NCBI RefSeq assembly: GCF_000011345.1
Contig: NC_004113.1
Span: 868,001-932,000 of the forward strand
Length of the DNA: 64,000 bases
Direction: 5' to 3'
From: Thermosynechococcus vestitus BP-1
GTDB taxonomy: Bacteria > Cyanobacteriota > Cyanobacteriia > Thermosynechococcales > Thermosynechococcaceae
Part shown: positions 1-64,000 of the stretch, piece by piece
How positions within the stretch are numbered: the first letter of the stretch is position 1
Layout of the letters: the number at the start of each line of letters is the position of its first letter
Position numbers and translations under genes: made by a program
The notes under the pieces: generated by a model
The model's input: only the letters and a program-made list of their open reading frames with translations
What the model was told of the DNA's origin: nothing
The model's database searches: none

Positions 1-848
1 TACTCACTGAGCAACTGGGAGGGCAAATCATCAGTTATTGCCAATTGCAGATTCAAAAGAGTAACTGCGAGCTTGTCTTGATCTAGTGTGTTGCGCCCCA
101 AGGCCTTGAGAATGCGCCGCAATTGAGCCGCAATTTCTGCCCCAAACATTGTCAGATTTTCATCGGGCAGTGCCGGCAACCAATCCATTGCCCCATGTTC
201 TACTGCCCATTGTCGCTGCACGGGGGAAATATGGTTGTCGTAACGATCAATGAGGAAACTGCGCAGCTGGGGATACGTTGCCTTGATCCAATTCAAGAGG
301 TTACCAATATCCGGTTTTTCCAGTTGCGAATCAAGGAGCAACAGGTCAGGGTTGCGCTGCATCACGGTCACAAAATCACTAATGATGCGGCGGCTGTTGA
401 TTTGTCCCGATTCAACGATAACTTCTAGACCCTGACTGCGCAGGAGTTCTTGCCAAATTTGTACCTGAATGCCGGTGGGTTGAATGATGAGAATGGTGGG
501 TTGAAGAGTAGCAGAGGCATCTGGCGGTCTGGTGGAGACAGCTTCATCGGTGCGAAATTCAAGGGTTGTTTTGCCGATAATGAAGCGATCGCCCGTTTTG
601 AGGAGCGTTGGCACCTGAATCATTTGGCCATTGAGAACAGAGCCATTGCGACTCCCCAAATCAATAAGGTAATAATCATCATTATCTAGACGCTGAATCA
701 TCGCATGGCGACGGGAAGCCCAGCGATCTGCCAAAACAATCGTGCAGTCTTTGCCCCGGCCAATCACCCATGAATTTCCCTCAATAAGAGGGACGATATA
801 GGTACTCGCCTCTGTGGAGATGACCAATTGTGGATACTGTCGTAGCAA
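1..848 (-). CDS. FHA domain plus receiver-like domain protein (3' end outside window)
   Basis: The reverse strand is open from a TTG at 848 through the left edge, so the C-terminus is missing. The N-terminal part is a forkhead-associated domain, a phosphothreonine-binding module, with the motifs GRGKD, SRRHAM and LGSRNGS. After a short linker a second domain begins with PTILIIQPTG and continues with PDLLLLDSQL, which resembles the beta1 and beta3 strands of a response-regulator receiver. It is followed by a leucine-rich helical tail. An in-frame TAG lies seven codons upstream of the TTG, and AGAGGG sits just before it, so 848 is the best start. It lies 33 bases downstream of the small membrane protein gene and may share its transcript. 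Role inferred: phosphorylation-dependent signalling. FHA assignment is firm; the receiver assignment is moderate. Confidence 0.75.
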   Translation of the reverse strand, partial: MLRQYPQLVISTEASTYIVPLIEGNSWVIGRGKDCTIVLADRWASRRHAMIQRLDNDDYYLIDLGSRNGSVLNGQMIQVPTLLKTGDRFIIGKTTLEFRTDEAVSTRPPDASATLQPTILIIQPTGIQVQIWQELLRSQGLEVIVESGQINSRRIISDFVTVMQRNPDLLLLDSQLEKPDIGNLLNWIKATYPQLRSFLIDRYDNHISPVQRQWAVEHGAMDWLPALPDENLTMFGAEIAAQLRRILKALGRNTLDQDKLAVTLLNLQLAITDDLPSQLLSE

Positions 849-881
849 GGTGATCCCTCTGCCAACTGTCTATAGGAGGTG

Positions 882-1166
882 TTATTCCAAATGATAGTCG
901 GGACACTGAATCGCGGCCTCGGTGCCTGCCCAATCGGGATGCAGTGAACACTTTAACCGATAGTCTCCTGAAAAGAAGCGACAGCGGGCACAGGGAATTT
1001 GATGCAACCGGCGAGCGATCGCCAGCCCCTCCTGTGTCAGCTGCCACAGATTCCAAGCCAAGATGGCCAGCAGTAACCAAGCAAAACAAAAACAAATGGG
1101 CACTAGAACTGGCCCTACTGCCTGTAAAAAAGAGACTAACCAAGCAACCATAGGCGGCCACGCCAA
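882..1166 (-). CDS. small conserved membrane protein with C-terminal cysteines
   Basis: This encodes 94 residues. Residues 8-45 are strongly hydrophobic (one long or two short membrane segments). A soluble tail carries CARCRFFSG, then CSLHPDW and QCPDY, giving four cysteines that could bind metal or form disulfides. Similar short proteins with an IPCARC-like tail are, to my knowledge, common hypothetical proteins of cyanobacteria with no known function. It starts about 115 bases from the divergent ComFB-type gene and lies directly upstream of the FHA protein gene on the same strand. The cysteine pattern is what marks it as real rather than a chance frame. Confidence 0.7.
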   Translation of the reverse strand: MAWPPMVAWLVSFLQAVGPVLVPICFCFAWLLLAILAWNLWQLTQEGLAIARRLHQIPCARCRFFSGDYRLKCSLHPDWAGTEAAIQCPDYHLE

Positions 1167-1322
1167 ACCCTAAAACGGCAGGGTGCTAGCTATCTATTAT
1201 CTTATTTTGTGATCTTGTAATCTGACCTTAATAGTTTTTCAGCATATACCCCCTATACTAACCACATATACTAAATTTGAGTGGGGCAAATGCCCCCAGA
1301 GATAATTACAGCGGAAACACCT

Positions 1323-1877
1323 ATGGGCATTCAAGAGATTGTTGAGCAAGCACTGCGCAACGGTTATTTGACACCAACGCAGGAAGCAGAAGTAGGGCGC
1401 ATTTGCGATAAAGCTACAGAACTTTCCATGGAAGATTACATGGCGTTAGATCGCCTCATGGGTGCCCTATTGACGGGTCAAGTGGTCGCTGTCCCCCGCA
1501 AGCAATTCATCAACGTCATGGAAGAACTGGTGCTCACCGAGGCCATGACCCGCATTGCCGCCATTGAAGCAGAGCAAAAGTGCGCCCTTGATTTGGGAGA
1601 TATTGCTGCCTATGCCCTCAATCGTCTGCCGCCACTTTATGCCACCACGGAAGAGGGAGCACAGTACCAGCGGCAGCGGGCCCAAGAAGAGCTGATGGAC
1701 TTAATTCGCAGCCAAGTTCAAGAGGCCATTAACCACAACATGGCGCGGCCACAATTTCATCCGGAGCGATCGGTCATTGGCAAAACCTCCGGCAAAGAGG
1801 TCTTTAGCCAAGTCAGTTCTCTCCTACAAGCCTACGCCAATGACTATGAGGGTCCCAAGGGAGAGTCGGCACGGTGA
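1323..1877 (+). CDS. ComFB-family (late competence-type) protein, possible cyclic-dinucleotide receptor
   Basis: The protein has the ComFB signature: NVMEELV in the middle, then a conserved Cys in EQKCALDLGD, followed by DIAAYALNRLPPLY. Cyanobacterial ComFB-domain proteins have been described as receptors for cyclic di-AMP or cyclic di-GMP, linked to natural competence and cell size control; I infer a similar role. The start chosen is ATG 1323 (184 residues), preceded by GGAAA. A GTG at 1281 in the same frame would add 14 residues but has no visible ribosome site. The stop overlaps the start of cimA by four bases (GTGA), so the two are probably translated together. The Synechocystis homologue, as I recall, is next to cikA; here cikA lies about 42 kb away. 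Confidence 0.8.
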   Translation: MGIQEIVEQALRNGYLTPTQEAEVGRICDKATELSMEDYMALDRLMGALLTGQVVAVPRKQFINVMEELVLTEAMTRIAAIEAEQKCALDLGDIAAYALNRLPPLYATTEEGAQYQRQRAQEELMDLIRSQVQEAINHNMARPQFHPERSVIGKTSGKEVFSQVSSLLQAYANDYEGPKGESAR

Positions 1878-3484
1878 AAATTTGGCTGTACGATACCACC
1901 CTGCGCGATGGCGCCCAGCGGGAAGGTCTCTCGCTCTCCCTGGAAGATAAACTGCGGATTGCCCGCCACCTCGATCGCCTTGGCATTCCCTTTATTGAGG
2001 GGGGATGGCCGGGAGCCAATCCCAAGGACGTACAGTTTTTTTGGCAGTTGCAGGAGACACCCCTACAACAGGCAGAAATCGTTGCTTTTTGTGCCACTCG
2101 TCGCCCCGGTCGCAAGGCGGCAGAAGAGCCAATGTTTGAGCCGATCCTAGCAGCCGGCACCCGCTGGGTGACACTCTTTGGTAAGTCTTGGGATCTCCAT
2201 GTCACCGAGGGGCTTAAGACCAGCTTGGCGGAAAATTGCGCCATGATTGCCGATTCCATTCAGTTTCTGAAATCCCACGGACGGCGGGTGATCTACGATG
2301 CTGAGCATTGGTTTGATGGTTACCTTGCCAACCCTGAATATGCGCTCCAAACCCTTGAAACGGCTCTGGCCGCTGGTGCCGATTGGTTGGTTCTCTGTGA
2401 TACCAATGGCGGTTGCCTCCCCCATCAAATTCAGGCAGTGGTGGCAGAGGTGATGGCGCACTTGGGGGGTCTTGACTGTTTGGGGATCCACACCCACAAT
2501 GATGCAGGGACGGCAGTGGCCAATGCCCTGGCGGCAGTACAAAGCGGTGTGCGGATGGTGCAGGGAACTATCAACGGCTATGGCGAACGCTGTGGCAATG
2601 CCAATCTGTGTACCTTGATTCCCAATCTGCAATTGAAACTCGGCTATGACTGTGTCACCCCAGAGCAGTTGGCGACACTGACGGAAGTCAGCCGCCATGT
2701 GAGTGAAATTGTCAACCTTGCCCCCGATGATCATGCCCCCTATGTGGGGCTGTCGGCTTTTGCCCACAAGGGGGGAGTCCATGTCAGTGCTGTGCAGCGC
2801 AACCCCCGTACCTACGAGCATATTGAGCCGCATTTGGTGGGCAATCAACGGCGCATTATTATTTCTGAGCAGGCAGGTATCAGCAATCTCTTGGCGAAAA
2901 CCAGTGAACTCGGCTTTGAGTTGGATCGGCAGCATCCCCTGAGTCGGACGATTTTGGAACGCATTAAGCACCTAGAAAGCGAAGGCTATCAATTTGAGGC
3001 GGCGGAAGCTAGCTTTGAACTGCTGATTCAGGAGGTCCTAGGGCAACGCCAGCGACCCTTTACCCTCAAGGGCTTTGATGTCTTTTGTCGCACCGATTCA
3101 CGCCAACTGGAGGCCACGATTCGCAGCCAGTCTTTGGCCACGGTCAAAGTTGAAGTCAATGGTGAGGAGATGCTCACGGCGGCGGAGGGCAATGGCCCTG
3201 TCTCGGCATTGGATCAGGCACTGCGCAAGGCCTTGATGTCCTTTTATCCAGAGATTGCCGAGTTTCACCTGACGGACTACAAGGTGCGGATTTTAGATGG
3301 TCATGCGGGCACGGCGGCCAAAACTCGGGTACTGGTGGAATCCAGTAATGGGCGCGATCGCTGGGCAACGGTGGGCGTCTCTGCCAATATCATTGAAGCC
3401 TCCTACCAAGCGGTTGCCGAAGCCCTCGAATATGGCCTACAGCGCACTCGGCGATCGCAGGCTTTCCCTTTAGTCCCCTCCTAA
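1874..3484 (+). CDS. cimA: citramalate synthase (CimA type)
   Basis: This 536-residue enzyme of the 2-isopropylmalate/homocitrate/citramalate synthase family condenses pyruvate and acetyl-CoA to (R)-citramalate, the entry to the threonine-independent isoleucine pathway. The N-terminal TIM barrel carries TTLRDGAQREG, with the catalytic Arg and metal Asp, and the metal motif HTHNDAGTAVAN. The C-terminal third, after about residue 390, is a LeuA-type allosteric dimer domain. The length and the AQREG variant of the first motif fit the CimA group better than LeuA. The GTG start overlaps the stop of the ComFB-type gene. leuC and ilvN of the connected pathways are elsewhere in the window, not in this operon. 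Confidence 0.9.
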   Translation: MKIWLYDTTLRDGAQREGLSLSLEDKLRIARHLDRLGIPFIEGGWPGANPKDVQFFWQLQETPLQQAEIVAFCATRRPGRKAAEEPMFEPILAAGTRWVTLFGKSWDLHVTEGLKTSLAENCAMIADSIQFLKSHGRRVIYDAEHWFDGYLANPEYALQTLETALAAGADWLVLCDTNGGCLPHQIQAVVAEVMAHLGGLDCLGIHTHNDAGTAVANALAAVQSGVRMVQGTINGYGERCGNANLCTLIPNLQLKLGYDCVTPEQLATLTEVSRHVSEIVNLAPDDHAPYVGLSAFAHKGGVHVSAVQRNPRTYEHIEPHLVGNQRRIIISEQAGISNLLAKTSELGFELDRQHPLSRTILERIKHLESEGYQFEAAEASFELLIQEVLGQRQRPFTLKGFDVFCRTDSRQLEATIRSQSLATVKVEVNGEEMLTAAEGNGPVSALDQALRKALMSFYPEIAEFHLTDYKVRILDGHAGTAAKTRVLVESSNGRDRWATVGVSANIIEASYQAVAEALEYGLQRTRRSQAFPLVPS

Positions 3485-3564
3485 AGCCTCCTAGGGCTGA
3501 GCTTGGCAAAATCCGCTAAGATCAAAACTGGTGTTTAGGTTGCATCACTGCCAAGGAGCCCCGT

Positions 3565-4305
3565 GTGCTCAGCACCCTCAAAGCAGATTTCCAAATTATC
3601 TTTGAGCGGGATCCTGCTGCCCGCAATTGGTTAGAGGTTGTTTTTTGCTATCCCGGACTGCAGGCCATTGTTCTCCATCGGTTGAGCCACTGGCTTTGGC
3701 GGCGGGGCATTCCCTTTATCCCCCGGTTCATTTCCCACATTGCCCGCCTCCTCACGGGGATTGAAATTCACCCCGGTGCCACGATTGGCAAGGGGGTTTT
3801 CATTGATCATGGCATGGGGGTCGTCATTGGTGAGACGGCCGTTGTGGGGAACTACTGTTTGATTTATCAAGGGGTGACCCTCGGCGGTACCGGTAAAGAA
3901 ACAGGAAAGCGCCACCCCACCCTTGGTGAAAATGTGGTTGTTGGTGCAGGGGCAAAGGTGTTGGGCAACCTCACCATTGGGGACAATGTGCGCATTGGCG
4001 CAGGGTCTGTGGTGCTGCGGGATGTGCCTTCCGATTGTACGGTGGTGGGGATTCCCGGGCGGATTGTCTATCGTGCAGGAGCCAAAATTGCCCCCTTGGA
4101 ACACGGTCAACTGCCTGACTCTGAGGCCGAAGCCATTCGCTATCTTTTGGATCGCATTGAACTCCTAGAGCAACAGGTGCAAACACTGCAACAGCAGAAA
4201 AAGGTGCCTGCCCTTGTTCAAGGACATTTGCAACCATCCCAAGGACAGGCCTGTCGCCTCAGCGATCGCCCCATTGAAGAGTTTCTCAACGGCGCTGGTA
4301 TTTAG
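3565..4305 (+). CDS. cysE: serine O-acetyltransferase
   Basis: The enzyme makes O-acetylserine from serine and acetyl-CoA, the first step of cysteine synthesis. The 246-residue protein has an N-terminal helical region followed by a left-handed beta-helix of hexapeptide repeats (HPGATIGKGVFIDHG, VVIGETAVVG, GENVVVGAGAKVLG). The catalytic histidines lie in HPGA and DHGMG. The family motif GVTLGGTGKETGKRHPT is present. The tail after about residue 195 is a short coiled coil (LLEQQVQTLQQQ) and is longer than in E. coli. GTG 3565 follows AAGGAG with good spacing. The stop overlaps the convergent DciA-like gene by four bases. Confidence 0.93.
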   Translation: MLSTLKADFQIIFERDPAARNWLEVVFCYPGLQAIVLHRLSHWLWRRGIPFIPRFISHIARLLTGIEIHPGATIGKGVFIDHGMGVVIGETAVVGNYCLIYQGVTLGGTGKETGKRHPTLGENVVVGAGAKVLGNLTIGDNVRIGAGSVVLRDVPSDCTVVGIPGRIVYRAGAKIAPLEHGQLPDSEAEAIRYLLDRIELLEQQVQTLQQQKKVPALVQGHLQPSQGQACRLSDRPIEEFLNGAGI

Positions 4306-4820
4306 GCTGACCGCGCATAACACAGCCCGCAAACTCCCCAGCGCTGGAGTTCTTTGAGCGGCGTGGGGCACTGACAGCGGGGACACAGAGGATAGTCTCG
4401 CAATCGCTGGCGGACTTGGGCTTGCCACCGTTGAAAGGCCTCCTGGGGAGTGGCTGCAGGTGCCACATTGGGAAGATGCCCTACTTTCGGTAAGGCCTCA
4501 TGGTGGGCGATCGCCGGGCTTTGGGGGCGCCAGTCCCGATTGGAAAAGCGAATATCCCTGAGGGTAATGCCTAGGGTCTGCTGAATTTTAGCGATCAGGG
4601 GCGATCGCGAGAACATTAGATGATGTGCCCAAGTACTACTGGCAACCGCCACGAGCAAAACCCCTTGAGCGGTAAGTTCCAGCGGTACAGTGTGCTCAGC
4701 CACAATCGTCCCCACCAGCTCTGGCCAGTGCTTTAAGAGACGCAAAAAATCCCGTGGCTGCTGCCATTCAGGAGCCTGCTGCCATTGCTGAAGTACCGTG
4801 GCCAGGGGGGTATAGGCCAT
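4302..4820 (-). CDS. DUF721/DciA-like protein with C-terminal zinc ribbon
   Basis: The first 95 residues match the DUF721 (DciA) fold: a helical start, then HWPELVGTIVAEHTVPLEL and a strand region followed by IRFSNRDW. DciA proteins load or help the replicative DnaB helicase in bacteria that lack DnaC, including cyanobacteria. After a Pro/Ala linker the protein ends with two CxxC pairs (Cys146/149 and Cys164/167), a probable zinc ribbon. The gene is convergent with cysE and lies 27 bases downstream of the PRC-barrel gene on the same strand. The helicase-loader role is inferred from the family. Confidence 0.75.
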   Translation of the reverse strand: MAYTPLATVLQQWQQAPEWQQPRDFLRLLKHWPELVGTIVAEHTVPLELTAQGVLLVAVASSTWAHHLMFSRSPLIAKIQQTLGITLRDIRFSNRDWRPQSPAIAHHEALPKVGHLPNVAPAATPQEAFQRWQAQVRQRLRDYPLCPRCQCPTPLKELQRWGVCGLCYARSA

Positions 4821-4824
4821 TGGG

Positions 4825-4851
4825 GACTATTTCCGACTATTTCCGACTATT
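4825..4851. repeat. short tandem repeat, 10-base unit x 2.7
   Basis: The unit GACTATTTCC occurs twice in full and once as GACTATT, filling the gap between the PRC-barrel gene and the DciA-like gene and touching the stop codon of the former. A single related GACTATTTCC also lies at 5883-5892, at the end of the next upstream gene on the same strand. No function is evident; replication slippage is a simple explanation. Confidence 0.8.
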
Positions 4852-5737
4852 CGTGATCGTATTCCTCTTGCTTTTGCCGCTGCTCAAGGCGAATCGGTTG
4901 CTGTTCTTCCCAAGGATCCGCAGAGGGTTCTGATTCCGGTAGTTCTACGGGCATGGCTTGGGCTGGAGGTTTAACTTGGCGGGGGCGAGGACGCTCTTCG
5001 TACTCATACTCCTCCTCCTCGTACTCCACATACTCGGGCTGACGACGGCGCCGCCGTGGAGCAGTTTCCCAATCGACTTCGTAATCGCTGCGGCTGCGTT
5101 GGGGGGGATAGACGGGCGATCGCGCCCCTGAAGGCAGTTGATTACTGCTCGGCGTAACGGGTTGATAGTACTCATCCTCGTCGCTTTCCCAAGGAGGTGC
5201 TCCTAGACCAATCCGTTCTAAGAGTCCCACTGTCAATTGCCGCAGGCGGGTTTCTGCCCCTTCAAAGACGATAATGCGATCGGGTCCGGTGCTGACAATT
5301 TCCTCAATGGGCAATTCGTAGGTGCTAATCAGTTGGGCCGGAATCCATGGCAAGCCAATGGACGCCAAAATCAAATCCGTAATGTCGCCCGTGTCTGGAT
5401 CAAACTTAAAGCCCCGCACCTTACCCAGCAATTCGCCGGTTTCCGTCACAATCTCACTATCAATCAGTGTGCTGTAGTTGTAGGTATTCAGAGCCTCGAT
5501 GACATCATCATCGTGCTCAACGAGAATGACATCGCCAATTTGGCGAATACTGTCGAGAAGAATGTAGCGTTGCTCTCCGGTAAAGAGGGTATTGCGTACC
5601 CCCAAGGCCACCACTTGCCGCTGGTCAGTATCGACCCAAACTTGATTAATGACGCCTAACTTCCGACCAGTATCACGGGTAATTACCTGTGTACCGATCA
5701 AATCTGCCCGTTGCAGCAATTGCGTCGATATGGTCAT
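4847..5737 (-). CDS. PRC-barrel domain protein with acidic, tyrosine-rich tail
   Basis: The chosen start ATG 5737 gives 296 residues. Two PRC-barrel repeats are visible: LIGTQVITRDTGRKLGVINQ near residue 10 and IVTETGELLGKVRGFKFD near residue 90. PRC barrels occur in photosynthetic reaction-centre H subunits and in RNA-processing proteins. The two-barrel form is common in cyanobacteria with unknown function. The C-terminal third is low-complexity: Pro-, Arg- and Ser-rich, with a run of Glu and Tyr (EYVEYEEEEYEYEE) and a QEEYDHE end, so it is probably disordered. An in-frame ATG 27 codons further up would extend the protein, but the PRC family normally begins near MTISTQLL, and AAAGG precedes it. 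Confidence 0.8.
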   Translation of the reverse strand: MTISTQLLQRADLIGTQVITRDTGRKLGVINQVWVDTDQRQVVALGVRNTLFTGEQRYILLDSIRQIGDVILVEHDDDVIEALNTYNYSTLIDSEIVTETGELLGKVRGFKFDPDTGDITDLILASIGLPWIPAQLISTYELPIEEIVSTGPDRIIVFEGAETRLRQLTVGLLERIGLGAPPWESDEDEYYQPVTPSSNQLPSGARSPVYPPQRSRSDYEVDWETAPRRRRRQPEYVEYEEEEYEYEERPRPRQVKPPAQAMPVELPESEPSADPWEEQQPIRLEQRQKQEEYDHE

Positions 5738-5884
5738 GCCTTTGTGTATCCCAATGAATCTTAGTAATACTATAGCGGCGAATACCGATGGTACGCCAAA
5801 GGCGATCGCAGGAGTCATCCATTCCCCATGCCATCGGTGCTTCTAGGCTAGCGCATTTTTGCCAAACTGCTGCGTTGGATCGGA

Positions 5885-6355
5885 CTATTTCCCTAGGATA
5901 GACTGGGTCAGTGCCATCACAGGCTGCATGAACGGTACTTCCTCACCCGAGAGCACTTGATGGACGACTTCGGGCAGAACTTGGTACGTCGCCTGAGCCG
6001 CCTTCTCATCCTTGAAGGCCTTGATGATTGTGCGGTACCACAGCAAGAAGCCATCCCGCAGGGCATCCAGATCTGCAAATAACATCGCGGTTGCCGCTAG
6101 GCGCAGCACATGCTTGCGATCGCGCCGACACACCGCTGCATAGTCCTGATTACCCTTACGGAAGATGTGGGGATTTTTGAGCCGCAGTTGCTGATCTACC
6201 TGATCAAGGATTTTCTCCTCAGCATCCCGGATTTTTTCGTAGGCACAAATGCGCTGCTCTGCCGCCGCTAGATAATTTCTGAGAAATTCTAGTTCCGTCG
6301 CACTGGCATAGCGACCGTCGGCCTCAAGGCTGAGTTTTTCCAGTTGACGCAGCAT
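5885..6355 (-). CDS. phycobilisome-domain (phycobiliprotein-like) protein, distal copy
   Basis: This 156-residue globin-fold protein of the phycobiliprotein family has ADGRYAS and LRNYLAAAEQRICAYEKIR in the N-terminal helices. VCRRD at Cys76 aligns with the bilin-binding Cys of the CLRD motif of allophycocyanin. Then follows MLFADLDALRDGFLLWYRTI. It is not a normal ApcA/ApcB/CpcA/CpcB subunit: conserved bilin-contact segments around the Cys differ. Such proteins occur with V4R-domain proteins in the slr0144-slr0152 photosystem II assembly cluster of Synechocystis. It is 21 bases downstream of the paralogue at 6377. Whether it binds a bilin cannot be told from sequence. Confidence 0.8.
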   Translation of the reverse strand: MLRQLEKLSLEADGRYASATELEFLRNYLAAAEQRICAYEKIRDAEEKILDQVDQQLRLKNPHIFRKGNQDYAAVCRRDRKHVLRLAATAMLFADLDALRDGFLLWYRTIIKAFKDEKAAQATYQVLPEVVHQVLSGEEVPFMQPVMALTQSILGK

Positions 6356-6376
6356 AAGTCTTGCCCCAGAGCAATT

Positions 6377-6850
6377 CTATTCTGACAAAATTGAACTGCC
6401 GAGGGCAAGGACAGGCTGCATCACCCGTTGTTCTTCGGGCGTGAGCAGTTGCTTGATCATGGTCGGCAGGTACTTGCCATAGGTGGAGGAAGCGGCGGCC
6501 TCATAGTTGAAGGATTTGACAATCGTGCGATACCACAGCAGGAAGTTATCCCGCAGCAAATCTAACTCGGAAAAGAGCATTGCCGAAGCACACAGGCGAA
6601 TCGTATCCACCAAGTCGCGACGGCAGATTTCTGAGCGATCGCCATTGACGAAATGGAAACAGTGGGGATTTTCTGCCTTTTGCATAGATTGAATTTTATC
6701 CGCCATCATTTCCGCCTCAGCACGGATTTTTTCGTAGGCACTGATGCGAGTCTCCACCGAGGCCAGATAATCATGCAGAAAGTTTAACTCCTCAGGACGA
6801 GCATAGCGACCATCGGCAACAACGGTTAAGTGATTCAACTGACGGAACAT
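6377..6850 (-). CDS. phycobilisome-domain (phycobiliprotein-like) protein, proximal copy
   Basis: This 157-residue paralogue of the downstream gene has the same architecture: ADGRYARPEELNFLHDYLA, ISAYEKIRAEAE and ICRRD, with Cys at the same position 76 as in its partner, then MLFSELDLLRDNFLLWYRTIVKSF. The pair could form an alpha/beta-like heterodimer; that is inference. It lies 45 bases after the V4R gene on the same strand. An extra Cys64 (NPHCFHF) is present here but not in the other copy. It probably acts in the cytoplasm or on the thylakoid surface, in photosystem II or pigment assembly if the Synechocystis parallel holds. Confidence 0.8.
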   Translation of the reverse strand: MFRQLNHLTVVADGRYARPEELNFLHDYLASVETRISAYEKIRAEAEMMADKIQSMQKAENPHCFHFVNGDRSEICRRDLVDTIRLCASAMLFSELDLLRDNFLLWYRTIVKSFNYEAAASSTYGKYLPTMIKQLLTPEEQRVMQPVLALGSSILSE

Positions 6851-6895
6851 AGGGCAATCCTCGCTAGAAAATCAATGAACACACTTCCCTATCGC

Positions 6896-7627
6896 TTATC
6901 GTTTCACCAGCTCCCCTTGGCGCAGGCGTTTTTCAATATCCCGTGCCGTCGCTCCTTCGTTTTGCCAGAAGGCAGCAGCATCAATGCGATCCTGTTTACC
7001 GACGAGGAACTTACAGTAGGTTTCCCCCATGGCGTAGCACTGCAACTCAATGCAACCCAGGGGCTTTTGAATCAAGCCCGAAAAGAAGCCGGCAAATAGA
7101 CCAGCATAGATATAGCAGACCGGTTTGCCCACATCCCCCAGAGTGCGTGCTACCACGGAGTCAAAGATATTGATGAACATAAAACCGTTCTTTTGCTCCG
7201 TGAGATCCACTTCCCAGTTTCCCCAGCCTAGGGTTGTAAAGGGCCACCACCAAGCCTCTAGAATAAATGTCAAAGCAGCCTTGCGTAGCTCCCGCTGGTA
7301 CTCCTGCTCAAAGTGTTGCTTAAAGACAACTGCATCGCGCTTACCCCATTCTTCGCCAATTCTGTACATAACGAGGGTCGAGGCAGGGCCAACTTCCTCT
7401 TCGAGACCTTCCACTAGACCAATAACAAAGTCTTCGGTCGCTAAGGCAATCCGCTGATCATACCAGTCAGTAATGCTGCCCCGTTGGCTATCAAATTGGA
7501 GATAGTCCCGCAGGCTATAGTGATTGGTGCGGCTTGGATGGATTTGGTGTAACCGATGCTGATAGCCCTGGGCAGGGATCATAGGATTGGCACTTTCAGC
7601 AGCGTGAGACGGCGTGACAGAAACCAT
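6896..7627 (-). CDS. V4R (4-vinyl reductase) domain protein
   Basis: The protein has 243 residues. The V4R fold is seen in the C-terminal half: ARTLGDVGKPVCYIYAGLFAGFFSGL and CIELQCYAMGETYCKFLVG, the Cys-rich end typical of this domain. V4R domains occur in BchJ-like proteins, in XylR/PoxR sensors and in TRAPP-related folds, and bind small molecules or metals. The protein resembles Slr0144/Slr0147 of Synechocystis, whose gene cluster is needed for efficient photosystem II assembly. It heads a run with two phycobilisome-domain genes on the same strand, and the spacing suggests an operon. No ferredoxin or kinase genes of the Synechocystis cluster follow here. Confidence 0.78.
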   Translation of the reverse strand: MVSVTPSHAAESANPMIPAQGYQHRLHQIHPSRTNHYSLRDYLQFDSQRGSITDWYDQRIALATEDFVIGLVEGLEEEVGPASTLVMYRIGEEWGKRDAVVFKQHFEQEYQRELRKAALTFILEAWWWPFTTLGWGNWEVDLTEQKNGFMFINIFDSVVARTLGDVGKPVCYIYAGLFAGFFSGLIQKPLGCIELQCYAMGETYCKFLVGKQDRIDAAAFWQNEGATARDIEKRLRQGELVKR

Positions 7628-7739
7628 AGATCAGCGAATTGCCCCCTATTGTGCTTCAACGTTAGGTACTAAGCAGCCACACTTTTTAGGCTAAAAGATT
7701 TTTCAGAGTCGTGACTCCGTACTGCCACGGATTTTTTGC

Positions 7740-10738
<2,999 letters not shown>

Positions 10739-10746
10739 AGCAACTC

Positions 10747-11739
10747 CTAGGGGGTGGACTTAAAGGGACTGCGTTTTTTGCGTCCAGATTTTTTCTGTTT
10801 GGCTTTTTCGTAATCCAATTCTTTGAGTTTACGCAGAATTCGGGTGAAATAGTCCTGTAAATACTCCTCAAGGGTCAGGGTTGCGTTGGGATCGAGGTCA
10901 AAGGTGCGATAGACGTCCTCCATCGGGGCATTGAAAACTTGACCACTGGCAATCACTTCCGTAAAGGCCAGGCGATCGCTAATGTTCCATGTCCACTGAA
11001 ACCACTGGGTGGCCTGCCGTGCTGCTCGCAAGACGCCAATGGGCAAGCGGGTAATTTTTGCCTGCTGTCCTGAGAGGTTTTCACATAGCTGAATAATTTC
11101 ATCCGCTGTCCAAGCGCGGGTGCCCGCTAAGTCAAAGGTTTTGCCATAGGTGGCAGGCCGATCAATGGCCCGCACTGCAAATTTGGCCACATCCTGGGTA
11201 TCCATGTAGGCAATGGCGGTGGACTCTCCTAAAACCCAAATGGATTGATTTTCCAAAATCGGGATCGCATATTGGCCAATTAAGCCCTGAAAGAAGCCAC
11301 AGGGACGCAGAATCGTGTAGTTTAGCCCCGATTCGCGCAGGAAGTCCTCGGTACAGTGTTTGATTTGCATCAGCGGCACCTGGGGATAATCCTGCGCCCT
11401 CATAATTGAGAAAAAGATCAAGTGTTCAATATCAGCAGCCTGGGCAGCCTGAATCAGGTTGACTTTGCCTTGCCAGTCCACTGCTGCGATGGTTAGCGTA
11501 TCGGTGGGACGAGTGGCAGAGGCATCAATGACTACCGCGGCTTTGGCGTACTTCAGTGCCTCAAGAATACTGTCGGCGGCACAGAGGTTTCCCTGAAGAA
11601 TCGTGGCGCCCCACTCCCGCAGAAATGTGGCTTTGGCCGGACTGCGGACAAAACAATAGACGTGATGTCCTTCATCTAGGGCACGGCGGACAATTTGCCG
11701 CCCTAGGGTACCTGTACCGCCAACGATAAAAACGTTCAT
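10747..11739 (-). CDS. ycf39: Ycf39 / HCF244-type photosystem II assembly factor
   Basis: This is a 330-residue atypical short-chain dehydrogenase/NmrA-like protein. The N-terminus [21 protein letters not shown] is the NAD(P)-binding Rossmann motif. It matches the Ycf39 family along its length ([56 protein letters not shown]). Ycf39 forms a complex with high-light-inducible proteins that helps deliver chlorophyll to newly made D1 and assists D1 synthesis on the thylakoid. The C-terminal basic stretch ([12 protein letters not shown]) is a local addition. It is the first gene of the ycf39-nadK-ligA run. Confidence 0.93.
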
Positions 11740-11844
11740 GAAAAACTCTAGTCATAAATCTTAACTTTTGTAATACTTTATCAGAATTCCCGACGGAGGC
11801 GATCGCCCTTGGGGATCATTGTCCCTTAGGCAAAGGAAGACGGA

Positions 11845-12381
11845 TTAAAGGGCAAAGTCTTCGCAGTGGAGCGTTTCCCATGTTTTGCGCCCCGTTACGG
11901 GATTGGTGCCACTGGCAACCTTGCAGAGTTTGCGTTGGGCGTCTTCCCGCAGTTCCACATCGGTAAAGTCAGCACCGGTGATAATGGCATCGTCAAAGTT
12001 GGTATTAAAGGCAAAGGCACCCTCAAGAATGGCATTGGTGAGGTTGGCCTTGGTCAGCCGTGCAGTGTCCAATGTGGCGTAGCGCAGATCAGCACCTTCG
12101 AGGTTAGCGGTTTCCAGGTTGGCACCAAAGAAGCTCACCCCCTGGAGATTGGTGTGGCTGAGGTTGCTATGGAAGAGATTCGCTTTTGTGAATTCCGACC
12201 CCCGCAGATCCCGTCCGGAAAAGTCCATGTTGATCAGGGCTTCTTTCGTATAATCTTCGGCGATCGCTCCTGGGGGTGTGAGCAAAATCCACAGGATGGC
12301 CAATAGCAGTGCTACCCACCAGCGCCAGTAACGGCTAATGGTGATTATAACAGCGGAGGATAACAGTAGCATAGGCAACAC
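11845..12381 (-). CDS. pentapeptide-repeat protein, exported or membrane anchored
   Basis: The 178-residue protein has a hydrophobic N-terminal segment (residues about 18-40, ending PPGAIAED), which looks like a signal peptide or anchor. About 13 pentapeptide repeats of the A(D/N)LXX type follow: [38 protein letters not shown] and so on. These form a right-handed quadrilateral beta helix. The tail has two cysteines ([16 protein letters not shown]). Thylakoid-lumen pentapeptide proteins of this size are known in cyanobacteria and plants; the exact role is unknown. It is divergent from aat, with 15 bases between starts. Confidence 0.85.
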
Positions 12382-12396
12382 TATATTCTAGGGGAA

Positions 12397-13011
12397 GTGT
12401 CTATTGTTCAGATTATCAGCATGGAGATTTCTCAGGCTGAGTGGGTACGCGATACCTTTATTGATCATCGCTATGCCCAAGGCTACTTTCTCATGGGGGC
12501 GGGCGATCGCCTAGAGTGGTACACCAGCCGCCAGCGAGCCCTAATTCCCTTGGATGAGCGGTTTCGCTATCCCGCCTCACTGCGACGGGTGCTCAATCAA
12601 AATCGCTTTCAAGTAGCCATTAACCGAGATTTTAGTGCTGTCGTGGAGGGGTGCGCCGATCGCCCGATGACCTGGATTACCCCCCGTCTCAAGGAAGTGT
12701 ACCATCTGCTTTACGCCACAGGTTGGGCGGTGAGTTTTGAAACGTGGCAGGGGGATGAACTCGCAGGGGGTATTCTCGGTATTGTTATTGGCGGTGCATT
12801 TATTGGTGAGTCTATGTTCTATCGCATTCCCAACGGCTCAAAAGTAGCGATGGTAAAACTGGTAGAACATCTGCGGCAGCGGGGCTTTTTACTGTTTGAT
12901 GCTCAACTGCAAAATCCTCATCTTGAGCGCTTTGGGGCATATGTTGTCAGCCCTCGCAAGTATCGTCAGTTATTGGCACAGGCCATTCGTAAGCCCTGTC
13001 AATTTCTCTAA
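12397..13011 (+). CDS. aat: leucyl/phenylalanyl-tRNA--protein transferase
   Basis: The enzyme transfers Leu or Phe from tRNA to the N-terminus of proteins with basic N-termini, marking them for ClpAP/ClpS degradation. The 204-residue protein keeps the family core: YFLMGAG near residue 25, [59 protein letters not shown]. The usual order is therefore intact, although the protein is shorter at the N-terminus than the E. coli enzyme. GTG 12397 is chosen because AGGGGA precedes it; ATG 12421 is an alternative. A CAGGTACCTG palindrome follows the stop at about 13022. Confidence 0.85.
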
Positions 13012-13192
13012 TGTTTTAGGACAGGTACCTGCCCTATTTATCTATTAAAAAAATTAATCTATTCTTAAACCAAATTTAATTCTTGAAGTTAATTATTAAG
13101 TTGTTTATCAATCCACTCATTTTGGCAATTTTTATGAATGTTTTTGAGAAGAAAAGCTACACTGTTAGCCAAGAAGCATTCCTCTCAAAAAG

Positions 13193-14062
13193 ATGATCAC
13201 TCTACGCCGGCAAAAGCCCCTGCTTTTTTTGTTGCTTTCTCTGGTCAGCGGTTTGATTGTCAGCTTTGCTCCATCTCCTGTCCAGGCCTACGTGAATTTC
13301 CCAGCCTTGCCGGACACCTATGTCAATGATCTGGCCCAGGTGTTAGATGACTCCCAGCGAGAGCAGGTGCGTTCGCAACTTCAGGCCTTTCATCAACGCA
13401 CCAATCAACAGGTACTGCTAGTCACTATTAATTCCTATCAGGACCACAGCAACGAACACGCCAGTTTTGAGGCGTTTGCTAGGGATTTGTTTAATCATCG
13501 AGGGGTGGGGAGCCGTTGGCGCAACGATGGTGTGATGCTGCTAGTGGCTCCGGGCAATCGCAAGGTGCGCATTCAATTGGGCAGTGCCTACGGCAGCGGT
13601 TGGAACTCCCGTATGCAAGCAGTGATTGACAACAACATGTTGCCGGATTTTCGTCGTGGCCAACTGGGGCAGGGGATCATCAAAGGTGTGGGCGCCTTAC
13701 TCAATACATTGCAGACCGGCGAGCTAACAAACTCCGGTAGCAGTGTTCCGGCAACTGGCCTGTTCAGTTTTCTGAGCTCTTTTGTTGTCTTTCCGGGGCT
13801 GTTTATTGGAATTTTCTTTATTGGAATTTTCTTCTTGCTTATTACCATCTTAGGCTTAAGGCTTGCGGCCAAGATTGCCCCGTCCAACTTTGTGCAATCC
13901 GGCGATCGCTCTCGCGCCTCCCACAGCAATGATGACGATGATCGCTACTACAGTGACACCAGCGATGACACTTACTCCAGCTATAGTGATAGTGATAGTT
14001 TCTCGAGTAGTAGCGATGAAGGTGGGCAGTCCTCTGGCGGTGGTGCCGAGGGCAGCTGGTAA
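13193..14062 (+). CDS. TPM-domain (YgcG/Psb32-related) membrane protein
   Basis: The protein has 289 residues. A signal peptide or anchor (residues 9-32, ending PVQAYVNFP) precedes the TPM domain: YVNDLAQVLDDSQREQVRSQL, QVLLVTINS, NDGVMLLVAPGNRKVRIQLGS and MLPDFRRGQLGQGIIKGV. A second hydrophobic stretch lies near residues 195-225. The end is Ser/Asp-rich and finishes GGGAEGSW, the usual ending of this family. TPM proteins include Psb32/TLP18.3, an acid phosphatase-like factor in photosystem II repair; the version with a C-terminal membrane helix and GGG tail is the broader YgcG type of unknown function. The upstream 180 bases are AT-rich and probably hold its promoter. Confidence 0.83.
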   Translation: MITLRRQKPLLFLLLSLVSGLIVSFAPSPVQAYVNFPALPDTYVNDLAQVLDDSQREQVRSQLQAFHQRTNQQVLLVTINSYQDHSNEHASFEAFARDLFNHRGVGSRWRNDGVMLLVAPGNRKVRIQLGSAYGSGWNSRMQAVIDNNMLPDFRRGQLGQGIIKGVGALLNTLQTGELTNSGSSVPATGLFSFLSSFVVFPGLFIGIFFIGIFFLLITILGLRLAAKIAPSNFVQSGDRSRASHSNDDDDRYYSDTSDDTYSSYSDSDSFSSSSDEGGQSSGGGAEGSW

Positions 14063-14136
14063 ACTGATTGCCCCCTACTAGAAATGGCGATCAAGGTGCT
14101 AAAATAGCGTCGTTCCGTAGCACATGAGACACTCTC

Positions 14137-14655
14137 TTGACGCAGGCGACAAATCTCCCGGGTCTTGATTCCCCCCAAATTGATGAGTTTTTGCAGGAAT
14201 TAGCGACCATCCAAGACTCTGGTCCTAAACGGATTGCGCTCCTTGGCTCGCGTCATGTCCCCATTACCCATCAGCACCTTATTGAAATGATGAGCTATGC
14301 CCTGGTGCTAGCTGGAAACCGCCTGATAACCTCAGGTGCCCTTGGAACCAATGCGGCGGCCATTCGGGGGGCAATGCGGGCAGACCCCAATTTGTTGACG
14401 GTGATCTTGCCCCAGAGTTTAGAGCGCCAGCCTCGGGAATCCCGCCAACAGCTGGATAAGGTAATGCACTTGGTGGAGAAACCCGAAAATGATCATCTCC
14501 CCCTTGCAGAAGCCAGCTCCCTCTGCAATCAGGAGATTATTGCCCGCTGTCAGCAACTGATTTGCTTTGCTTTCCACGATAGCCACACGCTACTGCAAAC
14601 CTGTGAACTAGCGGAAGAGCAGCACAAGGTGGTCACGCTCTTTTACTTTGATTAA
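14137..14655 (+). CDS. conserved Rossmann-like protein (DprA/LOG-type)
   Basis: This 172-residue cyanobacterial protein has KRIALLGSRHVPITHQHLIEMM and LAGNRLITSGALGTNAAAIRGAM, which resemble the nucleotide-binding loops of the DprA/LOG superfamily. It is far shorter than full DprA, and I see no reason to assign recombination function beyond that fold; database names such as DNA recombination-mediator protein are likely transferred. The TTG start is forced: an in-frame TGA lies at 14125 and the next internal Met is past residue 45. A probable -10 element (TAAAAT) lies near 14100. Confidence 0.7.
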   Translation: MTQATNLPGLDSPQIDEFLQELATIQDSGPKRIALLGSRHVPITHQHLIEMMSYALVLAGNRLITSGALGTNAAAIRGAMRADPNLLTVILPQSLERQPRESRQQLDKVMHLVEKPENDHLPLAEASSLCNQEIIARCQQLICFAFHDSHTLLQTCELAEEQHKVVTLFYFD

Positions 14656-14741
14656 CTGAGATGAATTGGGGACGGTTTTCCCCACCTAGGGCAATTGAGT
14701 CCCTATGCCAGAATAGGAGCAGGATTCAAGGTTGATAGTCG

Positions 14742-15002
14742 ATGAGCGGCTTCTACAACTGGTATCGAAAGCTATTGCGGCACCCGAAGTATCGCTGGTT
14801 CATTATTGCCGCGAGCTTGATCTATTTGCTGAGTCCTCTGGATATTTTCCCCGATCTAGTGCCGATCGTTGGCCAGCTGGATGACGTCACGGTGATGGTC
14901 ATCCTTGCCAGTGAGCTCGTGCAATTGCTGGTGGAGCGGATGAAAAGCCGGCGATCGCCCAACCTTACCACGACAGTAGATGTGGAAGCAGAACAAGTTT
15001 AA
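14742..15002 (+). CDS. YkvA-type DUF1232 membrane protein
   Basis: This 86-residue protein matches the DUF1232 pattern: YRWFIIAASLIYLLSPLDIFPD followed by PIVGQLDDVTVMVILASELVQLL. The SPLDxxPD...G.DD motif is diagnostic. It has one or two membrane segments and an acidic tail. The function of the family is not known. It is convergent with the small membrane protein gene at 15006 with three bases between stops. Confidence 0.85.
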   Translation: MSGFYNWYRKLLRHPKYRWFIIAASLIYLLSPLDIFPDLVPIVGQLDDVTVMVILASELVQLLVERMKSRRSPNLTTTVDVEAEQV

Positions 15003-15005
15003 GGA

Positions 15006-15275
15006 TTAATCCCGCGATCGCCAGTCACTGCCGACAGAGCGCAGCAGCCAGCGGTTTTGCACATAGCTGAGGAGACCGCTCATCAGTGTGGCTGCCATCA
15101 AAAGACCAATAGCGGGCATAAAGAGGGGTTCCCAGAGGCGAATCCACAGATTAAAGCCCAGGGGTAGATTCAAGGAGCGGCCAACAAGGGCAGCCACAAA
15201 CCAGCCAAAACTGGCAAGGACAAAAAAGGTATCTGCGACTAAGAGCCAATGGATCACGTCCCGCAGCCGTGCCAT
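15006..15275 (-). CDS. small hydrophobic membrane protein
   Basis: The 89-residue protein has two hydrophobic segments (about residues 7-30 and 48-72), separated by NLPLGFNLWIRLWEP. Its ATG follows two bases after the stop of the TPR gene, so the two are translationally coupled. A longer reading from 15323 would overlap that gene and is not needed. I do not recognise a family; similar short proteins are common next to TPR genes in cyanobacteria, as far as I recall. Membrane location is the only supported statement. Confidence 0.65.
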   Translation of the reverse strand: MARLRDVIHWLLVADTFFVLASFGWFVAALVGRSLNLPLGFNLWIRLWEPLFMPAIGLLMAATLMSGLLSYVQNRWLLRSVGSDWRSRD

Positions 15276-15277
15276 GA

Positions 15278-15715
15278 TTACCCCCCCAGTACCCATTGTT
15301 TGACGCGGGCAAGGCTCTCCCAATCGGGTTTACGCCTCAGGCCGTCGGCAAAGTTATCGATGACCTCTTGGCGCAGCTCGGCCACAGCGGCAACAACGGT
15401 TTGCGCCAATTCAATGTGGGGACGAACGCCCTTTTGTCCGGTTTCTAGCATGGCCACCGCAAGGTTAATGCGCGCTTGGGGGTCTTCAGGGTTGAGCTTG
15501 ACTGCTTTTTGGGCAGCCTTTAGGGCAGATTGGGGCTTGTCCTCCAGAAGGTAAAGCCATGCCAAGCAGGTCCAAGCGGAGCTACTTTTTTGAGCACGCT
15601 GGCAAATCTCTTTGAAAGTAGGAATTAACTCTGAGGCAGGCGCTCCCTCTTTGTAGCGGGCGATCGCCGCCTCAAATTGACGTTCAACGTCACTTACAGA
15701 CTGAGATGGGGTCAA
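15278..15715 (-). CDS. TPR-type protein
   Basis: This 145-residue, mainly helical protein contains a recognisable tetratricopeptide repeat: SSAWTCLAWLYLLEDKPQSALKAAQKAVKLNPEDPQARINLA. It is probably a small scaffold. TTG 15715 is used because GGAG precedes it at suitable distance and no ATG is available nearby. It sits 12 bases downstream of the IscA/SufA-type gene and two bases before the small membrane protein gene, forming a three-gene run on the reverse strand. The partners are unknown. Confidence 0.75.
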   Translation of the reverse strand: MTPSQSVSDVERQFEAAIARYKEGAPASELIPTFKEICQRAQKSSSAWTCLAWLYLLEDKPQSALKAAQKAVKLNPEDPQARINLAVAMLETGQKGVRPHIELAQTVVAAVAELRQEVIDNFADGLRRKPDWESLARVKQWVLGG

Positions 15716-15727
15716 GGGCAGGACTCC

Positions 15728-16081
15728 TTAGGCAGAAAATGAGGTACCACAGCCACAGGTTTGGGTAGCATTGGGATTCGTAAACTTAAAGCCGCCACCA
15801 ATCAGGGCGTTGCTGTAGTCCAGAACCAAGCCATAAATGTAGAGCATACTCTTGGGATCGGAGACCACCTTGAAGCCGTCATAGTCAAAGACTTCATCAT
15901 CGGGACGGATATTAGCGGGGTCTTCAAAGTCCATGGTGTAGGACATCCCTGCACAGCCACCCCCCTTGACGCCCACCCGCAAACACAGGTCTTTGCCGTG
16001 CTTATCGCGGAGCTCGAGCAAATGCTTGAGGGCAGCTTCGGTCATCATGATTCCCTTGGCGGGTTGTGTGGCCTGGGTCAT
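15728..16081 (-). CDS. A-type iron-sulfur carrier (IscA/SufA family)
   Basis: The 117-residue A-type carrier has the three conserved cysteines, Cys43 in KGGGCAGMSY and Cys109/Cys111 in TCGCGTSF, which hold or transfer an iron-sulfur cluster or iron. It functions in the cytoplasm in maturation of iron-sulfur proteins, with the SUF system in cyanobacteria. ATG 16081 is preferred over the adjacent GTG 16084 because AGGAG then has six bases of spacing. The family has several subgroups, so I leave the gene symbol open. Confidence 0.9.
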   Translation of the reverse strand: MTQATQPAKGIMMTEAALKHLLELRDKHGKDLCLRVGVKGGGCAGMSYTMDFEDPANIRPDDEVFDYDGFKVVSDPKSMLYIYGLVLDYSNALIGGGFKFTNPNATQTCGCGTSFSA

Positions 16082-16121
16082 CACCCACTCCTAAAAGACT
16101 CCAAACTTTATCGTAGCAAGT

Positions 16122-17558
16122 TCAGCGGTGGGTCACCATCTCGTGGGCACGCTTGAAAGCTTCGTCAAGGACCTCCGAGAGGGTGGGATGGGTGTGGACA
16201 TTGAAGGCCAAGTGGCTCACCGTCTGGCGATCGCGAATGGCATTAGCCGCCTCTTGAATTAAATCCGCAGCATGGAGACCAAAGATATGCGCCCCCAATA
16301 GCTCGCCGGTATCAGCGCGGAAGATCACCTTGGCTAGGCCATCGGTTTCCGTTTCCGCCAATGCCTTGGAGTTGCCCTTAAAGTAGGTGCGTGCCACCTG
16401 CACCTCAAAGCCTTCTTTTTCCCCTAGCTCCCGGGCTTGGGGTTCCGTCAGGCCGACAAAGCTCATTTCTGGGTGAGTAAAGGCCGCCGCAGGAATACTG
16501 CGATAGTCCACTTGGCGAGGCCGTCCGACAATGGTTTCAACAACGGCAATCCCCTGCGCCGAAGCGGCATGGGCCAGCATCATTTTCCCTGTGGCATCGC
16601 CGATCGCCCACAAATGGGGAACGGGTTTCCCTTTTTTTGTTACCGCCAAATACTCATTGACGGGGATAAAGCCACGCTTATCGGTGCTCACACCTACACT
16701 CTCTAGGCCAATGTCTTGGGTAGCGGGAATGCGACCGGTGGCCACAAGGCAGGCATCCACTTCGAGAACATCAACCACTTCTTGGGTTTTCCCATCTGCG
16801 AGTTCAATGACCACCGGGCTACCGGGGATGACGCGCTTGGCGAGGGTGCCGCTGTAGGTTTCAATATCGCGCCCAGCAATCAAGATCCGCTGTGCCTGTT
16901 TAGCAATATCTGGATCAAAGGTGGGCATCAGTTGATCCAGGGCCTCAATCATTGTCACTTCACTGCCGAGGGCCGTGTAAATATCGGCAAATTCTAGACC
17001 AATGTAGCCGCTGCCAATAATGGCCACCCACTGCGGCAACCAATCCAGCTTAATGGCATCGTCACTGGTATAAACCGTCTTGCCATCCACTTCAATACCG
17101 GGGGGCACCCAAGGCACTGACCCCGTCGCAATGATGATGTCCTTGGCCGTAATGATTTTTTCCCCCGTGGGGGTGGTGATGCTCACTTTTTGGGAACCCG
17201 CTATTTTCCCTCGGCCAATGAGGATATCCACACCGAGGCGCTTGAGACTGTTGGTGAGATCACTGCGGATCTTTTGAACTAAGTTGGCGGCATGGGCAGC
17301 AACGCCGGCGCGATCCACATTCACCTGCCCCAGTTGAATCCCCAAGGCTTGCCAGTGGCTGGCTTGGCGAAGTTCCCGTACCCGTCCGGCTGCCGCCAGG
17401 AGTGCCTTTGAGGGAATGCAGCCGCGGTTGACGCAGGTGCCCCCCATCTCTGCCGCTTCCACTATCGCTGTTTTTAGGCCAACACTGACGGCATGGAGGG
17501 CAGCCCCATGCCCCCCGACACCAGCACCAATAATGACGAGATCGTAGTCAAAGCTCAA
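16122..17558 (-). CDS. lpdA: dihydrolipoyl dehydrogenase
   Basis: This 478-residue FAD enzyme is the E3 component of pyruvate dehydrogenase and of the glycine cleavage system. It shows the FAD-binding [13 protein letters not shown], the redox disulfide motif [16 protein letters not shown], the NAD-binding [17 protein letters not shown], and the C-terminal His-Glu pair in [17 protein letters not shown] 17558 is the start, with GGGGAG upstream. The length and motifs are normal. The gene is 40 bases upstream of the IscA-type gene on the same strand, and cotranscription is possible. Confidence 0.93.
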
Positions 17559-17616
17559 GGACGCTTCTCCCCAACTGCATTCCCTTAGCTTATCAAAGGG
17601 CGTCCCCCCTGAGAAC

Positions 17617-18579
17617 TTAGGCCTTTTGGCTATAGGCAGTTAGGGGCTCTTTGATCCAGCGAATGTAGAGATGTTTGAATGTGGATTTGAGGACGCGGGG
17701 GGCGCCAAAGTCAATGGGCATCATTTGCTGCGGCAGTTGCCAATCGCGAATTGTTAGTTCATGGGGCTGTGCCAAGGGGAACTCAATCTCACTCAGCTCA
17801 TAGTTGTAGCCGAGGGCGGTGGCAGCGCGTTGGGTGGGAATGCGCTCAGGGTCAACATTCAAGATAGCCACAAAGGCGCGATCGAGGGCAAAAACATCGC
17901 GACTGGCACCCAAAACATGCAGGGGTCGCGGCGTGCCACCACTGGGGCCGTTGCCTTCATGGCCAATAATGCCATCCATAATTGTGAGGTCGGGGGCGAT
18001 CGCCCGTGCGGTTTCCACAAGCATGCGGCCAAAGCGATCGGCATCCTTACCTGCTTCCATGTGCCACCATGCCTTCATTTTGCCGGGGACACAGCCAAAG
18101 AGATTCTTCACCCCGAGGGTGAGGGTCAGTTGCACGTGGGATTTGACTTTGGGGAGGTTAATGACCACATCGGCGGCCATTGCTTCTTTACTCAGGCGCA
18201 GGTGGGCAAATTCGGGATTATCTGTGGCATAGCGATCGCCATGGAATTCAATGACGGGTAAATTTAATGCCTGAATATAGGGCAGGTATCCATTGCTGCG
18301 GGCAACCCCCAATGCGGAGCCAAAGGCAGGTCCATCCCCAAGAAAGGGTTTGCCACCGGCGGCTTGTACCATTTTGGCAACGCAATAGACCAGTTCAGGA
18401 CGGGTCACGCATTCCTGCTTTGGCCGTGCCCCCGTGAGTAAATTGGGCTTGAGGAGCACGCGATCGCCCGGTTTAACAATTGCCGCCATTCCCCCCAAGG
18501 GCGCCAGGAGTTCTTCAAGAGAGCCACTGAGAGGGTCAAGGTCATAGGAGGTTGCCCGCAGTAAGCTTACACTTGGCAT
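17617..18579 (-). CDS. DUF362-domain protein
   Basis: The 320-residue protein has the DUF362 core: [73 protein letters not shown] and [15 protein letters not shown]. The family is often linked to iron-sulfur proteins, but this copy lacks the ferredoxin-like cluster motif that some members carry; its function is unknown. ATG 18579 is preferred over the upstream ATG because GAGGA precedes it. It lies about 60 bases upstream of lpdA. Confidence 0.8.
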
Positions 18580-18723
18580 TAGAGGTTCCTCATTGCTTGG
18601 CAGTCTTTCCCCACAGTGTGCCACAAAGCATTATAGAGCGACATCCTCTAGCCACCTCCCTGATCCACCTCAATTCACAGGTGAAAATAAAAAAATAGCC
18701 AAAAAATACCCTAAGGAGAATTG

Positions 18724-19128
18724 ATGCCCCCCAGGGAGCGATCGCAAATGTCCCAAGGCCCTGAGTCAGAATTTCGGCAGCAGGTGGAGCGCCTGCATCG
18801 CTTTACTGTTGTCATGCGCTGGAGTGTGGTGCTCTTTCTTTGGCTGACTGTCGGCATCTGGAGTCTTTGGGGCTTCCGTTATGAAATTAGCCTCATGGGT
18901 GAGCATTTTACGTGGGCAGCGTTGCGCTATGGCATTCTTTTCAATCGGCTGCCGGCGATCGGTTTGGCGCTGTGTATTGCCATGACCCTGAGCGTTCTGT
19001 ACTGGCAGACCCGCAACATTTTCTGGGGGAGATCCCCGCGGTGGCAGCAACGTCTCGAAAAACAAGTCCTGCGCATTCGTCAGCAGGGGCAAGGTCATCC
19101 CCTATGGCATTGGGTGTGTCGGCAGTAG
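18724..19128 (+). CDS. conserved membrane protein, two to three helices
   Basis: The 134-residue protein has hydrophobic segments at about residues 32-52 and 75-98 and a basic, Arg/Gln-rich tail. AAGGAG at 18713 is placed well for ATG 18724. I recognise no domain; the arrangement is like small cyanobacterial conserved proteins. Its last 27 bases overlap the 3' end of the convergent site-2 protease gene, so both stops lie within each other's coding region. Confidence 0.65.
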   Translation: MPPRERSQMSQGPESEFRQQVERLHRFTVVMRWSVVLFLWLTVGIWSLWGFRYEISLMGEHFTWAALRYGILFNRLPAIGLALCIAMTLSVLYWQTRNIFWGRSPRWQQRLEKQVLRIRQQGQGHPLWHWVCRQ

Positions 19129-20547
19129 CAGCGCTGCAAGGGGCCCCGGCACCGGGAAAATAATTAGCAATAGCAACACCAGCGCCATCAGGCCAAGGGC
19201 ATCGCGCCAGTTATCCAATTCACTGACATCATTGAGGGCAGGTTCATCAAAAGCGGGCATAAAGAACAAGATCAGTGCCCAAACAAAAAGCCACGGTTGA
19301 ATAAAGGAGAGAATCAGCACTAGTAAACGGCTGACTTGGCCAATGACTGCCCCCGTCCGATGACCGTACATCCCATGGACAATGTGACCCCCATCCAATT
19401 GACCCACAGGCATCAGGTTCAAAGCTGTCACTACCAAACCTAGCACCCCCGCCACTGCCATCGGATGGAGGTGTAGCGCACTGTTACTCTTGAGGGCAGT
19501 GCCAAAAATGGCTTTGGCAATCAGGGTAAAAAGAATCGAAATACGGGGACTAAACAGGTGGGGATTCAGGGGCTGTCCCGAAGCATTGACTGGCAGTTGC
19601 ACCACCTCGGACTGCTGTAACCCCCAAACTAGAATTGGTAGCGTCACGATCAACCCAGCAATAGGACCCGCAATACTAATGTCAAAGAGGGCACGGCGAT
19701 GGGGAACTGGCGATCGCATCTGGATAAAGGCCCCCAGTGTGCCCATGGCAAAGGGCAGGGGAATAAAGTAGGGCAGCGTTGCCTTCACACCGTAATACCA
19801 TGCAGTAGCAAAGTGTCCCAGTTCATGGATGCCCAAAATCAACAGCAGACTGACGCTGTAGGGCAACCCCTGCCAGAGCAAACTGGGATTGAGCCGCAGT
19901 TCCGCCGCCGTTAGATCAGGCGCCACAAGTGCCAAGCCAGCAACGGTGGTTGTGAAAAAAGTTAAGGTCAAAAGGCCAAGGCTGAGACCAGGACGAAAAA
20001 GCTGTTGGGGCTGGGGCAGACGATCGCGGGGAATCAGGGCAAAAAAAGGCTTATTCCTCAAACCCATTTGAAACATAACCAGAAAGCGATCGCCAAAGCG
20101 TTGGGCAATATTGCGCTCCACTGTTTCATAGACTTGGTTGGCATCACCGCGCAGTTGCCCACGGCAGATCACCGCCTGTGGACGATACTCAATTTGCTGC
20201 AGGTAGTACATTCCCCAGGGGAAACAGCTCTGCAATTGCGTTTCTTCCTCCTGATTGAGGAGCTTGCCATTGTCCGTCAGTGGGGGTGGCGGCGGAGCCG
20301 GTAAGGAGGACTGGCCTCGGCGCAAGAGCACAAGGTAGAGCACCGAACTGCTGACAAAGATCAGGATCAGCCATCCCGAAGGCACAGGTGTATTCCCCAA
20401 CAGCAGCAGCCAACCCGCAATAAAAAAGGCTGGCAACATCAGCACTAGCCACAGGAGCCACCAAGGGGTTTGACTGACACGGGCAGCACTCTGGCGGACA
20501 ATAAAGACCAAGATTAAACCCAATACAATAAGGGAAATCCATGTCAT
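19102..20547 (-). CDS. site-2 protease family (M50) metalloprotease, EGY-like
   Basis: This 481-residue intramembrane zinc protease has HELGH at His241-His245 and the second motif NLMPVGQLDGGH near residue 390, which provides the Asp ligand. About eight hydrophobic segments are visible. The N-terminus has two membrane segments followed by a Pro-rich loop (LPAPPPPPL) and a soluble domain (residues about 95-175) before the catalytic core. The architecture and the PYFIPLPFAMGTLGAFIQMRSPVPHRRALFDI region match plant and cyanobacterial EGY-type S2P proteins. Substrates are probably membrane-anchored regulators; none is identified here. Its ATG overlaps the divergent MBL gene start by two bases. 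Confidence 0.9.
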   Translation of the reverse strand: MTWISLIVLGLILVFIVRQSAARVSQTPWWLLWLVLMLPAFFIAGWLLLLGNTPVPSGWLILIFVSSSVLYLVLLRRGQSSLPAPPPPPLTDNGKLLNQEEETQLQSCFPWGMYYLQQIEYRPQAVICRGQLRGDANQVYETVERNIAQRFGDRFLVMFQMGLRNKPFFALIPRDRLPQPQQLFRPGLSLGLLTLTFFTTTVAGLALVAPDLTAAELRLNPSLLWQGLPYSVSLLLILGIHELGHFATAWYYGVKATLPYFIPLPFAMGTLGAFIQMRSPVPHRRALFDISIAGPIAGLIVTLPILVWGLQQSEVVQLPVNASGQPLNPHLFSPRISILFTLIAKAIFGTALKSNSALHLHPMAVAGVLGLVVTALNLMPVGQLDGGHIVHGMYGHRTGAVIGQVSRLLVLILSFIQPWLFVWALILFFMPAFDEPALNDVSELDNWRDALGLMALVLLLLIIFPVPGPLAALLLPTHPMP

Positions 20548-21220
20548 GATTTCGATACCTGTGGCTCAACAACAGAAACTGCCCCGCCTTGTATTACCGA
20601 GGGTCTATGGGTTTCCACCCAACCGCGAGACACTGGGAGGTACTGCTTATCTCATTGTAGAAAACGATGGCAATACCCTGATTGATTCCCCCCCTTGGAC
20701 AGATGGCAGCCAACATTGGCTCAGGGAGCAGGGTGGCGTTAAGCGCCTCATCCTTACCCACCGGGGGGCGATCGCCCGCGTCAGGGCCATTCAGGACACC
20801 TTTGACTGCGAAGTGATGATCCATGCCCAGGAGGCCTATCTGCTGCCCCAAGTGACGGTAACCCCGTTTAACCACCATCTGGCCATTGGTGAAACCCTGG
20901 AAATTCTCTGGACCCCCGGTCACTCTCCCGGCAGTGCCTGTGTCTATTGGTCCTGCCAAGGGGGCGTTCTCTTTACGGGTCGTCACCTCCTGCCTACGCC
21001 CACCGGAGAATTAGCACCGATTAAAACGGCTACCACCTTCCACTGGCCGCGGCAACTGCGCAGCGTTGAGGCACTAAAAGCCTTCTGTCGGCAGAAGTCC
21101 TTGAGTTATCTGTGTCCGGGGGCAAATATGGGTTTTCTGCGGGGGACGCTGGCGATCGCCAACGCCCAAGCCGTCCTGCAAGGACTCTCAGTTGATAACC
21201 TTCTTTGCGACAAGTTTTAA
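20546..21220 (+). CDS. metallo-beta-lactamase-fold protein with degraded metal site
   Basis: The 224-residue protein keeps the MBL framework (YLIVENDGNTLIDSPPW, LILTH, WTPGHSPGS, LFTG), but the metal ligands are largely lost. The canonical THxHxDH is THRGAIA at residues 71-77, and the GD of the LFTGD motif is GR (LFTGRHLLP). Only His72 and His126 of the usual set remain. It is therefore likely not a normal binuclear hydrolase. The ATG at 20546 shares two bases with the divergent S2P start codon; GTG 20561 in the same frame is an alternative start. Confidence 0.75.
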   Translation: MISIPVAQQQKLPRLVLPRVYGFPPNRETLGGTAYLIVENDGNTLIDSPPWTDGSQHWLREQGGVKRLILTHRGAIARVRAIQDTFDCEVMIHAQEAYLLPQVTVTPFNHHLAIGETLEILWTPGHSPGSACVYWSCQGGVLFTGRHLLPTPTGELAPIKTATTFHWPRQLRSVEALKAFCRQKSLSYLCPGANMGFLRGTLAIANAQAVLQGLSVDNLLCDKF

Positions 21221-21302
21221 TGTTTTCTTAATTTCCTCTTCAGGGTAATTTTCAGGGCCACGGGTTCGGAAATAAGAACTTAGAGAGATCGTTAAACCCC
21301 AC

Positions 21303-21330
21303 TTGTATCAAGACTTGCATCCTCTATAGT
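21303..21330 (+). promoter_or_regulatory. predicted hspA promoter
   Basis: TTGTAT at 21303-21308 and TATAGT at 21325-21330 are separated by 16 bases, a good match to a housekeeping or group-2 sigma promoter. Transcription would start near 21337, giving a 5' leader of about 126 bases for hspA. I did not find a CIRCE operator here. Confidence 0.5.
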
Positions 21331-21402
21331 GAAGGTGGGTAGAGGGAATCAGCCCAAGTCACGAGCAAAGGCAATACAAGCAAATTTAGTTGTTGGTGCT
21401 GT

Positions 21403-21455
21403 TCTCTCTGTCAACCATCCCGCGGGCAATCTAAAACTAAAACGATACAGGAGGA
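21403..21455 (+). promoter_or_regulatory. candidate RNA thermometer masking the hspA ribosome site
   Basis: In the leader, UCUCUCUGU at 21403-21411 can pair with ACAGGAGGA at 21447-21455, which contains the ribosome-binding site AGGAGG. Eight of nine positions pair, two of them G-U wobbles, with one A-C mismatch inside the helix. Such imperfect helices over the ribosome site are the hallmark of heat-opened thermometers, and these are known in cyanobacterial hsp20 leaders such as Synechocystis hsp17. The 35-base loop contains the self-complementary CCCGCGGG. Confidence 0.45.
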
Positions 21456-21462
21456 TAAGCGT

Positions 21463-21900
21463 ATGGCACTCGTTCGTTGGGAACCGTTCCGCGAAATCGA
21501 TGCAATTCAACGCCAAATGAACCGTCTATTCGATGAATTGATTCCCTTGACGGAGCGACGCAGTGATCTGAGTTTTCTGCCTGCTGCAGAACTGGAAGAA
21601 ACCCCTGAAGCGCTTCTTTTGAAAGTAGAGCTTCCGGGAATGGATCCCAAAGACATTGACGTCCAAGTTACAGCGGAAGCCGTTTCCATTAGTGGCGAAC
21701 GCAAGTCTGAAACCAAAACTGAAACAGAGGGCATGAAACGGACAGAATTCCGCTATGGCAAATTCCAACGGGTCATTCCTCTGCCAGTTCGGATTCAAAA
21801 CACCAGTGTTAAAGCTGAATACAAAGATGGCATCCTGCACCTGACCCTGCCGAAAGCGGAAGAAGAGAAAAACCGCGTCGTCAAAGTGAGCCTTGCCTAA
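21463..21900 (+). CDS. hspA: small heat shock protein (Hsp20/alpha-crystallin)
   Basis: This 145-residue ATP-independent chaperone begins MALVRWEPFREIDAIQRQMNRLFDEL and has the alpha-crystallin domain with LLKVELPGMDPKDIDVQV, FRYGKFQRVIPLPV and AEYKDGILHLTLPKAE. The C-terminal anchoring I-x-I/V motif is represented by RVVKVSLA. Such proteins bind unfolding proteins and stabilise thylakoid membranes and phycobilisomes in heat. It is a single-gene unit with its own promoter, a probable thermosensitive leader and a strong terminator. Confidence 0.95.
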   Translation: MALVRWEPFREIDAIQRQMNRLFDELIPLTERRSDLSFLPAAELEETPEALLLKVELPGMDPKDIDVQVTAEAVSISGERKSETKTETEGMKRTEFRYGKFQRVIPLPVRIQNTSVKAEYKDGILHLTLPKAEEEKNRVVKVSLA

Positions 21901-21950
21901 TCTGCCCCGTTTTAGGCCAAAGGGTCAAGGTTCTTGAACAAATAATGACG

Positions 21951-21977
21951 ATCCCCCAGTAATGGGGGATTTTTTTG
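21951..21977 (+). terminator. rho-independent terminator of hspA
   Basis: ATCCCCCA at 21951-21958 pairs with TGGGGGAT at 21963-21970 around a GTAA tetraloop, and seven T residues follow directly. It is a perfect 8-base stem and a textbook intrinsic terminator. Confidence 0.93.
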
Positions 21978-22001
21978 AGTTTCAGTGAATGGGAGAAAAA
22001 A

Positions 22002-22325
22002 CTATGAAGCTAAGGCCACCTCAACCAGTTGTTGCAATTCACCACTTTGGTATAGCTCGATGAGAATATCGGAGCCGCCAATGAACTCGCCGTTGATAAA
22101 CACTTGGGGAATCGTTGGCCAGTTGGAATACTCCTTAATCCCTTGACGAATCTCAAAATCCTCAAGGACATCCACTGTCTCATAGGGGACGCCGAGGGCA
22201 TTCAAAATTTGCACCGCATTGTTAGAAAAACCGCATTGGGGCATCAGCTTGCTCCCCTTCATGAAAACAATAATCTTGTTGCTCTTGACGAGGTTATCAA
22301 TTTTGGCGTGGAGTTCGGGTGTCAT
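22002..22325 (-). CDS. monothiol glutaredoxin (Grx4/GrxD type)
   Basis: The 107-residue protein has the monothiol active site CGFS at Cys31 ([16 protein letters not shown]), with [38 protein letters not shown], the conserved glutathione-binding region. CGFS glutaredoxins carry a glutathione-ligated [2Fe-2S] cluster and work in cluster trafficking and iron sensing. ATG 22325 is preferred, since GAGGAAAA precedes it and upstream codons are not conserved. The bolA-type gene lies 48 bases upstream on the same strand, which is functionally meaningful because the two proteins form a heterodimer in many organisms. Confidence 0.92.
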
Positions 22326-22373
22326 CGTTCGCTTTTCCTCTTGAGTTGACCAGTTACAAAATTGCATTCTAAA

Positions 22374-22625
22374 TCACTGACGTTGTGCCCATTGTTCGGG
22401 AGTATAGGTCTTCAGGGCCAGGGCGTGGAGTTCATTGCTGGCCATGAGATCCTTGAGGCTGCTATAGACCAATTGGTGCTGCTGCACCAGTCGCTTCCCC
22501 TCAAAGGCGGCAGAGACCACTACAGCTTCGTAATGATCGCCACCCCCCGTTAAATCCTGCACTTGCACAAAGGCATCGGGTAAGCGGGATTGAATTAAGG
22601 TGGTCAGTTGTTCAGGAGTAACCAT
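22374..22625 (-). CDS. BolA-family protein
   Basis: The 83-residue protein has the BolA class II fold: [56 protein letters not shown], with the conserved [10 protein letters not shown] motif and the QHQLVY helix with a cluster-ligand His. It probably acts with the downstream CGFS glutaredoxin as a [2Fe-2S]-bridged pair in iron regulation. Its tail is short, ending near [12 protein letters not shown], as usual for the family. Confidence 0.92.
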
Positions 22626-22694
22626 AGATAATCATTTATTTTCGCTGGAATCGATAACTTACTGAGTCTATTCTTTTTAGTGTATCGCTAAATG

Positions 22695-25600
22695 TTAAGT
22701 TGTTGGGGTCTGGAGGGGCTGACACTGACGAAGGGCACGCACCAATTCCTCAAGGCGAATAGGCTTGCTCACATAATCGTCCATGCCTGCGTCGAGACAA
22801 AGCTGGCGATCGCTCTCCATGGCATTGGCGGTCATGGCAATAATTCGCGGACGGGGTTTCTTGAGCCCTTGAAACAGTTGAGTCACTTCTCGGGTAGCCG
22901 TAATGCCATCCATCTCCGGCATTTGCATATCCATCAAAATTACATCGTAGGGTTGCCGCTGCACCGCATCCAGGACCTCCAAGCCGTTGGCCGCAATATC
23001 GCCGCGATAGCCCAACTTTTCCAAAATCCGCAACGCCACCATCTGGTTGACCTTGTTATCTTCAGCCACCAGAATGCGCAGGGGCGGTAATTCTGCTTTT
23101 AGGTGTTCAAAGGATGGTGCCGCCGCTGGTTTGGGGGATACCGTTTTCTGCTTTTCGCAAAATAAACTGTTGAGGGCATTGTATAGTGTCGATTGTTTCA
23201 CAGGCTTGCTAATCAGGCTGGAAAATAGAGCCTTTTCTGACTCCGTTAGGGTATTTCCCAAGGAGGTCAGTAGGATCAGGGGCAATTCACCATAGGCTGC
23301 GCGAATTTGGCGAGCAAGGGTAACCCCATCCATCTCAGGCATTTGTAGGTCTAGAATGGCCAGATCCACCCACCCTTGTTGTTGGAGGAGGGCAAGGGCA
23401 CTGGGGCCACTCTCTGCCACAAGGGGTTGCATTTTCCATTTTTTGATTTGTAGCGCTAAAATTTGGCGGTTGGTTGCATTATCGTCGACAATAAGAACGC
23501 GGCGATTTTCAAGGTAACAAGTGTCATCAGTTGGCTCTGGTGCTGGATTCGGATTGAGCAAAAACCGTGCTGTAAAGTAAAAAACTGATCCGCTCTCGGC
23601 TATTGGAATTGACTCGTAGACCGCCAGGGGTGTGCCGCCTACAACGAGAGATTCTCCCGTCTTTTTGCTTTCTACCCAAATTTGCCCCCCCATCCGCTCC
23701 ACCAGACGTTGGCAGATCACTAAACCCAGTCCAGTGCCGCCATACTGGCGAGTGGTTGAGGCATCCACTTGGCTAAAGGGCTTGAAAAGGCGATTCATAC
23801 CGGCTGCAGAAATACCGATGCCCGTATCCTGAATAGCAAATAAATAGGAATAATATGAGGGCATAAATTCATACTGGCTCATCGGCATTGGTTTTGCCTT
23901 TACGTAAAGTGTGACATTGCCCTTTTGGGTAAACTTGATGGCATTGCCGATGAGATTGACAAGCACCTGTCGCAGCCGTCCCATGTCGCCAATGACAGCG
24001 CAAGGAACCCCTGAATCTATGTGGGCAGCCAGTTCGACCTCGCGTTCGGCGGCACGGCTTGCCAGCAGATCTAGGACCTCTTCGACGCAAGTGCGCAGAT
24101 TAAAGGGATAGCTCTCCAGCTCTAACTTGCCGGACTCAATTTTCGAGAAATCGAGAATATCGTTGATCACTCCTAGCAGTGCATCACCACTGAGGCGAAT
24201 GGTATTGACAAACTCCTGCTGTTGGGGATTGAGGGGGGTGTCGAGCAGCAATCCGGTCAGACCAATGATGGCGTTCATGGGAGTGCGAATTTCATGGCTC
24301 ATGGTGGCCAAAAACTCGCTCTTGGCACGGCTGGCTTCCTCGGCGGCTTGACGCGCTACCTCTAGAAGTTCCTGTTGCTGCATCATTTGTGAGATATCTT
24401 CCCAGGTACCGACAAAACTATCTGTGGCGCTGCTTTCCTGGAGGGGAATGATGCGGGCATTAATCCAGTGACTGCTGCTGTCGTTGTGGACAATCCGGAA
24501 TCTTTCGTGAAAAGGTACTCTTTTTTGCTGGCATGCTGCCCAGGCTTTCAAGACGCGATCGCGATCCTCAGGATGGAGACGTTCTATCCACTGCTGTTGA
24601 GCTTCCTCTAGGTTGTGGACCTGCAACAGTTGCAGTAACCGCTGGTTGAGAAATGTCGGTTGTCCTTGGGCATCAAGGGTAAAAATCCCCACAGGTGCCA
24701 TTTCACTGACACTGCGAAAGCGGGCGTTACTTGTTTCCAATAGCTTCTGTAGGCTACGTTTGCGTTGGCGATCGCGGGTGATGAGTAGGACAGCGACGGC
24801 TGCCAAAATGCAGAGTGCAGTAAAGGAGACCAGGAAGTCTCGATTTAAATGGTCGAGGTATTGTTCTAGGGCGCTGCTGGGTAGGAATCCAATCAACCAC
24901 CAACGGACGTTACTTTGGCGGCGAGAGGAATGAGCACTCCTCTCAGCAGAGATCCAGTTCTCTTGCAACAGAGAAAAACTCTGAAAGACAAATAAGCCAT
25001 CGGGGCCAAACAGGCCGCCCCTCAACTGATGTTGCATTTGCTGCCACAGGAGGGGATATTGATGGCGGACAGTGAACTGCCGTCGCTCAGGAAAATCGAA
25101 TCCCCACTGCTCCCTAATATCTTCGCCGAGGAGCCAATACCCTTGATCGTCTGCAACCAGGCACCACCCCATTTGTATGTTGCACCGGCTGAGGAGGTTA
25201 TTGAAAAGATGGTTGAGTTGGTAACGGACAACTAGGACGCCCTTGGGTGCGGACTGATGGTACAGAGGGACCCCAATGTAGAGCACAGGGAAAGGCAAAC
25301 CCGAGCTTTTTGTGGCGGTGACCTCCACAGGGGAGACAAAGACTTGATCAGGAGTTAATTCCCGCAGGATCGGCCAGTAGGAGTTAATGGCTTTCACCGT
25401 AGAGGGAGGATCACTTTGGGGTGTGCTAGTCCACTGAAAACGGATTCTGCCCCTGGTGTCCAACACATAGAGTTGATCGTAGTGTTCCTTTAGGCGGTGC
25501 CACTGATCTACCAGTTCCTGCACTTCTTCAGCTAGCTCCCCTTGGGAGGGGCTATCAATGAGCTCGTGCCAGAGATGAAAGCTACCCAAACCCTTAGGAT

Positions 25601-25790
25601 CAGTGACAGCATCATCAATGTCATTTGCTATTGTCAACTGGATTTCCTCTAGTTTGCCTTCCTGTCCTACTCGAAAATCCTTGAAAAGCGCCTGCCGTTG
25701 CCCAACGTAAAGTGGCGTCAAAAGAGCAGCAATCACGGCGGTTGTCGGCAAAAAAAGCTGAATGAAGGAGAGCAAAGGAAAGCGAAACAT
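22695..25790 (-). CDS. hybrid sensor histidine kinase with two receiver domains
   Basis: The protein has 1031 residues from ATG 25790. An N-terminal membrane helix (about 6-28) is followed by a periplasmic sensor region of about 290 residues with CHASE-like features, a second membrane helix near 320, and a PAS domain near 360-460. The HisKA motif [12 protein letters not shown] is near residue 495, then a HATPase with [18 protein letters not shown]. Receiver 1 begins [11 protein letters not shown] near 765 and keeps [11 protein letters not shown]. Receiver 2 begins [11 protein letters not shown] near 908 and keeps [11 protein letters not shown]. No HPt domain is present, so a separate transmitter is expected. 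The ligand is unknown. Confidence 0.9.
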
Positions 25791-25899
25791 GAAGATTCTC
25801 ACCCGCGGTGACGATTCTTTTGAGAGGGAACTGCCGATGCAACACTCATCAAATAGTGTATCGTGGGGAATGGAGTGATGGTTGAGTTCAGATCGAGCA

Positions 25900-26013
25900 A
25901 TGATTGAGCCTTTACTATGCGGGATTGTTTTAGGGCTGATTCCAGTGACGTTGGCAGGGTTATTCTTTGCTGCGTACCAACAATACAAGCGGGGCAGCCA
26001 GCTTGAACTCTAG
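25900..26013 (+). CDS. petG: cytochrome b6f complex subunit PetG
   Basis: A 37-residue frame reads [20 protein letters not shown] and continues [17 protein letters not shown] before TAG. This is the full length and pattern of PetG: a single membrane helix, with the acidic residue at position 3 and the RG-QLxL ending. PetG is an essential small subunit of the cytochrome b6f complex in the thylakoid. It lies between the divergent kinase gene and der, 41 bases before the der ATG, and could share a transcript with der. It is too short to appear in routine gene calls. A consensus Shine-Dalgarno is not visible. Confidence 0.93.
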
Positions 26014-26054
26014 GGCCTTGCCCAAAACACGATTTGCGAAGGTCACTCCTGACT

Positions 26055-27404
26055 ATGGCTTTACCGATTGTTGCTGTCGTTGGTCGCCCCAATGTGGGCA
26101 AATCAACGTTTGTTAACCGCCTTGCCGGTGAACGGGATGCCATTGTCCACGATGAACCGGGAGTAACCCGCGATCGCACCTACCGACCCGCTTTTTGGCA
26201 AGATCGGGAATTTCTGGTCGTGGATACCGGGGGCTTAGTGTTTGATGATGACAGTGACTTTTTGCCCCTGATTCGTCAGCAGGCAGAGCTTGCCCTTCAG
26301 GAGGCCACGGCAGCAATTTTCGTCGTGGATGGTCAAGCAGGGCCTACGGCGCTCGACTATGAGATTGCTGCCTGGTTGCGCCAGCTTTCCCTACCGGTTT
26401 TAGTGGCGGTGAATAAATGCGAGTCGCGTCAAATGGGTCAGGTACAGGCGGCGGAGTTTTGGTCCCTGGGCCTGGGAGAGCCCTACCCGATTTCTAGTAT
26501 CCACGGCAGCGGTACGGGGGAGTTGCTGGATCAATTGATTACCTACTTGCCAGCGGGGGAAACGCTTCCCGAGGCGCCGGAGATTCAGGTGGCCATTGCG
26601 GGGCGTCCTAATGTGGGTAAATCCAGCTTGCTCAATGCCCTAATTGGGAGCGATCGCGCCATTGTCAGTCCGATTTCAGGGACCACCCGCGACGCCATTG
26701 ACACAGTCATTGAACACGGGGGCACCCAGTACCGCTTCATTGATACCGCTGGCATTCGGAAACGGACTCATGTGGCCTATGGGCCCGAGATGTTTAGTGT
26801 CCATCGTGCCTTTAAGGCCATTCACCGCTCCGATGTGGTGCTGTTGGTTTTGGATGCCCTTGAAGAGATTACCGAACAGGATCAACGCTTGGCAGGGCAC
26901 ATTGCCGATCAGGGGCGTGCCTGTGTGCTGATTGTCAACAAGTGGGATGCTGTCCTCGACAAAGATACCTATACCATTAACGCTTATCGCGATCGCCTAT
27001 ATCAGCGGCTGCATTTTCTGGAGTGGGCAGATGCCCTCTTTGTCAGTGCCCATACGGGTCAACGCCTTGAGAAAATTTTTGCAGCGGTGGATGCGGCGGT
27101 TGAACAACATCGTCGCCGAGTCACTACAGCAGTGGTCAATGACGTCATTCAAGAAGCCCTCCACTGGCATACTCCCCCCGCCACTCGCCAAGGCCGCCAA
27201 GGCAAAATCTACTACGCCACTCAAGTTGCCACCCAACCGCCAACATTTGCGATTTTTGTCAACGATGCCAAACTCTTCAAGGAGAACTATCGCCGCTACA
27301 TTGAGAGCCAAATTCGTCAGCAGCTAGGATTTCGGGGTACCCCCATTCGCCTCCTTTGGCGGAGCAAGAAACCTCGTGAAGCCGCGGAGTTGGTTGCCCG
27401 TTAG
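26055..27404 (+). CDS. der: ribosome-assembly GTPase Der (EngA)
   Basis: The 449-residue GTPase has two tandem G domains: [16 protein letters not shown] with [11 protein letters not shown] near the start, and [16 protein letters not shown] with [11 protein letters not shown] near residue 180. NKCE and NKWD provide guanine specificity. The C-terminal KH-like domain begins near residue 350. Der acts in 50S subunit maturation. ATG 26055 is used because upstream in-frame codons do not belong to the family N-terminus [15 protein letters not shown]. It overlaps the convergent binding-protein gene by four bases. Confidence 0.95.
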
Positions 27405-28606
27405 GGCTGGCGTTCAACTCTTTTCACCAAACGAAATTTTCCGCTTTGGCCATCGTCACTCATCTCAATCTGACCGACGTAAAAGAAGCGTTGCAGGACC
27501 TCTCCTTGAGGTGTAAAGCGAATTTCTCCAAGGGGAGTTTCATAAACTCCCTTGAGAATCTCTTGGTTCAAGGCCTGACGCAAATCCGCCAGGGGCAATT
27601 CCGACAAGTTCTTTGCTTGGGAAAGGCGGGCTAAGGAGTCCGCGAAGACCTGAACTGCCGTAAAGGCTTGGGCACTGAACTGAGAGGGGGCTTGGCTATA
27701 TTTGGCTGCAAAGGCGTTGCGGAACTTGACGTTCATCGGATCGGGGTTTTCGGAATTATAGGCCTGCGCCACCAGAACGCCATTACAGAGGCGACGACAA
27801 ACAGGGAAGATGTTGACGGTATTGACGCCATTCCCCCCCAAAATTAACCCTTGGTAGCCCAGTTCCCGCAGTTGACGAATGAGGTTACCGCCGTCCGCTG
27901 CTAGGCCAGAGATGACAATTAAGTCCGGTTTGAGGCTGAGGGTGGCATTGATTTGGGCTTGGAAATTCGTATCAGTGGTTTGGGTTTGCTGGACAGTCAC
28001 CAGTTCAAGCTTGGGATGCTCACGAATGGCTTTTTGAAAGATCTCGGTTTCTGAGCGACTAAAGGCATCATCTTGGGCAAAGAAGACAGCCACTCGGCGA
28101 ATGTTGGGGTTAATCTCAAGGGCCGCTTGAATCGCCGTGGGCGCCACCACCTCCACCCCTGCGGAGACGCGACTAATGAAGGCACCCATTTCAGGAATGC
28201 CACGGGCTGTATTGGAGGGAGCGACAACCGGTACACCCGCTTGCTCGGCAATGGGATCGGCACTAAAGGCTTGCTGCGAGAGGGTAGGGCCAACAATCCC
28301 AATCACGCGATCGCCATTGATCAAGGTTTGAAAAACGTTCACTGCCCCGGCCTCATCACTGCCGGTATCCTGAATCACCAGCCGCAGGGTCCGCCCCTTG
28401 ATCTGGCCTGATTGATTAAAAAATTCCTCGGCGACTCGCACCCCCTGTAGTTGCTCTTGGCCATAGAGAGCCGCATTACCTGTTTGGGCGAGGGCAACCC
28501 CCAGGGGCAATGCATTGCTGTTTACTGAGGGAGACTCGGTGGCCGTACAACCACTGAGGGCGATCGCCCCCAGTGCAAGCATGAACCAGGGAGACTTCAC
28601 CACCAA
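27401..28606 (-). CDS. amino-acid-type ABC transporter substrate-binding lipoprotein
   Basis: This is a 401-residue periplasmic binding protein of the Leu/Ile/Val (type I) family. The lipobox is LSGC at about residue 19. [33 protein letters not shown] is the ligand-binding start, [34 protein letters not shown] follows, and [21 protein letters not shown] is the hinge region. Candidates include NatB-like and other branched-chain or neutral amino acid receptors; the ligand cannot be fixed from sequence. No permease or ATPase genes are adjacent. TTG 28606 is the farthest start; the neighbouring GTGs at 28603 and 28600 are alternatives. It starts one base after the ilvN stop. Confidence 0.85.
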
Positions 28607-29125
28607 TTAGACCCGTGCTTCCAAAGACTTGAGGTATTCTGTATTCACCCCGGACTCGCGCACAAGGGCAATTTTACCGGTGCGGGCAATTTCGCGAATC
28701 CCAAATTTATTCAGCATTTGCACTAGGGCAACCATTTTGCCAGGGTCACCGGAGACCTCGATGATGAGCGAATCGTCGGACACATCCACGACCTTAGCGC
28801 GGAAAATTTGCACCAATTCCAAGATTTCAGAGCGGGTGCTGGCAGTGGCATTCACCTTCAGGAGCATCAGCTCCCGTTCTACACAGGGAATTGTGGTAAT
28901 ATCCTGCACCTTGAGGACATTGATCAGCTTGTAGAGTTGCTTGGTCAACTGCTCAATGACAGCATCATCTCCAGGCACCACCATCGTAATACGGGAGATG
29001 CCAATTTGCTCCGCAGGTCCTACCGCCAAGCTCTCGATGTTAAAGCCACGCCGCGCAAATAGACCGGCAATGCGAGTGAGCACACCCGCCTCATCTTCCA
29101 CCAAAACCGATAGGGTATGTTTCAT
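28607..29125 (-). CDS. ilvN: acetolactate synthase small (regulatory) subunit
   Basis: The 172-residue subunit of acetohydroxyacid synthase (first step of valine and isoleucine synthesis) confers feedback inhibition. The ACT domain begins [37 protein letters not shown]. The second half, with [29 protein letters not shown], is the usual ALS_ss C domain. ATG 29125 matches the family start; a longer frame exists upstream but is not conserved. The catalytic subunit is not in the window. The binding-protein gene follows directly, so cotranscription is likely. Confidence 0.95.
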
Positions 29126-29174
29126 AACTGGGATTGAATCCTGCTGCCGTGCTGGGATGCTGGTTCTCTTTAGT

Positions 29175-29819
29175 TTAGCGGACAAGCCGACACTCTGCGA
29201 AGAGGCGATGGCCAATGCGAAAGAGTTCCTGCCCCCTATGCAGATAGCGATCGTCGTAAGTGTGGCTAAATTGCTCTAGCTCCTCGAGACCATCCACCAG
29301 TTGATGCAAACAGTAGTAGAGGTGGGCTGCCACCTTGGCGACAGCTGCAGGGTTGGGTTGGGCTTGGAATGCATAGCGGGCACGGGTAAGGGCGCGGCGA
29401 CAGTCCTGCAGGTAGGTGAGGAACTGCTCCATGAGGTCATCATCAAAGGGATCGGCAGCAAGGGCATCAATCTGCTGGGGGAGCGATCGCAAGACCGCTG
29501 CAATAATCCGACGCACGGGCGTGTAGGTGAGGGCCAGCCATTGTTCTAGCTCGCGATCGGCCGCTTGGGAACGCTGAACATCGGGCCTAGCATTTCTTGG
29601 CTGGACACGGTGCCGGGCATCATAGGCCCGCCGAGACTGCTCATCCCCCAAAATTTCATAGGCGGCGTTAATGGCCGCCATTCGCTCATGGCGAGAGCGA
29701 TCGCTGGGATGGTAGTCGGGGTGATACTGCTTGACTAAGCGCCGATAGGCGGCCTTAATCTCGGCTTGGGTGGCCGTTACTGCCACCTGTAGGGTGACGT
29801 AGGGATTGGGCTGAGACAT
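29175..29819 (-). CDS. J-domain (DnaJ-like) protein
   Basis: The 214-residue protein has an N-terminal J domain: [35 protein letters not shown], with the HPD motif, then [21 protein letters not shown]. The remaining 140 residues are helical and carry no zinc-finger or DnaJ-C region, so it is a type III J protein, presumably directing DnaK to a particular client. It lies 49 bases upstream of ilvN on the same strand. The function of the tail is unknown. Confidence 0.88.
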
Positions 29820-29888
29820 GGAAATTGTGGGCAGACCTCTGTATTTAGGTTAAAGTGCTGATTTGGCGGTGTCGAGAAATGGTTATCT

Positions 29889-30440
29889 ATGAAACTGCAA
29901 GAACGTCTTGGGGGAGCCAATATCTATCTTGTGGGCATGATGGGTGCTGGTAAAACCACCACGGGTCGCCTCCTGGCCCAACGCTTGGGCTATAGTTTTG
30001 TGGATACCGATGCTGTGATTACGGCGTTTCGCCAACGACCGATTCGCGAAATCTTTGCCCAAGAGGGGGAGCCTGCCTTTCGGGAGTTGGAGCAACAGGT
30101 CCTAGCACAGGTCTCTAGTTACCATCACTTAGTGGTGGCCACCGGTGGGGGCATTGTCCTCAACCCGATGAACTGGAGTTATCTGCATCACGGTATTGTG
30201 GTCTGGCTTCATGTCCCCCTTGCGGTGCTCTGTCAACGCCTGCGCCAAGATCGGGAACGTCCCCTGTTGCAGGAGCAGCCTCTTGAGGAACGCTTGGGTG
30301 AACTGCTGCAGGCGCGTCAACACCTCTATGCTCAGGCAGATTTAGAGCTCAGGATTACGCTGGAAGATACCCCGGAAACGGTGTGCGATCGCCTGTTGGA
30401 AACCCTACCCTGTATCTTGAAACCAATGGAACCATGCTAG
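29889..30440 (+). CDS. aroK: shikimate kinase
   Basis: The 183-residue enzyme phosphorylates shikimate in the chorismate pathway. The P-loop is VGMMGAGKTTTGRLLA. The shikimate-binding residues appear in DTD and FRELEQQVL, and ATGGGIVL is the core motif; RPLLQ carries the lid arginine. The length is normal. The ATG of the next gene lies within the last codons (overlap of seven bases), indicating translational coupling. Confidence 0.93.
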   Translation: MKLQERLGGANIYLVGMMGAGKTTTGRLLAQRLGYSFVDTDAVITAFRQRPIREIFAQEGEPAFRELEQQVLAQVSSYHHLVVATGGGIVLNPMNWSYLHHGIVVWLHVPLAVLCQRLRQDRERPLLQEQPLEERLGELLQARQHLYAQADLELRITLEDTPETVCDRLLETLPCILKPMEPC

Positions 30441-30991
30441 AGGTTTTGGCCATTCTTTCAGCGGCCGCAGCAGGGGGACTTCGCCTGGCACTTCCCCTAC
30501 TGTTGATCGGTCTATTGCAGGGGGAACAACTCTGGTCACAGGTCCCTTTGTTGCGTCACTGTTCCCCCTATTGGGTAGTTGGTGTGCTGGCTGCTTGGTC
30601 GTTCCTGGAGATCTTTCTTTCTGGGAACCTCTGGGGCTACCGCTTCATTATCCTTGTGCAACTGTGCTTTAGCCCCCTTGTGGGTGCGCTCCTGGGCATG
30701 ACGGTGGCAACAGCCACAGATACACCCCAGTGGCTCATTGCTACCTTTAGTGGTCTTTTTGCCTTTGTGTTGCAATTGGTGCAGGTGGGTTGGTTTTATC
30801 GCCTAGGGAAGCTACCCCGTTGGGTCATTGTCGGACAGGATATCCTGTGTGCGCTGTTAATTTTATTTGCCCTGAGGGCACCCAAGCAGGGCGGGTTGAT
30901 TGCCTTACTCCTGTTGTGGTTGGCCGTTCGCAGTGCTAAGGATTGGCAGCAACGACATCGCTACTCCCGTCGCCGCCGCCTAAATTCTTAG
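30434..30991 (+). CDS. DUF4126-type membrane protein
   Basis: The 185-residue integral membrane protein has about five hydrophobic segments and begins MLEVLAILSAAAAGGLRLALPLLLIGL, which matches the start of the DUF4126 family. It ends in a basic run (RHRYSRRRRLNS), likely on the cytoplasmic side. ATG 30434 lies inside the aroK coding region; the longer frame from 30383 would overlap it more and is not conserved. The function of the family is unknown. Confidence 0.75.
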   Translation: MLEVLAILSAAAAGGLRLALPLLLIGLLQGEQLWSQVPLLRHCSPYWVVGVLAAWSFLEIFLSGNLWGYRFIILVQLCFSPLVGALLGMTVATATDTPQWLIATFSGLFAFVLQLVQVGWFYRLGKLPRWVIVGQDILCALLILFALRAPKQGGLIALLLLWLAVRSAKDWQQRHRYSRRRRLNS

Positions 30992-31034
30992 GACTTGTGC
31001 TAGAGTCTCTCTAGCGTGGCAGGAGGATGGGGAT

Positions 31035-31583
31035 GTGAAGCGACAGGTATTCGTTGCAATAGCAATGATGAGTGGGGCGATCGCTAGCCCTACCGCCTTT
31101 GCCATGCCTGCCTCCATGCAACAACTTCTGCAAACCAATGCTTGTCCCGGCTGTGATCTGCGGAATGTTGATTTGCGCGGCTATAACTTGGCGGGGGCCA
31201 ATTTGCGCGGTGCCAATCTTCAGGGCGCCAACCTCCAGGATACCAACCTCATGGTGGCCAATTTGGTAGGGGCAAATCTGAGTCATGCTAACCTCACCGC
31301 CGCCTATTTAGAACGAGCCAACCTAGAAGAGGCCAATCTCAGTGGTGCTAACCTTAGCCGTGCAATTTTGCGCCATAGTCATGCTCGCCGTGCCAATTTC
31401 AGCAACAGCAACTTAACGGGAGCCGATGTCCGCTATGGGGATTTTCGCCGCGCCCATCTCAACGGCGCTACCTTTGAGCAAGCCAATATGCAGTGGGCAC
31501 GGTTAGACAATGCCACTGTCGGTCAGACCAACTTTAGGGATGCTTACCGTCCCCGTATGCCCTATCGCCTCAATCTCCCCTAA
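31035..31583 (+). CDS. secreted pentapeptide-repeat protein
   Basis: The 182-residue protein has a signal peptide (hydrophobic residues 6-22, [13 protein letters not shown]) followed by [26 protein letters not shown] and about 20 pentapeptide repeats. The N-terminal CPGC pair is typical of exported cyanobacterial pentapeptide proteins, probably in the lumen or periplasm. GTG 31035 follows AGGAGG at 31021. Its last 14 bases overlap the convergent msrA gene. No substrate or role is known. Confidence 0.88.
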
Positions 31584-32244
31584 AGGCGGGGGTGGCACCC
31601 ATCAGTTCGTAGGGAACCTTGGTGCCCCCAAGGCCACAGTAGCCATTCACATTGCGCTGTAGGTATTGCTGGTGGTAGGGTTCGGCAAAGTAGAATTCAG
31701 GCGCCGGTAGAATTTCAGTGGTGATCGTGCCATAGCCAGCGGCTGTTAGGGCTGCTTGGTAGCGATCGCGACTGGCCTCGGCAAGGGCTTTTTGCTCAGG
31801 GGAATAGTAGTAGATACCGGAGCGATACTGCGTCCCCACATCATTGCCTTGGCGCATGCCTTGGGTGGGGTCATGGTTTTCCCAAAAGACCTTGAGCAAT
31901 TCCTCATAGCTGACTATCTGGGGGTCAAAGACCACCCGCACGACCTCATTGTGACCTGTCATGCCCGTGCACACCTCTTCATAGGTGGGATTGGGGGTAT
32001 AGCCGCCTGCATAGCCCACAGCAGTAACATAGACCCCCGGCACCTGCCAAAACTTGCGCTCAGCCCCCCAAAAGCAGCCCATGCCAAACATCGCTAACTC
32101 CATGCCTTCGGGATAGGGAGGGGTGAGGGGATGACCATTAACCAAGTGAGCCTTTGGCACGGGCATTGGTTCTGCTCGGCCGGGTAAAGCCTCACTGGGG
32201 CTAGGCATTGTCAACTTTTTGTTTTTGAATCCGAAGAATCCCAT
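31570..32244 (-). CDS. msrA: peptide-methionine (S)-S-oxide reductase
   Basis: The 224-residue protein repairs oxidised methionine. The active site is [13 protein letters not shown], followed by [54 protein letters not shown] and [12 protein letters not shown] (resolving Cys) complete the family. The N-terminal 45 residues precede the usual domain and are a cyanobacterial extension. It is convergent with the pentapeptide gene. Role in oxidative-stress repair is well established for the family. Confidence 0.95.
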
Positions 32245-32333
32245 GATTGATGTGCCCTCGATAGTTCACGACGCTTTATATATTCTGACGAGCTTTGGGT
32301 GAATCATGCGAGGATGGACTACCCTCTCAAGCT

Positions 32334-32903
32334 TTAGTTGGCTGCTTGCTGACGCTCCCATTCCCTTAAGGGGCGCTGGAGGGCATTTCTGAGATCAAGG
32401 GGAACGAGGGTTACCGTCATTTTTTGCCGTGGTGCTGCGGGAGGGTCAATTTCGGCGTAGAGTTTGAGGCCGTCAAAGGTGGTGTCCCCCAAGTGTAAAC
32501 GGTGCTGCTGGCCGTCTTTGAGGGTGATATCCACAGTGGCCCTGGGGGGAGCAAGGCCATAATCTCTGGCACGTTCAGTAGGTACATCGAGGGAGCGATC
32601 GCGCTGACCCGTGGCCAATAGGTTTAATAAGAAGACAACCGTACCCTCTTGCGCGGGGATTTGTTTTTCCCGATCAATCACCCAGTTGCCTGTAGCCAGC
32701 TTTTTCAAGTTCAAGCTGTAGTCAGGGGCAATAATTTTCAGTGCCACAACATCCGCCTCTTGGAAGTGGAAGAGGGGTTTCTTGATGGGCGTATCACTAC
32801 GGTTGGGATTGGGCAGTTGTTGCTCAAACAGCAAGAGACCGCCGCCTAAGATGGCCGCCGTTGTTAAAAGAACTAGCGTTTTTGTGCGGATGCCACTTGC
32901 CAT
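32334..32903 (-). CDS. DUF4340-type protein
   Basis: The 189-residue protein begins with a hydrophobic segment (residues 8-23, a signal anchor), then has KPLFHFQEADVVALKIIAPDYSLNLKKLATGNWVI and LLATGQRDRSLDVPTERARDYGLAPPRATVDITLKDGQQHRLHLGD, which match DUF4340 repeats. In other bacteria the domain is associated with gliding or surface systems, but function in cyanobacteria is not known. ATG 32903 is chosen over the upstream start, which would overlap acs. It ends about 90 bases from msrA. Confidence 0.72.
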   Translation of the reverse strand: MASGIRTKTLVLLTTAAILGGGLLLFEQQLPNPNRSDTPIKKPLFHFQEADVVALKIIAPDYSLNLKKLATGNWVIDREKQIPAQEGTVVFLLNLLATGQRDRSLDVPTERARDYGLAPPRATVDITLKDGQQHRLHLGDTTFDGLKLYAEIDPPAAPRQKMTVTLVPLDLRNALQRPLREWERQQAAN

Positions 32904-32941
32904 TAGCGACCCAATTATCAGCCCATTGATAGGGGAGACGT

Positions 32942-34912
32942 TCAACTCCCTTGGCGCAGCCTATCGAGGACTGAGCGATCCTCCAAGGTTGAAGTATCGC
33001 CAACTACCTCTTGACCTGCGGCTAGGGAACGGAGCAGCCGCCGCATGATTTTGCCTGACCGTGTCTTGGGTAGGGCATCGGTAAAGCGAATCTCCGCTGG
33101 ACGTGCCAAGGCACCAATTTCATTGACAACGTGTTGCTTTAATTCCTGTTGGAGGGCATCACTGGGGGTCGCCGATCCTTCAAGAATCACAAAAGCAACG
33201 ATCTCTTCCCCTTTGACCTCGTCGGGTTTACCCACAACGGCGGCTTCAGCAACGGCAGGGTGGGAGACCAATGCCGATTCAATTTCCATGGTGCCCAGGC
33301 GGTGGCCCGAGACATTGATCACATCGTCAACCCGTCCCATCACCCAAAAGTAGCCATCTTCATCCCTGCGGGCACCATCGCCGGCAAAGTAAAAATACTG
33401 ACCATCGCGAGGGGGAATGTGCTCCCAATAGGTGCGGCGGAAGCGATCGGGATCCCCATACACCGTGCGCATCATCCCCGGCCAAGGATGACGAATGACC
33501 AGATAGCCACCCTCATTGACGCCGACCGGGTTGCCCTCAAGGTCCACGACATCGGCGAGAATCCCCGGAAAGGGCTTGCTAGCAGAGCCGGGCTTCATAG
33601 GAAGTGCCCCCGGCAGTGAGGTGATCATGTGACCCCCGGTTTCCGTTTGCCACCAGGTATCCACAATCGGGCAGCGCTCACCGCCGATGACGCGGTAGTA
33701 CCACATCCATGCTTCGGGGTTGATGGGTTCACCCACGGTTCCCAAAAGGCGTAGGGAGGAGAGGTCGCGCGCCCGCGGCAAGTGTTCACCCATTTTGATG
33801 AAGGCACGAATAGCAGTGGGAGCCGTGTAAAAAATCGTCACCCCATACTTCTCAATCACATCCCAGAAGCAACCGGGGTTGGAGGGGCGGGGTGCCCCTT
33901 CATACATGAGGGTGGTGGCACCATTGGACAGCGGCCCATAGACAATATAGCTGTGACCCGTAATCCAGCCAACATCGGCGGTACACCAATAGACATCGGT
34001 ATCTTGGAGGTCAAAGACCCATTGAGTGGTGATATGGGTGTAGAGGTTGTATCCTGCGGTGGTGTGGACAACACCCTTGGGTTTGCCGGTGGAGCCGGAG
34101 GTGTAAAGGATAAAGAGTAAATCCTCGCTGTCCATAGGTTCGGCAGGACAGTCGGCACTGACTCCCTTTTGCAAATCGTGCCACCAGTGATCGCGACCGG
34201 GCACCATGGTTACTGGCTGCTGGGTGCGCTGCACCACCAAGACATTTTCAACGCTGGGAACGCCTTGATGGGCAAGGGCTTTATCCACCTGATCTTTCAG
34301 GGGTACAATGGCATCTTTACGCCAGCCACCGTCAGCGGTAACAACCAGTTTGGCTTGGGCATCAATGAGGCGATCGCGCAAGGCTTCAGCACTAAAACCG
34401 CCAAAGACCACTGAGTGGGGCGCACCAATGCGCGCACAGGCCAACATGGCAATGGCTGCCTCTGGAATCATCGGCATATAAATACCAACGCGATCGCCCT
34501 TTTTCACCCCTAGTTGCTTGAGAACATTGGCAAATTGGCACACCTCACGGTGCAGTTGGGCATAGGTGAGAGTGCGGCTATCACCGGGTTCGCCTTCCCA
34601 GATTAAGGCGGCTTTATTCTTGCGCCATGTTTTGAGGTGGCGATCCAAGCAGTTGTAGGTGATGTTGATTTTGCCATTGACAAACCACTTGGCATTGGGC
34701 GGCTGCCAATCCAGTACTTGCTCCCAAGGTTGAAACCACTCTAGCTCCTGCTGGGCAAGCTCTCCCCAAAAAGCGGCGGGATCAGCTTTTGCCTTTTCGT
34801 AGAGGGCATTGTAGGCCTCAAGGGAATGAATCCGCGCCTTGGCCACAAAATCATCGGGGGGATAAAAAAGGCGGTTTTCCTGAAGAATCGACTCAATCGT
34901 GGGATGACTCAT
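32942..34912 (-). CDS. acs: acetyl-CoA synthetase
   Basis: The 656-residue acetate:CoA ligase activates acetate to acetyl-CoA through acetyl-AMP. The motif [15 protein letters not shown], the [15 protein letters not shown] core, the [15 protein letters not shown] hinge, and [11 protein letters not shown] with the acetylatable Lys are all present. The length is the standard one for Acs. It is on the same strand as the DUF4340 gene, which starts 39 bases later. It supports acetate assimilation and recycling in photoautotrophs. Confidence 0.96.
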
Positions 34913-34967
34913 CCGTTTTATCCGTGGCAGCAGGATCTATCATAAGGGGCGATCGCCTCACCCCTTG

Positions 34968-35447
34968 CTATCCCCGCTGAATCCAATCCAAACCAATTCC
35001 CCGGGCCATCATGGCTGCTAAGAAGGGAATGGCACTGAGAAAGGCCAATTCAGCCCGAATCACCCAGGTCAAACGCTGCACCGTCGGCAATTCCAGGGTT
35101 GGGGCTTTCTCTTCCCGCAGCGGTTTAATCCACAGTAGGAACGAGATCGTCGGATACAGCGACAATAACCCCACTAAAATAAATAAGCCCACTTTCAGGT
35201 GAAAGACGGGGTTACCTAAATAGTATTCAGTCCCTTTGCCAAAATAGAGAACCCGCAAAATACCGGTCACAAGAACGGTAACCGCAGCAATGCCATAGAG
35301 GGCATCAGTAATCACCAATCGCCAAGCCTGTTTAAGATCTAAATCCTTGCGCAGGGTCAAGTGTTCGACTACGAGGGCAGCAAAGGCTACCATAAAGCTG
35401 AGGTAATGCAGGTAGGCGATCGCAGCACTGCTCCAAAGGGCGTTCAT
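34968..35447 (-). CDS. DUF2214 membrane protein
   Basis: The 159-residue protein has four hydrophobic segments, with AYLHYLSFMVAFAALVVEHL, LYGIAAVTVLVTGILRVLYFGKGTEYYLGNPVFHLKVGLFILVGLLSLYPT and ELAFLSAIPFLAAMMARGIG. The pattern matches the DUF2214 family. The conserved His near the start and in FHLKV could bind heme or a quinone, but that is speculation. ATG 35447 is used because the 26 preceding residues are not conserved. Confidence 0.78.
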   Translation of the reverse strand: MNALWSSAAIAYLHYLSFMVAFAALVVEHLTLRKDLDLKQAWRLVITDALYGIAAVTVLVTGILRVLYFGKGTEYYLGNPVFHLKVGLFILVGLLSLYPTISFLLWIKPLREEKAPTLELPTVQRLTWVIRAELAFLSAIPFLAAMMARGIGLDWIQRG

Positions 35448-35551
35448 CCGAAGTGTTCCTTGGCGACTAAGGGAGTTTGCAAAAAGGGCTGTACTAATCC
35501 TAGGGGGCAGCCTCGGCATGCGCAAGGGCCAGCCCCACGAGTTTTTAGGCT

Positions 35552-35905
35552 TTAGCCACGGCGCAGATCTTTGGCCATGGCGCGAAAGAGATCTAAGCTG
35601 GGATCTCTGCGGCGGCGTTCCTCTTCTTCCACCGCAGGGGGGATGACATCACTGACACTGGGTTCGGGTTTGCCTTTGTTTTCGGCCTCGGGATTCACCT
35701 TTTCAAGGGAGGAGACCAACTCCACCACTTCGACTTCTTCTTTGGCACCGCCAGTTGCAGGGAACGTTTTTTTCACGACCTTGGCGGTGCGCATGTACTC
35801 AATGTTGCCGTAGGTCTTGGCTTCATCGGGATCGAGAAAAAAATCTTTGCTGGGCCGGGCATCAGCTTGCGTGCCCCGCCGGAAAAGGCCATCAAAGAGT
35901 CCCAT
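35552..35905 (-). CDS. conserved hypothetical protein, charged and probably soluble
   Basis: The 117-residue protein begins MGLFDGLFRRG and has a predicted beta region (NIEYMRTAKVVKKTFP) followed by a Glu/Lys-rich, disordered-looking middle and a basic end (SLDLFRAMAKDLRRG). I do not recognise a family. The ATG sits in TGCGCTATGGGACT, a 14-base sequence repeated at the start of the fkbM-type gene downstream of the 420-base repeat. It is 115 bases upstream, on the opposite strand, of the left repeat copy. Confidence 0.6.
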   Translation of the reverse strand: MGLFDGLFRRGTQADARPSKDFFLDPDEAKTYGNIEYMRTAKVVKKTFPATGGAKEEVEVVELVSSLEKVNPEAENKGKPEPSVSDVIPPAVEEEERRRRDPSLDLFRAMAKDLRRG

Positions 35906-36019
35906 AGCGCAATTGTTACCTTTTGTGAAGAAACCGCTGATCAGTTTACAATAAAAGCCCAAGGAGGGGCTATCAGAATTCCGCAAGGGCGTGGCGATCG
36001 CTAACTGTAGTGTCAGTTG

Positions 36020-36439
36020 TTATCCCCTTGGCTCCCCAACCCTTGGCTGCTCATGGTAGGTTAACGGTGGAAATGCCAGAGGATGCAGGACCATGCCAGC
36101 CAAAACTAAAGGAGAGTCGCTCGTCCGCTTGCTGAATGTTGGCAAAGCCTACCGTCAGCCCAACGGTCAGGTCATTAGCATTATGGAAAATATTAACCTG
36201 GAGTTGCGCACGGGGGAAATTGTTGCCCTCTTGGGGCCCTCAGGATCGGGTAAGTCAACCCTAATGCGCATTATTACAGGTTTAGTTGCACCTACGTCTG
36301 GGCAGGTCTTGTACCGCGAGCAGCCAATGCAGGGTTTGAATCCGGGAGCCGCCATCGTCTTTCAAAGTTCGGCGCTCTATCCGTGGCTAACCGTTTTGGA
36401 AAATGTGGAACTGGGGCTAAAGGCCTTGGGAGAAGGCCC
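36020..36439 (+). repeat. 420-base direct repeat, left copy
   Basis: It is identical to 37600-38019 except for C at 36122 where the other copy has T (a silent change in a Leu codon). It covers the upstream region and the first 116 codons of an ABC ATPase gene. The two copies flank the fkbM-type gene in direct orientation, 1580 bases apart. Confidence 0.98.
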
Positions 36440-36491
36440 ACATGAAGGCGCACATGAAGGTCAACATTTTGTAACAGCGCTAGGCCGCTGA
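36093..36491 (+). pseudogene. truncated 5' copy of the ABC transporter ATPase gene
   Basis: The first 116 codons match the intact gene at 37673 and include the Walker A motif GPSGSGKST. After the repeat ends at 36439 the frame runs into unrelated sequence (HEGAHEGQHFVTALGR) and stops at 36489-36491. The signature motif, Walker B and C-terminal domain are missing, so it cannot act as an ATPase. It retains the whole upstream region, so it may be transcribed. Its tail overlaps the 3' end of the fkbM-type gene on the other strand. Confidence 0.9.
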
Positions 36492-37469
36492 CTGCTGCAA
36501 CAGTTGTACAATTGGCAACTCAGTAATGTCCCTGCCCAGCAGGGGCTGCACCTGTTCCAAAATAGAGAAAATTTCTTGGCGGCAGTTCCATTGGGAGTTC
36601 TCACCGTACTGAAGAGTGAGGTGTGTCAAAACTTCCAAAGCATAGTCAGGAAAGTCTAGTGCATCCGCGATCGCTGCCAGTTTTAGTAGGTGTACTGGCG
36701 TTTGTAGGTGAGCATTTTGCAGCTGTTGATCATGACCGAGTAAATCTCGCAGGTAAATGGCATCTGCCCATAGAAGTTGACCTGATCGTCGTTGAGACTG
36801 TAAAGGTGAGAGGTAGCGCGGCAAGCGGCACCAACCATCATTAGTCAGCAGGTCAAAGAGCACAAAGCCTCGCGCACGTAAGTAAGCATCAATGTCGCTA
36901 AATAGGGGTTGACCTTTGTAGACCTGTGAGAACTCCACTTCAATAACAATACCTAAAGTAGTTGCAGCTAAAAGATGCTCCCCACCTTGCAAAACATCAA
37001 GATCGGCACCTTGAACATCCACTTGGAGAACATCCACGCTCTCTAGTCCCTCCGCTTGGGCAAAAGCGCTCAGGGTGGTTGTTTCCACCTGCACAGTCGC
37101 CTCAATATTCAAACTGGGATTAAATCCTTGAAAGCGGGATGTATAGCTTGAATTGGGCTCATAGAGAGAGCTGCAGTGGGTTGCGCGCGTAATATAAAGG
37201 GTTGCTTCCCCCACTGCTTTACCAAGGGCAAGGGGATAGTGCCGCTCAAACCAATCGATTCCTTGGGCTTCGAGGGCAGCATTTGCCTCATCGCAAGCCT
37301 CCGGGTCCGCGTCAAAGCCATAAATCTTTAGGTTAGGAGCAAAAATATGCCACGGGGATTGAGCATAATTATCCTCACGGTAAATTTTGCGAGAACCCAC
37401 AATGCATAGGGTCAAGGAAATAGGATCGAGCTTCCCTGCACTTTTCAGCGTATTGTTAATAAGTCCCAT
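36480..37469 (-). CDS. FkbM-family methyltransferase
   Basis: The 329-residue protein has the FkbM SAM-dependent methyltransferase domain: IYGFDADPEACDEANAAL near residue 50 (SAM-binding acidic loop), LGKAVGEATLYIT, TTTLSAFAQAEGLESVDVLQVDVQGADLDVLQGGEHLL and IVIEVEFSQVYKGQPLF. The C-terminal 80 residues are helical. FkbM enzymes usually O-methylate sugars or secondary metabolites. The gene lies between the two copies of the 420-base repeat, opposite in direction to the ABC gene. It contains at least one HIP1 site, so a cyanobacterial source is likely. Confidence 0.88.
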   Translation of the reverse strand: MGLINNTLKSAGKLDPISLTLCIVGSRKIYREDNYAQSPWHIFAPNLKIYGFDADPEACDEANAALEAQGIDWFERHYPLALGKAVGEATLYITRATHCSSLYEPNSSYTSRFQGFNPSLNIEATVQVETTTLSAFAQAEGLESVDVLQVDVQGADLDVLQGGEHLLAATTLGIVIEVEFSQVYKGQPLFSDIDAYLRARGFVLFDLLTNDGWCRLPRYLSPLQSQRRSGQLLWADAIYLRDLLGHDQQLQNAHLQTPVHLLKLAAIADALDFPDYALEVLTHLTLQYGENSQWNCRQEIFSILEQVQPLLGRDITELPIVQLLQQSAA

Positions 37470-37538
37470 AGCGCAGTAGACAGTGTACAGCTGACCTAGG
37501 ATTCTAAATCATGTTTCAAGACGGGGTCTATTTTCTCA

Positions 37539-37564
37539 AGCCTAGCTATCTAGGCTAGATAGCT
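37539..37564. repeat. overlapping perfect palindromes beside the right repeat copy
   Basis: AGCTATCTAG at 37544-37553 and its exact reverse complement CTAGATAGCT at 37555-37564 are separated by one base. Overlapping it, AGCCTAG (37539-37545) pairs with CTAGGCT (37550-37556) around CTAT. The sequence lies between the fkbM-type start codon and the right repeat and can form two alternative hairpins. It could be a transcription terminator, a binding site or a recombination site; the sequence does not decide. Confidence 0.85.
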
Positions 37565-37599
37565 GCTCCAACATAATTGCTTAATTGATGTTCTAATTT

Positions 37600-38019
37600 T
37601 TATCCCCTTGGCTCCCCAACCCTTGGCTGCTCATGGTAGGTTAACGGTGGAAATGCCAGAGGATGCAGGACCATGCCAGCCAAAACTAAAGGAGAGTCGC
37701 TTGTCCGCTTGCTGAATGTTGGCAAAGCCTACCGTCAGCCCAACGGTCAGGTCATTAGCATTATGGAAAATATTAACCTGGAGTTGCGCACGGGGGAAAT
37801 TGTTGCCCTCTTGGGGCCCTCAGGATCGGGTAAGTCAACCCTAATGCGCATTATTACAGGTTTAGTTGCACCTACGTCTGGGCAGGTCTTGTACCGCGAG
37901 CAGCCAATGCAGGGTTTGAATCCGGGAGCCGCCATCGTCTTTCAAAGTTCGGCGCTCTATCCGTGGCTAACCGTTTTGGAAAATGTGGAACTGGGGCTAA
38001 AGGCCTTGGGAGAAGGCCC
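37600..38019 (+). repeat. 420-base direct repeat, right copy
   Basis: This is the partner of 36020-36439. It continues seamlessly into the intact ABC ATPase gene, whereas the left copy is joined to the native upstream sequence. The last matching base is followed directly by a HIP1 octamer (GCGATCGC, 38020-38027). Confidence 0.98.
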
Positions 38020-39025
38020 GCGATCGCGCCGCCGCAAGGCACTGCGGATGATTGATATTATTGGCTTGGATGGCTTTGAAAACGCCTACCCCAAGGAACT
38101 GTCGGGGGGCATGCGGCAGCGGGTGGGATTTGCCCGGGCTTTGGCAGTGGAGCCGGAACTCCTGTGCATGGATGAGCCATTTTCGGCCTTGGACGTGCTG
38201 ACGGCGGAGAACCTGCGTTTTGAACTTCTTGATCTGTGGCTAGAGCACAAAATTCCTACCCAGAGCATTTTGATTGTCACCCACCACATTGAAGAGGCCG
38301 TCATTCTCGCCGATCGTATTATTGTTTTGGGGAGCAACCCCGGTCGCGTCCGCGCTGATTTTCCAGTCACCCTGCCCCACTATCGCGATCGCAAGACGCC
38401 GGAGTTTCAAGCCACCGTGGATCGCATCTATAAAATTCTCACTAACCCCCATGTAGATGAATTGGAGGAACTAGAACCCAGGCCGACTACCGTTGCCAGC
38501 AGTCAGGAACCCCGTTATCCATTGCTGCCCCATGTGCGCATTGGTTCGATCGCCGGTCTATTGGAACTCCTAGAACACCGCAAAGAAGACCTCTACCGCA
38601 TTGCCCAGGAGTTGCAATTGGAGCTAGACGATATTCTGCCCATTGTCGAAGCTGCCCAGATGATGGAACTGGTGGAGCTGAAGGAGGGGGATATCAGTGT
38701 GACCCCTATTGGCAATGCCTTTATTCAGGGGGACATTGACCAGCGCAAGCTGATTATTCGTCAGCAACTCCTCAAGCATATCCGCCTTGTGCAGCAAATC
38801 CATACTTTTCTGATGGCTAAGCAAAACCACCGCATTCCCGAAAGTTTGGTGCTGGATATTTTAGAGCGGCACTTTACGCCGCAGGAGGCCGAGCGCCAGC
38901 TCAATACCGCCATTGACTGGGGACGCTATGCCGAACTCTTTGGCTATGACGAACCATCTAAGGAAATTTTCCTTGAAGTCAGTGAACCAGAAGAGCCATT
39001 GTCCCTTGAAACGACGGCTGTTTGA
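37673..39025 (+). CDS. nitrate/sulfonate/bicarbonate-type ABC transporter ATPase with AAA-associated C-terminal domain
   Basis: The 450-residue protein has Walker A GPSGSGKST near residue 52, Q-loop FQSSALYPWLTV, signature ELSGGMRQRVGFARAL, Walker B LLCMDEPFSALD and the H-loop THHIEEAV. Residues from about 290 form an extra domain (LLPHVRIGSIAGLLELLEHRKEDLYRIAQELQLELDDILPIVEAAQMMEL) known as AAA-associated C. This fusion is typical for the NrtD/TauB-like subfamily in cyanobacteria. No permease gene is adjacent, so the partner must be elsewhere. The 5' part is duplicated on the far side of the fkbM-type gene. Confidence 0.9.
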   Translation: MPAKTKGESLVRLLNVGKAYRQPNGQVISIMENINLELRTGEIVALLGPSGSGKSTLMRIITGLVAPTSGQVLYREQPMQGLNPGAAIVFQSSALYPWLTVLENVELGLKALGEGPRSRRRKALRMIDIIGLDGFENAYPKELSGGMRQRVGFARALAVEPELLCMDEPFSALDVLTAENLRFELLDLWLEHKIPTQSILIVTHHIEEAVILADRIIVLGSNPGRVRADFPVTLPHYRDRKTPEFQATVDRIYKILTNPHVDELEELEPRPTTVASSQEPRYPLLPHVRIGSIAGLLELLEHRKEDLYRIAQELQLELDDILPIVEAAQMMELVELKEGDISVTPIGNAFIQGDIDQRKLIIRQQLLKHIRLVQQIHTFLMAKQNHRIPESLVLDILERHFTPQEAERQLNTAIDWGRYAELFGYDEPSKEIFLEVSEPEEPLSLETTAV

Positions 39026-39032
39026 CAACCGC

Positions 39033-39377
39033 CTACGGAGCCTGCCCTTGGCTAAATTCCTCTAGGGCTTCCAGGACGTGGGTAGCATACATCAGGGCAG
39101 GACCGCCGTCCATGGCTACCGTGACCATCAGGGTTTCCATAATTTCCTCAGGGGTTGCGCCCGCCTGCAAGGCAGCGCGGGTATGGAACGCGATACAGCC
39201 ATCGCAATGCTTAGCCACACCAATAGCAAGGGCAATCAACTCCTTGGTTTTCGTGTCAAGGGCACCGGGGATTGAAGAGGCACGACTCAAGCTATAAAAG
39301 GCTTTCATGGCGTCGGGCATCGCCGCCGCTAGCTTTGCCGTGTAGGATTTGATGTGGTTAATTTGCTCAGTGTACAT
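39033..39377 (-). CDS. carboxymuconolactone decarboxylase/AhpD-like protein
   Basis: The 114-residue protein has the AhpD-like motif AIGVAKHCDGCIAFHTRAALQAGATPEEI, with Cys58, Cys61 and His65 matching the peroxidase CxxC-H. It probably acts as a thiol peroxidase or its reductant. It is convergent with the ABC ATPase gene, seven bases apart. ATG 39377 is preferred; upstream residues are not part of the domain. Confidence 0.87.
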   Translation of the reverse strand: MYTEQINHIKSYTAKLAAAMPDAMKAFYSLSRASSIPGALDTKTKELIALAIGVAKHCDGCIAFHTRAALQAGATPEEIMETLMVTVAMDGGPALMYATHVLEALEEFSQGQAP

Positions 39378-39458
39378 CGCTGTTTTCAAACATTTCGTGT
39401 TCCCCCTATCATCCCCCATAGGAAGGCTGACGCTGCTGAAATTTCAACGTTTTTTCTT

Positions 39459-39490
39459 AATTCCTCTTCCTTTGAATTCCTCTTCCTTTG
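39459..39490. repeat. perfect 16-base tandem duplication
   Basis: AATTCCTCTTCCTTTG occurs at 39459-39474 and again at 39475-39490, upstream of the lipoprotein gene. The repeat is pyrimidine-rich. It may be slippage or affect the spacing of regulatory sites; no gene covers it. Confidence 0.95.
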
Positions 39491-39559
39491 ACGGCAAGAA
39501 CAGCTTGGGGAATGATTGAGGAGTTGGGGATCATTTTGAGCAGAATTTAGGGTTGGCCT

Positions 39560-40759
39560 ATGGGCTTTAGGTGGATGAGCACAACCGGTTTTTTGAGCGG
39601 ATTGCTCCTGGTGCTGGGATGTCAAGCAGCGACCGTATTGCCAGGAACCCTAAAAACTCCTGGGAAAGTGCCCCCTTTTGCCCCTCGCTCCCTGTACACA
39701 ACCATTGATGAGTTTGGCCAGCCTCAGTTTCAAGTTGATGGCCGCAAACTATTTCGCGATCGCCCCCTGCCCCCGCACCGCATTAGTACTGTCCCCATAA
39801 AGCTGCTGCAGGTGTTGCGCAGCACTCGCCAGTATTTTCAAGACTTTAGTGAAACCGACCCCATTACCCAACGGGAAGGTATTCTGGGGATTCAAGGGGT
39901 TACTCTGCCCCAGGTCCTCGACACACTAGATTTCATGATTGCGACGCTCACGGAGGATATCAGCCGCAAGCGCCCGATTCGTTTGCAGGACCCCGCATTT
40001 ATTAATCAGCACTTTCGTGTCATTCAATGGCTGCCCCACAATCCCCGTAATCCAAACCAAACTGAGGAATTGCGCCTCACCAACTACGCAGTCTTTACCC
40101 ATCGCGGCTCCCACACCCCCACACAGACATACAATACGGCCCTTTATGCTCTGCCGCCCCGGGTTTCCAATCAACCAGAGGATAGGTTTTATCAGCAACT
40201 GACAAAACAACAGGTTCTTGCCGGGATTTTTGAACCGGGGGGTGCCCTCCATGGCCGGGTACAACCTTTGGCCTACCTGACGCGAGCCGCCTTTGAAGAT
40301 GCCCTCATGCAGGGGACAATTCTTGTGGAATTTACCGATGGCAGTCGCGCCTTTTTTAATGTGGATCGCAACAATGGTCTGCCCTTTGTTAAGGGGGTTT
40401 CTCCCTATGAGCAGCAACGCTACTGGTATTTTCGGCAAGTGGCTGCCATTAAGGGCTACGGCAGCACCATTGAGAACAAAATTAATATTGAACCTGAGGT
40501 GACGTTTGCTGGAGATGTTTGGAATATCGGTCTTGGGCGAGTGGTGGTGATTGAAGATCGACGGGGTAAACCGCCCCAACTGCGCCTCGGGGTTATTGCC
40601 GATACAGGAGGGGCCTTTGCTCCCAATCTCTATCAGTTGGACTTTTTGGCAGGGATTTTTCGCGATCGCCCCACCTACCAAGCAGTTGCCCGGCAATTAC
40701 CCAATTATGTCCGTGCCTACATTTTGATTAAAAAGCCTGTAAAAAGCAGGAATCAATAA
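39560..40759 (+). CDS. MltA-like lipoprotein
   Basis: The 399-residue protein has a lipobox LVLGC at Cys21. Residues from about 70 to 310 are unique. The C-terminal region (GYGSTIENKINIEPEVTFAGDVWNIGLGRVVVIED and LRLGVIADTGGAFAPNLYQLDFLAGIFRD) resembles the 3D domain and the DTGGA catalytic core of MltA lytic transglycosylases. The MltA family has a substrate-binding beta domain before it, which I cannot clearly see here. Peptidoglycan remodelling is therefore an inference. It is convergent with queE. Confidence 0.65.
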   Translation: MGFRWMSTTGFLSGLLLVLGCQAATVLPGTLKTPGKVPPFAPRSLYTTIDEFGQPQFQVDGRKLFRDRPLPPHRISTVPIKLLQVLRSTRQYFQDFSETDPITQREGILGIQGVTLPQVLDTLDFMIATLTEDISRKRPIRLQDPAFINQHFRVIQWLPHNPRNPNQTEELRLTNYAVFTHRGSHTPTQTYNTALYALPPRVSNQPEDRFYQQLTKQQVLAGIFEPGGALHGRVQPLAYLTRAAFEDALMQGTILVEFTDGSRAFFNVDRNNGLPFVKGVSPYEQQRYWYFRQVAAIKGYGSTIENKINIEPEVTFAGDVWNIGLGRVVVIEDRRGKPPQLRLGVIADTGGAFAPNLYQLDFLAGIFRDRPTYQAVARQLPNYVRAYILIKKPVKSRNQ

Positions 40760-40768
40760 AAAATTATC

Positions 40769-41578
40769 CTAGCGCTGGCCAAGAAATTTATGGGTTTGGG
40801 GGACAACCCGCACATGGGTTAGCCTTGTTTTGAGTTGCCCTTGCCACTTGAGGACTTGGTCAGGGGTGGGTGGGGGAGTACAGCGACCGGTACCTACGGG
40901 TGTCACCGGTTGGAGAAAGATGGGGATATGGGGGTTGACACTAGCGACAAGGGCACTGAGCCGATCCAGATCGGCGGGATCAGTAGTGCGGGAAACAATC
41001 ACTTTGCAAAAGACCTCAACAGGGGCGCGATCGCACAGGCGCAAAAAGACCCCATGGGCTGACCAATGGCATTCACCGCTGACACTGGGGAGCTTGATGT
41101 CCATGCCAACACTATCGAGATAGGGAAGAATGAGTTGCAGCGCCTCTGGATGATGTCCGCCAGTCTCAAGGTAGAGGGGCAGGGAGCTATGGGCCTTGAG
41201 GAGGGGCAAAAATCGTGCTAGCGTTGCAGCATGGAGCAGGGGCTCGCCGCCGGTGAGGCTAATACTGTCGTGGATTGGCGGAGTATTGAGCCGCTGTACG
41301 GCTTCGAGAATATGGGCGGCAGAGACGGGGTTGGGGACGGTTTGAAAGTGGCGATCGCCAGTCTGCTTTTCAATCAGGGCATGGGAGGGAACAAACCATG
41401 TATGAGCACTGTCACAATAGGTGCAGCGTAGATCACAGCCTGCCAAGCGAATAAATATCTGCCGACAACCGACATTGGCGCCTTCCCCTTGAATGGCTGA
41501 AAAGATCTCCACCAAGGGAAGCGCAATTGCCCCAAGGGAGGAATGATCCTTCGTTTGGTACTCTTTTGCAGAAATCAC
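40769..41578 (-). CDS. queE: 7-carboxy-7-deazaguanine synthase (radical SAM)
   Basis: The radical SAM enzyme converts carboxytetrahydropterin to 7-carboxy-7-deazaguanine in queuosine synthesis. It has LPLVEIFSAIQGEGANVGCRQIFIRLAGCDLRCTYCDSAHTW with the CX3CX2C cluster at Cys48, Cys52 and Cys55, then SLTGGEPLL and LYLETGGH. GTG 41578 is a tentative start (269 residues). The frame is open to 41674, but that would overlap the divergent gene; a TTG just before LVEIFSAIQGEG is also possible. No que operon partners are adjacent. Confidence 0.88.
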   Translation of the reverse strand: MISAKEYQTKDHSSLGAIALPLVEIFSAIQGEGANVGCRQIFIRLAGCDLRCTYCDSAHTWFVPSHALIEKQTGDRHFQTVPNPVSAAHILEAVQRLNTPPIHDSISLTGGEPLLHAATLARFLPLLKAHSSLPLYLETGGHHPEALQLILPYLDSVGMDIKLPSVSGECHWSAHGVFLRLCDRAPVEVFCKVIVSRTTDPADLDRLSALVASVNPHIPIFLQPVTPVGTGRCTPPPTPDQVLKWQGQLKTRLTHVRVVPQTHKFLGQR

Positions 41579-41662
41579 AGGGGGTAAGCAAGCCTGATCA
41601 CAATGGAGCCCTCTTCCCGATAGTACCTTAAAGATAGTTAGCGTGTTCAGTAGGTCAATGCT

Positions 41663-42583
41663 ATGTCTGCCCATCGTTTTAGCCTTGCGTGGCTACTCCT
41701 CGGTACCTGGGCAATGGGGATAGGTGCCCTGCCAGTCATGCCATCGTTACCTGCTGTTGCCCAAAATTCCTCTAACCCAGCCAGTGAGTTCGATCGCTAC
41801 ATGCAGCGGGGGTATGAACTCACCGCCAAGCGTGACTATCAATCAGCCTTGGTGAATTTCCGCCGTGCCCTCAGTTTGCGTCCTAATAACCGTTATGCCC
41901 TCATGGCCATTAGTAATGTCGAGGCCTATCTTGCTCGCGATCGCTACGCTGCCCAATCGAGTCATCGTCTCACCTTTGTGCCCACAAATCGTGGGATGCC
42001 CGGGCAACGGATTGCCGGCGCCACTCGCTTTGGTGAATGTACCCAGGGTTCCATGACAAAAATTATTGCTCTTGTTCCCGATAACAACTTGGGTATGACC
42101 GCTGTGGCCAATCCCAGTCTCTTTTTCTTTGTCCCCCAAAGCACGGCCACATCTGCGGAACTGATACTCCTTTCAGAAGCTGGAGATCTGCTCCTCAGCC
42201 AGCAAGTCCCCCTGAAGGGTAAAGCCGGGATTTTGCCCGTAACTATTGATGCCAGTCAGGCGAAGCTACAACCGGGACAAAAATACCAGTGGATCTTCTC
42301 CCTCACCTGTAAGCCCAATGAACCGGATGCCAATCCCTTTGTGACGGGCTGGATTGAGCGGGCTGAGCTAGATAGTAACCTTGCTCGAGTGATGACCACC
42401 ATGGCACCGGCGGATCGCCTCCCCCTTTTGGTCACCAGTCAACTCTGGAACGATACCTTGGCCACCCTTGTGGAGTTGCAGCAAAGGAATCCTAATAACC
42501 CTGTCATCAAACAGCAGTGGCAGGATCTGCTCAAGAGTGCGGGTATTGATCCACAAATTGCCAACATGCCGTTGTTGCAATAA
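41663..42583 (+). CDS. secreted protein with TPR and DUF928 domains
   Basis: The 306-residue protein has a signal peptide (residues 1-32, ending SLPAVAQN), then a TPR segment (YMQRGYELTAKRDYQSALVNFRRALSLRPNNRYALMAISNVEAYLAR) and a DUF928-like domain (IIALVPDNNLGMTAVANPSLFFFVPQSTATSAELILLSEAGDLLLSQQVPL and YQWIFSLTCKPNEPDANPFVTGWIERAEL). DUF928 proteins are cyanobacterial and surface-exposed. It lies 85 bases from the divergent queE start. Function unknown. Confidence 0.8.
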   Translation: MSAHRFSLAWLLLGTWAMGIGALPVMPSLPAVAQNSSNPASEFDRYMQRGYELTAKRDYQSALVNFRRALSLRPNNRYALMAISNVEAYLARDRYAAQSSHRLTFVPTNRGMPGQRIAGATRFGECTQGSMTKIIALVPDNNLGMTAVANPSLFFFVPQSTATSAELILLSEAGDLLLSQQVPLKGKAGILPVTIDASQAKLQPGQKYQWIFSLTCKPNEPDANPFVTGWIERAELDSNLARVMTTMAPADRLPLLVTSQLWNDTLATLVELQQRNPNNPVIKQQWQDLLKSAGIDPQIANMPLLQ

Positions 42584-42683
42584 GATCCCCCTGTGGCGGT
42601 ATTGAGGGCGGCGGGCTGAGGGCAATCCTTAGATCAATGTTGCACTAGGATAGAAGGTAGGCTGCATTATAGGAGCGTGCGCC

Positions 42684-43247
42684 ATGCTAAAGAGATATCG
42701 ATCGCCATTTCCCCTTTGGCTAACCAGTATTGTGCTCCTTGGAGCGATCGCCCCTCTGCCGGCCTTGGCCCAACGGGCTGCGGGCGACATTGTCATTATT
42801 GGCAACTCCCCCTCTGAGTGGGGGCGCAACCAGCGCTACTGGAACCACTTGCTCAACCTGTCGGGAGCCGCCGCAGCCGCTTCTGCACCCACAACACCAG
42901 GAGCTCCCCAAGAAGTTGATCCCAAAGTTCTAGAACAACAGCTCCTAGGCAACATTCGCGTCAGTCAACCCCAGCTGGAGCCGGTCATTCGATTACCGGG
43001 GTCTTCAGTGGTGAAAGGCACAGTTACAAACAATAACCGCCAACCGGTAACCATCCAATCCATTAACTATGAGGTGGTGGGGCCCGACGGCCAAGTTCTG
43101 CAAACAGGTGCCGTGACGCCGGAACCCGCAACGGTAGGTCCTGGTCAGACGGTGACGTATCAACAAATGCTGCCTACGGTGCCAGCGGATATTGGGGCCC
43201 AGGTGCGCCTGATGCAGCCAGCAGTGCAGCTTCAAGGGGGTGTCTAG
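42684..43247 (+). CDS. secreted conserved protein with FxLYD-like domain
   Basis: The 187-residue protein has a signal peptide (residues 7-29, ALPALAQRAAG), an Ala/Pro-rich linker and a C-terminal beta domain with VIRLPGSSVVKGTVTNNNRQPVTIQSINYEVVGPDGQVLQTGAVTPEPATVGPGQTVTYQQML, typical of FxLYD-like extracellular modules. It overlaps coaE by eight bases at its 3' end, so the two are coupled. No function is known. Confidence 0.72.
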   Translation: MLKRYRSPFPLWLTSIVLLGAIAPLPALAQRAAGDIVIIGNSPSEWGRNQRYWNHLLNLSGAAAAASAPTTPGAPQEVDPKVLEQQLLGNIRVSQPQLEPVIRLPGSSVVKGTVTNNNRQPVTIQSINYEVVGPDGQVLQTGAVTPEPATVGPGQTVTYQQMLPTVPADIGAQVRLMQPAVQLQGGV

Positions 43248-43851
43248 ACTTCTTCGCCTCGGTATCACCGGGGGGATTGCCTGCGGTAAATCCGTGGTGG
43301 CGGGTTATTTGCAGCGGCAGTATGGGGTGCCCATTGTCGATGCTGATGTATTAGCGCGGCAGGTGGTTGCCGTGGGCACACCCATTTATCAAGCCATTGT
43401 CGATCGCTATGGGGATGGGATTTGCCGTAGGGATGGTACCCTGGATCGCTCCCGTTTAGGGGAAATTGTCTTTGCTCAGCCGCAGGAGCGCCAATGGCTA
43501 GAGGCGCAAATTCACCCTGCGGTGGTTGCCGAGATGGAGCAAGCGATGGCTACCTGTGATCAACCCCTGATGGCCTTGGTTATTCCCCTACTGTTTGAAG
43601 CCCATCTTGAAGGCTTGGTGGATCACATTTGGGTAGTCGCCACTCCCCCTGAGCAACAGTTAGCTCGTCTGCAGCAGCGCGATCGCCTCTCTGCCCATGC
43701 CGCTGGCCAACGCCTAGCCAGTCAACTGCCCCTAGAGGAAAAAATTCGGCGGGCAGATACAGTGCTCTGGAATACAGGTTCCCTTGAGGAGCTTTACCGT
43801 CAGGTGGATCAGGCCTTTTCCTTACTGGGCAGAGGTGGCAAGGGAGGTTAG
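43240..43851 (+). CDS. coaE: dephospho-CoA kinase
   Basis: The 203-residue enzyme catalyses the last step of coenzyme A synthesis. The P-loop is GITGGIACGKSVVAGYL, with VDADVLARQVV and DRSRLGEIVFAQPQERQWLEAQIHP following, all family motifs. The GTG start overlaps the previous gene's stop. Its 3' end overlaps the convergent cikA by 30 bases. Confidence 0.94.
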   Translation: MSRLLRLGITGGIACGKSVVAGYLQRQYGVPIVDADVLARQVVAVGTPIYQAIVDRYGDGICRRDGTLDRSRLGEIVFAQPQERQWLEAQIHPAVVAEMEQAMATCDQPLMALVIPLLFEAHLEGLVDHIWVVATPPEQQLARLQQRDRLSAHAAGQRLASQLPLEEKIRRADTVLWNTGSLEELYRQVDQAFSLLGRGGKGG

Positions 43852-46011
43852 CCCCATCGTGACCTGCTGTAGGAAACTTTCTGGATGGATGGGCAAGGGA
43901 ATGTAGCGATCGACCCCTTGGTAATTGCCCTTTGATCCCAAGATGAAAATCTTGAGTTGCTCAGGGGTACAGCGTTGTCGCAACTGATCCACTAGCTCCT
44001 GCACATCGCCATAGCTAAAGGGCTCCGCCAAGAGAACGGCAATTGGTGTCAGTGCCAGCAAGCGTTCCACTTCACCATCCACCAGCCAAATGACTTGATA
44101 GCCTGCGGTGGTCAAAATCGAGCAGATCAGGGTGGATGTGGCTTCATCCTCACTCACAAGAACAATTCGCCCTTCAGGTTCAACCAACACCTCCGTTGTT
44201 GCCAGAGGCGGGACATCCAGCTTGGGTTTAGGGGGATCTGGCAGCGGGTCTGAAATTGCCGGCAGCCCCACTGTGAAGGTACTGCCTTTGCCTTCGGTGG
44301 AGTCAACATCAATCCAGCCATGGTGCAGATCCACCCACTGCTTGGTGAGGGCTAACCCCAAACCTGCTCCGGTATAGGCGCGGCCAAAGGAGCTATCCAA
44401 TTGTTGAAATTTTTGAAATAGTAAGGATTGCAGGTGAGCAGGGATGCCAATACCAGTGTCTTGTACTTGGAAAATCAGCTCATCCTCTTTCCACCAAGCC
44501 CGTAGGATCACTTCCCCCATGGCAGGGGTGAACTTGATGGCGTTGCTGAGGAGGTTAATGAGAATTTGCTGGATGCGGCGATAGTCTCCCCAAAAGCGAT
44601 CGCGAGTAGGGGGAATCATCAGTTGGTGGCGCAGGTTCACCTGATGGCGGTGGGCTTGGGGTTTGACGACTTCAAGGCAGTCCGCACACAGTTGCCGAAT
44701 CGAAAAGGCGCTGCGATGGAGCTGCGATCGCCCCAATTCTGCCTCCGAGAGATCGAGAATGCTGTTGATTAACTCCAGCAGGTGGGTGCCACTCTCATGG
44801 ATAATTTCCAGATATTCCCGCTGTTTTGCTGTCAATGGGCCAAGGGGCCAGCGCAGTAGGGTGGCAGAAACGCCAATGACACAGGTGAGGGGCGTGCGCA
44901 GTTCATGACTCATGGTCGCCAAAAAGTCGTTTTTAATGCGGTGGGCGGCTTCCATAGCACTTAGGGCTTCCCGCAGCGCTTGGGTGCGTTCATTCACCCG
45001 CTGTTCCAGGGTGGCCTTTTGCTGTTGTAATTCGCTGTAGAGTTGCGCTTGGTAAATGGCAATGCTCAGGTGTTGACTGAGGTGGGTGAGAAATTCAACC
45101 TCCTGGGGTTGCCACTGGCGGGGGCGATCGCACTGGTGGGCAATGAGCACTCCCCAGAGCCGATCTTGAACAATAATCGGCACAATTAGCCATGACTTGA
45201 TCTGCCAGTGGGCGGCAAAGGACTGGAGGCAGGGCACCGCCCCATAGAACTGTTGAATGTCACTGACCACAATCGCCTCACCCTGACTCAGGCGCTGATA
45301 GCTACTGCTAGGTAACCCTGACCACTGCCAACAGTCATCCCATATCCCCAAGACCGAGGGAATTTCGCTATTGCGGCAGGATTCATAGGTGATTTGGCCG
45401 CGCAGTTCCCCTTCGGTCTGAGCGAATTGCCCCACCAGCAACCGATCCACATCCAAAAACTCGCGAATGCGATCCACGGCTATTTTCAGGAGTTCAGGCA
45501 ACTCCAGGCTCTGGCGAATTTGGGTTGTCACCTGATGCAGCAGCCGTTCTTGGGCTTGGCGTTCATTGAGGGCCGCCGTGACTAGGGGTTGGCAACTTTG
45601 GCACTGGGCAGTCGTTTCTTCACCGAGGACTGCCATGAGGGCGATCGCCAGATCAGCGGGCAACATCTGTTCCTTGGCATTTAAGGGACTCAGTTGCTGC
45701 AAAACAGCACGGATCAGGGGGCGACGGTTCACAGGAACTTGGCTGCGGATTTTGCGCAAAAAGCGGGCGATCGCCCTAGGGTTAGTGAGAATTGCTACCC
45801 GATAGGTACTCATCTGCGGCACGGGTTCTGCCTGCAATAGCAGCGCAAAGCTCTCTGCCACGACAATGAGAAAGGGAGCATCAGTAGAGGCGATCACCTC
45901 TTCACGGGTGAGGACAGTTGCCCCGCGACGGCTTGCTTGTGCGAGGAGGACTGTGGCGATTCGCTCGTAGAGAAATGCTGGTAGAATTCGATCAAAGATG
46001 GGCTGGGGCAT
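43822..46011 (-). CDS. cikA: circadian input kinase CikA
   Basis: The 729-residue protein has an N-terminal region, a GAF domain (about 160-325), a HisKA with ATMSHELRTPLT (His369), a HATPase and a C-terminal pseudo-receiver (about 606-729). The pseudo-receiver lacks the phosphate-accepting Asp (IAVLLAEPFSYGD) and has EDE in place of the acidic pair. The length and domain order match CikA of Thermosynechococcus, whose pseudo-receiver was solved as residues 606-729 and binds KaiB and quinones. CikA resets the clock and dephosphorylates RpaA. The GAF Cys261 is offset by one from the canonical cyanobacteriochrome position. Confidence 0.92.
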   Translation of the reverse strand: MPQPIFDRILPAFLYERIATVLLAQASRRGATVLTREEVIASTDAPFLIVVAESFALLLQAEPVPQMSTYRVAILTNPRAIARFLRKIRSQVPVNRRPLIRAVLQQLSPLNAKEQMLPADLAIALMAVLGEETTAQCQSCQPLVTAALNERQAQERLLHQVTTQIRQSLELPELLKIAVDRIREFLDVDRLLVGQFAQTEGELRGQITYESCRNSEIPSVLGIWDDCWQWSGLPSSSYQRLSQGEAIVVSDIQQFYGAVPCLQSFAAHWQIKSWLIVPIIVQDRLWGVLIAHQCDRPRQWQPQEVEFLTHLSQHLSIAIYQAQLYSELQQQKATLEQRVNERTQALREALSAMEAAHRIKNDFLATMSHELRTPLTCVIGVSATLLRWPLGPLTAKQREYLEIIHESGTHLLELINSILDLSEAELGRSQLHRSAFSIRQLCADCLEVVKPQAHRHQVNLRHQLMIPPTRDRFWGDYRRIQQILINLLSNAIKFTPAMGEVILRAWWKEDELIFQVQDTGIGIPAHLQSLLFQKFQQLDSSFGRAYTGAGLGLALTKQWVDLHHGWIDVDSTEGKGSTFTVGLPAISDPLPDPPKPKLDVPPLATTEVLVEPEGRIVLVSEDEATSTLICSILTTAGYQVIWLVDGEVERLLALTPIAVLLAEPFSYGDVQELVDQLRQRCTPEQLKIFILGSKGNYQGVDRYIPLPIHPESFLQQVTMGLTSLATSAQ

Positions 46012-46169
46012 CGTTTCTTAAGTTCAATCCTTGATCGCTTCGTTGCAGGAAAGGGCATTGCCATGGGGCTTGCGATCGCTAGCGGCTTTTTCCATTAATT
46101 TCTGTTGTAGTGACTCAGGGGGTATAAGGGGGAAAGCCCACCAGTTTTTTTAATGATTGCTGTCAACCT

Positions 46170-49100
46170 ATGCATCGAATTCTTACATTGAATGATCTCA
46201 CTGTTGCTACAGATAACAGCAATGTTGCATTTCTACAGCAAAGCAGTGCTCCCATCGTTATTTTAACGGGAGCGGATACGGATATTGCTCTGCTGGCCCA
46301 AGCCTACCACCAACTGCCAAAGGACTTTCCCCCTTTGCGTCTTGCTAACTTACTTCATTTACAAGCGGCAGCGGCGATTGATGACTATGGCGATCGCGTT
46401 CTAGCCAAGGCCGATGTTGTGGTGATTCGCCTCTTGGGAGGACGGGGCTATTGGAGCTATGGCCTCGAGGTGGCGCAGCAAATGGTCAGCGATCGCGGCG
46501 GCCAGTTGATTTTGCTGCCGGGGGACGATCGCCCTGATCTAGAACTGATGAGCCTCTCCAGTTGGCCACTGGCGCAAGTTGATCGCCTCTGGCAATACTT
46601 TTGCGAGGGAGGACAGGAAAATATTCAGTGGGCCCTAGAGTTTATTGGTCACTACGGCTGCGGTTGGGGGGCTCCTCCCCGTCCCCCCCAAAGGATTCCC
46701 CGCTGGGGCACCTATCCAATTTCGGGGCAGATCCCCAAGGACTGGCCGCAGGTGGGGATTCTCTTTTACCGTGCCCATTACTTGGCGGGTAACACTGCTG
46801 TGATTGAGGCCCTTGCTCAGGCCTTGATGCAGCGGCAATTGGCACCTGTTGCCGTGTTTGTCTCCTCGCTCCAAGACCCAGAAATTCAACGGGGACTGCT
46901 GGCAGCGTGGCAGGGCAAGGTGGAACTGATTCTGAATACGACGGGGTTTGCGATCGCTAAAGCCAGCGAGGTTGATCTTTGGCAGCAGTTGGATGTTCCG
47001 GTGTTACAGGTCATTCTCAGCAGCAGCACCTACGAGACTTGGCAACAGCAGCCCCAAGGACTGACGCCCCGTGACCTGGCAATGCACGTGGTTTTGCCGG
47101 AGGTGGATGGCCGCATCATTACCCGTGCCGTCTCCTTTAAGGCGGTCTCCCAAATTCAACCAGAGGTGGAAACCGCCGTGACCACTTATGCCCCAGTGGG
47201 CGATCGCCTAGACTGGGTCAGTGATTTGGCGGCCAACTGGCTGAAACTCCGCCGCAAAGCCCCTGCGGAACGCCGCATTGCCCTGATTTTAGCCAACTAC
47301 CCCTGCCGGGATGGTCGTCTTGCCAATGGCGTGGGCCTTGACACCCCCAACAGTACCGTGGAACTGCTCAAAGCACTTCAGGCCGCTGGCTACGATCTGG
47401 GTCCTGACCCTCTGCCTAGGGATGGCGATGCCCTAATCCAACACCTCAGCCGTTACCGCACCAACGACCCTGAAGGCAATCACTGGCGGCTGCCCCGCTA
47501 TACCCTCTCCCTTGACACCTACCAGCACTATTTTCGCAACCTACCAAGGGCAGTACAGACGGCCATTAACCAACGCTGGCCGGCACCCACCAGCGATCTC
47601 CCCATTGCGGGTGACTGTTGGGGGAACATTTTTGTCGGCATCCAACCCAGTCGGGGCTATGATCGCGACCCCAGTTTGAATTACCATGCCCCCGATTTGG
47701 AACCCACCCCAGAGTATCTCGCCTTTTACTTTTGGTTGCGCCATGTCTTTGGAGCAGATGCGATTGTCCATGTGGGCAAGCACGGCAATCTCGAATGGCT
47801 CCCGGGCAAGGGGATTGCCCTCAGTGAGGCCTGTTTCCCTGAAATTGCCCTTGGCCCTGTGCCCCACTTTTACCCCTTTATCGTCAATGACCCCGGTGAA
47901 GGCGCCCAGGCCAAACGCCGTGCCCAAGCGGTGATTTTGGATCATCTGACCCCGCCCCTCACCCGTGCCGAGCTGTACGGTGGCCTAGAGACCCTCAGCC
48001 ACTACATTGAGGAATACTACGCCGCTGAGCAGTTCGATCGCCCCCGTTTGACTGTGCTGCGGCAGCAGATTGAAGCCCTGGTCAAAGAACTCGATCTCGA
48101 TCAAGAAATTAGCGCTCCCAATCCTGAGGAAACTTGGACCGCATGGCTAGCGCGCACCGATGGCTACCTCTGTGATCTGCGGGATGCCCAAATCCGCGAT
48201 GGCCTGCATATTCTTGGCCAATGCCCCCAAGGACGACAGTTGCGGGATCTAATTCTTGCCATTGCCCGCAGTCCCAGTGACCAGCATAGGGGTCTCACTC
48301 GGGCTCTAGCACAGGATCAAGGGGTGGATTTAGACCCCCTCACCGCTGATCCAACCGCCCCCAGTCCTGTCCTCGGCTATCGCTCCGTGGGCCAGTGGCA
48401 AAATGCCCTCGAAGAAACTGCGGCAACACTGGTGGAGGGTTTATTGCGGGGCACCCCCAATCTCCCCGGTGGCAGTGCAACTCAGCAGGTACTGGATTGG
48501 ATTCGCACGGTTCTCTACCCTGCCCTGCAACAGACCCGCCAAGAAATTGACCACTTTCTCCATGGCCTCAATGGTGGCTATGTTCCCAGTGGGGCTGCGG
48601 GTGCCCCTAGTCGCGGTCGTCCCGATGTCTTACCCACGGGCCGGAATTTCTATGCCGTGGATCTGCGATCGGTGCCCACAGAGGCTGCATGGGCCTTGGC
48701 GGAGCGATCAGCGGCGGCACTGATCGAACGCTATTGTCAAGAGCAGGGGGACTTTCCCCGTACCCTTGGTCTGTCGGTGTGGGGCACAGCAACAATGCGT
48801 ACAGGGGGCGACGATATTGCCCAAGCCCTTGCCCTTTTGGGAGTGCGACCGGTCTGGGAAGGCGCCTCACGACGGGTGGTGGATTTAGAGGTGATTCCCC
48901 TGTCGCTGTTGGGACGACCGCGTGTGGATGTTATGCTGCGGATTTCTGGCTTTTTCCGCGATGCTTTTCCCAACCTCATTGCCCTCTTTGATGAGGCGGT
49001 GCAGCGGGTGAGCCAGTTGGATGAACCCCCCGATCAAAATCCCTTAGCGGCCCAAGTGGCCAAAGAAACGGCCTATTGGCAACAACAGGGTCTCTCCTTG

Positions 49101-49853
49101 GATCAAGCTCAGCAACGGGCACGCTTTCGCATCTTTGGTTCCAAACCCGGTGCCTATGGTGCGGGACTCCAAGGACTCATCGAAGCCCAAAACTGGCGGG
49201 GGGATGAGGATCTTGCCCGCGCCTACATCCACTGGAGTAGCTATGCCTACACCGGGGCAGCCCACAGCCACAATGCAGCGGAAGCCCTAGAGCAGCGGCT
49301 CAGTCAACTGCAAGTGGTGCTGCAAAACCAAGACAACCGCGAGCACGATCTGTTGGATTCCGATGATTATTACCAGTTTCAGGGGGGCTTGACCGTTGCG
49401 GTGCGATCGCGCTCAGGGCAGCAGCCCACGGTTTACTTTGGCGATCACTCACGGCCAGAGCAGCCGAAAATTCGCACTCTACAGGAGGAACTGTTGCGGG
49501 TCTATCGCTCCCGCGTCGTTAATCCCAAATGGCTAACAGGTGTCAAGCGTCATGGCTACAAAGGCGCCTTCGAAATGGCAGCCACGGTAGATTATCTTTT
49601 TGGCTATGCCGCTACGGCTCGCTGTGTACCCGATTATGTGTTTACAGGCATTGCCCAAACCTATTTGCTGGATAGCGAAATGCAGGCCTTTGTGGCGCAC
49701 CATAATCCTTGGGCACTGCGGGACATGGCTGAGCGACTCCTGGAAGCTGCCCAACGCCAACTGTGGCAGCCACCTGATCCCCAGATGTTAGACCGCCTGC
49801 GATCGCTCGCCCTCGAGGCCGAAGGTTTAATTGAGGGCAACAGTGCCCCCTAG
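46170..49853 (+). CDS. cobN: cobaltochelatase subunit CobN-type
   Basis: The 1227-residue large subunit inserts cobalt into hydrogenobyrinic acid a,c-diamide for cobalamin synthesis. [27 protein letters not shown] and [35 protein letters not shown] are the family core; [25 protein letters not shown] and [24 protein letters not shown] near the C-terminus also match. CobN is related to ChlH, but these motifs and the length fit CobN. The region upstream (46012-46169) shows no clear cobalamin riboswitch. The AAA partner subunits are not in the window. Confidence 0.92.
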   Translation: [1227 protein letters not shown]

Positions 49854-50470
49854 TACAGCAAAATCAAGCGCAGCACCCGCGCGACCGCTGCCACCAAGCA
49901 GACAGTCACCAACTGCCCCGGCAAGGCAAAAAGCGAATACTGCTCTAGTAGCTCCACCAAGGGGTGACTCAACTGCCCGGCAAGAGCCAGAGCACCGAGG
50001 TAGAGGGCACCGCAGACATGAATGAGCACCAGTCCCCCTAGGCTGCTCAAGGCAAGCCATTCTAAACTGACCCGTTTTTGGGGACGAAAGGCCAGCCAAC
50101 CACAGACCCAGGCCCCCGGCACAAAACCCAAGAGGTACCCGAATGTTGGTTCACGCCAATAGTCTAGGCCGCCCCCTTGGGAAAAAACCTGAAACCCACT
50201 CAGCCCCAGAATCAAATAGGCCACCTGTGAGAGAGCTGCGGCTTGCCGTCCTCCCATACAGCCGACAAAAAGAACAGCGGCCACCTGGTAGGAGACCGGT
50301 AACGGGTGCACTGGAACCGCTGCCCAGGAGGTGGGTAAAACAACCTGCCCTTCCTCGTTGAAAAAGTTGGGCAAGGCGATCGCCGCTTCCATGAACGTTC
50401 CGGCAACGGTTAGGAGGAGGCCTAAAATCGCCCACAAAAATTCATCAAGGGGTGACAAGTCGTTTCTCAA
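49850..50470 (-). CDS. bioY: BioY-type biotin transporter
   Basis: The 206-residue membrane protein has about six hydrophobic helices. It shows QVAAVLFVGCMGGRQAAALSQVAYLILGLSGFQVFSQGGGLDYWREPTFGYLLGFVPGAWVCGWLA, the BioY core with the LxGxxGxxxF and GYLLGF patterns. BioY is the substrate-specific component of biotin uptake by the ECF system. No EcfA/EcfT genes are adjacent. The start overlaps the stop of the upstream FHA gene (ATGA). Confidence 0.88.
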   Translation of the reverse strand: MRNDLSPLDEFLWAILGLLLTVAGTFMEAAIALPNFFNEEGQVVLPTSWAAVPVHPLPVSYQVAAVLFVGCMGGRQAAALSQVAYLILGLSGFQVFSQGGGLDYWREPTFGYLLGFVPGAWVCGWLAFRPQKRVSLEWLALSSLGGLVLIHVCGALYLGALALAGQLSHPLVELLEQYSLFALPGQLVTVCLVAAVARVLRLILLY

Positions 50471-50841
50471 AAGCGCTGCAACACATTCGGTGGGACTGAG
50501 GGGGTCGGACTCGTATAGCGAAATGTGAGATCTGTATCTCCCATCATGATAATGTCCCCATGGTGCAATACCCGCTCATCCGATAGGGGAGTACCGTTAA
50601 GCAATGTGCAATTGCGACTATTGTTGTCACGGATTAGGTACACTAGTGCATTGCCACGAGGCCGCAGTTCAATGGTTGCCTGATGTCGGGAAACATAGGG
50701 GTCATGAATAATAATGTCACAGTCACTGGCGCGGCCAATTTTCCAGAACGCTTTTCCTGAAAGGTGATACTTGCCTACCGCCGTGCCTTGGGAGTGCACA
50801 ATCAGCCATGCTTGTTTGTCAAGGTCTGGAAAGCACGTCAT
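50467..50841 (-). CDS. FHA-domain protein
   Basis: The 124-residue protein is nearly all FHA domain: WKIGRASDCDIIIHDPYVSRHQATIEL and LIRDNNSRNCTLLNGTPLSDERVLHHGDIIMMGDTDLTFRY. The conserved GR, SRH and N residues for phosphothreonine binding are present, though the usual NGT turn reads NSRNCTLLNG. Such single-domain FHA proteins act in kinase signalling or secretion. It overlaps bioY by four bases. Confidence 0.9.
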   Translation of the reverse strand: MTCFPDLDKQAWLIVHSQGTAVGKYHLSGKAFWKIGRASDCDIIIHDPYVSRHQATIELRPRGNALVYLIRDNNSRNCTLLNGTPLSDERVLHHGDIIMMGDTDLTFRYTSPTPSVPPNVLQRF

Positions 50842-51160
50842 AAAAGTTGACCACAGATACTTTTACTTTTATCATACGTACTCCATCCGTAGTTTTGCAG
50901 GTGGCTGAGATTCTGAAAACCTATGGAAATTCGAGATGAAATGCTTTTGATCTGCAGATGTCAATTTCAGTATTTTTACGGATAGCAAAAGGTTAGGGAG
51001 TGTGTTTAGATAGGGCTAGGCGAAAATTATTTCAAGTAAAAAAGTTTTTGGAGCAAGGCGTTCACACATCGATTAGATTCACAATCAGATCCATACATAA
51101 ATTAGACAAGATGGCTTAGTAGTTTTTTACTTGCTTTAACTAGTTTCTTATAGGTTTCCT
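50842..51160. other. intergenic region between the FHA gene and the HlyD-type gene
   Basis: These 319 bases are AT-rich and hold no frame that I trust, no tRNA and no clear hairpin with a T-run. They must contain the divergent promoters for the FHA-bioY pair and for the HlyD-type gene. I did not find a convincing -35/-10 pair. Confidence 0.6.
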
Positions 51161-52465
51161 ATGAGCAAGGGCGTTTCAGCTTCTTTGACCCAGATTAAAA
51201 ATCAGGTTGTACCAGCTCAGCAACTGAAGCTACGGCGATCGCTCCTTGCTAATCTGTTAGTTTTCGCAGCCGGGTGTGGCATCCTTGCCTTTGCAGTCTT
51301 GTTTCTCTACCGCCATTTAACAACAGTGCGCAGTCGTGATGCAGTCATTAATGGCGTGATTGTGAACGTGCGGGCTCCAGAGGAAGGAACACTAGAGAAA
51401 CTCCAGGCGCAGGTAGGGGACTTTATCGAACCCACGGATGCACCCTTGGCCCTCATAGAAAATGACTATGTCAGTCAAGGCAACGCTCGCGAAGTTGAAA
51501 AATGGTTAGAGCGGCGGCGGGGAGAATTAAAAGCTGCTCAGGTAAAGTTGGCTCAATTGCAAAGACTCCTCGCCTCTGCCCAAAGGGATGAACGCAATCA
51601 GCACAGACTAGAGGTGGAGCAAACCAATCGCCAAGTGGCTGCTGCTCAAGCAGAACTCGCAGCGGCTAAGGCCAAGCTTGCGGATGCCAAGGCGCGCTAT
51701 CAACTGGCACAAATGAACTACCAGCGCTTTAGCCAGTTGGCCCGGCAGGGGGCGGTACCCCAAGCCCAAGCGGATGCGGCTCTAACGGAGTTGCAGCAAA
51801 GCCAAGCCCAAGTGGCTGCTCGTCAACGGGAGGTGGAAGCTGCGGCTCACACCGTTGAGGCCCTGAAGGCTGATGCCCGTGCTGCTGAATTGGGGCTGAC
51901 ACTGCGCAACACTCGCAGTAACTATGACCCCCGCCTAAGGCGGCAAGAGTTACAAACTCAAATTAGCGAACAGCAGGCGATCGTCCAAGGGATGCAACAG
52001 GAAATGGCTGCCCAACAACGACAAGTTGCCCAAGCCCAGCGGGAGGTTGCTCAGCGCAAAGTGGTGAAGGTGACTGCTCCCATTGCCGGTTATGTCTGGC
52101 GGGTGGATGCCCGTCCGGGGATGTTTCTCGGTAAAGGGGATCAAATTTTGCAATTGTTGGATTGTCGGCGTCGTTGGATCGATGTCTTTGTCGATGAACA
52201 ATTACTGCGGCTCATTCCTCCGGGCACTCGGGCAAAAATTGAACTCTATGGGGCCAAAGGGAAAGTTCTTCAGGGCACAGTCACCAATATTCGCTCTGGC
52301 TTGGGTCGCCTCAACCCCGGCGATGATCAGGTGATCCCAATTCCCGAAAACTATCCGCGTCAAAGTCAAGTGCGTGTTGAGCTAGATTCTGACCAAGATT
52401 GGGGCGACGGTAACTTTTGCTATGTGGGCTACACTGCACGGGTGACCTTTCAAATTAACCCCTAG
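51161..52465 (+). CDS. HlyD-family membrane fusion protein (possible XcsB)
   Basis: The 434-residue protein has one N-terminal membrane helix (about residues 28-50), then the lipoyl half-motif (VRAPEEGTLEKLQAQVGDFIEPTDAPLALIE), a long coiled coil (about residues 105-300, rich in Ala, Gln and Arg) and a second lipoyl half and beta barrel (VTAPIAGYVWRVDARPGMFLGKGDQILQL). It links an inner-membrane exporter to an outer-membrane channel. In Thermosynechococcus a HlyD-like protein at this position, directly before ndhF3, was described as part of cellulose secretion (XcsB); I recall this and cannot verify it here. Confidence 0.85.
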   Translation: MSKGVSASLTQIKNQVVPAQQLKLRRSLLANLLVFAAGCGILAFAVLFLYRHLTTVRSRDAVINGVIVNVRAPEEGTLEKLQAQVGDFIEPTDAPLALIENDYVSQGNAREVEKWLERRRGELKAAQVKLAQLQRLLASAQRDERNQHRLEVEQTNRQVAAAQAELAAAKAKLADAKARYQLAQMNYQRFSQLARQGAVPQAQADAALTELQQSQAQVAARQREVEAAAHTVEALKADARAAELGLTLRNTRSNYDPRLRRQELQTQISEQQAIVQGMQQEMAAQQRQVAQAQREVAQRKVVKVTAPIAGYVWRVDARPGMFLGKGDQILQLLDCRRRWIDVFVDEQLLRLIPPGTRAKIELYGAKGKVLQGTVTNIRSGLGRLNPGDDQVIPIPENYPRQSQVRVELDSDQDWGDGNFCYVGYTARVTFQINP

Positions 52466-52532
52466 ATTTTTATATCTATCCTAAAGAATGCTCAATCCTT
52501 CATAGTGGCCTTTTATCTCGGGGATAAGAGAT

Positions 52533-52553
52533 ATTGATGCAACTTGGCACTGA
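52533..52553. promoter_or_regulatory. possible NdhR/CcmR-type LysR binding site
   Basis: ATTGAT at 52533 and CACTGA at 52548 are spaced by nine bases, resembling the inverted LysR motif ATTGAT-N10-CATTGA known for NdhR. One base of spacing and one base of sequence differ. The site is 76 bases upstream of ndhF3, an NdhR target in other cyanobacteria. Confidence 0.3.
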
Positions 52554-52628
52554 TTCCCGTCAGGGCTGGTGCTATTCATAGATAAGATTAAATTTGATTA
52601 GTCTTGCCCATAGATGTAGGCGGGGTTT

Positions 52629-54464
52629 ATGTTGCAATCGTTTGCAGATACGGTGTGGCTCATTCCCTTTTACTCCCTCGCGGGAATGGTGTTGTCCTTG
52701 ATTTGGTCACCGGGGATTACACGGAAAACGGGGCCACGGCCAGCGGGCTATTTGAATATCTTGCTCACGTTTTTTTCCTTTGTGCATGCACTGTTGGCAA
52801 CGGTGGCGATCGCCAACCAACCACCACAGTATTTGCACTGGACGTGGCTTGATGTGGCGGGTCTGCACCTTGACATTCCCGTTGAAATTTCGATTTTGAC
52901 GACTACCGCCCTGATGCTAATCACAGCCTTGAACCTTATGGCTCAGGTGTTTGCGGTGGGCTACATGGAGATGGATTGGGGCTGGGCCCGCTTCTTTGCC
53001 CTGCTAGCTCTTTTTGAAGGTGGTATGGGAGCGCTGGTGCTCCTCGATTCTCTCTTTTTCAACTATGTGGTTTTGGAAATTTTGACCCTTGCCACCTATT
53101 TGCTGATTGGACTGTGGTTTAACCAACCCTTGGTGGTGACCGGTGCCCGCGATGCCTTTCTAACGAAACGGGTGGGAGACTTGGTACTCCTGATGGGGGT
53201 GTTGGCGATTTATCCTCTGGCTGGTTCCTGGAACTACGACGATTTGGCGGCTTGGGCAGCAACGGCTCAAGTAAACTCCACCCTCATTACCCTGATTTGT
53301 TTGGCGCTGATTGCAGGACCGATGGGGAAATGTGCCCAGTTTCCGCTACACCTGTGGTTGGATGAGGCGATGGAAGGGCCAATTCCGGCCTCGATTTTGC
53401 GGAATGCAGTGGTTGTGGCCACGGGGGCATGGGTGCTAGTGAAGCTGACGCCAGTGCTGAGCCTTTCCCCGGTTGCTCTAACCGCTTTGTTGGTGATTGG
53501 TAGCGTCACGGCCTTGGGGGGAACCCTGATTGCCATTGCCCAAGTGGACATTAAACGCGCCCTCTCCTATTTGGTGAGTGCCTACATGGGGTGGGTGTTT
53601 ATTGCTGTTGGCCTCAAGGAGCCGGGCTTAGCTTTTGTCTTTATCCTCACCTATAGCCTGGCCATGGCAGTGCTAATGATGAGCATCGGCAGCATTATCT
53701 GGAATAGTGTTACCCAAGATCTGCGCTTGCTGGGTGGGCTGTGGTCCCGGCGCCCCATTTCGGGGATCTCCTTTCTCGTGGGTTCCGCAGGGCTGCTGGC
53801 GGTTCCACCCTTGGCCAGTTTTTTCCCCCAGGCAGAATTGCTGGATACGGCCTTTGCCCAACTGCCTTGGGTAGGGGGGGTGCTTCTGTTGATGAATACT
53901 TTTGCGGCTTTTAGTCTTGGGCGCACATTTTGCCTAGTTTGGGGCGGTGAGGTCAAACCGATGACGGCGCGATCGCCCGAGGTCTTTTGGCCGATGATTT
54001 TGCCGATGACCGTTGATCTAGGGCTGGTGCTGCACTTGCCAATTCTCATGGCGCGCTTTGATTGGGTGATTTGGACCCAACCTTCCTTGGCCACCGCTGC
54101 GGCACTGACTATCACTGCTCTTTTGGGCTGGGGGGTAGCCGCATGGGTCTATCTTGGCAAAGCAATTCCCAAACCCGTGCAGTTTCCCCTGCCGTCGGTA
54201 CAGAATCTGCTGGCCTACGACTTCTATACGCCAAAGCTCTACAGAGCAACGGTGGTGGGAGTGGTGGATATGATTTCCCGCATTACCGCTTGGTTTGATC
54301 GCACATTTGTGGACGGGACCGGCAATGCCTTTGGCGTGGTCACTCTTTTGGGGGGCGATCGCCTGAAATATAGTACAACGGGGCAATCCCAAGCCTATAT
54401 CCTCACCATCTTGATGGGCATTGCCATTTTAGTCATTGCCATTTGTTGGCCACTGCTGGCTTAG
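52629..54464 (+). CDS. ndhF3: NDH-1MS subunit F3
   Basis: The 611-residue subunit of the thylakoid NDH-1MS complex powers inducible, high-affinity CO2 uptake. It has about 15 membrane helices, with MGKCAQFPLHLWLDEAMEGPIPASILRNAVVVATGAWVLVKL as the conserved TM7/TM8 proton-channel region and IAQVDIKRALSYLVSAYMGWVFIAVGL. The KCAQ variant and GPIPAS differ from respiratory NdhF1. It is followed by ndhD3 and cupA on the same strand, the usual order. Confidence 0.94.
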   Translation: MLQSFADTVWLIPFYSLAGMVLSLIWSPGITRKTGPRPAGYLNILLTFFSFVHALLATVAIANQPPQYLHWTWLDVAGLHLDIPVEISILTTTALMLITALNLMAQVFAVGYMEMDWGWARFFALLALFEGGMGALVLLDSLFFNYVVLEILTLATYLLIGLWFNQPLVVTGARDAFLTKRVGDLVLLMGVLAIYPLAGSWNYDDLAAWAATAQVNSTLITLICLALIAGPMGKCAQFPLHLWLDEAMEGPIPASILRNAVVVATGAWVLVKLTPVLSLSPVALTALLVIGSVTALGGTLIAIAQVDIKRALSYLVSAYMGWVFIAVGLKEPGLAFVFILTYSLAMAVLMMSIGSIIWNSVTQDLRLLGGLWSRRPISGISFLVGSAGLLAVPPLASFFPQAELLDTAFAQLPWVGGVLLLMNTFAAFSLGRTFCLVWGGEVKPMTARSPEVFWPMILPMTVDLGLVLHLPILMARFDWVIWTQPSLATAAALTITALLGWGVAAWVYLGKAIPKPVQFPLPSVQNLLAYDFYTPKLYRATVVGVVDMISRITAWFDRTFVDGTGNAFGVVTLLGGDRLKYSTTGQSQAYILTILMGIAILVIAICWPLLA

Positions 54465-54490
54465 TGCTCCATTCATTGAGGTTTCTGCCT

Positions 54491-55969
54491 ATGCTGACGC
54501 TGTTAATCGTGTTGCCGGTGATCGGCGCTCTCCTGATGCCGCTGCTGCCAGAGCGAGTCCTACGTTCGGTGGCTTTAGTTATCGCCGGTCTCACCTTTGC
54601 CCTGTCCCTCTGGATGCTGACGCAGTTCGATGTTCACCAGAGCGCACTGCAATTTACGGAATTTGTGCCGTGGCTGTTGCCTTTGGGATTGAACTATTCC
54701 CTTGGGGTGGATGGTCTCTCGCTGCCCCTGATTGTTTTGGGGACCTTCTTGACCCTTGGGGTTGTATTCACAGGTGAGAAAACTGGACAGCGGCTTTTTT
54801 ATGCCCTGGTTCTTTTGGCCAATGCCGGCATTACAGGGGCCTTAGCGGCCCAGAATCTGCTGCTGTTTTTTCTCTTTTACGAACTTGAGTTGGTGCCCTT
54901 TTACCTGTTGATTTTGATCTGGGGGGGGCAGCGTCGTGAGCAAGCAGCGGTTAAGTTTCTGATTTATACGGCAGTGTCGGGCATTCTTGTCCTCGCCGCC
55001 TTTTTGGCAATGGGTTGGCTGACCCACGCCCCTAGTTTTGACTCTGCCGATATTCAAATCGCTGGCTTGGCACCGACGACCCAAGGGATTCTGCTGTTGC
55101 TGTTGATCTTGGGCTTTGGGATCAAAATGCCCTTGGTGCCCCTCCACAGTTGGTTGCCCGATGCCTATGTAGAGGCTTCAACCCCGACAGCAATTCTCCT
55201 TGGGGGAGCACTGGCAAAACTGGGTGCCTATGGCTTGGTGCGTTTTGCCCTGGGCTATTTTCCAGAGGCTTGGGCACAGTTTTCTGGTCTGTTGGCGATC
55301 GTGGCGGCGGTGGGCATTGCCTATGGTGCCCTTGCGGCCATTGCCCAAAAGGATATTAAACGGATGGTGGCCTACAGTTCCATTGGCCATATGAGTTATG
55401 TCCTTCTAGCGGCAGCGGCCCATACCCACCTCAGCATGGTGGGAGCGATCGCCCAAATGATAAGTCATGGCCTAATCTTGGCACTCCTGTTCTATCTGGT
55501 GGGTGTAATTGAAACGAAAGTCGGGACCCGGGAACTGAACGTGCTCAATGGCCTGCTCAATCCCCTGCGGGGCTTGCCGACCACCAGTGCCCTCTTAATT
55601 TTGGGCGGGATGGCGAGTGCAGGTATTCCAGGGCTTGTGGGGTTTGTAGCGGAATTTTTAATCTTCCAAGGCAGCTATGGGATGTTCCCCCTACCAACCC
55701 TGGTTGCTGTGGTGGGCACTGGCCTCACAGCGGTTTATTTCGTGATTATGATTAACCGCACCTGTTTTGGCCGCCTTGACAATCGCACAGCCTACTACCC
55801 ACGGGTAGTCTGGTCAGAGAAAATGCCTGCCCTCGTCCTGACCCTGTTGATTGTATTTTTGGGGGTTCAACCCACCTGGCTGGTGCGCTGGAGTGAAACC
55901 ACCAGTGCTCAGATCGTTGCTGCCGTCCCCCGTACCAATGAACTTGTTGCCACCTTAGCCAAGCGTTAG
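54491..55969 (+). CDS. ndhD3: NDH-1MS subunit D3
   Basis: The 492-residue subunit has the antiporter-like fold with about 14 helices; GFGIKMPLVPLHSWLPDAYVEASTPTAILLGGALAKLGAYGLVRF is the conserved channel region and IAQKDIKRMVAYSSIGHMSYVLLA follows. ATG 54491 is used; it begins MLTLLIVLPVIGALLMPLLP and lies 26 bases after the ndhF3 stop. A longer frame from 54443 overlaps ndhF3. It forms the CO2-uptake module with NdhF3 and CupA. Confidence 0.95.
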   Translation: MLTLLIVLPVIGALLMPLLPERVLRSVALVIAGLTFALSLWMLTQFDVHQSALQFTEFVPWLLPLGLNYSLGVDGLSLPLIVLGTFLTLGVVFTGEKTGQRLFYALVLLANAGITGALAAQNLLLFFLFYELELVPFYLLILIWGGQRREQAAVKFLIYTAVSGILVLAAFLAMGWLTHAPSFDSADIQIAGLAPTTQGILLLLLILGFGIKMPLVPLHSWLPDAYVEASTPTAILLGGALAKLGAYGLVRFALGYFPEAWAQFSGLLAIVAAVGIAYGALAAIAQKDIKRMVAYSSIGHMSYVLLAAAAHTHLSMVGAIAQMISHGLILALLFYLVGVIETKVGTRELNVLNGLLNPLRGLPTTSALLILGGMASAGIPGLVGFVAEFLIFQGSYGMFPLPTLVAVVGTGLTAVYFVIMINRTCFGRLDNRTAYYPRVVWSEKMPALVLTLLIVFLGVQPTWLVRWSETTSAQIVAAVPRTNELVATLAKR

Positions 55970-55980
55970 GAGAATTTCCC

Positions 55981-57294
55981 ATGGTTCAAGCAATGGAGCG
56001 CCCCAGTTCTGCCAAGCTGCCACCCCTAGATCATCCCCTCGCCGATATTATTTACCGCCTTGAGGCAGGAGGTGCCCTGATTCCCGACACACCAGTGAAC
56101 CTGATGAAAATTATCGGGATGTACAAGGCCTACTCCATTCCAATGGACTTCTACTGGCGGGACTTGCTCTATCTCGGTGAGCGGGTCTTTATTAATCCCT
56201 TTCCCTTCTTTAAGTATTTTCCGACCAAGGAATACTTTGAGTTGCCCAATCACTACGCCGGTGATACCGCCGATCTGCGGATTTGGCGCGGCCCTGCCCA
56301 TGCCCATCCGGAACTCATGGAATTTATTGAAAAAGGGGAGACCGGCAAAATGCCCCGTCTGCTCCACCACCTCTGGCATGACCGCATCAACATGGAATTT
56401 TCCGAAGATTTGGCGCGGGCAATGATGTGGCACCGCATGGGCGGTCAGTTGGATATTTACCTTGACTCCGAGGAGTACAAAGCGGCAGCGGATAAGGCGA
56501 TTCGTGCTTACTTCAAGCGCAACCCATTGATGCTCGGGCTATACAAACTCTTTCCCGACCTTTTTTTAGAGCAGGCTCGCCAAGCCACGTACATGAATGT
56601 GCTGGGACTCTTTTGGGAAGTGATGGCACCTGTCTTCTTTGAGATTAGCGATCGCTACGATGAGGGCAGTATTACCAGTGTCAAGGATGCCATGAACTTC
56701 TTGGTCAATGGAATTTTTGCCATTGCCGGTCGTCCCATTTACCACCATGTCTATATTGATGACGAGGTTCATGTCCTTGTGCCCAAGGAAAAGGGCTTTA
56801 TGTGGCTCTACGAGGCAGCCTTCCCCTATGTGGAAGCGGTCTTCTACCGCACCTCTCCTTTCCGCGGCACAAAGTCCTACAACGCCCAAGCCAATCAGGT
56901 GCCCACTGATCAGGTGGACTTCCACTATGGCATTCTCTTTGCCGATAAATTCCCTGTGGGGACGGCGGGTATTCCACCAACGTTGCTCCACCAAGATATG
57001 TATCATTTCTTACCCCAGTACCTAAAGGATTACTTCCACCAGCACTGTCGCGGTGAGGATGATATTTTGGTGCAGTTGGGTATTGCCTTCCAGCACGCTA
57101 TGTACACCGTGACCTCCGCCGTTTTGCAAGCCACCCGTGCTGCCTTCTACTACCCCTTGGATGATCCCAATCCAGAGCATTTAATGGCGAATCGGCGCTT
57201 CTTTGTCGCCCAGATGGATCGCTTTTTGCGGCCCCAGTACGGCATTGCCGAAGCCTGCAAAATCCGCAATGTTCAGGATCCCAATTATTTGTAG
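55981..57294 (+). CDS. cupA: CO2 hydration protein CupA (ChpY)
   Basis: The 437-residue protein hydrates CO2 to bicarbonate in the cytoplasmic arm of NDH-1MS, coupled to proton pumping. It starts MVQAMERPSSAKLPPLDHPLADIIYRLEAGGALIPDTPVNLMKIIGMYKAYSIPMDFYWRDLLYLGERVF; HGILFADKFPVGTAGIPPTLLHQDMYHFLPQYLKDYFHQH carries His residues proposed for zinc. AGGAG precedes ATG 55981. The two-paralogue set (CupA, CupB) is known in cyanobacteria; operon context identifies this as CupA. A terminator follows. Confidence 0.95.
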   Translation: MVQAMERPSSAKLPPLDHPLADIIYRLEAGGALIPDTPVNLMKIIGMYKAYSIPMDFYWRDLLYLGERVFINPFPFFKYFPTKEYFELPNHYAGDTADLRIWRGPAHAHPELMEFIEKGETGKMPRLLHHLWHDRINMEFSEDLARAMMWHRMGGQLDIYLDSEEYKAAADKAIRAYFKRNPLMLGLYKLFPDLFLEQARQATYMNVLGLFWEVMAPVFFEISDRYDEGSITSVKDAMNFLVNGIFAIAGRPIYHHVYIDDEVHVLVPKEKGFMWLYEAAFPYVEAVFYRTSPFRGTKSYNAQANQVPTDQVDFHYGILFADKFPVGTAGIPPTLLHQDMYHFLPQYLKDYFHQHCRGEDDILVQLGIAFQHAMYTVTSAVLQATRAAFYYPLDDPNPEHLMANRRFFVAQMDRFLRPQYGIAEACKIRNVQDPNYL

Positions 57295-57313
57295 GGAGTT
57301 GTAGGGCAAGGGG

Positions 57314-57346
57314 AGGGAGAGGGGGGTGTATCTCTTCTCCCTTTTT
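57314..57346 (+). terminator. probable terminator after cupA
   Basis: AGGGAGA (57314-57320) pairs with TCTCCCT (57336-57342) around a 15-base loop that can extend by wobble pairs, and the right arm runs into five T residues. It sits about 20 bases after the cupA stop and before the glutaredoxin gene, so the latter may have its own promoter or rely on read-through. Confidence 0.6.
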
Positions 57347-57392
57347 GCTAGGCTGGAGGCAAAGTGAATTTTTGTAACGAGGTGTCACTGCT

Positions 57393-57656
57393 GTGGCTAA
57401 GGTCGAAATCTATACGTGGTCTCGTTGTCCTTTTTGTATTCGGGCAAAGCAATTGCTGACGCAAAAAGGAGTGAAGTTTACAGAGTACGTCATTGATGGA
57501 GATGAAGTAGCCCGTGACGCGATGGCAAAACGAGCCCATGGCCGGCGATCGCTCCCGCAGATTTTTATTGACAATGAACACATTGGCGGCTGTGACGATC
57601 TCTATGCCCTGGAGGCGCAAGGAAAATTGGATGCCCTGTTGCAAGGGGTAGCTTAG
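57393..57656 (+). CDS. grxC: dithiol glutaredoxin 3
   Basis: The 87-residue thioredoxin-fold protein has the active site SRCPFCIRAK (Cys12 and Cys15) and the glutathione-binding SLPQIFIDNEHIGGCDDL. It reduces disulfides using glutathione. The GTG start lies about 50 bases after the putative cupA terminator, with GAGGTG upstream. The stop overlaps the gshB start by one base, so it is clearly co-expressed with glutathione synthesis. Confidence 0.93.
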   Translation: MAKVEIYTWSRCPFCIRAKQLLTQKGVKFTEYVIDGDEVARDAMAKRAHGRRSLPQIFIDNEHIGGCDDLYALEAQGKLDALLQGVA

Positions 57657-58612
57657 TGGATATTGCCTTTATTATTGACCCGATCGCCAGCCTTGACCCC
57701 GGCCACGATACCAGTGTGGCCTTGATGGAGGCTGCGCAAGCGGCAGGGGCACGGGTGTGGGTAACGGAAATTTCCCAACTGCTGATCCGAGAAGGTCAGG
57801 TATGGGCGGCGCTGACTCCCATCCAGTTATCGCCAGTGCAACTGGTGGACGGCCAGTGGCAGATTCCCCAACCTTGGTTTGAGCTGGGTGCACTCGAATG
57901 GCGCCCCCTCAACACCTTCAGAGCAGTGTGGATGCGCAAGGATCCGCCCGTCAACACCGCCTACCTCTATGCTACCTACTGTCTTGATTTAGTCGATCCC
58001 CAAACCACCCTTGTCCTCAACTCGCCAGCGGGGTTACGCCATGCCAATGAAAAGATGTATGCCCTGCAATTTACCAGTGTGATTCCCAAGACCATTGTGA
58101 CTGCAGACAAGCAGCGCATCCGTGAATTTGTGCAGCAGCAGGGTATGGCGGTGCTCAAACCCTTGGGGGGCAAAGGGGGCGAAGGGATTCTCTTTCTGCA
58201 GGCGGGCGATCGCAACCTCAACTCCATGATTGAAATCAGTACCCAACGGGGACAACTGCCCGTGATGCTGCAGGAGTACCTACCCGCCGCTAAGGAGGGG
58301 GACAAACGGATTATTCTTCTCAACGGCGAACCGATCGGTGCTGTTAACCGGATTCCCACAGGGGATGAATTTCGGGGCAATATGGCCACCGGTGGGCGCG
58401 TGGCAGCCGCAGAGATTACGGAGCGCGATCGCCAGATTTGTCAAACCTTAGCCCCTGCCTTGCGGCGCGATGGCCTCTATTTTGTAGGGATTGATGTTAT
58501 TGGCGGCTACTTAACAGAAGTGAATGTGACTAGCCCCACCGGTGTTCGCGAAATTGATCGCCTCAATGGGACTCGCCTCGGTCAACAGGTGATGGCTTGG
58601 CTATTTAGTTAA
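57656..58612 (+). CDS. gshB: glutathione synthetase
   Basis: The 318-residue ATP-grasp enzyme joins gamma-glutamylcysteine and glycine. It shows MDIAFIIDPIASLDPGHDTSVALMEAAQ, NSPAGLRHANEKMYALQF, VLKPLGGKGGEGILFL and GLYFVGIDVIGGYLTEVNVTSPTGVREIDRL, all GshB motifs. GTG 57656 shares a base with the grxC stop. The grxC-gshB pairing is conserved in many cyanobacteria. Confidence 0.95.
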   Translation: MDIAFIIDPIASLDPGHDTSVALMEAAQAAGARVWVTEISQLLIREGQVWAALTPIQLSPVQLVDGQWQIPQPWFELGALEWRPLNTFRAVWMRKDPPVNTAYLYATYCLDLVDPQTTLVLNSPAGLRHANEKMYALQFTSVIPKTIVTADKQRIREFVQQQGMAVLKPLGGKGGEGILFLQAGDRNLNSMIEISTQRGQLPVMLQEYLPAAKEGDKRIILLNGEPIGAVNRIPTGDEFRGNMATGGRVAAAEITERDRQICQTLAPALRRDGLYFVGIDVIGGYLTEVNVTSPTGVREIDRLNGTRLGQQVMAWLFS

Positions 58613-59040
58613 TGTTCAATTCTATTCAATTCTATGAATCAGATGAAAGTGTTTTTGCCGCAATTTTGCTAACTGCATAGGAGGCTCAGGGAACTCAGAT
58701 AGAGGTTCAATAGGGTAAATTTTTGCCAACAGAGGTCCTAGATTGGGATGGTTTAACAATTGGGGCTTTGGGTTCGGCTCAAATCCAGATGACCCACTCT
58801 AATGATTGAAGAATAAACTGTGGCTACTCCCCCAAGCAGTAAATGCTTAGATGGTGTGACCCGTTGTCTGACTACCCCCGTGAAATCAGCACAATTGAGG
58901 TTAGTTGCCATACTTTGCAACACTGCGGGCGTTTTAGCTATAGGGATTAAAGCCCTTTTGACAGGAGCCAGCGTCTTAAGCAAAACTGCTGTACTGAGTC
59001 TCCTACTTTTCCCTATAATTAATCATCTAGATTGTTTAGC
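58613..59040. other. 428-base intergenic region before leuC
   Basis: No frame here resembles a known protein. It has a short repeat (TTCAATTCTA twice near 58616-58636) and a hairpin AAGCA-GTAAA-TGCTT at 58834-58848. There is also an AGGG-ATTAAAG-CCCT hairpin near 58944. It may hold the leuC promoter or an eroded element. I see no tRNA or intact mobile element. Confidence 0.5.
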
Positions 59041-60450
59041 ATGTCTATGAGTCGCGGCACGCTCTTCGATAAGGTTTGGGAACAGCACACAGTGGCTACA
59101 CTGCCTTCAGGGCAAACTCAACTCTTTATTGGCCTGCACCTAATCCACGAAGTGACGAGTCCCCAAGCCTTTGCCATGCTGCGGGAGCGGGGGTTGCCAG
59201 TGCTCTATCCCCAGCGAACCATAGCGACAGTGGATCACATTGTGCCTACAGATACGCTGGCGCGTCCTCTCCAAGACGCCCTTGCTGAAGAGATGCTGCA
59301 AGCCCTTGAGGCGAACTGCCGTGCCCACAATATTCCCTTTTTTGGGATTGGCTCCGGTCGTCAGGGCATTGTCCATGTCATTGCCCCGGAGCAGGGGTTA
59401 ACGCAACCGGGGATGACGATTGCCTGCGGCGATAGCCACACCTCTACCCACGGTGCCTTTGGGGCGATCGCCTTCGGTATTGGCACCAGTCAAGTGCGGG
59501 ATGTTTTGGCCACCCAGACCCTTGCCCTCAATAAGCTGAAGGTTCGCAAAGTGGAAGTCAATGGCTCCCTTGCGGCTGGCGTCTATGCCAAAGATGTCAT
59601 TCTGCACGTTATTCGCCACCTGGGTGTCAAGGGTGGTGTGGGCTATGCCTATGAATTTGCGGGTACCACGTTTGGCCAACTTTCAATGGAAGAACGCATG
59701 ACCGTCTGCAATATGGCCATTGAGGGAGGTGCCCGCTGCGGCTATGTCAACCCCGATGAAACCACCTTTGCCTACCTTAAGGGACGGCCTTTTGCCCCCC
59801 AAGGAAAAGCCTGGGACGAAGCGGTGGCATGGTGGCGATCGCTAGCCAGTGATGCCGATGCTGAATACGATGATGTTGTGACATTTGCGGCTGCGGATAT
59901 TGCACCGACGGTGACCTGGGGCATTACCCCCGGCCAGAGCGTTGCCGTGGATGAAACCTTGCCCACCCTAGAGAGCTTGCCGGTGGCAGAACGGGCGATC
60001 GCCGCCGAAGCCTATGCCTACATGGATCTACAACCAGGTCAGCCCATTCAAGGAACCAAGATTGATGTCTGCTTTATCGGCAGTTGCACCAACGGTCGCA
60101 TCAGTGACCTGCGGCAGGCGGCCAAAGTTGTTGAAGGGCGCAAAGTCAAACCCGGTGTCAAAGCCTTCGTTGTCCCCGGTTCAGAACGAGTGAAAGCGCA
60201 AGCCGAAGCTGAAGGCCTAGATGTCGTTTTCAAAGCCGCGGGGTTTGAATGGCGCAACCCCGGCTGTTCAATGTGCCTTGCCATGAACCCCGACAAACTG
60301 CAAGGGCGTCAGATCAGCGCCTCCTCCTCCAATCGCAACTTCAAGGGACGCCAAGGCTCTCCAAGCGGGCGCACTCTCCTCATGAGTCCGGCGATGGTGG
60401 CAGCAGCGGCAATTGCCGGTGAAGTGACCGATGTGCGAGCGTTCCTTTAG
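59041..60450 (+). CDS. leuC: 3-isopropylmalate dehydratase large subunit
   Basis: The 469-residue subunit of isopropylmalate isomerase carries the [4Fe-4S] cluster. [81 protein letters not shown] and [15 protein letters not shown] are diagnostic, with the three cluster cysteines in the last two. Two ATGs (59041 and 59047) precede SRGTLFDKV; the first is used. The small subunit leuD is not adjacent. Confidence 0.95.
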
Positions 60451-60593
60451 ACTCCCGCTGAATTCCCGATCAGCCCCTTGACCTCACTGTTTTTCAGGGC
60501 AGTTCTTCAGATGAGAGACAGGGAGCAATAGTCTCGTCTAGGATCATCATAGATGTTCGCTGAGAGGTTCGATGGTCTAGAGGAGGCGTTCCT

Positions 60594-60995
60594 ATGAAGG
60601 CGTTACAGGGCGTGCTGGGCGCTCTAGTGTTGGGTGCGGCCTCTGCCTTGCCGGCTGCCGCTGAAACGCTGATTTCCGATAGCGGTCTGACCCGCATTTA
60701 TGACTATCGGTTCAGCCACGCCCCAGGGGATGTCTTGACCTACACCACAGAGGTCAATGGGCGACTTTATGAGGGCACAATTACCCTAACGGCAATTGGC
60801 AATGGATTTGTGCGCGGCTTTTTTAGCGATCGCGATCTAGGGGGTAATTTTGGCTGTAGTGGTGAAGTAACCATTCAATGGGTGCGTAGCGATCGCTATA
60901 TTTCCGTCTGGCGCATTGGCGGCACCTATGCCCCGTACCTGCGGTGTCCACAGGCGGGAACCACGGCTCGCTTAAATATGCGCCGTTATCCCTGA
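60594..60995 (+). CDS. small secreted protein
   Basis: The 133-residue protein has a clear signal peptide (hydrophobic residues 6-21, cleavage after ALPAAAE) and a beta-rich mature part with FSHAPGDVLTYTTEVNGRLYEGTITLTAIGNGFVRGFFSDRDLGGNFGCSGEVTIQWV and two cysteines that may pair. AGGAGG lies upstream. I do not recognise a family. It is convergent with nothing and followed by the GGDEF sensor gene after about 130 bases. Confidence 0.68.
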   Translation: MKALQGVLGALVLGAASALPAAAETLISDSGLTRIYDYRFSHAPGDVLTYTTEVNGRLYEGTITLTAIGNGFVRGFFSDRDLGGNFGCSGEVTIQWVRSDRYISVWRIGGTYAPYLRCPQAGTTARLNMRRYP

Positions 60996-61127
60996 GGGGT
61001 AGTGCCAACTGGCGGGAAGTTTCCTGGACAAGTAATTAACAAATTAAGAATTAGCAACATTGAACTGTAATCATGAATTAAAATAAGTTTTGGTACCTTG
61101 GGTGCCGGCAGAGAGACATTTTCAGGA

Positions 61128-64000
61128 ATGATCATTGACGAATTTGAGCACTTTACCGAATTATTGGTGAACTACACCGATGATCTGATTTGCCTGCACG
61201 AAACCGATGGCAACTACCTATACGTGACTCCCTCCAGTCAAACGCTTTTGGGCTATTCTCCTGAAGAGCTGATTGGTAAAAATCCCTATACCCTGTTTCA
61301 CCCTGAGGATGCTGAGCGAATTCGCAGTGGCGCCCACGCCCTCGCCCTACAGGGCAGCGCCAATTTGACAGAAACCTATCGCATGCGCAAAAAGAGTGGT
61401 GGCTATGTTTGGTTAGAAACCCTCACTCACCCCATTTGCGATGAAGCGGGAAACGTTTTATTTTTAGTGACGACATCGCGGGACGTGACTCGTCGCCGTC
61501 AACTGGAACTAGAACTAAAAGCCAACCAAGAACTCTTAGAAGCCTTTTTTCAGCAGTCCCTTGAGGCCTGCTTCTTCATGATGTTGGATCAGCCCATTCG
61601 CTGGGATGACACGGTCAATAAAGAGGACATATTGGAGTATGTCCTAGATCACCAGCGGATGACGCGTGTCAACAATGCCTTTGCCCAGCAATATCAATTG
61701 CCACCCCAAGAGTTGATTGGCTTGACACCGCGCCTTTGGTTTAAGGAGGATCTGGAACTGGCTAAACGGTTGTGGCGCGCCCTCTTTGATTTAGGCTATT
61801 TTCACACTGAACTTGAGCTGCACCGCCATGACGGTAGCTCTTTTTGGATTGAAGGGAATTACGTTTGTCTGTACAACGAAAATCAGGAAATTATTGGCCA
61901 CTTTGGTGTGCAGCGGGACATTAGCGATCGCATCCGTCTGCAAGCAGAAATTGTCCAAAAGACGGCTGAACTAGAGTATTTCTTTGGCTCTTCCCTAGAG
62001 CTATTTATGATCGCCGATAGTGAGGGACGGCTGCGGCGGGTGAATCACCATTGGCAAACCTGCCTAGGCTATGACCTGAATCGGGTGATGGGGGCAAAGT
62101 TTGAGGAATTTCTGCATCCGGGCGATCGCCCCCGCCATCGACAAATGCAGCAACGTCTCCTTGCCGGCGAGCAAATCACGAACCACACAATTCGCCTGCG
62201 CACCCAAGGGGGAGACTACCGCTGGTATGAATGGCAAGGACTACTGAGCCAGGGGCAAATTTACGCAGCGGCGCGGGATGTCACTGAGCAGCGGCAATTT
62301 AGCGATCGCCTGCAAGCGGCCTACAACCAAGTGACCGACATTTTAGAGAGCATGTCCGATCACTTCTTTGAGGTCGATCATGATTTTACAGTTATTTATG
62401 TCAATGGCAATCTCTGCCGCTTAGTGGGCAAATCCGCCTCACAAATGTTAGGAAAAAACCTCTGGGAGCTCTTCCCCGATGCCCGCAACTCGATTTTTGA
62501 GGAGCAATGTCGGCGGGCAATGACACAGCAGACTCCCGTCCAATTTGAAGCCTTTTATGAGGGGCTCAACCAGTGGTTCGCAGTACGGGTCTTTCCCACC
62601 AGCCGTGGTTTGGCCATTTTCTGCCAAAATATTACGCTGCAAGTGGACTCCAGTACCTCGTTGCAACGGCGGCAAACTCAAGCTGAACTCCTCCATCGCC
62701 TCACCATTAAGATTCGCCGCTCACTAGATCTTGAAACCGTTCTCAAAACTGCCCTTGAGGAAATTCGCCAACTCTTGAACGTAGATCGCACCCTCATTTT
62801 CCAGTTCTGCGCTGACGGCACAGGGGAAGTGGTGGCCGAATCTGTTGCGGCACCGCCGTTTTCTCTGATGCACCGCACCTTCCATGACCCGTGTTTCCAC
62901 CGTGAGTCTGCTGAAGCTTATGTTCAGGGGCGGGTACTGGCGATTGCGGATATTAACACCGCCACCCTCGCTCAATGTCACCGCGATTTTCTCAGCCAAT
63001 TGCAGGTGCGTGCCCTATTAGCAGTACCGATTATTCAGGAGGAACGCCTCTGGGGATTATTTCTGTGTCACCACTGCTCTTCTGCGCGGCCTTGGGCCAA
63101 TGATGAGGTGGAACTGATCCGCCAACTGGGGGAACAACTGAGCTTTGGGATTCACCGCGCTGAATTAGTGAGTGCGCTACATCAGGAAAAAGAGCGCTAT
63201 CGGCGGGTTCTCGAGGCGCAGACAGAACTGCTCTACCGCTGCACACCGGAGGGACATCTGACCTTTGGCAATCCCGCCTTCTTTCGCTATCTAGCTGAAG
63301 CAGGGATGAATTGTGACTTTGGGGACGTGATCCGGCATCCCTTTGATCCTGTGACGCAGCAACGCTTTCAACAGCATCTGCAAGCCCTCAGCCCAGCACA
63401 GCCCATCAGCACTATTGAATGCGCTGTCACCCTCAGTGGCGGACAGCTTGCCTGGTTTGAATGGACCACGCGCGCCTTTTTTGATCACCATGGACGCTGT
63501 GTGGAGTATCAATGTGTGGGTCGCGATATTACCTGCCGCAAGCAAATGGAGGAGCAGCTTATTCACGATGCTCTCCACGATGCCCTGACGGGACTCCCGA
63601 ACCGTACACTGCTTCAAGAGCGCTTAAAACACTGCTGGCGCCAGTATCAACGCCGTCGCGATCGCCCCTTTGCTGTTGTTTTTATTGATATTGATCGCTT
63701 TAAGCGGGTTAATGATAGCTTGGGACACCAAGCCGGTGACCAGTTACTCATCACCCTTGCCCAGCGAATGCAGACTGTGGTGCGTCAGGGGGATACCTTG
63801 GCTCGCTTGAGTGGGGATGAATTTGTCGTCCTCTGTGAAGACCTTGATCCCCAGCAGATGGTGGCCCAGGTGCAAGCGCAGGTTACTGACCTAGAGCGGG
63901 TCATTCAGGAACCCCTGATCATTGATGGTCACTTGTTAAGCGTGAGTGCCAGTATTGGCGTCGCCTTTAGCGATCGCGAGGCCACCTCTGCCGCTACCCT
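61128..64000 (+). CDS. multi-PAS/GAF diguanylate cyclase sensor (3' end outside window)
   Basis: The frame is open from ATG 61128 to the right edge, 957 codons. It has four PAS domains in the first 500 residues (LVNYTDDLICLHETDGNYLYVTPSSQTLLGYSPEELIG; the others near 135-260, 285-390 and 400-500), a GAF domain (about 520-680, LDLETVLKTALEEIRQLLNVDRTLIFQF), a further PAS (about 690-810), and a GGDEF domain from about 818 (DALTGLPNRTLLQERL). The signature is LSGDEF near 893, with a Ser in the first position, a form often active. No membrane segment is visible. An EAL domain might follow beyond the window. Confidence 0.9.
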   Translation, partial: MIIDEFEHFTELLVNYTDDLICLHETDGNYLYVTPSSQTLLGYSPEELIGKNPYTLFHPEDAERIRSGAHALALQGSANLTETYRMRKKSGGYVWLETLTHPICDEAGNVLFLVTTSRDVTRRRQLELELKANQELLEAFFQQSLEACFFMMLDQPIRWDDTVNKEDILEYVLDHQRMTRVNNAFAQQYQLPPQELIGLTPRLWFKEDLELAKRLWRALFDLGYFHTELELHRHDGSSFWIEGNYVCLYNENQEIIGHFGVQRDISDRIRLQAEIVQKTAELEYFFGSSLELFMIADSEGRLRRVNHHWQTCLGYDLNRVMGAKFEEFLHPGDRPRHRQMQQRLLAGEQITNHTIRLRTQGGDYRWYEWQGLLSQGQIYAAARDVTEQRQFSDRLQAAYNQVTDILESMSDHFFEVDHDFTVIYVNGNLCRLVGKSASQMLGKNLWELFPDARNSIFEEQCRRAMTQQTPVQFEAFYEGLNQWFAVRVFPTSRGLAIFCQNITLQVDSSTSLQRRQTQAELLHRLTIKIRRSLDLETVLKTALEEIRQLLNVDRTLIFQFCADGTGEVVAESVAAPPFSLMHRTFHDPCFHRESAEAYVQGRVLAIADINTATLAQCHRDFLSQLQVRALLAVPIIQEERLWGLFLCHHCSSARPWANDEVELIRQLGEQLSFGIHRAELVSALHQEKERYRRVLEAQTELLYRCTPEGHLTFGNPAFFRYLAEAGMNCDFGDVIRHPFDPVTQQRFQQHLQALSPAQPISTIECAVTLSGGQLAWFEWTTRAFFDHHGRCVEYQCVGRDITCRKQMEEQLIHDALHDALTGLPNRTLLQERLKHCWRQYQRRRDRPFAVVFIDIDRFKRVNDSLGHQAGDQLLITLAQRMQTVVRQGDTLARLSGDEFVVLCEDLDPQQMVAQVQAQVTDLERVIQEPLIIDGHLLSVSASIGVAFSDREATSAAT

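Follow-up and report, generated by a model that had tools for sequence, protein, structure and literature searches.

The three adjacent genes at positions 5885 to 7627 of the window (the whole 64,000-nucleotide stretch of Thermosynechococcus vestitus BP-1 DNA analysed here) are almost certainly a relocated and duplicated part of the slr0144-slr0149 cluster, known as the Pap or BBAG cluster. Judged from sequence and gene order, a known cluster was here split and duplicated in one lineage, and the locus is no pared-down, minimal form of it. General duplication and loss within the cluster were already known (Rockwell et al., PMC10151467); no description of this arrangement was found in the searchable literature, outside which most subscription journals lie. 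The whole explanation, in which the trio is also the arm of the Pap complex that carries bilin, is given a probability of about 0.6.

The genes lie on the minus strand in the order V4RA' (7627 to 6896), G149a (6850 to 6377) and G149b (6355 to 5885), separated by gaps of 45 and 21 bp. V4RA' encodes a 243-residue protein with a Pfam V4R domain (E=5.1e-22); it is of the slr0144 type and is the second such copy in the genome. G149a (157 residues; Pfam Phycobilisome, PF00502, E=1e-9) is an slr0149-type BBAG globin carrying the motif ICRRDL, with the cysteine at position 76. G149b (156 residues; PF00502, E=4.1e-18; motif VCRRDR) is its tandem paralogue, the two being 52% identical. All three Pfam scores are above the gathering cut-offs, in agreement with the earlier note. 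The three reading frames match its stated coordinates exactly, and it was also correct that genes for ferredoxin, kinase and a second V4R protein are absent beside them. The slr names are assigned by position in the Synechocystis order slr0144-slr0152 and not by comparison with Synechocystis sequences. Between the trio and its counterparts in congeners, dN/dS is 0.06-0.19 in every pair with dS < 1.5, showing that purifying selection, as estimated from these substitution rates, acts on all three genes. Promoter-like sites are no more frequent than in shuffled sequences. A phage source of the globin was rejected, there being zero matches in the phage collection.

The neighbouring genes are context and do not belong to the unit. 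Upstream of the trio is ligA (7740..10094, minus strand; NCBIfam LigA, 1.6e-264), and immediately downstream, in the same orientation, comes a gene for a PRC-barrel protein (4847..5818, minus strand; Pfam PRC, 1.6e-22). The PRC-barrel gene adjoins the trio in most, but not all, of the Thermosynechococcus species read. The ligA gene is directly upstream in the seven Thermosynechococcus loci read, in G209, which represents one of two sister genera, and in Aphanocapsa sp. GSE-SYN-MK-11-07L; it is not adjacent to the trio in G211, from the other sister genus. As listed, the ligA reading frame shares about 280 bases with nadK. The LigA profile starts only at residue 104, so that the true start is probably about 100 codons downstream of the listed one. 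Positions 9815-11739, upstream of ligA and on the same strand, hold nadK and a gene for an NmrA-type reductase-like protein of 330 residues, which presumably resembles the photosystem II (PSII) assembly factor Ycf39. The Thermosynechococcus loci that were read show the same placement.

The rest of the cluster is found elsewhere in the genome, which is a single contig of 2,593,857 bp. Searching the genome with the window V4R protein brings up, besides the window copy itself, a 70% identical copy at 2,388.7 kb and a distant V4R protein at 2,390.5 kb, three in all. The main cluster lies on a single strand and comprises genes for V4RA, an slr0145-like protein, an slr0146-like PF00502 globin lacking the chromophore cysteine, a second V4R protein, a 2Fe-2S ferredoxin, a TPR protein and a Ser/Thr kinase. 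The second V4R, ferredoxin and kinase genes are at about 2,390.5-2,394.4 kb, beside the other V4RA copy and 1.5 Mb from the trio. The main-cluster V4RA is 66-70% identical to V4RA'. The earlier note was right to liken the window protein to slr0144 and to relate the locus to the Synechocystis PSII-assembly cluster. Compared with other cyanobacteria, the one core gene absent from the main cluster is the slr0149-type globin gene, usually situated between those for the ferredoxin and the TPR protein, and a search of the genome found no slr0149-type genes other than G149a and G149b. The earlier note had taken the globins to be counterparts of slr0145 and slr0146 in a reduced cluster. Trees and gene order instead make both of them slr0149 paralogues, and the other members are grouped at a second locus, from which the slr0149 gene alone is absent. 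The missing genes were thus found adjacent to one another in another copy, an outcome set down beforehand as telling against that reading, in the very same genome.

Two further features of the main cluster were observed. The Thermosynechococcus slr0145-like protein (L004:7224-7946) is about twice as long as other cyanobacterial versions and contains about five degenerate repeats resembling FFxxLNWxG. The bilin reductase gene pcyA lies about 3.2 kb past the kinase gene (G000:C1:2388700-2398257). Seven Thermosynechococcus genomes have it at most 10 kb from the main-cluster V4RA; G212, G219, G209 and G211 do not, and its nearness was for this reason rejected as a relic of an ancestral bilin cluster. 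Apparently, a later rearrangement returned the bilin reductase gene to the side of its ancestral partners.

A tree of all globin types places the window globins in the 0149 clade (100/97); the 0146 clade (100/98) is distinct from it. The light-harvesting phycobiliproteins of the same genome (ApcA/B/D/E/F and CpcA/B) form a clade of their own (100/100), and grouping the window pair with them is rejected (AU p=6.7e-76). By this placement, G149a and G149b are bilin biosynthesis-associated globins (BBAGs) of the slr0149 type, outside the light-harvesting lineage; slr0149 itself has been named the cyanobacterial bilin globin (PMC10151467). A globin of G010, another member of the phylum, is also on the BBAG side of the tree, as expected from Rockwell et al. 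Its gene is accompanied by those for a V4R protein, a heme oxygenase and a ferredoxin; the same contig also has a bilin reductase gene.

Both window globins have the sequence CRRD at the alignment column of the phycobiliprotein chromophore cysteine. The presence of the bilin-attachment motif in both makes a globin pair plausible. The AlphaFold2 model of G149a (pLDDT 90) is folded like a phycobiliprotein and matches allophycocyanin chains best in the PDB, with a TM score of about 0.8. An Asp-Gly-Arg-Tyr stretch near the N-terminus and an arginine past the chromophore site are also kept in both globins. In phycobiliproteins these residues are part of the alpha/beta interface, and their retention is a suggestive pointer to alpha/beta-like pairing.

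The residues C171, E194, C197 and C205 of V4RA' are invariant in 32 homologues and align with the zinc-site region of MopR; they correspond to the four zinc ligands of DmpR (PMC7264223). The model of V4RA' is of moderate confidence (pLDDT 69.5) and its fold resembles the phenol-sensing domains of PoxR, MopR and DmpR. V4RA' probably has a zinc-containing, small-molecule-binding fold.

The history of the locus can be followed in a survey of gene order that covered 135 sequence stretches from roughly 110 genomes, with contigs scanned using a profile built on V4RA. A common cyanobacterial order in this sample is V4RA-0145-0146-V4RB-Fd-0149-TPR, often followed by the kinase gene, and another large group has Fd-0149 ahead of V4RA, or 0149 alone. 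Three divergent loci (L070, L074 and L075) are ordered Fd-V4RA-G149-V4RB. The arrangement V4RA'-G149a-G149b occurs in 13 of 29 family genomes, 11 of them Thermosynechococcus and the others G209 and G211. Together these form a derived clade in which the trio is kept without exception (13/13), V4RA' always being directly upstream of the globin genes. The main-cluster copies of V4RA and V4RB are also present in all 13, and the main clusters read in this lineage still contain 0145, the gene for the 0146-type globin, Fd and TPR and have no 0149 gene. None of the 29 family genomes has the trio without the main cluster. Aphanocapsa (G205) has ligA-V4RA-G149, with one globin gene, at one place and 0145-G146-V4RB-Fd-TPR-kinase, without V4RA or 0149, at a second (the two being L135/L136); there are no duplicates. 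Its gene order shows what is read here as a single-globin intermediate stage.

G149a and G149b form sister clades in the trees, as do the window and main-cluster V4RA proteins. The duplication that produced G149a and G149b is, in the globin tree, older than the split of Thermosynechococcus from the two sister genera. The comparison shows that an slr0144-type V4R gene and the slr0149-type globin gene left the cluster, or were copied out of it, in an ancestor of the Thermosynechococcus lineage. The pair came to lie behind ligA, the landing site, and the globin gene was then duplicated in tandem. V4RA is now at both places, and the remaining cluster stayed together without an slr0149 gene. Whether relocation preceded or followed the V4RA duplication hinges on the position of the Aphanocapsa V4RA in the tree (AU p of 0.41 and 0.19 for the alternative orders).

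The functional part of the explanation, a bilin-carrying globin pair and a V4R protein acting with the Pap complex in PSII biogenesis, is put forward tentatively, at somewhat less than even odds. G149a and G149b would each carry a covalent bilin, as predicted from the CxRD site and the phycobiliprotein fold, and might pair in the manner of phycobiliprotein alpha and beta subunits. V4RA' would be the partner of the globins, perhaps loading the tetrapyrrole or holding it. With the main-cluster proteins, the trio would serve the Pap complex as its bilin-carrying arm in PSII assembly or repair, supplying the main cluster in trans without replacing it, and the globin pair of Thermosynechococcus would take the place of the single slr0149 protein. 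Interactions among the proteins Slr0144-Slr0149 are confirmed by a Slr0149-GFP pull-down (PMC9880817). Loss of the Synechocystis operon lowers PSII activity, and the operon affects PSII assembly; this phenotype has been described for the Synechocystis operon alone (PMC9145668). The PSII effects may, however, stem from slr0150-slr0152 and not from the core genes (Rockwell et al., PMC10151467). Bilin binding has been demonstrated for BBAG-1, BBAG-2 and BBAG-3, which are from bacteria other than cyanobacteria, and BBAG-1 and BBAG-3 bind bilins in Escherichia coli without lyases (PMC10151467). No cyanobacterial BBAG with demonstrated bilin binding was found in the literature searched.

It is rather unlikely that the globins are chromophore-free in the cell and serve as a scaffold or sensor, with V4RA' sensing another small molecule and regulating PSII biogenesis. 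Nevertheless, the family does use the fold without a covalent bilin. The chromophore cysteine is present in 67 of 109 aligned G149 proteins and is replaced by tryptophan in 34, tryptophan being nearly the sole substitute and the aspartate being kept. At least 4 to 6 switches between cysteine and tryptophan occurred in the G149 tree. Tryptophan at this site is frequent in proteins whose gene is placed ahead of V4RA or occurs alone, and infrequent in the order Fd-G149-TPR. Its replacing the cysteine in many cyanobacteria indicates that cluster function there does not depend on a covalent bilin. The 0146 paralogue has lost the motif, the site types listed for 108 G146 proteins being without its aspartate. 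(A quick pattern search had suggested a cysteine motif in some 0146-type globins, but on alignment it is near the N-terminus and not at the chromophore site.) The likeness of V4RA' to phenol-sensing domains also fits a chromophore-free role. Against it, the cysteine is kept in both globins, under purifying selection, in all 12 G149a-G149b loci read. A separate, dedicated bilin-handling or bilin-sensing complex, in which an obligate bilin-loaded heterodimer with its own V4R chaperone performs a lineage-specific task in thermophiles, is unlikely.

It is quite improbable that the trio is a minimal working unit, as the earlier note had proposed, in which a V4R protein and a globin heterodimer suffice and the ferredoxin, kinase and second V4R protein are dispensable. 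The three genes form a compact set conserved across 13 genomes, V4RA and one globin gene travel as a pair in Aphanocapsa, and the two genes are adjacent or nearly so in L070, L074 and L075. However, every trio genome keeps its main cluster, as far as described above, and Aphanocapsa, with its single V4RA and 0149 genes off-cluster, still keeps the remaining genes. There is no evidence for self-sufficiency, and the genes thought to be missing are beside another V4RA copy. Specialised phycobilisome-core subunits, that is, light-harvesting variants of ApcA and ApcB, would account for the PF00502 domain, the CxRD motif and the best sequence and fold matches in the PDB, which are phycobilisome-core chains; Acaryochloris homologues were once annotated as apcA (PMC6002478). 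This is highly improbable, given that the window globins are outside the light-harvesting clade and linked to V4R genes, that the phycobiliproteins of the same genome have a stretch about 11 residues longer ahead of the cysteine, and that the BBAGs studied are weakly fluorescent (PMC10151467). The duplicated origin and the second V4RA copy might suggest redundant genes drifting without a distinct role. This is hardly credible, being largely refuted by the low dN/dS and opposed by the retention of all copies in 13/13 genomes and by the lack of another slr0149-type gene in the genome.

In the preferred reading, a relocated piece of the Pap cluster, one V4R gene and one bilin-globin gene were pulled from the cluster and both were doubled, suggesting that V4RA and the slr0149-type globin are partners. 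Rockwell et al. treat the role of these globins in cyanobacteria as a question yet to be answered (PMC10151467), and two thermophile globins with the attachment cysteine are suited to probing bilin binding, pairing and the PSII link outside a complex operon.

V4RA' shares with the V4R sensors DmpR, MopR and PoxR the V4R fold and the Cys-Glu-Cys-Cys pattern of zinc ligands, but has no AAA+ or DNA-binding domain and has an N-terminal region of its own. The window globins resemble the allophycocyanin alpha and beta chains in fold and in the Cys-x-Arg-Asp chromophore site, yet are only about 14-22% identical to them in structure alignments, belong to a separate clade and have a shorter loop before the cysteine. 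The BBAG clusters (Rockwell et al. 2023, PMC10151467) have the same globin lineage, CxRD motif and V4R linkage. Unlike those of BBAG-1 and BBAG-3, the window locus lacks heme oxygenase, Fe-S and bilin reductase genes; it has two CxRD globins with one V4R protein, and bilin binding is here predicted from sequence. The 2Fe-2S linkage typical of BBAGs is absent from the trio locus, the Fer2 gene being in the main cluster 1.5 Mb away, although this linkage varies among cyanobacterial BBAG clusters, which are duplicated or lost in places (PMC10151467). There is also a close likeness to slr0144-slr0152 of Synechocystis, the Pap operon (Wegener et al. 2008, as described in PMC4853703 and PMC9145668): V4RA' is of the slr0144 type, both globins are of the slr0149 type and the other core genes are in the same genome. 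In place of the single-locus order V4RA-0145-0146-V4RB-Fd-0149-TPR-kinase, the window has only V4RA' and two 0149-type genes. The cluster is divided here between two loci 1.5 Mb apart, with V4RA at both, and slr0149 is represented by two divergent tandem copies beside V4RA' and by none in the main cluster.
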